Shown: positions 1-26,152 of the stretch, piece after piece
How the letters are laid out: the number at the start of each line of letters is the position of its first letter
How positions within the stretch are numbered: the first letter of the stretch is position 1
Virus record (IMG/VR): IMGVR_UViG_3300030060_004878
Coordinates: 1 to 26,152 of that record
Length of the DNA: 26,152 bases
From: a virus
Reading direction: 5' to 3' (one strand)
Notes under the pieces: generated by a model
Told to the model about the DNA's origin: nothing
The model's database searches: none
The model's input: only the letters and a program-made list of their open reading frames with translations
Program-made: the position numbers and the translations under genes

Positions 1-590
1 CCAAAAGCGGCGGTAAGTATACCTTTTGCTAGTTTGTTTTTAGGTTTTTGTTTTTTTCCTTTTTTATTTTGACCTATTAATTTGTTGTAATCATCTCTCG
101 AAGTTTCATACTCGTTATGCACGTTCTTGTAATCAATGTACATGTTTTGGTATAGTTCACTTAATTCTTCTACTCTTTTATTTGCGTCTTCAACCTCCTC
201 ATTAGAAGCATAATCAGTGTTGTTTATCCTCTCTATATCTTTTTCAATTTGCTCAAATTTAGCTTCATAGTTAAAACTACTTATAGCATTATCTAGGCTA
301 TCAAGTTTGTTTTTGCTATTTACTATTTGTGATTCCAAGGAACCATCTTCCAAATTGTATTCCGTATCTTGCTGTTGATTTATTTGAGACTGATTCGTCT
401 CTTGAGTTGATGCTGTAGTCTTTTGCTCCGCAGTCGCATCTTCTGTGGAGCTTATTTGGTTTCCCGATACATCAGATTGTATCATTGCTGTTAAACCTTT
501 TTCTTTTAATTCTGCTTGAAAAGCTTCGTCCTGTGCTGCTGGTACTTTCTTTACTCTACCATCAGACAGAACATATATTTTATCTTCCAT
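1..590 (-). CDS. N-terminal part of an unidentified internal virion-type protein (cut by window edge)
   Basis: The frame opens at ATG 588-590 and has no stop through base 1, giving at least 196 residues; the C-terminus lies outside the window. It begins MEDKIYVLSDGRVKKVP, followed by a Gln/Thr/Ser-rich stretch (about residues 40-82), then charged, probably coiled-coil helices (about 85-175), and a Lys-rich segment leading to a small hydrophobic run at the cut end. The 'YVLSDGR' opening followed by a Q/T-rich linker recalls the start of large phage proteins carried in the capsid or ejected, and its place at the end of the internal-protein cluster, downstream of the 311-aa gene (30-base gap), agrees. 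That role is inference; it could also be another structural protein. No Shine-Dalgarno sequence precedes the start. Confidence 0.75.
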   Translation of the reverse strand, partial: MEDKIYVLSDGRVKKVPAAQDEAFQAELKEKGLTAMIQSDVSGNQISSTEDATAEQKTTASTQETNQSQINQQQDTEYNLEDGSLESQIVNSKNKLDSLDNAISSFNYEAKFEQIEKDIERINNTDYASNEEVEDANKRVEELSELYQNMYIDYKNVHNEYETSRDDYNKLIGQNKKGKKQKPKNKLAKGILTAAF

Positions 591-620
591 ACTGTTTCGT
601 TAGTTACCCGTTATTATTTT

Positions 621-1556
621 TTATAAAGAACCTTGTGTATAATCTTCTACTCGAGGTGTATCTTGTTGTGTGTTTCTATATATAGAGCTTGGATTTTGTC
701 GTCTTTCGTTTTCGTATTGTTCAAAAACGTGAGCTGTAAAATAATCAATTAATTGCTCTTTTTCTAAGTTTTTATCTTTTTGCATTTCATTAGTTATAAT
801 TGTAGCTTCTTCTAAACTAAGCATGTCTTTTTCAGAACCTTTTTCATTACCTTGCGTTATACCTAAATCTTTACGACTCATTGACTGTAGGTTATTTGTA
901 AAGTCTTGTATAAAGTTACCACCTTTTGTTTCTATAATTTTATCGTACTTAAGAGATTGCATGTTCCCTTTGCTTACTATTTCACTGTCTATCTTACCTC
1001 TTGCTTCTTCTATATTAAGATCTCCTGCTCCTTGTTTCTGGGCTTGAGTCTTATAGTACTCTACCATTGCATCAAGAATATCTTTACTACTTTTATCTAA
1101 TGTCGTATTGTTAACCATTTTTCTAATATCAAACGTAGACATAAATACACCATCTACATCATAACCTAAAATATCATTTTCCATACGTGCAGAAACTTTT
1201 CCACCAACTATCTTAGCTATATCTTGCCCTGCTTTAGACATTTTAAAATTAGTCCAGTTATTACCTTGCAACTCTGGCGTGTTATTTATTTGCACAACTT
1301 CATCTTTCATCATTACGATATCGTCGTATTTTCCTTTTAAATCTGAAATGTAATCAACCGCTTCTCCTAATTGTTTTTGATAATCTATGTTGTTATCTTT
1401 ATAGTTTAATTTTTTCTTTTGTGAGTTTAAATTTTTGTGTATAGATTCGATATCAACTTTACTCATATCATTTGTTCTACCAGCCCAACCATCAAATTCA
1501 GAGTCGAAATTATATTGTAATATACTATTTAAGTTTTCTAATGATATATCGCTCAT
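621..1556 (-). CDS. Hypothetical virion-module protein, 311 aa
   Basis: I do not recognise a named family. The protein is hydrophilic and mostly helical by composition, with Lys/Asp-rich stretches near residues 30-75 and 190-275 and no membrane segment or signal peptide. Its start follows the stop of the 337-aa S74 gene by one base (TAATATG on the minus strand), which fixes the start and suggests translational coupling. It sits between the paralogous ejection-type proteins and a large truncated internal-type protein. By position it could be packaged with the DNA as a cargo/ejection component or act as an assembly factor for them. No catalytic motif is evident. Confidence 0.8.
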   Translation of the reverse strand: MSDISLENLNSILQYNFDSEFDGWAGRTNDMSKVDIESIHKNLNSQKKKLNYKDNNIDYQKQLGEAVDYISDLKGKYDDIVMMKDEVVQINNTPELQGNNWTNFKMSKAGQDIAKIVGGKVSARMENDILGYDVDGVFMSTFDIRKMVNNTTLDKSSKDILDAMVEYYKTQAQKQGAGDLNIEEARGKIDSEIVSKGNMQSLKYDKIIETKGGNFIQDFTNNLQSMSRKDLGITQGNEKGSEKDMLSLEEATIITNEMQKDKNLEKEQLIDYFTAHVFEQYENERRQNPSSIYRNTQQDTPRVEDYTQGSL

Positions 1557-1557
1557 A

Positions 1558-2571
1558 TTAAATTATATTTTTAAATTCTACGTCTAATTTAGAGTAATCA
1601 ACAGCATCGTATCCGCTTAAGTGCTTTATGATAGCTTCTTTTGGTATTTCATCTGACATAACACCTTGGTACATTCCTTTTCCTAGGCTATCATTAATAT
1701 ATTCAAATTTATATATTCTAATACCACTTGGTGAATTACCTATGTGTTTTATATTTTTCTTAAGTCTTCTATCTGACAACATTCCAGCCATCTGACTTTG
1801 AATTCCAACAGAGGTTTGAAGAGCTGAACTAGCTCTACCCATTTCTCCTTCGTAGTATTTTTGCTGTAACTCTTTGTTCATCATCATTTCTTGCTGCTCC
1901 ATACCTATCAGCGTTTGCATTTTTTGAGCTTCAAAATTAATAGGTATTCTTCTACCTTCTCTTTCTAATCTTTCAAGTCCCTCACGTTGTTGAAGAGCTA
2001 AATTTCTATTTCTTGATTCCTCTCTTGCTATGTTGGCGGCCATTTGCTGTTCACTCACTTGGTTTTGCCTAACTAAAGATTGAGCTAAAGATGCAACACC
2101 GCTAGCGCCAGCCGTAGGTCTTAATGCTCCTAGTATATTTTTTTGACTTTGTTGAAACGCTTGTCTTTGAAATTGATATTGATTTTGGTTTATAGTTAAA
2201 TCTTCCATAGCGTTTTCCATGTTTAGATATGGATTACTCATACTAAGATTAGAATACATGTTTGTTAAACGCGATAGATTGCTTTTTGTTCTTCTAGCCT
2301 CGTCATCAGCATGTCTCTCCCTAAACAACTTGTCCATTTCTAGTTGATTTCTAGCACGTCCACCAAACGCAAAACTAGCATATTTTGCGCCAGCCAAGAC
2401 TCCACCCATAGCGCCTGTTATCACGTTTAGCATTGCGGGTCCTAAAAATGGGGCGACAAGCGCGTACACAATACCATTGTTATTGCTAGGAAATATACCT
2501 GACACTTGAATGATAAGTATCCACAGTATACAAAGTACCGCTCCAATTATTTCTTTTGTTTTGTTTTTCAT
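1558..2571 (-). CDS. Internal/ejection-type protein with N-terminal membrane segments and C-terminal S74 chaperone domain
   Basis: Three parts can be read. Residues about 8-27 and 32-66 are hydrophobic (a clear membrane helix, then a Gly/Ala-rich one). Residues about 78-245 are a Gln/Arg/Met-rich helical body paralogous to the neighbouring 246-aa protein (shared NPYxNME, FQRxxF, SGxASLAQ, LExxG). Residues 266-337 form a short peptidase S74 / intramolecular chaperone domain: SDRRLKKNI with Ser266 and Lys271 at the +5 spacing of the known Ser-Lys cleavage dyad, then SPSGIRIYKFEY and YQGVMSDEIP. In the S74 family the domain trimerises a fibre and then cuts itself off before the Ser. A membrane-active protein released by self-cleavage and delivered during DNA ejection is the likely role, by inference. 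The start lies 12 bases after the 246-aa gene. Confidence 0.85.
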   Translation of the reverse strand: MKNKTKEIIGAVLCILWILIIQVSGIFPSNNNGIVYALVAPFLGPAMLNVITGAMGGVLAGAKYASFAFGGRARNQLEMDKLFRERHADDEARRTKSNLSRLTNMYSNLSMSNPYLNMENAMEDLTINQNQYQFQRQAFQQSQKNILGALRPTAGASGVASLAQSLVRQNQVSEQQMAANIAREESRNRNLALQQREGLERLEREGRRIPINFEAQKMQTLIGMEQQEMMMNKELQQKYYEGEMGRASSALQTSVGIQSQMAGMLSDRRLKKNIKHIGNSPSGIRIYKFEYINDSLGKGMYQGVMSDEIPKEAIIKHLSGYDAVDYSKLDVEFKNII

Positions 2572-2583
2572 ATATAAAATATT

Positions 2584-3324
2584 TTATCCAATCGAGACAC
2601 CTCCAGGCGTGGGATTTGCCGCTTCAGCAACTCTATACATTCCTTTAAAAAATCCCATCATGCTTTTTGATTGCGCATTTGCCTGCTCTTGTTTTTGGTT
2701 TGCGTATGCTTGATAGTAGTCTAGCTCCTGCTTCTTATGTAAAGCGTACTCACTTTGTGTATGTCCCATTAGTAAAGATAATTTTTTAGCATCAAATTGT
2801 GCGCTTAGATTTATTCCGCTTCTTTCTAATTGTTGAAGTCTTTGAGCTTGTTGAGATGATAATGCTTTATTTTGAACTTCTTGTTCACCTATGCTAGCCG
2901 AAGCTTGTCTAGAAGCTATCATACCTTGTGTTAATAATTTTTGAGCTAAAGACGCTGTACCGCTTGGACCACCTACCCCACGTAAAGTATGTAGCATATT
3001 AACTTGACCTTGATTAAACATGTCTCTTTGAAACTCTGCTTGTTTTTTATCTACCTGTAAGTTCTCAGAACGCAAACTTTTTTCCATGTTTGTGTACGGG
3101 TTTGTTATTCTTAGAGTAGAATATATATTTTTTAATCTTTCTAATTCTATTTTGTTTTTACGAGCATTTTTCCTAGCTATATTTTCTCTATTAGTAAGAT
3201 TAGATCTTCTCCATAGCTTTCTATTTATAGCTTGAGTATTTGGATCTTCATAACGCCTCATCACGTCTCCATAAAACATATCTTCACCTTGAATATCGCT
3301 ATTAAAAATAGTTCCTCCGTTCAT
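2584..3324 (-). CDS. Internal/ejection-type protein, paralogue of the 337-aa S74 protein
   Basis: The 246-residue protein is Gln-, Ser- and Lys-rich and predicted helical, with a basic stretch at residues 34-62. Residues about 52-210 align by eye with residues 78-245 of the next gene: (I/M)(T/S)NPYxNME, FQRxxFxQ, LRxxxGxSGxASLAQ, then a Q-rich helix with QQLERSG and a Met/Gln/Lys-rich segment. It lacks both the membrane segments and the S74 domain of that protein; instead it has a short N-terminal region and a small Gly/Ala/Pro end. The pair looks like an ancient tandem duplication that diverged by gain or loss of terminal domains. A virion-internal role similar to P22 or T7 ejection proteins is inferred from position and composition, not from a recognised domain. 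Confidence 0.8.
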   Translation of the reverse strand: MNGGTIFNSDIQGEDMFYGDVMRRYEDPNTQAINRKLWRRSNLTNRENIARKNARKNKIELERLKNIYSTLRITNPYTNMEKSLRSENLQVDKKQAEFQRDMFNQGQVNMLHTLRGVGGPSGTASLAQKLLTQGMIASRQASASIGEQEVQNKALSSQQAQRLQQLERSGINLSAQFDAKKLSLLMGHTQSEYALHKKQELDYYQAYANQKQEQANAQSKSMMGFFKGMYRVAEAANPTPGGVSIG

Positions 3325-3375
3325 ATTTGTTATTTTATAATTATTCTACTAATTTATAGTTACACTTTTTGGCCA

Positions 3376-3741
3376 CTATTTACTACTTTCAGATACGTCA
3401 CAACCCACAGAAAACAACTCTATAGCTGAAGTACTATTGTTTTTTAATTCAACTAAACCAAAATAACCTCTTACAGAAGATATGTTAACATTGTTGTTTT
3501 TACTAAAAAATATAAAACTATCTGAAGTTGGTAATACTAAATCTATTTCACAGTTAACCTTTATTGTAGTTGTAGTAGTGGTAGTGGAAATAGATTCTAT
3601 ATCTCCTATTAAAACGTTACTACTAGAAACAGAAAAACCATCACTTGTAGTTGGATTAGAATAATACACTGTGTCACCAACATGCATTGAAGTATTGTTG
3701 CTTAAAACTGTTGTGTTAAAAGTTAAATCTATATAAGCCAT
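3376..3741 (-). CDS. Small beta-rich structural protein, 121 aa
   Basis: Starts MAYIDLTFN and ends ELFSVGCDVSESSK, a pattern I associate with small virion proteins of marine phages of this type, although no function is named for them. Composition is Ser/Thr/Asn/Val-rich with alternating hydrophobics, suggesting beta sandwich or barrel. It includes VGDTVYYS (residues 21-28), similar to VGD modules in the capsid and 512-aa proteins, and a run of seven Thr at 53-59 encoded by an ACT/ACA microsatellite. It ends in TAG, leaving 50 bases to the next start, with no hairpin there. It lies 13 bases after the 512-aa gene. Tail or neck component is the best guess. Confidence 0.8.
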   Translation of the reverse strand: MAYIDLTFNTTVLSNNTSMHVGDTVYYSNPTTSDGFSVSSSNVLIGDIESISTTTTTTTIKVNCEIDLVLPTSDSFIFFSKNNNVNISSVRGYFGLVELKNNSTSAIELFSVGCDVSESSK

Positions 3742-3754
3742 TATTTTAATTTTA

Positions 3755-5293
3755 CTATGGTATTGTTATTAATTTACTAGGATCTAACGCCATTGTAACG
3801 TCTTTATAACCCCAAGATTTAATCGTTAGTGTTCCTGAGATCGTAACACTTGATGCTGGTAAACTACTTATTGAAACATTGTGTATATCAACACTCGTAA
3901 AACCATTAGTACGTACAACAGAGTTGGTCCAATCAGATAACTTGTTTGCGTTGTTAACTGGTTCAAGTTCAGAATCAACAGAGTTGTTAAAATTAGGTAT
4001 ATTAAAAGCGGTGATATTTTTACCACCAGAAGCCTCAGTTATTCTATAAGAAAAATCAATAGATTTTTTAGTTCCAGAGTATTGCTCTACTTTTTCTCCA
4101 GAAAAACCTGCTGTTCCAGAGTATTTTTTTTCATGCGGATGGGCAGTGCCCGTGCCAAGACCTGTTGCAACACCATTGAATTGATCTATAGTGTAAGTAG
4201 AATTACCTTCAATTCTAATTGTTAATATTGGATCTCTATGTTGGTATAATCTATAGGTTGGTGAAGTTGTTGGAACAAGTGCTCCTAGACCACTACTAGT
4301 TTGTATATTTATATCATAAGTTCTTGATCTTTGAAAACTAACTCCAGCATCATCAGCCGCAGTTATACTTGAAGAAACAGTACACTCGTTTACGTCATCA
4401 CCATCTGGGTTTAACTCTGTAACTTGTATATCAGCGGTTTGATTTGGTGATGCTGACAAGATAACTCTATCACCAACTTTAACTCCAGTTAAATCGTCAA
4501 ATTTAATTTTAGTTGCTCCACTAGCAGCCATAGTACCATTAACAGCTGTTGCTTTAGAAACTATACTTGGGAAAAGTTGTTTAAAAGATTCTTTACCACT
4601 TGATCCTATGGTTAAGCTATAAGCGCGACTTTCAACACCACTACTATACGTTGTGTTTACGTTGGAGAATAAGTTTTGGTCAATAGCATTAGGATTGTCA
4701 AGTTCTGTAAGCTCTCTATTATCTAATATAGAGTTACCATTATCGTCCCTTATAGTTATAGTAGCCGTTGCGCCAGGTGATCCAACTATATCTATATCTC
4801 TTATTTCACCTTCTTTTCTTAAATAGCTTGAACCAAACTTTATTTGTTTTATGATATTTACAGCTCCACCTTCTCTTGTTGGTACTGGTGATTGTTTGTA
4901 AATTAAATTAGCAAAAACATTATCTTGAGAGCTGACTGAAGCAGTGTTGAAATAAACTACGTCAAAAACATAAGAACTTATATATTTTCTAGCTGGATTA
5001 AAAGTAGCTGTTTTTTTATTTGTACTTACAAGTTTTAATTTTAAATTACTTGTTGATCTCAATAAAGGTGTTTGTACAAATTCATTGGCATCAGAAGTTG
5101 ATTCAATACTTATTGTAGCTATTGTTAGTCTTTTTTTAGAGGTTGTTGATCCTTTTATATTATATATTCTTTGTTCATTTTCAAAACCACTATTTTTAGT
5201 TGTTGTCGTAAGTCTGTAAGGGCCTTTCCTAGTGACATTTATTATACCAGAATTACTATTAATATTATCTATTATGTTGAGTGAAAAGTTCAT
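3755..5293 (-). CDS. Structural (tail/fibre-like) protein, 512 aa
   Basis: The protein is rich in Ser, Thr, Asn and Val throughout, with little charge and no long helix, the composition of an all-beta fibre or tail protein. Residues about 165-190 (DIVGSPGATATITIRD) look like an Ig-like strand pattern. Residues about 252-320 contain a GxMAAS...VGDRVILS...DIQVTEL module resembling an insertion in the major capsid protein. A Gly-rich stretch follows at 375-405, and the C-terminal 60 residues again look like a beta sandwich. It follows the 2202-aa tail protein by 12 bases, so a partner of the distal tail is likely. I do not recognise a named family. The stop is TAG. Confidence 0.8.
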   Translation of the reverse strand: MNFSLNIIDNINSNSGIINVTRKGPYRLTTTTKNSGFENEQRIYNIKGSTTSKKRLTIATISIESTSDANEFVQTPLLRSTSNLKLKLVSTNKKTATFNPARKYISSYVFDVVYFNTASVSSQDNVFANLIYKQSPVPTREGGAVNIIKQIKFGSSYLRKEGEIRDIDIVGSPGATATITIRDDNGNSILDNRELTELDNPNAIDQNLFSNVNTTYSSGVESRAYSLTIGSSGKESFKQLFPSIVSKATAVNGTMAASGATKIKFDDLTGVKVGDRVILSASPNQTADIQVTELNPDGDDVNECTVSSSITAADDAGVSFQRSRTYDINIQTSSGLGALVPTTSPTYRLYQHRDPILTIRIEGNSTYTIDQFNGVATGLGTGTAHPHEKKYSGTAGFSGEKVEQYSGTKKSIDFSYRITEASGGKNITAFNIPNFNNSVDSELEPVNNANKLSDWTNSVVRTNGFTSVDIHNVSISSLPASSVTISGTLTIKSWGYKDVTMALDPSKLITIP

Positions 5294-5305
5294 TAAAATT
5301 ATTTA

Positions 5306-8300
5306 TTATAAATACACACTTGAAACAATAGAAGGATTACCAATGCCCTGAACAGTAAATTCTCCTGTATCTAAATTTGTTAAAGTTGTAGTTGTTCCGT
5401 TTATTTTATTATACCATTTACCTTCTTTTTCTATAAACTCAGGTATAGAACCACTTTGTTTATCTGTTTCAAAAGAATTAACATACCAGCCAGATTTGCT
5501 CTGTAAATTGTAAAACTCCTTAGTGTCACTAGTATTTTGAATAACCTTAGACTGAGATCCTTCGTAGCTAAACGAATTAAAAGACTTGATACTACCAGGA
5601 GCATCGTTGAATAAAACAGATACTGATGACTCGTAGCTTTGGTTCGTACTTGGATCTACACCGTAAAAACAATTATAAAGACTATTAGTGTAATGTTGGT
5701 AAATACTATTGCCTTTAGCTGTTATGTACGTGCCACTAACTGATCCCCCAGCTTCAGGAATAAAAGTTTTAAAACTAACCCACCCTTTTGACTCTTCACT
5801 AAAAGAAACTGTTTTATCATAGCTACTGCTTTCATTAGTCAAAGTTAAATTATACTCTCCACTAACCACATCAAAAGTACCCAAAGCTTTATTAGCTAGT
5901 TTCAAATTGTCTCTAAACCAACTTTTCATTCCAACGTTTGATATTGGAGTTAGTCCGTCTTGTGACAATCTAAGTACAGCACCTCTTTGCTTGTCTGTAA
6001 AGTACATTCTATATTGATCACTAGCTAATGACTCTGGGTTTTTAGATATTCCATAATCACCAACGAATGGTATTGCTGTACCAAGAACTTTTTTAGTAGC
6101 TGTTAATCCAGAACTACCATCAGCATTAAATACAGCGTCTTTACTAGATAAAACCTTCAAAACTTTGTCTTCAGTTAACACAATAACATCAGTGTCTCTT
6201 GTCTTTAATCTTTGTATTGAACCATAAGAAGGGTTTAAATCCTTAGTTATTTCTTGAGACATGTTAAATTCGTTCAAGTTATTTATCTGTGATGTAGAGT
6301 TGTATATTCCGGAGTATATCAATCCACTTGTTCTATTTTCTTTTCTGTAACCAGAGAAAGTGGTTGAAACAGTAACACCGTTATTTATTTGAGGTGCATT
6401 AAAGTCATCTCTTATTCTATCTGACTCAGCGCCGTTACCAAAAGAATAACAGTTGAACCAACTTAAATCAACGGGATATTTCCATGCGTTTTTATCAACA
6501 GAATAATAACCGGTTGGTTTATCAACTATTGTTATTTTAAATTTTCTACCCATAACACCTGCGGCTTGAAACTCTTCAAACGTCTGTAAAGTCCCATTTG
6601 AGTTTTGATAGTAAAATGGCTTTTCAGTTGCGCTGGTTAAAGTTAATACCACGTTATTGTCAGAAATACCAGCCACAACAATACCTGGAGGTGCAACACC
6701 TTCTACAGGGTCCGTCAACGTGTCATCACCATTAGCGTCAACTTCTTTAAATCCTAACACTTGAGCACCAACACTAATATCAGCTACTGTTCCAGGAGTT
6801 ATTTCATCTTGATAAAATGATACTTTGAGTAAATGCGTACCAACCGCTGGGTCCCAATCGTTACCTGCGCCATAAACCGCTGGATCCCAATCACCAGTGT
6901 CTGTAGTGTCAGGATTAGCTTGAATAGATAGTGTTCTTCTTTGAACTGGCAGATATTTAGGTATAACTTCAAATTGTTCATCATCAACAGCTCCAGGATT
7001 AGATGAAGTAGCAGTAGATAGTTTTTTAACAAAATCAGTTACTTTTAATCTAGTTCTAATGCCATCTTCATGGTGAAAGATTAATTCATCACCTATGTAA
7101 ACACCATTTACTAAATCTGTTTCAGTTCCGTCTGTATCAGTCTTTAAGTTAACTATTGGATCTGGAAGTTCACTGTTTAATAAAAGTGGTTTCGCTATTG
7201 TATTAGAAACTTTATACGTACCAGAACCAGGTAGAGTTACTTTTTCAACACCTATAGTACTAGATCTTTCACTTGATATACTACAGTTTATGGGTATGAA
7301 ATCATTTATATTATTTTCATTTAAAAACAAAGGTATTGAACTAGAAGCCTCATAGTATATATCTAAGTCAACATCTTCTTTTGGTTCAGTTTCTAATATA
7401 GCTTGATCACTATCAAATACTAATTGACGTCCCCCCATGTTTTGGTGTCTTAGTATTTGAACTTGAAGACTAATTGTCCCGTCATGTCTAACTTCACCTC
7501 TTGGATCATAAGAAGTTGTAATTACTCCTTCGTTTGTTAGTGAATTATTTGTAGTGTCAACTCTTCTAAAGTCTATTGTAAATCCCATCCTGGCATTATT
7601 ACCAGAAAAAGATGTTAAATTTTTTATTCTACCATAATAAGTTCCACCATCCCAATACATTCCATTGCGCTCATTGTCATAATCCTCTACGGCGATAACT
7701 CTATATATGTTGCTTGGATCACTTACAAAGCTAAAATGAGTGCCTAACGTGCTCATTTCTTGCATAAAATAACTATCAGATGGCTCCATTGAATCATAGC
7801 CACTATAACCAACAACAGCAAACTCTAGTCTTCCAAGACCATTACTTGGTGTTGTTGAACCCAAGCCAAGACCTGTTGCTAGATTTTGAGAAATTTCTCC
7901 AACAGAAAGTCCATTATGATCCTTAGAGTTAGACCTAGCTTGGTCAATAAATGGTCTACTATTTACACTACTTTTTCTAGCTGCCCAAAAATCTGCAGTA
8001 ACTGATTTAAATGAATAATAACCAAAACCATGCTCTAGTTTAGTTGGTATTTGAATAAAGCAATTATCGCCTCCATTTGGTGGATTTAAGTAAATAAAAG
8101 GATCGTAGTAACTACCTCTTGAAAACTTGTATACGCCATTTTCACCATAATCTCCCCAACTTGGCGATATTGGTCCATCATAATCACAACCCCAACCTGT
8201 ACATTGATCGTCATCCCAAGCTGGATCAGATCCACCGTTGGCTAAAGTAGTCCAACCACCAACCATATTAAAAGAGTTGTACCACCATCCATCGCCTTGA

Positions 8301-11300
8301 CCATACACCCATGAAGTTCCTTGATATGTTCCTGAATTAGCTGGATTACTATCTTGACTTGCAACGTAATCCACATTAAAAATACCTAAATTAACATACT
8401 CTTCATATTCTTCAGAGCTAAGTAAAACTTTTGATTCTAGCACGGGGTCAGCTTCTACTTTAACAAAAAATCTTCCATCAAATTCTGGTTTATTTTCTAT
8501 TGTTTCTTCTTTAAAATGAAGATCGTATCTTAAACCAGTAACAACACCGCCACTATAATCAAGTGAAGTATCAGCTACAAATCTAGCGTGCATATTAGCG
8601 TCTGGTCCAAATGGTTCAGCATAAAAGAATTCAAAATCACCACCAGCTGAAACACCATTGTTTGACGTTGATCCACCACTACCTCTTTGTTTCCAGTTTG
8701 TTACTTCATTCCATTTACTGTATTTTTTAACACCGGTTGCATCCGTACCACATATTTGAACACTTAGTTTTGATCTTTCTGTTTTTGGTCTATCATCAGA
8801 GCTATTAACACCCATTCCAAAAAGCCCGTCCCATTGAACAATATCAATTTGAATAGATTTAGTAGAGTCATCTAATAGTGTAACAGGTTCAGTAGTTGTA
8901 ACATCTGCTGCTGCATTTTCCCAAATACTAACACCTGTTTGCCCATCACCAGGTAGAGCTCGAACCGTACCTATATCATTGTGTTTTGTTTTTATAAAAT
9001 CAGGGGCATTACTTTCTATTGCTATTATTTTATATCTAGCCTCTTCTTTAACTGGCTCTGCAGTTCCGTTTTTAGTTTTTAAAATCAAATAAGTTTCTTC
9101 ATCAACTTTGTTTCTATCTGCCGAAGAAAATGATAGCCAAACCGTTGAACCTTTTTCATCTGCGCGATACCATCTATTTAAAACTAAATTATAGTATTCA
9201 TTAGATGTTTCTTTTACATAATACTTTACATAATCAGCCCATTCAGGAGGCTCATTATTGTCGTTAACAGGATTATCCCATCGCTGCTTTATTCTAAAAT
9301 AATTTTTAGTACTTGAAAATTCTTTAGACAAAGAGATATCTCCTGTTAAGCTAGTATAGTTATCTGCGTATCCAGTTGTATAACCAGAAGAAAAAACAGG
9401 TGTTTCTCTACCGTACTTGTCTCCAAACACCATTCCCCATTTGTAATCTCTAATAGATTTTAAAGATTTAGCTGGAACACCAACTGGGGTAGTTTCACTA
9501 ATAACTTCTTGAGATAATCCAACTGGAAGTTGTATGTCATAACCCTGAGTATAATTCGCAAATAAAAGTCTATTAGAGGTTATCTCTTGAGCATTAGCGT
9601 GCCTAGGTACGTTATCCCAGCTTCTTAAAGCTTGATCTTCTGGTAAAAGTGTATGTATACTTTCTGATGTTATACTTAATTCTCCAGAAAGTTTTTGTGT
9701 TGGATCTGTATCATTTGGCGTAAACAACTCCCACTCAGCATCTACACCTCTACTAATAGTTTTAACAACATATATACTAGGTGAATCTGTTGTTTTATAA
9801 ATTATGTCAATGCTAGAAACATCTAAAGGCCTAGTTTTAAATGGAACAAAGTCTTTTATGATAATTTCTCTAACATTGTTTTTCATTCCAACATTGTGAC
9901 TTTTTTCAACTTTATACTCAAAATCTCCTGGTAAAAATGCTAACTCAGACCAAGGGCTAAAACTAGAATACTCACCATCTTCATACTTGTATCTGTAAGC
10001 AAATCTTCCTAGCTTTAATTCAAATAAAGGTGGTTGTTGTCTTAAGCTAATATTCCAATCTGTAACAGTGGTATTTAAGTTTTCACCTTGATAAGAAACT
10101 ACTTCAACTTTTATTTTTTCAGTTGACTCATCAGTTTCCTCGCCGTCTGAAGGATCTAAGTATGAAATAAACCTACAAAGTACTTTAATTGTTTCTGATG
10201 CAACTACTGTATCGTCAGCATCTGATTCAATATATTCAGAGGTGAAATCTAGTAAATCATTTAATCTAAACAATGTATTAGCAAGAAGTTCGTCAGTAAA
10301 TACAACTATATCATTGGAATCAACTGCTAACGCGTTTTCAGCATCAACAAAAGGAGAGTTAGTTATATTTACTTCAGCTAAACCCTCTCCTCTCTCTGTA
10401 GCATTCATTGTAAGAGAAGGCGCTTTGGTTGGGGCTTTACGTATAACTGTTATGTGTTCTTCTTTTAAACTACCATCAACAACATCTCCCTCGAATCCGT
10501 ATTTTTCTAAATCAGTTACTGGAATAAGAGATTGAGAGCCTAAATCTGTTGGATCTTGCACGAAAAGTTTAGTGTGGTTATATTTTGATACCGCCGAAGT
10601 TAAAAGAGAAACATTATTAATATAAGCAAAAACAGCTCCGTCACTCGGTGGAGTTGCTTGTATTCCGTAGAATATAATATTTAGTTGTTCGCTTCCAGCA
10701 ATAAATGTATGACTATATGTTCCAATACCTGTTAAAGAAGCATTTTCATCAACAGCGTTGTTTAAGTCCGATGTTAACGTGCCACTAATAACATTGTAAT
10801 CAAAAGAATATGTATATGTGTCACCAATAGTTAGTCCAGTTACAATTTGTTGAAGTTGACCGTTATTCGCGCCATTTTCAACAGTTGTGTTCCAATGTTG
10901 TATTCCATTTATATACAATTGGTCAGAATCATTATAAACACTAGGTGTTACTACAGTACTATCTTCATTTAAACTATAGCCTTTAGTAACCCCACCAGTA
11001 ACACTCCACTCTTCAGATATAGTTATATCTTCTGTAAAATCACCATTATATACGTATTCTTCAGATTCAGAAAAAGGTGGTGTTCCAGCTATACATCTAT
11101 CTATATTTATTTTTTTAGGTTCACTATAACCATCAGTCCAAAACAACAAGTTATCAATAACGTTTATAGCTGTTATTTGATTATCGTAATTAAAATTTAA
11201 AACCTTAGGAGCAGAAAACTTAACCCAAGCTGTGTCGTTGTCAATAAGAGTACCAATAGTTGAAGCGTTGTTAAAGAATGTATGAAAAACAATTCTTGTT

Positions 11301-11914
11301 CCAGATTGACCAGGTATCGTGTTAGTGTATATAGTTTTAATTATAGCATTACTAATTTGACTAACTCCATCAGCGTTAAATATCTCTACCTGCATTCCAA
11401 CTCTTACCTTGTCTAATAGACTTGTGTTTGCTATTTCCAACTCAGACCACTGAGTATTGTCAGAATTATAACCAGATATTGAGCTATTAGTGCCAAACGC
11501 TTCTTTTGCTCTAACTAATATAGTGTGTTCGTCGATAACAACAGGGGTTGTAGTGCCATCAACATTTTGTTGTATTATACTATCTGAAAATACTAACACG
11601 CTAGATGAAGATAAACTATTTAAACCGATTGAACCTATGGGTGGCGCTGCCATGAAAAAATATATATTATCATTTTTTTCATCTGTAACACTACCTATTG
11701 ATTTAGTTTTATTTTGTGTTAACGGATTTGTTACGTTCGAAAAAGTACCTATTAGTGTATTACCTTTTATACCTTGAACTGTACCAGCAGCATCTCCATC
11801 AGTTGTTCTAACTTGAATGTTACTAGCGTCTCTATATTCGCCGTTTGGAACAAGTCTTTCATCAAGGTCCTTGTTCATTTTCCCACCTGTAAAAGTATGT
11901 TTTATTTCTGGCAT
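5306..11914 (-). CDS. Giant tail stabilization / muzzle-type protein, 2202 aa
   Basis: At 6.6 kb it is a quarter of the window. The N-terminus (FTGGKMNKDLDERLVPNGEYRDA, residues 8-30) is the hallmark I know from the stabilization (muzzle) proteins of crAss-like and related marine podoviruses. The C-terminal third has SGLIYSGIYN (1863-1872), YGSIQRLKTRD, LTEDKVLK, GDYGISKNPES, MYFTDKQRG and LSQDGLTPISNVGM (about 1984-1997), a beta-propeller-like array. In crAss-like virions this protein forms the tail end below the rings, in keeping with its place right after the ring genes (4-base gap). Extra modules seem inserted: a jelly-roll CBM-like segment (about 286-440), a Trp/Gly/Cys-rich segment (about 1195-1300), and a beta-rich region (about 1600-1800) with a repeated DWDPAV. 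These probably touch host surface glycans, which is inference. Confidence 0.85.
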   Translation of the reverse strand: MPEIKHTFTGGKMNKDLDERLVPNGEYRDASNIQVRTTDGDAAGTVQGIKGNTLIGTFSNVTNPLTQNKTKSIGSVTDEKNDNIYFFMAAPPIGSIGLNSLSSSSVLVFSDSIIQQNVDGTTTPVVIDEHTILVRAKEAFGTNSSISGYNSDNTQWSELEIANTSLLDKVRVGMQVEIFNADGVSQISNAIIKTIYTNTIPGQSGTRIVFHTFFNNASTIGTLIDNDTAWVKFSAPKVLNFNYDNQITAINVIDNLLFWTDGYSEPKKINIDRCIAGTPPFSESEEYVYNGDFTEDITISEEWSVTGGVTKGYSLNEDSTVVTPSVYNDSDQLYINGIQHWNTTVENGANNGQLQQIVTGLTIGDTYTYSFDYNVISGTLTSDLNNAVDENASLTGIGTYSHTFIAGSEQLNIIFYGIQATPPSDGAVFAYINNVSLLTSAVSKYNHTKLFVQDPTDLGSQSLIPVTDLEKYGFEGDVVDGSLKEEHITVIRKAPTKAPSLTMNATERGEGLAEVNITNSPFVDAENALAVDSNDIVVFTDELLANTLFRLNDLLDFTSEYIESDADDTVVASETIKVLCRFISYLDPSDGEETDESTEKIKVEVVSYQGENLNTTVTDWNISLRQQPPLFELKLGRFAYRYKYEDGEYSSFSPWSELAFLPGDFEYKVEKSHNVGMKNNVREIIIKDFVPFKTRPLDVSSIDIIYKTTDSPSIYVVKTISRGVDAEWELFTPNDTDPTQKLSGELSITSESIHTLLPEDQALRSWDNVPRHANAQEITSNRLLFANYTQGYDIQLPVGLSQEVISETTPVGVPAKSLKSIRDYKWGMVFGDKYGRETPVFSSGYTTGYADNYTSLTGDISLSKEFSSTKNYFRIKQRWDNPVNDNNEPPEWADYVKYYVKETSNEYYNLVLNRWYRADEKGSTVWLSFSSADRNKVDEETYLILKTKNGTAEPVKEEARYKIIAIESNAPDFIKTKHNDIGTVRALPGDGQTGVSIWENAAADVTTTEPVTLLDDSTKSIQIDIVQWDGLFGMGVNSSDDRPKTERSKLSVQICGTDATGVKKYSKWNEVTNWKQRGSGGSTSNNGVSAGGDFEFFYAEPFGPDANMHARFVADTSLDYSGGVVTGLRYDLHFKEETIENKPEFDGRFFVKVEADPVLESKVLLSSEEYEEYVNLGIFNVDYVASQDSNPANSGTYQGTSWVYGQGDGWWYNSFNMVGGWTTLANGGSDPAWDDDQCTGWGCDYDGPISPSWGDYGENGVYKFSRGSYYDPFIYLNPPNGGDNCFIQIPTKLEHGFGYYSFKSVTADFWAARKSSVNSRPFIDQARSNSKDHNGLSVGEISQNLATGLGLGSTTPSNGLGRLEFAVVGYSGYDSMEPSDSYFMQEMSTLGTHFSFVSDPSNIYRVIAVEDYDNERNGMYWDGGTYYGRIKNLTSFSGNNARMGFTIDFRRVDTTNNSLTNEGVITTSYDPRGEVRHDGTISLQVQILRHQNMGGRQLVFDSDQAILETEPKEDVDLDIYYEASSSIPLFLNENNINDFIPINCSISSERSSTIGVEKVTLPGSGTYKVSNTIAKPLLLNSELPDPIVNLKTDTDGTETDLVNGVYIGDELIFHHEDGIRTRLKVTDFVKKLSTATSSNPGAVDDEQFEVIPKYLPVQRRTLSIQANPDTTDTGDWDPAVYGAGNDWDPAVGTHLLKVSFYQDEITPGTVADISVGAQVLGFKEVDANGDDTLTDPVEGVAPPGIVVAGISDNNVVLTLTSATEKPFYYQNSNGTLQTFEEFQAAGVMGRKFKITIVDKPTGYYSVDKNAWKYPVDLSWFNCYSFGNGAESDRIRDDFNAPQINNGVTVSTTFSGYRKENRTSGLIYSGIYNSTSQINNLNEFNMSQEITKDLNPSYGSIQRLKTRDTDVIVLTEDKVLKVLSSKDAVFNADGSSGLTATKKVLGTAIPFVGDYGISKNPESLASDQYRMYFTDKQRGAVLRLSQDGLTPISNVGMKSWFRDNLKLANKALGTFDVVSGEYNLTLTNESSSYDKTVSFSEESKGWVSFKTFIPEAGGSVSGTYITAKGNSIYQHYTNSLYNCFYGVDPSTNQSYESSVSVLFNDAPGSIKSFNSFSYEGSQSKVIQNTSDTKEFYNLQSKSGWYVNSFETDKQSGSIPEFIEKEGKWYNKINGTTTTLTNLDTGEFTVQGIGNPSIVSSVYL

Positions 11915-11918
11915 AATA

Positions 11919-12806
11919 TTACTTTATTGGTTTGCTCATTCCTTTTAAAACTTGAGTAAACTCTTCCATTTTAATATTAGATAATCTAATTTTTGCTTTT
12001 CTAGTAGCTGCAAATCTTTCTTTTCTATATCTCTGAACTATAAACTCAGGCATGTTAGATCTCGTAGACAATATAGCATAAGCTATATGTTTATAAACAG
12101 CTTCTTCACAAAACTTGTGAACCACCATTTCCGCATCTGTACCTAAACCATCACTTATATATTTTAATATTATTGTTTCACCAGCTAAAGATGAGCCAAA
12201 ATGTATATAACCTCTATGATAGTCTATAAAAAATGTACCATTTGATTGCGCATGTTGAGGATCTAATCCGTATCTTCTACCCCTACTATCTATAAGAATA
12301 TCAGTTGTATCATCAGAATATGGATCCACTTCAACGTCGTCGTTGTATTTAGTTAATGTATCACTAGGTGTTTGCTCTTGTAAATTATCTAAACTACCAT
12401 CATTATCCGCATCTTTAAACTGATAAACTCCATTAGCATCTTGAGTTATAGCAAATGGGTTTGACGTCTTACCTGTTGGATACAATACTCTTTCTATACC
12501 ATTAGAGTCACTTCTAACCACCTTAACGTAATTAACGTAATCTTGCGGTAGTACCATCTTCAACGTGTTAGGAACCTCTATTTCTTGAGATTTAATCGAT
12601 CTAAAAACATCGTATGATAATTCTTGCATTGCACGCATAGCATGAAACTGCACGTCAGTTCTATTAGCTTTTGGAATTATTTTATCTTCACCAATGTAAG
12701 CAAACATAAAAGCATTTATAATATTATCAAGAGAAACAAACTGGTATGTTCCAAAGTCTGTTCCAGTATAATAAGAGTTTTGAGTTTGATCGTTTAATAA
12801 TCCCAT
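11919..12806 (-). CDS. Tail connector / ring protein, 295 aa
   Basis: Residues about 20-115 (YQFVSLDNIINAFMFAYIGE, then RTDVQFHAMRAMQELSYDVF and LPQDYVNYVKVV) match the pattern of gp4-like head-tail adaptor/ring proteins that join the portal to the tail in crAss-like and related podoviruses. A low-complexity Asp-rich insertion (about 128-175) precedes a beta segment (FFIDYHRGYIHFG) and a C-terminal basic helical region (about 225-290). In crAss-like phages a ring-protein gene stands directly before the muzzle gene, exactly as here. The start is 2 bases after the 234-aa gene's stop, and 4 bases separate its end from the next start. No Shine-Dalgarno sequence is visible. Confidence 0.8.
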   Translation of the reverse strand: MGLLNDQTQNSYYTGTDFGTYQFVSLDNIINAFMFAYIGEDKIIPKANRTDVQFHAMRAMQELSYDVFRSIKSQEIEVPNTLKMVLPQDYVNYVKVVRSDSNGIERVLYPTGKTSNPFAITQDANGVYQFKDADNDGSLDNLQEQTPSDTLTKYNDDVEVDPYSDDTTDILIDSRGRRYGLDPQHAQSNGTFFIDYHRGYIHFGSSLAGETIILKYISDGLGTDAEMVVHKFCEEAVYKHIAYAILSTRSNMPEFIVQRYRKERFAATRKAKIRLSNIKMEEFTQVLKGMSKPIK

Positions 12807-12808
12807 AA

Positions 12809-13513
12809 TTAATTATTTTGTTCTTGTTTAATCATTTGCTTATCAGCCATAGCCACTTGCTGTAAGTCTGGTCTATTCATAGCTACACCAGCTAACTCTA
12901 ATATCCTACCAACCAAAGCTTCTTCTTCTGAAGCATGTAACTCAAAGTTTACACTTGTTGTGGAACTATATAGTGCTTTTTCATTCACAACCACGTAACC
13001 CCAATTTGGTGTTGTTGGTTTTCTAAAAAACTGTATTTCAAATGATATAGGATTATCAACTGTACCAGTTGGAGCTGGATACAATTTAATTGAATCACTA
13101 TTTTCTCTAACGTAAACAGTTCTGTTTACAGTTGCTTTTGTTAATGGATTTTTTTCAGTTAATAAAACTTCTTTTTTACTTAGTTCAACAACTTCTCCTT
13201 CAGCTCTAAACACTGTATCTATTTTATATAAGTTTGTTGGAAGAGTTAATGTTGCACTAGATCCATCGTTGCTAATTGTCGTAGTGGATGTTAATGGTTG
13301 TAGTTTTTCTGACAACATTTCTAGCTCGTCACCATAACCTGTTTGATTTTTTGGTTTTATATGAGCTGTTTTTATATCATGAAAATAAGAGTTAAGTATA
13401 TCTAATTGAGCTTTATCAGCAAACAAATTAAACTCTTGAGGTGTTATATAACCTCTTTGTTCTTTATTAGCTAAAGCTAAAACTTTTTGATATACTGTAT
13501 CTATGTTTATCAT
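12809..13513 (-). CDS. Tail adaptor / ring protein, 234 aa
   Basis: The N-terminus reads INIDTVYQKVLALANKEQRG then YITPQEFNLFADKAQLDIL, an opening I associate with neck or ring proteins of marine podoviruses. A beta-rich middle (residues about 85-190, with TLPTNLYKIDTVF, VNRTVYVRENSDSIKLYPAP and ISFEIQFFRKP) is followed by a helical end (HASEEEALVGRILELAGVAMN). It lies directly before the 295-aa connector and after a 53-aa gene (stop and start one base apart). A role as one of the stacked rings between portal and tail is inferred from this position and the alpha/beta/alpha layout. Which ring it would be cannot be decided from sequence alone. Confidence 0.75.
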   Translation of the reverse strand: MINIDTVYQKVLALANKEQRGYITPQEFNLFADKAQLDILNSYFHDIKTAHIKPKNQTGYGDELEMLSEKLQPLTSTTTISNDGSSATLTLPTNLYKIDTVFRAEGEVVELSKKEVLLTEKNPLTKATVNRTVYVRENSDSIKLYPAPTGTVDNPISFEIQFFRKPTTPNWGYVVVNEKALYSSTTSVNFELHASEEEALVGRILELAGVAMNRPDLQQVAMADKQMIKQEQNN

Positions 13514-13514
13514 T

Positions 13515-13676
13515 TTATTTATTTTTATATGTGAATTTATTATTTAACCATTCTTTTCTTTTATTGCACCCACAGTCTTTTTTAATTACATTTTTAGCCA
13601 CAAATTGAGTTAATGATTTTATACCTGTGATTTTAGTAAATTTTTCTATTGAATCACCTAAACCTTTTGATTGCAT
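13515..13676 (-). CDS. Small CxC protein, 53 aa
   Basis: ATG 13674-13676 opens a 53-codon frame ending in TAA at 13515-13517, one base before the start of the 234-aa ring gene. The peptide starts MQSKGLGDSIEKFTKITGIK and continues to KKDCGCNKRKEWLN; this resembles a small phage protein type with KGLGDxIEKxTKxTGIK and DCGCxxRKxxLN that I have seen in marine and gut phages without an assigned function. The Cys35-Gly-Cys37 pair in a basic context might bind a metal or form a disulfide, but only two cysteines are present. It is the first gene after the terminator at 13742-13768. The motif-level resemblance and tight coupling to the ring gene argue for a real gene. Confidence 0.7.
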   Translation of the reverse strand: MQSKGLGDSIEKFTKITGIKSLTQFVAKNVIKKDCGCNKRKEWLNNKFTYKNK

Positions 13677-13741
13677 AATAATATATATATTTTACTATAT
13701 TATAGTTACATAATAAGTGGAAAGGTTAGCACTTAAATAAA

Positions 13742-13768
13742 AATAGCCACCCTTAATGAGTGGCTATT
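13742..13768 (-). terminator. Rho-independent terminator after the 276-aa gene
   Basis: A perfect 9-bp inverted repeat (AATAGCCAC / GTGGCTATT) with a 9-base loop is followed on the minus strand by TTTTTATTT. It lies 20 bases downstream of the stop of the 276-aa gene. The T-run is on the minus-strand side, matching the direction of the genes. Confidence 0.8.
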
Positions 13769-13787
13769 AATATTAAGATAAAAGATA

Positions 13788-14618
13788 TTAATTTAATCTT
13801 TTTTCTATATTTGAATATATTTCCATACCTTCATCAGTTTTAAACCAAGCAGCTAATGCTGAATATGGATGTTCATCAAAAGGAACTGTCATTAATTTTC
13901 TATCATTAGTTCCCCACTTAAAAGTTCTCTGATCTTGAGATAATCTTATAATACCAAGCTCAGTGGCTTTAATACCAAAGTTTCTAAGTTGAACGTTGTC
14001 ATCATTTACTAGTTCTAAGAACAATTCTGGATTTTTCTTAGCATATAGTAGTAAATCTCTTTTAAGTTCTTTAGAACTCATTTCTGAAACCTTAGAGCCA
14101 AGTTCTACCCTCATGACAGCTTCAGCCATATCTATATCTAAAGATTGAGCAGCATTTAAAGCCTCTATTTCCATTTCAATAATATCAATTTCACTAGCAG
14201 CTATAGCTTGAGGTTTTAACTCATAAAATAATTTATCTCTCATTGGATGGTATAGTGATAATAATTTTTGTAAAACAACTTTGTTTTTAGGAACAAAAAG
14301 TATACCTTGTCTAAAAGTTATATGAGATAATCTTTGATCACCTTTCATTTCGTCAACAAAACAAGTTTGTTGATTTTCACAATACTTTAACTCTCTTTCA
14401 TAACCTTTCTCCTCATCAAAATAGTATATGTTAGCTGATTTTAAAGTTTTGCTTAAAGGTTTTTTATTATTAGAAAGTAAATAAGTTCTGTCTTTTACTT
14501 CCCAACTATCAATTGTTTTAGCTTTTGTTTCAGGAGCTTCAACCTTAGGTTGTTCAACAACCATTGTTTCTTCAACTACAGGTTCTTCAACTATAGTTTC
14601 TTTTTTCTTTTTTGCCAT
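13788..14618 (-). CDS. Head-associated protein of unknown function, 276 aa
   Basis: Residues 1-36 are low complexity (poly-Lys, then Glu/Val/Pro-rich). From residue 39 a folded part begins with WEVKDRTYLL, a beta region (to about 115, with RQGILFVPKN), then a long helical part with LLSLYHPMRDKLFYE, EMEIEALNAAQ and MSSKELKRDLLLYAKKNPELFLEL. It ends LMTVPFDEHPYSALAAWFKT. I know this arrangement only as a conserved hypothetical encoded after the capsid gene in related marine phages. It could be a head auxiliary or completion protein. It is unusual in being a single cistron with a terminator on each side, so its level is probably set separately from MCP and tail genes. Confidence 0.8.
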   Translation of the reverse strand: MAKKKKETIVEEPVVEETMVVEQPKVEAPETKAKTIDSWEVKDRTYLLSNNKKPLSKTLKSANIYYFDEEKGYERELKYCENQQTCFVDEMKGDQRLSHITFRQGILFVPKNKVVLQKLLSLYHPMRDKLFYELKPQAIAASEIDIIEMEIEALNAAQSLDIDMAEAVMRVELGSKVSEMSSKELKRDLLLYAKKNPELFLELVNDDNVQLRNFGIKATELGIIRLSQDQRTFKWGTNDRKLMTVPFDEHPYSALAAWFKTDEGMEIYSNIEKRLN

Positions 14619-14646
14619 AATATAATATAATAAAAATTAATAAAAA

Positions 14647-14673
14647 ATAGAGGCAGCTAATTGCTGCCCCTAT
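14647..14673 (-). terminator. Terminator after the major capsid gene
   Basis: On the minus strand an 11-bp stem (ATAGGGGCAGC / GCTGCCTCTAT) closes on a 5-base loop. It contains one G-U wobble that would be an A-C mismatch in the plus-strand transcript, so the hairpin suits minus-strand RNA. TTTTTT ATTAATTTTTATT follows. It starts 14 bases after the MCP stop codon. Confidence 0.85.
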
Positions 14674-14686
14674 ATTTAAATAAGTA

Positions 14687-16120
14687 CTAGTTTAATAACA
14701 TAAAGTTATTAGCACCTTGAGTAACTAAACATCTTTCTGATAAGAAGTTGACTGTCATCGCATCTAAATCAGAAGTAACAGCACCAACAGAACCTGTGAT
14801 CCATGTTTTCATTCTTCTTGATTCAGTTTGCGAAGCTCTATATCTAACATGTAAGAAAGGTCGTTTTAGGTTTTTACCTAACATTTGATCGTAAACAGTA
14901 GATGTACCAGCTGGTATAATAACACCTCTAATAGCATCTGTAGCTGCTTTATCATTAATACCTCCTCTTGTAGCTAAATCATTTAAGTATTTCCAGTCAG
15001 ACTTGTAGAAGTCATAAGAACCTCTTCTAAATCCTGAGAAACCTAAATTTAATGCCATATCTTCGTCGTTGTCGAACACTCCGTAAGAAGTACCACCAGC
15101 TCCGTAAGAATTCATAGAAGCTAACATGTCATCAATCGCAAGAGCTGTAGCTCTATTTACGAATATCATGTTTTCTTCAATAGCACCATTTTTGTCAAAC
15201 TCAGCTAAAATAGCATCAAACTCTGCTAAATCAGTAGCAGCATTAACACCTGTTACACCAGATGATTGATGACCTCTAGATTCTATAGCAGCGAATAAAC
15301 CTTCAGTACCTGCTGTACCAGCACCACCATCAGTTGGTAACGCGATATCAGATGTACCTGCAACTTTCTCAGATTCAATCATACTCATTTCTAAGTAATC
15401 AGAGAATCTAGCTCTTGTATCACCTTCAGCTTTTAGGTACCAGTAGTAACCATTTTGACCATCTTCACCAGATACTTCAACCCAACCAACTTGAGAAACA
15501 TCAGAACCTGATACCTCGTATTGATCTTTTAATATAATTGGTTTGTTAGTAAATGTAGTGAATTGAGGTTCGTTAGATCTACCACCTACGTAACCTACAC
15601 CTTTAGCGTTTTCAGAACCAAATACTAATATTCTACAGTCGTTGTCACCATTAACATAAGACAAGTCTGTCATATGCTGAGCGCCATAAGGCTGTACAGT
15701 AATAGTTTGGTTACCTGCAGCAGCTACACTTACACGAGCTGTAACAGTAGCACCTGAACCACCTGAGATTAATACTTGATCACCAACTCTAATACCGTGA
15801 TCTGTTGTTTGAGCCACACCGTCAATATTATGAGTAATATTAATTGTACTAGCTGTAACATCTAACATATCACATTTATAAGATAGATGTAATCTACCTT
15901 GCTCTGACCAAATAACTTGATCAGCTGACATAGCTTCTTCTGCACCTACTTGAGCAAGGAAACCTGAGATCGTTCTTTGACCGAACACCTCAGCTTCTTT
16001 CTCCATTAAGTCAGGAAGATACTGCTTTGCCCATCCATCAGTTTGGATGTCTAAATAATTTGCAGAAGTCACTTTTTGCACTGCCGCGCCACGACTCTGC
16101 GTTCCTGGAGTAATTGCCAT
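14687..16120 (-). CDS. Major capsid protein, 477 aa
   Basis: Identified by place (terminase, portal, scaffold-like protein, then this), length typical of crAss-like capsid proteins (about 480-500 aa), and a sequence type I recognise: MAITPGTQSRG, YLDIQTDGWAKQYLPDLMEKEAEVFGQRT, WSEQGRLHLSYKC (residues 71-83). It presumably has the HK97 fold and forms the icosahedral shell. Residues about 84-148 are a separate-looking beta module (HGIRVGDQVLIS...TARVSVAAAGNQTITVQP), probably a surface insertion. The C-terminal part (about 395-465, IIPAGTSTVYDQMLGKNLKRP, LHVRYRASQTESRRMKTWI) fits the A/P-domain end. It ends in TAG and is followed directly by a strong terminator, as expected for the most abundant virion protein. 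The start has only an A/T-rich leader. Confidence 0.9.
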   Translation of the reverse strand: MAITPGTQSRGAAVQKVTSANYLDIQTDGWAKQYLPDLMEKEAEVFGQRTISGFLAQVGAEEAMSADQVIWSEQGRLHLSYKCDMLDVTASTINITHNIDGVAQTTDHGIRVGDQVLISGGSGATVTARVSVAAAGNQTITVQPYGAQHMTDLSYVNGDNDCRILVFGSENAKGVGYVGGRSNEPQFTTFTNKPIILKDQYEVSGSDVSQVGWVEVSGEDGQNGYYWYLKAEGDTRARFSDYLEMSMIESEKVAGTSDIALPTDGGAGTAGTEGLFAAIESRGHQSSGVTGVNAATDLAEFDAILAEFDKNGAIEENMIFVNRATALAIDDMLASMNSYGAGGTSYGVFDNDEDMALNLGFSGFRRGSYDFYKSDWKYLNDLATRGGINDKAATDAIRGVIIPAGTSTVYDQMLGKNLKRPFLHVRYRASQTESRRMKTWITGSVGAVTSDLDAMTVNFLSERCLVTQGANNFMLLN

Positions 16121-16140
16121 AATTATAAATTTTTGTTAAG

Positions 16141-17346
16141 TTAATTTTTCTTTCTAATTTTAAAAGATCTGTTTTTCATATCAGAGGTATTTTCACCTAA
16201 AACCCTAACTTTTAAACCACCAACGTTAACTTCGCCGTGTGTTTGTCTAGGATTTAAGTTTATGTTTTTATCTTTAGCAACTCTATCCTTTGTTGCATCA
16301 GCTTTACCTTGTTCATAAAAATGATTAGCAATAGCATCAGCGTTCATGGCTGTAAAAAAAGATTTATGGTAACCAGCGATATCTTCTATTTCAGATCTAT
16401 CTTTATTAGCAAATTTATTAATAAAATTAGATATATCACTTTGAGTTTCCTTTACTTTATTTACATCTTTAACATTAAACCTATATTTTTTGTTTCCAAC
16501 GTTAAAATCAAAACCTTTGAAATTTTCATTAAAAACACTATTAGTTTTTTCGTTAAAAGATTTTAAAGCTTTTTCAGATAATACTCTCTGTTCTTCAGAT
16601 TCTTTATTGTGTCTATTAAAGAAATCAATTGCTTCTTGTTGTTCTTGAGTCAACTTTGACCCAGCTTTAATTTCTTTATAGTATTTAGACTTTTGCCCGT
16701 CTAAGTAGGCTCTAGCCTTGGCAACTTGCTCTTTTAAGGCTATTTTCTTTCTCTTAATGTCTTTAGGTTCATCAACCTCGTCGTCGTAACTAAACTCTTC
16801 CTCTAACATAAAACTTCTTTCTTCAGCTGTTAAATGTGGTTTTGTTGCGCGATAGTATTCATCAAGTACATCAGAGTTGTCCATCTTAGACACATCTCTG
16901 TTTAAGTTAGCGTAGTCTAATATATCACCACCTGTTTCTTCCATAAAATCTACAAGCTTCTGTATATTTTCTGGTAATTTTTTTTCAGGTTGTTTTGACT
17001 CGCTTATAGGTTTTTGTGTGGGTTGCTCTACGACTTCTTCTATAACTTGTTCCACAACTTCTTCTTTATCTTCCTTAAGATCTTCCATTGTTACCTCTTC
17101 AACAACTGGAACTTCTTGTTCTTCCACCTCATCAGTTGTTTCTGTTTTTACTTCTTCAGAAACCTCTTCGTTAACTTGTTTATTTTCTTCAGGTGGTGGT
17201 TTACTTAAATCAATTTTAATAATATCTGGATTACCAGCGCTATCAAACTTTGATTCATCTACTTTTGCTTCAACAACCTCTTCTTTAGGTTGTTCAACTT
17301 GCTCTTCGGTTACTTCTTCAAGTACCTCTTTGTTTTCTTCTGTCAT
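16141..17346 (-). CDS. Scaffold-like acidic head-assembly protein, 401 aa
   Basis: Residues 1-125 are highly acidic low complexity built from EEVxE/VVEE-type repeats, so presumably disordered. Residues 126-190 (NIQKLVDFMEETGGDILDYANLNRD, EEYR-type helices, HLTAEERSFMLEEEF) and the coiled-coil stretch 196-265 are helical. A small folded part follows (about 275-297, KGFDFNVGNKKYRF), and the C-terminal 90 residues include HFYEQGKADA and a basic tail ending KIRKKN. An acidic, helical protein between portal and capsid genes with a basic C-terminus is the usual picture of a scaffolding protein, whose tail binds capsid protein. No protease gene or cleavage motif was seen. Function is inferred from position and composition. 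Confidence 0.75.
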   Translation of the reverse strand: MTEENKEVLEEVTEEQVEQPKEEVVEAKVDESKFDSAGNPDIIKIDLSKPPPEENKQVNEEVSEEVKTETTDEVEEQEVPVVEEVTMEDLKEDKEEVVEQVIEEVVEQPTQKPISESKQPEKKLPENIQKLVDFMEETGGDILDYANLNRDVSKMDNSDVLDEYYRATKPHLTAEERSFMLEEEFSYDDEVDEPKDIKRKKIALKEQVAKARAYLDGQKSKYYKEIKAGSKLTQEQQEAIDFFNRHNKESEEQRVLSEKALKSFNEKTNSVFNENFKGFDFNVGNKKYRFNVKDVNKVKETQSDISNFINKFANKDRSEIEDIAGYHKSFFTAMNADAIANHFYEQGKADATKDRVAKDKNINLNPRQTHGEVNVGGLKVRVLGENTSDMKNRSFKIRKKN

Positions 17347-17372
17347 AATAAAATTTTATAAAATATTAAATA

Positions 17373-19772
17373 TTAAGGAGTAAACCTATCTAAACCCACT
17401 CCTCCCGTAATTATATCATTACCTGATGATTCAAAATTATTAAGTGAATCACCCTGTTTTCTTTGTCCTATCATTTGTTTTTGATGAGCAGCCTGTCTGT
17501 CAACTCTTTGATCTTTTCTATCTTCACGCATAGACTCTCTTTCATCATTGATTTCTTTCTCCATACCTTTAACTCTAGAGTTTAATTCAAACTCCAACAT
17601 CATTAAGTCTTTTTTAGACTGAACTTCTTGTTGAAGGTAATTTATTTTTAAATCATTTTTAATAGTTTCTAATCTACTATCTATATCTGCTTGAGCTTGG
17701 CTTTTTTGCATTTCAGCTTGAGCTTGAGCAGCAGCTTGTTCTTGTTGAGCTTGAGACTGTATCTTTATATTTTGCTGTTGGAGCTGTTGATCTCTTTGCA
17801 TTTTTTTTCGTCTTTTAACTTTTAGTAGTTGATTAGCTAGTTTTATATTTCTAACACTTCTAAGATCAATAGCGTCATCTAAGTCTAATGTTTGTTGAGC
17901 CAAAGCTTGTTGTATGTTGTTTTCCAATATAGCTTTTTCTTCTTCATCTGGCATTAACTCAATAAATATACCAAAGTCATAAAGATGTAATTCTTTTAAC
18001 TCGTTAAGTGTAGCAACATTGTGTGCTCCAATAGCTTGAATAAAAGCCTCTCTTGTTGGAGAGTACTCTACAATATCTGATATTCTTAAAGAAAGGCACT
18101 CAGCCACCTCAGCAGTTAAATAGAGCATAGACTGTAGTACATGTCTTGTAGCTGTGTTTGAATTAGCAGCAGCTAATTTTTGTACACCAACTAAAGCGTT
18201 CTTGTCTGGCATACTACCATCTCTAGCCTCGTTAAGTCCTGTTACATCTCTTATCATTTGCAAGTAGTAGTTATAAGTTGTGATTAAACTTTGTATTTTA
18301 TTACTATTTACATTGTTGTTAATTTGTTGAATAGGAACTTTACCAGGATTCATGTCACCTTCTGAAGTAAAACTTCTACCAACAACACTACCGGTTTGAA
18401 AGAACATGTTTAAAGCTTCTTGTGGGTTATAGTTTGTTCCATTACCAAGATCAACCTCTGCTAAACCATCAACATCTAAAAACACACCGTCTGGTACCAT
18501 ACGAGACATAACTTGTTGTAGCTTTAAATGTGTCAACTGTATCATGTCAGCAAAACCAGTTATTCTACTAACTATAGACTCTATTCTACCGTGATACATT
18601 CTTGGTGCAACTATTTGGTAATTCATTTTTACCTTGCTAAAATTAGATTGATTTCTCATCATATTAGAGGCCATTTGCCATTTAAGTAGCTTTTGGCAGC
18701 CTACTAAAAACACACCTTCATATAGTGTTTCAATAACTCTTTCTAGTTTACTAAAATCTCCTTCTTTGTTTTCAGGCGGATTAAATGAATCGTCTTTTTG
18801 TATTATTTTTTCTGCACCACTATTTGTTTTCTTTAATTTATAAACATCATTGGTGTGAGTCTTATAATTAAAATAAAGAACCTCAACTTTATTTTTATCA
18901 GTATTAACGTTATAGCGACTTCTACTGTATTTTGTTGTTCCAGAAGCTTCTGTTATTTCTTTTATATCTTCTTCTGTTAATTCAGGAAATTCTTTAACTA
19001 ACTCGTTTATAGGTATTTCTTTTACCTCTCCTACATAATATATATCGTCAAAGTATGGGGATTCAGTATATGAATAAACTAAATTAGCTGGATCTACATA
19101 TTGAACTCTTGCTCCATCACTCCAATCAAAACTAGTTTTAGTGGCACCAATACCTATTGTTGTTAAGTCATATAAACATCTTCTTCTTACTAGTTCATAA
19201 TCGCTACCTTCCATTAAAACACTTAAAGCTTGCTCTTCGGCTAGCTCAACGGCTTGCTTGTAGTTAAGCTGCATGTGTAGCGCTAGTTCTTCTTCTGTAT
19301 CTGGAAGTTCTTCTGGCTTATTTTCATACAAGTCTACACCAAAAGCAATTTTAGCCATGTCATTAAACTCTCTTGTACGCATGTCACGAAGTATAGACTC
19401 CATGTACTCAGTTCTTTTGCTTACTCCGTATTGATCTTGAGAGTAGCAATTTATTTCATAATTTCTTTGAGCCATGCCATTTACTACTATGTCTACGAAC
19501 TTAGGAATAATTGGAACTGGCTTCCAGTCTAAATTAAGATATGATAAATCACCATTTATAGATAATTCATTTTTATACTTTTGCACCGACTGCTCACCTC
19601 TAGCGTACAGTCTTAGTTGATGGAAATTATTTATATTTCCATAAAACTTATTGTTGTCACCTTCAAACCATTCTGATCTTATAGCTCTTGCTACTTTTTC
19701 ACCATATTCATGGGACATTTTTTCTATATCACTAACTGCTTGTGATGGAAAATTAATAACAGACTCTGTCAT
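17373..19772 (-). CDS. Portal protein, 799 aa
   Basis: Residues 45-130 (NINNFHQLRLYARGEQSVQKYKN; LDWKPVPIIPKFVDIVVNGM) match the crAss-like / P22-type portal pattern, as do residues about 386-430 (YQIVAPRMYHGRIESIVSRITG...MIQLTHLKLQQVMSRMVPDGVFLD) and 505-535 (MIRDVTGLNEARDGSMPDKNALVGVQ). The dodecameric portal forms the vertex through which the terminase pumps DNA and to which the rings attach. From about residue 655 the protein becomes a long Q/A-rich then charged helix (to about 770), as in portal barrels, ending FESSGNDIITGGVGLDRFTP. It starts 6 bases after the TerL stop and ends 26 bases before the scaffold start. The length fits crAss-like portals (roughly 780-800 aa). Confidence 0.9.
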   Translation of the reverse strand: MTESVINFPSQAVSDIEKMSHEYGEKVARAIRSEWFEGDNNKFYGNINNFHQLRLYARGEQSVQKYKNELSINGDLSYLNLDWKPVPIIPKFVDIVVNGMAQRNYEINCYSQDQYGVSKRTEYMESILRDMRTREFNDMAKIAFGVDLYENKPEELPDTEEELALHMQLNYKQAVELAEEQALSVLMEGSDYELVRRRCLYDLTTIGIGATKTSFDWSDGARVQYVDPANLVYSYTESPYFDDIYYVGEVKEIPINELVKEFPELTEEDIKEITEASGTTKYSRSRYNVNTDKNKVEVLYFNYKTHTNDVYKLKKTNSGAEKIIQKDDSFNPPENKEGDFSKLERVIETLYEGVFLVGCQKLLKWQMASNMMRNQSNFSKVKMNYQIVAPRMYHGRIESIVSRITGFADMIQLTHLKLQQVMSRMVPDGVFLDVDGLAEVDLGNGTNYNPQEALNMFFQTGSVVGRSFTSEGDMNPGKVPIQQINNNVNSNKIQSLITTYNYYLQMIRDVTGLNEARDGSMPDKNALVGVQKLAAANSNTATRHVLQSMLYLTAEVAECLSLRISDIVEYSPTREAFIQAIGAHNVATLNELKELHLYDFGIFIELMPDEEEKAILENNIQQALAQQTLDLDDAIDLRSVRNIKLANQLLKVKRRKKMQRDQQLQQQNIKIQSQAQQEQAAAQAQAEMQKSQAQADIDSRLETIKNDLKINYLQQEVQSKKDLMMLEFELNSRVKGMEKEINDERESMREDRKDQRVDRQAAHQKQMIGQRKQGDSLNNFESSGNDIITGGVGLDRFTP

Positions 19773-19778
19773 ATTTTT

Positions 19779-22004
19779 TTACTTTATTATTGTTGATTGA
19801 AATCCTTTGTTATCATATTTTGATATATTTAGGTTTAGTGGTGTTTTTTTCTTATCTGGATTTGGTTTGTATAAATGTCTATTGCAAGCCATTATTGCTA
19901 AACCTGTACTTATTGAAGCATCGTGTTTTGTTCTTCTGTTTATATCGAACTTAGCCCAATCATTTAACGCGTCATTAAAATACATCGTACCGTATGTTCC
20001 ATCTTGCAATAAACCAACATGATCGTTGATGTACATTTCAATAGCAGCGGCATGCGCTTGTTTTATGTCTTCACTTGAGTTAGGTATTCCACCAACTTCT
20101 TTTTCTGCTACTGATAGTTTATTCCAAATTTTATCTGGCCTATTCATACTAAAACCCCTATAACCTCTTCTTCTTAAATAGTATAAAAGTCTAGGTTTAT
20201 TATTTTCTGCTAATAGTGGCATACCGTAAAACACTAATGACATCAAAACGTCTTCAAAAAATATCTCAGCTGTCTGTGGTCTTGCTATATATTCTAAAAA
20301 GAAAGTATTTGCTGGTGCGTCTTCCATTGAAAACTTTGTTAATCCATGTAAAGCACCTTTTGAACCCTTATTATCTACCGTACCTGATATATCGTAAGAG
20401 TCACAACCAAAAGCACCCATGTGTTCGTTGCCTGGGTATTTTACGCCATTTTTAATTATAACGCTATTCTGCAAACTTTTGTTTGGTACCCAACTTACTT
20501 TAAATCTTCCGTTTTGATCTGGATTAAAAATAACTTGAGTATCTTTAACACCGTTTGCCCACTGAAAGTTTCCTGTTGTTAAAACAGAAGAATTTTTATT
20601 ACCCTCGTTGTAATCTATTTGTTCGTATATTTTTATTAAATTAAACAAACTATTTTTAGTTTCATCTCTAAACGCGTGCTCTTCTGTTCTAGGAAACTGA
20701 CGGTAAAATTCATTTAAAGCATCTTGATCATCTTTTAAACCTTCAGCTTCATTGTCCCAGTGATCTATAACACCGTAATCTATTTCTACTCCATGTGGAT
20801 CAAATGTTTGTTTTTCAGGAGTATTGAATACAGGTTGTCCGTATTCATCAATGAATCCCTCGTAATTCCATTCCATAGGAATAAACAAAGAATATAATCC
20901 CGACTTAGTTTGTCCATTTTTATTTCTTTTCGTGACATCTGAGTTGTTGTATAGGTTTTTAAAATTATCACCTCCTTTATCTAGTGCGTTGGAAGTTGAT
21001 CCCATCATACATTTACCTATAATTCTACTACCTAATCGCAAACAAGTTTTTGTAACTCTCCAGTTATTTTTTATATTATCAGGTCTCTCCCACTTACCAC
21101 TCTCATCGTGAACCAGTAAAGAAAGTTTTTCACCGTCATAACTATTATCACCTGTATTCTTCCAATCTATAGTGGTGTCTAGTCCTTCCATGTCATCTTG
21201 CTCTTCACGCTCCCTCATTTTCTTACGAGTAAACTTTTTAGCAGGAACTCGATATGCTAACTCTGATTTTGGACGATCCATACCGTCTTGTATAGGTTTA
21301 AAGAAGAATGGATAGTTAATACTAATTGGTACTACTTTGTCTGTAAACATCTTTTTTGCATCAGCACCAGTTTTAGATAGTATACCGTATCTACTATCAC
21401 TTGATATAGTTGCCAAATTAACAGTTTCAGCTGAACTCATAAAAGAAAAACCAGAACGTCTATTTTTTAAATAACACATCCCATAACTTCTTTTATCTGC
21501 TTTACAAGCTTCCCAGAATATAAAGAATAATCTATTAGCTTCTCTAAAATCTGGAGCACCAACATCTATTTTACTCCATTGTAAATACATATAGTGTGTT
21601 CCTGTTATGTAAGTTGGTTTACCGTTATTCATAAACCAAAAACCTTCTTCTCTTCTTTTAAACTCTTCATCTATATATCCATAATGCTTTTCCTTAAAAT
21701 CATCTGGATAGTCTTGCCAATCAAATACAGTTTTAATTCTTTTAAAATCAGGATTAGGCGGAAACTGTTTCCATTTTTGTTCTGATTTATTTTTACTACA
21801 AGAGTATATTTCTTTTGGTTGTTTAGGTAAAGCTATTTGAAAGCCTTGTATTTCAAGCACGTCACCTATCATACCTGTTTTAGATATTACAACAATATCA
21901 TTTTCCTTGTTGTAACCATACTCCCATTTTTTAGACTTATTTAATCTTTTAATGGTGTTTAATTTTATAGGCTCTACAACCTTATATAACGTTTGATTAT
22001 ACAT
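19779..22004 (-). CDS. terL: Terminase large subunit, 741 aa
   Basis: ATP-driven DNA packaging motor with nuclease. Motifs visible: Walker A-like KNRRSGFS at residues 180-187, a variant lacking the classical GKT/S; Walker B LLVHDE at 296-301 (Asp300, Glu301); coupling motif MMGSTSN at 333-339; and RNase H-like nuclease acidic residues in AFGCDSYD (Asp535, Asp538) and KHDAS (Asp695). The stretches YGILSKTGADAKKMFTDKVVP (207-226) and FFFKPIQDGMDRPKSELAYRVPA (233-255) are the form I recall from terminases of crAss-like and related marine phages. Its ATG shares one base with the stop of the 91-aa gene (TAATG), pointing to coupled translation of a TerS-TerL pair. Confidence 0.93.
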   Translation of the reverse strand: MYNQTLYKVVEPIKLNTIKRLNKSKKWEYGYNKENDIVVISKTGMIGDVLEIQGFQIALPKQPKEIYSCSKNKSEQKWKQFPPNPDFKRIKTVFDWQDYPDDFKEKHYGYIDEEFKRREEGFWFMNNGKPTYITGTHYMYLQWSKIDVGAPDFREANRLFFIFWEACKADKRSYGMCYLKNRRSGFSFMSSAETVNLATISSDSRYGILSKTGADAKKMFTDKVVPISINYPFFFKPIQDGMDRPKSELAYRVPAKKFTRKKMREREEQDDMEGLDTTIDWKNTGDNSYDGEKLSLLVHDESGKWERPDNIKNNWRVTKTCLRLGSRIIGKCMMGSTSNALDKGGDNFKNLYNNSDVTKRNKNGQTKSGLYSLFIPMEWNYEGFIDEYGQPVFNTPEKQTFDPHGVEIDYGVIDHWDNEAEGLKDDQDALNEFYRQFPRTEEHAFRDETKNSLFNLIKIYEQIDYNEGNKNSSVLTTGNFQWANGVKDTQVIFNPDQNGRFKVSWVPNKSLQNSVIIKNGVKYPGNEHMGAFGCDSYDISGTVDNKGSKGALHGLTKFSMEDAPANTFFLEYIARPQTAEIFFEDVLMSLVFYGMPLLAENNKPRLLYYLRRRGYRGFSMNRPDKIWNKLSVAEKEVGGIPNSSEDIKQAHAAAIEMYINDHVGLLQDGTYGTMYFNDALNDWAKFDINRRTKHDASISTGLAIMACNRHLYKPNPDKKKTPLNLNISKYDNKGFQSTIIK

Positions 22005-22279
22005 TACTTAGATCTTCCTTCAGCAAATCCCTTAAACGTTGTCTTTTTTTCTTCTTCTATAGGCTTACCTTCTAGCATAGCCTCTTCCTCGTGGATTCTG
22101 TTTAATATTTCAAACGCATCAAATATAGCTAACTTTTTTGTAGCTGCTGCGTTCTTTAATCTATCAGCTGATATATCTTCATCTGAATCAACTATTTCTT
22201 CTCTAGCAACTTTAATTAGTTCTTCAACCGCTTTGTGCCCAGCTTGGATTATATTCTTCTTCGTTTCCTTGATATTCAT
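22004..22279 (-). CDS. Small helical protein, candidate terminase small subunit, 91 aa
   Basis: The peptide NIIQAGHKAVEELIKVAREE (residues 9-28) and DEDISADRLKNAAATKKLAIFDAFEILNRIHEEE (34-67) reads as two or three helices, acidic to basic, then a charged tail. Similar small proteins precede TerL in related marine phages. The one-base TAATG overlap with terL supports a TerS role (DNA recognition in packaging), but I see no definite DNA-binding motif, and it is short for TerS. The first 56 bases lie inside the 192-aa gene in another frame; the next in-frame ATG is at residue 68, so an upstream start is required for a useful protein. Upstream is an AT-rich leader without Shine-Dalgarno. Confidence 0.75.
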   Translation of the reverse strand: MNIKETKKNIIQAGHKAVEELIKVAREEIVDSDEDISADRLKNAAATKKLAIFDAFEILNRIHEEEAMLEGKPIEEEKKTTFKGFAEGRSK

Positions 22280-22802
22280 ATTTAATTGTAATAAATTTAT
22301 TTAAGACTCTATATAATCTTTCCCCATCAATAATAAACTCGTATGTACTTACTGGATCAAAACCAACAAGTTCTTCTTTTTTAAAAGTTCCATCAGAATA
22401 TTTAATCACACCAACTAAAGGTTTTTCGTCTTCTAAACTAAAAGTATCATTAGACTTTAATGGTTTAACAAAACTAAAACCAGGTGTAGCTTTTTTATTA
22501 TATAAAAAAATTTGATCTTCAGTAACAAAATACTTGTCTTCTTTGAAGTAAGATCTACTATTCTTTTCTCTACCTTTAACATCATGCCATCTTCTAAAAA
22601 CATTATGATGAACTATTACTTCATCACCCACGTTAATGGGTGATTGAAATAATATTGGAGTAGCGATTACTTTTGCTAGTCTATTTACATATTGATGATT
22701 AAAAACCTCAGTGTTAAGTATGAGTTCTTTGTCATCAACTTTTTTAGAATTATTATAGCGATCACCAATAGGTGATACTATAAAATCTTTGTAAGCTTTC
22801 AT
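22224..22802 (-). CDS. Protein with two GroES-like halves, 192 aa
   Basis: Residues 6-101 follow the GroES (Cpn10) order: FIVSPIGDRY (compare the DRVIVKP opening), ELILNTE (GGIVL), NRLAKVIATP (GxVxAVG), INVGDEVIVHH (VKVGDxVxF), EDKYFVTEDQIFLYN (EEYLIMxxSDILAV). Residues 108-176 appear to repeat the order: FSFVKPL, EKPLVGVIKYSD, ELVGFDP, STYEFIIDGERLYRVLNKFITIKYE. Thus two beta-barrel modules in one chain, against about 95 residues for a normal GroES. A co-chaperonin or chaperonin-interacting role in capsid folding is possible, as for T4 gp31, but is inference; no mobile loop is obvious. The tail NEEEYNPSWAQSG is encoded where the 91-aa gene starts in another frame. The start overlaps the 74-aa stop (TAATG). 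Confidence 0.75.
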   Translation of the reverse strand: MKAYKDFIVSPIGDRYNNSKKVDDKELILNTEVFNHQYVNRLAKVIATPILFQSPINVGDEVIVHHNVFRRWHDVKGREKNSRSYFKEDKYFVTEDQIFLYNKKATPGFSFVKPLKSNDTFSLEDEKPLVGVIKYSDGTFKKEELVGFDPVSTYEFIIDGERLYRVLNKFITIKYEYQGNEEEYNPSWAQSG

Positions 22803-23026
22803 TAGTATTCTAGATTATACTCAACTGATATAGCCATATTTTTATTAAAATCTTTCCAAGGTATAACTACTTTTTCTTTTCTAATATAAATAGAATACTT
22901 ATCTTCTTCTTCTATTATATCACAAATTTTATGACCTCCATAAACCTCTTGGTCAACTGCATAATGCATGGAATCATTTTTATAGTCTTTACCTATAGTA
23001 ATTTTTCTAATAATATTATTTTTCAT
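22802..23026 (-). CDS. Small conserved-looking hypothetical protein, 74 aa
   Basis: Short alpha/beta-looking protein: NIIRKITIGKDYKNDSMHYA, VYGGHKICDII, YSIYIRKEKVVIPWKDFN, MAISVEYNLEY, with regular alternation of hydrophobic residues suggesting four or more beta strands. I recall similar small genes upstream of terminase in marine phages, without known function. It overlaps the 90-aa gene by 11 bases and the 192-aa gene by one (TAATG), so it sits in a tightly coupled string leading to terL. Two Cys-free faces and no membrane segment; a single Cys at residue 35 is the only one. A packaging or head-assembly accessory role would be a guess. Confidence 0.72.
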   Translation of the reverse strand: MKNNIIRKITIGKDYKNDSMHYAVDQEVYGGHKICDIIEEEDKYSIYIRKEKVVIPWKDFNKNMAISVEYNLEY

Positions 23027-23288
23027 CTTCCTTCCAGTTGATTGTTCCGTCCATTATATTAACATCGTCGTTACCATACTCTTTGTTTAAAGTATCTTGA
23101 AATATAGAAACCTTATTTTGCGTTATAGCAAGCTCATGTAATAAGCTGTGTTTTTGAGATTCTATTTTACCAATCTGAATTTGAGTTTGGTTTATAGTAT
23201 TTATAATATCTTGAAGTTCCCTTAAGTGTTCATTAGATATTTTATCTACCCTAGGTTTTAATTCAACCGTTTTTTCTTTTTTTGCCAT
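23016..23288 (-). CDS. Small coiled-coil protein, 90 aa
   Basis: Begins with a Lys-rich MAKKEKTVELKPR, then a continuous amphipathic helix from about residue 17 to 70 (NEHLRELQDIINTINQTQIQ, IGKIESQKHSLLHELAITQN) with heptad-like Leu/Ile spacing, and ends in an acidic DGTINWKEDEK. A two-helix or parallel coiled coil is likely. The same pattern occurs in small genes of other marine phages as far as I recall, with no assigned function. It starts 29 bases after the lectin-like gene in an A/T-only leader and overlaps the next gene by 11 bases. A DNA-packaging or head-assembly helper is plausible from context only. Confidence 0.75.
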   Translation of the reverse strand: MAKKEKTVELKPRVDKISNEHLRELQDIINTINQTQIQIGKIESQKHSLLHELAITQNKVSIFQDTLNKEYGNDDVNIMDGTINWKEDEK

Positions 23289-23317
23289 TTTATTTAATTT
23301 TATTTAATTATTAATTA

Positions 23318-24496
23318 TTACGATATTCCGTATTTTGTTTTTAAGTATGTTTCTATACCACTTATTTCTTCTGATGATAATTTTTTACTATAAATTATTA
23401 TTTCATATATACCATTTGATTGGTCATCTTCTAAATCATCTGTGTCTCCCCAGTTCCAAGAAGCACCACTACTTAATGCTCCGTGATTACCACCAGAACT
23501 AGCATTAAATCTTGCACCAATTTCTATTTTATCAAACTTGTGACTATCATGACTACCAGCAGCACCACCAATGTGACCTAAGTGTAATTTAGTGCTTCCT
23601 GAGTCACCATCAACTTTACCATCTGAAGTGTTTCCATTTTTATAAAGCTTTGATGAACCACTACCACCACCTATTGTTGTGATGATTTGAGCTCCAGATG
23701 TTACTTCTGGTGAATCGGGAGAAGGATCAGTGAAAGTATTACGTTCATTACCACTGCCATAAGCAATCACTTTCTGACCTGTCCCATAGCTTGCTGATAC
23801 ATTTGTTCTACCAAACTCAGCATTCCAATAGTCTGGGTTGCTAGATCCATTACCAGCGCCAACAGAGTGTAACGATAAAGTACCATTAGAACTTGTTTTT
23901 CCACTTATTCTAATTACTGATTTCCATGTTTGTGATGAAGAATGAAACCAATCACCTGCCACAAACTCAACATTTGGTGGTTTTGCTACGGTAAATATAG
24001 TGATATTTTCTGGATCTAATATAGAGGTTGATAAAACATTGTCATAATTACTGTCAAAATTACTAATTCTAGTATTCATATCAGCTTCACTAACTCCTTG
24101 TATTTGATCAGCACTCATATTTGAGTAAACGTAATCATGTGGTATGCCGCCGTGACTAGTTGCCCAACCAGAAACAAAACCAGCCGTACTACCCAAACTA
24201 ACATAAGACTTACCATTTGCACCACCGGTTGTATATCCATTAGCATAATCACTTCCACCAACATCACTTTTAACAGCGAATTTACCAAGCATTAATGGAG
24301 AATTATTATTAGTATAAGCCTTATTGTCCACTCTTGCAATAACATCTCCACTAGAAGAAACATTTGTAGACCCAGCGTCTGTATACATTGATGAAGCATC
24401 AGTAAAATCCCACCAACCTACTAAATCAGATATATCTGTTGGAATTATTTCAATAGGATAATTATTAAACACTAGTCCACTTGATAATCCTAACAT
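23318..24496 (-). CDS. LamG / concanavalin A-like lectin-fold virion protein, 392 aa
   Basis: Residues 21-60 (DISDLVGWWDFTDASSMYTD, then VIARVDNKA) and the C-terminus (GIYEIIIYSKKLSSEEISGI followed by ETYLKTKYGIS, 362-392) are the start and end signatures of LamG-like concanavalin A-type domains common on phage surface proteins. Between them the chain is Gly/Ser/Asn-rich with short beta-strand patterns (ENITIFTVAKPP, KVDGDSGSTKLHLGHIGG). The fold often binds glycans, so host-cell or mucus attachment, or capsid decoration, is likely; the exact role is inferred. It lies before the packaging genes and beside two small paralogous proteins, far from the tail genes, which favours a head decoration or head-fibre position. 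The start overlaps the 120-aa stop (TAATG). Confidence 0.8.
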   Translation of the reverse strand: MLGLSSGLVFNNYPIEIIPTDISDLVGWWDFTDASSMYTDAGSTNVSSSGDVIARVDNKAYTNNNSPLMLGKFAVKSDVGGSDYANGYTTGGANGKSYVSLGSTAGFVSGWATSHGGIPHDYVYSNMSADQIQGVSEADMNTRISNFDSNYDNVLSTSILDPENITIFTVAKPPNVEFVAGDWFHSSSQTWKSVIRISGKTSSNGTLSLHSVGAGNGSSNPDYWNAEFGRTNVSASYGTGQKVIAYGSGNERNTFTDPSPDSPEVTSGAQIITTIGGGSGSSKLYKNGNTSDGKVDGDSGSTKLHLGHIGGAAGSHDSHKFDKIEIGARFNASSGGNHGALSSGASWNWGDTDDLEDDQSNGIYEIIIYSKKLSSEEISGIETYLKTKYGIS

Positions 24497-24858
24497 TAGT
24501 CTCCTATATAAGCTATAATAGGTGTTGCTGCGTTATTTGTTATCTTGGTCCACCTACCATATATTGTTATTCCTTTTGGAAAAGTATTTCCATTATCTAT
24601 AACGTCGCCGCCTGTACCTGATGTAGTTGACCTAGAGCCAGCGTCATGAGCAAGTGTTCCAGTACCTATATATTCTAATCCGTTTTCTGTATTATTATCA
24701 GCAACTAAGCCATTAGTGCTATTAAATACAGTGTCCGCTAGCATTGTTATAGCAACAAACACCTTGTCTGTTGGTGGTTCTATCGCTCCAGTAGTGTCGC
24801 TAAAAACACTACCCATTTGTCCAAACCCATATTCTACTGTATTATGTTTATATGCCAT
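24496..24858 (-). CDS. Small beta-rich protein, paralogue of the 114-aa gene; decoration candidate, 120 aa
   Basis: Shares with the protein at 25223-25567 the signatures YGFGQMGSxF (residues 10-19), PPTxKVxVAITxL (28-40), GLVAD (50-54), FPxGxTIYGRWT (93-104) and a final IxYxGD/N. The Gly/Thr-rich, charge-poor composition and PP-x-VxVAI strand suggest a compact beta sandwich. Both copies are about 115-120 residues and sit either side of one gene. In related marine phages such proteins appear near head genes, so head decoration or a knob on fibres is my inference; no domain name is known to me. It ends TAATG into the lectin-like gene. Confidence 0.78.
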   Translation of the reverse strand: MAYKHNTVEYGFGQMGSVFSDTTGAIEPPTDKVFVAITMLADTVFNSTNGLVADNNTENGLEYIGTGTLAHDAGSRSTTSGTGGDVIDNGNTFPKGITIYGRWTKITNNAATPIIAYIGD

Positions 24859-24878
24859 AATTTATTTTATTTAATTAT

Positions 24879-25223
24879 TTAACAATTTGATCTTGATCTT
24901 ATAACACCAGCAGAGTCTACCTCTATACTATAGGTTGATTTTCCGACAACTATCTTATAGTGACCAGCTGTAATTTTATTATTAGAACGAGCTCTTCTTG
25001 TTGAGTATATTATATCATTTACATCAGGCGCCGCAGATGTTCCGTTGTGATAAAAAGTTTCACTCATTGATCCCGGGTAACCACAAGCAGGTCTAGGTTG
25101 TACTGGAGAAGATGTTATAGAATTATAACCTCTTGCTACCGTAACCTCTTTGTGTCTTTTTGCTATAACAGATTTAGCCTTGCCTCTAGCTTGACCCATG
25201 CTCATGTTGTTACCTAGTCCCAT
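24879..25223 (-). CDS. Small hypothetical protein with basic N-terminus, 114 aa
   Basis: A start at 25223 is preferred over an in-frame ATG at 25241, because it gives the TAATG overlap with the preceding gene seen elsewhere in this operon, and because the protein then opens MGLGNNMSMGQARGKAKSVI, a form I recall from marine phages (GLGNNMSMGQARGK). The first 35 residues are Gly/Ala/Lys/Arg-rich and basic; the rest has Ser/Thr/Tyr-rich beta character (SETFYHNGTSAAPDVNDIIY, HYKIVVGKSTYSIEVDSAG). Cysteines lie at 47 and at the very last residue (114). Its setting between two paralogous decoration candidates suggests a virion component. Function unknown. Confidence 0.75.
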   Translation of the reverse strand: MGLGNNMSMGQARGKAKSVIAKRHKEVTVARGYNSITSSPVQPRPACGYPGSMSETFYHNGTSAAPDVNDIIYSTRRARSNNKITAGHYKIVVGKSTYSIEVDSAGVIRSRSNC

Positions 25224-25567
25224 TAGTTTCCAAAATAGCAAATTATTCCACCATCTGCATCTGCACCACTTAAAGTAACGCTAGTCCATCTTCCATATAT
25301 CGTAAGTCCAGCTGGAAATTTTGTGCTTGAGTCCGTAGGATCAGCTCCACCACCATTACCTGTAACAGCCGCTGAGTGACTGAAAAAGGCAGCATCATTA
25401 CCTTGTGCTGTATCTGCTACCAAACCAGCTAAAGTTTGATCAGCAACTAAAAACGTTATAGCTACTATTACCTTTCCAGTTGGAGGAGTAAAAGCTCCAG
25501 CAGTATTTACAAAACCACTACCTAATTGTCCGAAGTCATAAGCAACTCCTTGTGAATTTATTCCCAT
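25223..25567 (-). CDS. Small beta-rich protein, first of two paralogues; decoration candidate, 114 aa
   Basis: Opens MGINSQGVAYDFGQLGSGFV and carries GAFTPPTGKVIVAITFL (residues 24-40), GLVAD (48-52) and FPAGLTIYGRWTSVT (84-98), all shared with the gene at 24496-24858; the middle (53-83) is divergent and Gly/Ala/Asp-rich. It starts 2 bases after the holin stop and ends in a TAATG overlap. Length and composition fit a small capsid decoration or fibre-knob protein, but that is inferred from neighbours. No catalytic residues or membrane segments are seen. A recent duplication is unlikely, as the two copies share only scattered blocks. Confidence 0.78.
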   Translation of the reverse strand: MGINSQGVAYDFGQLGSGFVNTAGAFTPPTGKVIVAITFLVADQTLAGLVADTAQGNDAAFFSHSAAVTGNGGGADPTDSSTKFPAGLTIYGRWTSVTLSGADADGGIICYFGN

Positions 25568-25569
25568 AA

Positions 25570-25995
25570 TTATTTATTGTTATTTTGTTGTTCATTCTTT
25601 TTTGACGATCCGCCGAAAAAGAAATCGACTACCGTATTAACTTTTGCGCTCATAGCACCAAATATTGTAGAGACAAAACTTATCTCAAATTCACCCATGT
25701 CTATATCTCCTAATACGAAGTATCTAAACATCATGAAACTTAAACCGAAGTATGCTACCGTGAATAATGTTGCAAGTATTTTCTGAATAAGCGCATCGTC
25801 TTTATACATATCACGAGCGCTCTTTCTGTCTTCGACTTCTTGTTTAAAAGCTTCTTGTTCGGCCTCGAGTAGTAATCGTTTAAGAGCAAGCTTAGCTTCA
25901 TCTCTTTCTTTGTCTGTCGTAATAACTTTGTCAAGTATTCCTTCTGCATTTTCTACTACTTTGCCGAATAAGCCACCTACTATTTTTCCTATCAT
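25570..25995 (-). CDS. Holin, 3TM / GTA-holin type, 141 aa
   Basis: A short amphipathic start (MIGKIVGGLFGKVVE) leads into a charged helical stretch (residues about 25-68), then two hydrophobic segments at about 71-95 and 102-125, ending in DFFFGGS (124-130) and a polar tail. This layout and the ending are typical of the GTA_holin_3TM family (about 110-150 aa), which makes membrane holes for lysis. Only two strong membrane helices are clear, with the N-terminal one weak. It is the first complete gene of the window; its ATG overlaps the TGA of the gene upstream (ATGA). No endolysin is visible here, so the rest of the lysis cassette may lie to the right or elsewhere. Confidence 0.8.
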   Translation of the reverse strand: MIGKIVGGLFGKVVENAEGILDKVITTDKERDEAKLALKRLLLEAEQEAFKQEVEDRKSARDMYKDDALIQKILATLFTVAYFGLSFMMFRYFVLGDIDMGEFEISFVSTIFGAMSAKVNTVVDFFFGGSSKKNEQQNNNK

Positions 25996-26152
25996 CTATT
26001 ATTATCTTTTATCATATCATCGATAGACTTATTCATTACCTTATCGGTGTATGACTTGTTATTAAAAAATATACTATTTTCAGAGGTTGGTATATCCTCT
26101 TCACCTAATAGTATTCTGTAAATTCTACTTATTAAGTGCGAACACTTAAAGG
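25992..26152 (-). CDS. C-terminal end of a small unidentified protein (cut by window edge)
   Basis: The frame is open from the right edge and ends in TGA at 25992-25994, overlapping the holin ATG by four bases (ATGA). The visible 52 residues are polar to amphipathic: a hydrophobic/basic start (HLISRIYRILLGEEDIP), then Ser/Asn/Lys-rich to a final KVMNKSIDDMIKDNNR helix. No domain is recognised. The overlap with the holin and lack of any alternative frame support it as a real gene of the same operon; a lysis-associated role is possible from position only. Confidence 0.6.
   Translation of the reverse strand, partial: FKCSHLISRIYRILLGEEDIPTSENSIFFNNKSYTDKVMNKSIDDMIKDNNR

Follow-up and report, generated by a model that had tools for sequence, protein, structure and literature searches.

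The S74 domain is best known on tail fibres and spikes; it is regarded as an aid to the folding of tail spikes, and its carriers are often given the name "tail fiber". The locus analysed here lies in a window of 26,152 nucleotides (the whole stretch of viral DNA under study, positions 1 to 26,152 of IMG/VR record IMGVR_UViG_3300030060_004878) and raises the question of what a short S74 domain would do at the end of a protein that starts with hydrophobic segments and is encoded among putative ejection genes. An earlier sequence-only reading had proposed that the domain trimerises and releases an internal, membrane-active protein. The features concerned are listed in Table 1; related loci collected in the searches carry L numbers.

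Table 1 Features of the window around the short S74 domain, with the evidence for each.
Feature	Position	Strand	Evidence
Start of third cassette gene, cut at record end	3..590	-	ORF list
Second cassette gene, 311 aa	621..1556	-	No convincing Pfam or PHROG family match
337-aa protein with two hydrophobic segments, helical body and C-terminal short S74; putative first ejection-cassette protein	1558..2571	-	ATG start; body hold-out HMM E 3.5e-31; PHROG 6121
First hydrophobic segment, residues 5-30	2482..2559	-	Peak mean Kyte-Doolittle 2.61; predicted helix 2-23
Second hydrophobic segment, residues 33-52	2416..2475	-	Peak Kyte-Doolittle 1.81
Helical body, residues 84-247 (40% identity with paralogue)	1831..2322	-	Low-confidence model of the whole protein predicts helices 129-153, 159-205, 210-251
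Short S74 domain, residues 266-337, up to stop codon	1561..1776	-	Domain model pLDDT 80.9
Ser266, predicted cleavage directly N-terminal of it	1774..1776	-	Sequence; Ser in 109/109 and 23/23 domains
Lys271, second dyad residue	1759..1761	-	Sequence; Lys in 109/109 and 23/23 domains
246-aa body paralogue without hydrophobic segment and without S74	2584..3324	-	Hold-out HMM E 9.2e-32; pair also in L003
2202-aa protein upstream of cassette	5306..11914	-	Gene order: in phi38:1, elemo and Panino this place is taken by large virion structural proteins

The terminase and capsid proteins of the window match those of Flavobacterium elemo phages, Cellulophaga phages (including phi38:1 and phi46:3), Maribacter phage Panino and Manatee Spring podovirus, and a PHROG scan names terminase, portal and virion proteins. 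These matches indicate that the record is likely a fragment of a Bacteroidetes podovirus. The gene at 1558-2571, which the paralogue precedes in the window, is located downstream of the tail-region genes and opens an internal cassette of three genes; the 311-aa gene comes next, and then the truncated third gene. The second gene was present in all 70 family loci having at least 1500 nt downstream and was complete in 65 (315-722 aa). The third was observed in 61 family loci: 11 hold it complete, with 2469-3622 aa, and in 50 it is truncated by the locus end. One complete and one partial third protein returned nothing convincing from Pfam and PHROG. By analogy, the gene at 1558-2571 would occupy the place of P22 gp7 or T7 gp14 as the first gene of an ejection cassette, and its product would probably be packed in the capsid of this marine phage and then injected into the host. 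Pfam and PHROG family scans of the protein gave no match to the P22 gp7 or T7 gp14 families.

The open reading frame contains 337 codons ahead of its stop, and the ATG start is supported by the L003 homologue, which opens with the identical ten residues MKNKTKEIIG. Both hydrophobic segments and the helical body described in the sequence-only reading were confirmed, the helices by prediction (Table 1); residues 61-265 reach a Kyte-Doolittle maximum of 0.84. Among 82 complete S74 proteins of the family, 32 reach 1.6 within their first 60 residues, two reach 2.2 and the highest value is 2.25, exceeded by that of the window protein; the L003 membrane copy reaches 1.97. A hydrophobic start is therefore frequent in the family, and that of the window protein is the strongest. 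The whole-protein structure model was of low confidence (pLDDT 68.3, pTM 0.28), as was the linker at residues 247-265.

An HMM grown from the window body recruited 101 of 1,818 ORFs in the loci collected at that stage. A hold-out HMM (94 members), from which L001-L003 and the cultured phages L006-L009 had been excluded, recovered both the window body and the paralogue with the E-values in Table 1, and also phi38:1 gp99 (2.6e-10), Panino (8.6e-5) and phi46:3 (0.0013), the weak values needing caution because the bodies are biased in composition. The value for elemo (0.13) was not significant, and no body homology was detected by this HMM in H6/1, PAE2, Mwe-JY13 or MW202675. The identity between the window protein and its paralogue extends over residues 84-247, and L003 carries the same gene pair, its membrane copy ending at the contig edge after 87 residues. 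Used alone as a query, the paralogue found no match in phages and none that was confirmed in viral contigs, and the L018 protein likewise found none in phages. A weak Pfam match of the paralogue to GNAT (E 0.93) was taken as chance.

Annotation of the relatives points to the virion. The window protein matches PHROG 6121, "virion structural protein" (E 4.9e-16), as do 42 of 44 members of a family alignment; among the same 44 relatives, five match PHROG 4287, "DNA ejection protein", and one matches PHROG 598, "DNA ejection". A Pfam scan of the window protein matched no ejection family. Alignment by hhalign to phi38:1 gp99, an S74-less "virion structural protein", gave a probability of 93% (E 2.5e-7). 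Together with elemo gp23 and phi46:3 gp117, gp99 matches PHROG 13764, virion structural protein, and occupies the same cassette place as the window protein, but all three are shorter (200-228 aa) and without S74; in body they range from related (phi38:1) through weakly alike (phi46:3) to not significant (elemo). Gene order, paralogy, the PHROGs of the relatives and the P22-like phages, which have S74 on the equivalent protein, lend good support to the earlier proposal that the protein is internal and of ejection type and that its N-terminus is membrane-like. That the observation is real and the protein of ejection type is a conclusion held with considerable confidence.

The S74 domain runs for 72 residues from Ser266 to the stop codon, and the ORF, its translation and an identity of 86% to the domains of L013/L014 (E 5e-40, with the candidate stretches as reference) bear out the proposed short copy with an intact Ser266/Lys271 dyad. 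Judged from sequence, the match is far beyond chance. Asp267 and Gly303 are also present, and the 27,334-base record contains a single S74 copy according to a profile in which the domain of the window protein was included. The window protein reaches 15 bits with Pfam PF13884, whose curated score is 22 bits; the family relatives L094, L095 and L099 score 26.7, 21.8 and 18.1 bits, and five other phage proteins with short S74 domains 27.8 to 43.8 bits. A fairly confident model of the domain plus a 10-residue lead showed no C-terminal helix of four residues or more. No S74/ICA structure was among the Foldseek or VIA-align matches of the models, where the rows were weak, with many kinases, and exclude nothing. 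The sole PDB sequence-profile match of S74 was the long tail fibre 6f45 (E 0.49), and a PDB sequence search with the single domain gave nothing useful.

Comparison with the characterised PF13884/ICA proteins, namely K1F endosialidase, T5 pb1 and MYRF, shows a shared Ser-Lys dyad five residues apart, a shared Asp(+1), a conserved Gly about 37 residues on and the C-terminal place seen in the phage proteins. In K1F, T5 and MYRF, Lys activates Ser, Asn/Asp(+1) and the later Gly matter and trimers are required (PMC3742443, PMC4690869, PMC8326128). The domain comprises 133 residues in T5 pb1 and about 115 in MYRF (S578 to R692), compared with 72 in the window protein. The C-terminal coiled coil of the MYRF ICA is its main trimerising force (PMC8326128), and disruption of this coiled coil stops processing (PMC3742443). 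In contrast to full-length ICA domains, the window domain has no C-terminal trimeric coiled-coil helix, the stop being where it is, and follows a body that is predicted to be helical; it was filed as a short variant rather than as a full-length S74/ICA member because that helix is missing. Trimerisation by S74, as had been proposed, found no support, since the domain ends short of the coiled coil by which the MYRF domain of known structure trimerises. Also absent is the upstream triple beta-helix that supplies an Arg to phage-type S74, the corresponding region of the window protein being predicted helical. T5 and endoNF use such an upstream beta-structured Arg (PMC4690869, PMC8326128), and MYRF cleavage does not use the stalk, so that upstream residues need not participate (PMC8326128). 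MYRF, a eukaryotic membrane-anchored protein, resembles the window protein in carrying an S74-type cleavage domain on a membrane protein. In MYRF the membrane segment follows the ICA and cleavage frees the N-terminal part, whereas in the window protein the hydrophobic segments precede the cut and cleavage would therefore free only the 72-residue tail.

Conservation of the dyad was assessed with a DNA pattern for GVMSDE[I/V]P that is neutral on the dyad and was matched by at least 120 loci. An S74 motif stretch was present in 116 of 120 rows, L117 being dropped as too short and L189, L191 and L196 as chance matches; 89 of the 113 unique S74 proteins among the matches listed belong to the body family of the window protein. 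Among the matches listed there were 109 distinct domains, and in these both Ser and Lys were found 109 times, Asp(+1) 108, Arg(+2) 106, Arg(+3) 92 and Leu(+4) 101 times. Position +3 thus has 17 exceptions and position +4 eight, and among nine motif positions only Ser and Lys have none. Conservation of the GVMSDE[IV]P block in these rows is uninformative because the pattern itself imposes it. With a pattern placed on another part of the domain, both dyad residues were present in 23 of 23 loci from bacterial genome and MAG contigs, these being the tblastn-confirmed loci out of 76 pattern matches, a step that slightly favours motif-bearing domains. Asp(+1) and Arg(+2) are almost as invariant as the dyad, so that its conservation may be structural.

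The domain is not a fixed part of the protein. A control profile of 13 bodies without S74 gave 540 confirmed relatives, and among the 77 complete-ended proteins in the best 80 of these 540, which are for that reason a sample and not a census, S74 was found in eight (seven by motif script and L231 by eye). A looser motif returned the same eight plus L269, a chance match by eye. Over the whole 80 records the S74 profile matched 12, comprising eight strong matches (about 1e-37 or better) and four weak ones (1.5e-9 to 4.6e-4) to distant S74 domains on other frames, and found none in the remaining 68, which include records of 61-67 kb. S74 as a standard part of the body family was ruled out by this body-selected scan, and the idea that the protein needs S74 is weakened because 69 of the 77 complete homologues are without it.

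Gain and loss were followed on a quickly built tree whose 152 bodies (80 S74 carriers, 72 S74-less) are not a random sample and whose long branches include that of the window. The S74 label changes 27 times on this tree, at least 16 of the changes being forced by starred branches; the shuffled mean is about 51, and none of 500 shuffles was as low. The correlation between body and S74 distances is weak but significant (rho 0.27, n=76; none of 500 permutations reached it), and the nearest neighbours by S74 and by body agree in 33 of 76 cases. The clustered label and a rho above all permutations therefore indicate that descent is partly vertical. The domain has also moved: S74 of the window and of L099 is 87% identical while the bodies are 33% identical, and 13 of the 68 pairs with S74 identity of at least 80% have bodies below 40% identity. 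The body up to Ser in S74 carriers has a median length of 245 aa, compared with 246 aa for S74-less homologues; in both the tree and the length comparison S74 bodies above 320 aa were excluded and S74-less proteins were not length-filtered. Since gain and loss are frequent among related viruses, the domain looks like an optional add-on. The best reading of these sequences is an optional, horizontally moving and putatively self-removing C-terminal module.

S74 on ejection-type proteins is, on sequence and gene order, recurrent across many phages, and homologues in phage and viral-contig searches ruled out that it is unique to the window phage. A tblastn search with the window protein returned four phage records (H6/1, PAE2, Mwe-JY13 and MW202675), aligned only in or near S74. 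In the first three of these, S74 forms the C-terminus of a protein whose gene is followed by two genes of 383-782 aa, with ejection annotation only in H6/1: Pseudoalteromonas virus H6/1 gp17 is a "putative ejection protein" with S74, and the next two genes are annotated likewise. A second search gave 21 records, including phiGT1, pCB2047-C, RHph_N2 and EBPR podovirus 2 and also annotated tail fibres and spikes. In phiGT1, gene phiGT1_17 carries S74 (named in its GenBank note), and the next two genes are each annotated "putative internal virion protein/injection protein"; the phiGT1 paper (PMC10386132) reports mass spectrometry. PAE2, Mwe-JY13, pCB2047-C, RHph_N2 and EBPR podovirus 2 have the same layout by gene order alone. 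H6/1 gp17 and its gene-order equivalents in PAE2, phiGT1, pCB2047-C, RHph_N2 and Mwe-JY13 thus resemble the window protein in their short C-terminal S74 and the two cassette genes that follow, but the bodies in H6/1, PAE2 and Mwe-JY13 are not detectably homologous by HMM, and gp17 is without the hydrophobic start (0.68). Among the open-licence papers listed by a literature search, none connects S74 with ejection proteins in its title or abstract opening. The S74 domain itself is known; what is new is a short, optional and moving form of it on internal proteins.

The domain also changes place within the cassette. In L102 and L140 the second cassette protein (735 and 715 aa) carries S74 and the first does not, the first protein of L102 being clearly of the body family (hhalign E 1.4e-42), and a second-type protein with S74 is present in L192, a fragment without the first gene. 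In L022 S74 is absent from the family protein (219 aa) but present on a 301-aa protein encoded in the same region, and in L143 S74 is found on two proteins. S74 is here an optional end of probably injected proteins and sits on differing proteins within one cassette. Among the 38 records of at least 35 kb in the 80 listed loci, all chosen for having S74, 36 hold one domain, one holds two and one holds three.

A mechanism consistent with these results would begin with the acquisition of the short S74, the last 72 residues, through recombination. After synthesis the protein would oligomerise through its helical body, where helices 159-205 and 210-251 of the model, rather than a C-terminal helix, could unite the subunits. 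Lys271 would then activate Ser266, the Leu265-Ser266 bond would break and the 72 residues would depart, leaving in the virion residues 1-265, which would resemble the S74-less homologues. The product would be carried inside the head and reach the cell envelope upon ejection, the N-terminal hydrophobic segments meeting a membrane there. Self-cleavage, which the sequence-only reading had also put forward, is made plausible by the invariant dyad and by S74-less homologues whose length equals the cleaved length, and we regard it as moderately probable; the ejection type was upheld and trimerisation was not. The complete scheme, an ejection protein with an optional self-removing S74, is judged slightly better than evenly balanced. 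The catalytic pair is undecayed in every domain counted, and about nine in ten of the sampled homologues are without S74, which raises the questions of whether a 72-residue S74 can cut without a coiled coil and what purpose it serves if it is mostly absent.

A possible but doubtful alternative is that the short S74 does not cleave and is retained in the virion as a docking or capping domain that attaches an ejection protein (first or second) or a fibre to its partner. The trimerising coiled coil is missing, while the S74 domains studied need trimers for cleavage, and conservation extends past the dyad, with 12 invariant columns across five domains (the window and four other phages) that include a Gly, a Tyr, a Glu, a Val and a Tyr distant from it. 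A docking role would also suit the presence of S74 on the second cassette protein in L102, L140 and L192 with none on the first in L102 and L140. It would not readily account for Ser and Lys alone being without exception in the 109 domains, and the absence of S74 from most body-selected homologues would be odd for a dock.

We consider it unlikely that the short S74 behaves as a C-terminal mobile element of phage genes that excises itself, the counterpart of an intein at the protein end. Such an element would spread by recombination between distant phages, and selection for its own removal, not a need of the carrier, would maintain its dyad. Because it would remove itself, it could be added harmlessly to nearly any virion gene at its end.

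Still less probable is the canonical role, in which S74 would be a trimerisation chaperone needed for folding of the body, as in endosialidase, and removed afterwards. The dyad, Asp(+1) and Gly(+37) do match residues required in K1F and MYRF, with the spacing read from sequence, but the S74-less body of L218 is 86% identical to that of the S74 carrier L121, the neighbouring paralogue manages without S74, the C-terminal coiled coil is missing and the upstream region is predicted helical. That the gene at 1558-2571 encodes a tail fibre or spike rather than an internal protein is very improbable, because the familiar setting of S74, a weak match to PHROG 1980 "tail fiber protein" (4.8e-4) and the same S74 type on fibre-like ORFs of other phages are set against a helical body, a position ahead of the giant third protein, the ejection PHROGs of the relatives and the N-terminal hydrophobic segments. 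For annotators, the preferred reading of an ejection protein with an optional S74 carries the caution that such S74 proteins should not be named fibres.

Several further arrangements of S74 were observed. In MW202675 (L012:5179-8736) the domain lies at residues 277-327 inside a 1185-aa protein, upstream of a transglycosylase SLT domain (601-694, E 4.3e-26), and it is similarly placed within a frame of ~1196 aa in L308; cleavage at these internal sites would divide the protein in two. G005, the record of L107, has three S74 domains in 42 kb, on frames of 269, 639 and 1175 aa. Within the window, a 120-aa protein encoded at 24879-25241 (minus strand) matches the fibre-like body of L049:1521-2183 (32% over 71 aa, E 2e-6 in a single comparison) and stops at the same Cys, three residues after which S74 starts in L049, a junction with and without S74 in another gene; its comparison with a second fibre-like body, L025, was not significant (E 0.068). 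The genes on either side, at 24496-24858 and 25223-25567 (both minus strand), encode small paralogues of each other (43% identical, E 5e-24). In L170:2044-4539 and L179:5537-8017 (831 and 826 aa), S74 follows a Hint/intein-like stretch ending in HN, identified by eye, and two consecutive self-cleaving domains would be unusual. L043, L044, L048, L050 and L051 encode proteins of 600-820 aa that end in a short S74 and that we take, by eye, to resemble the gp5-type baseplate hubs of T4-like phages.
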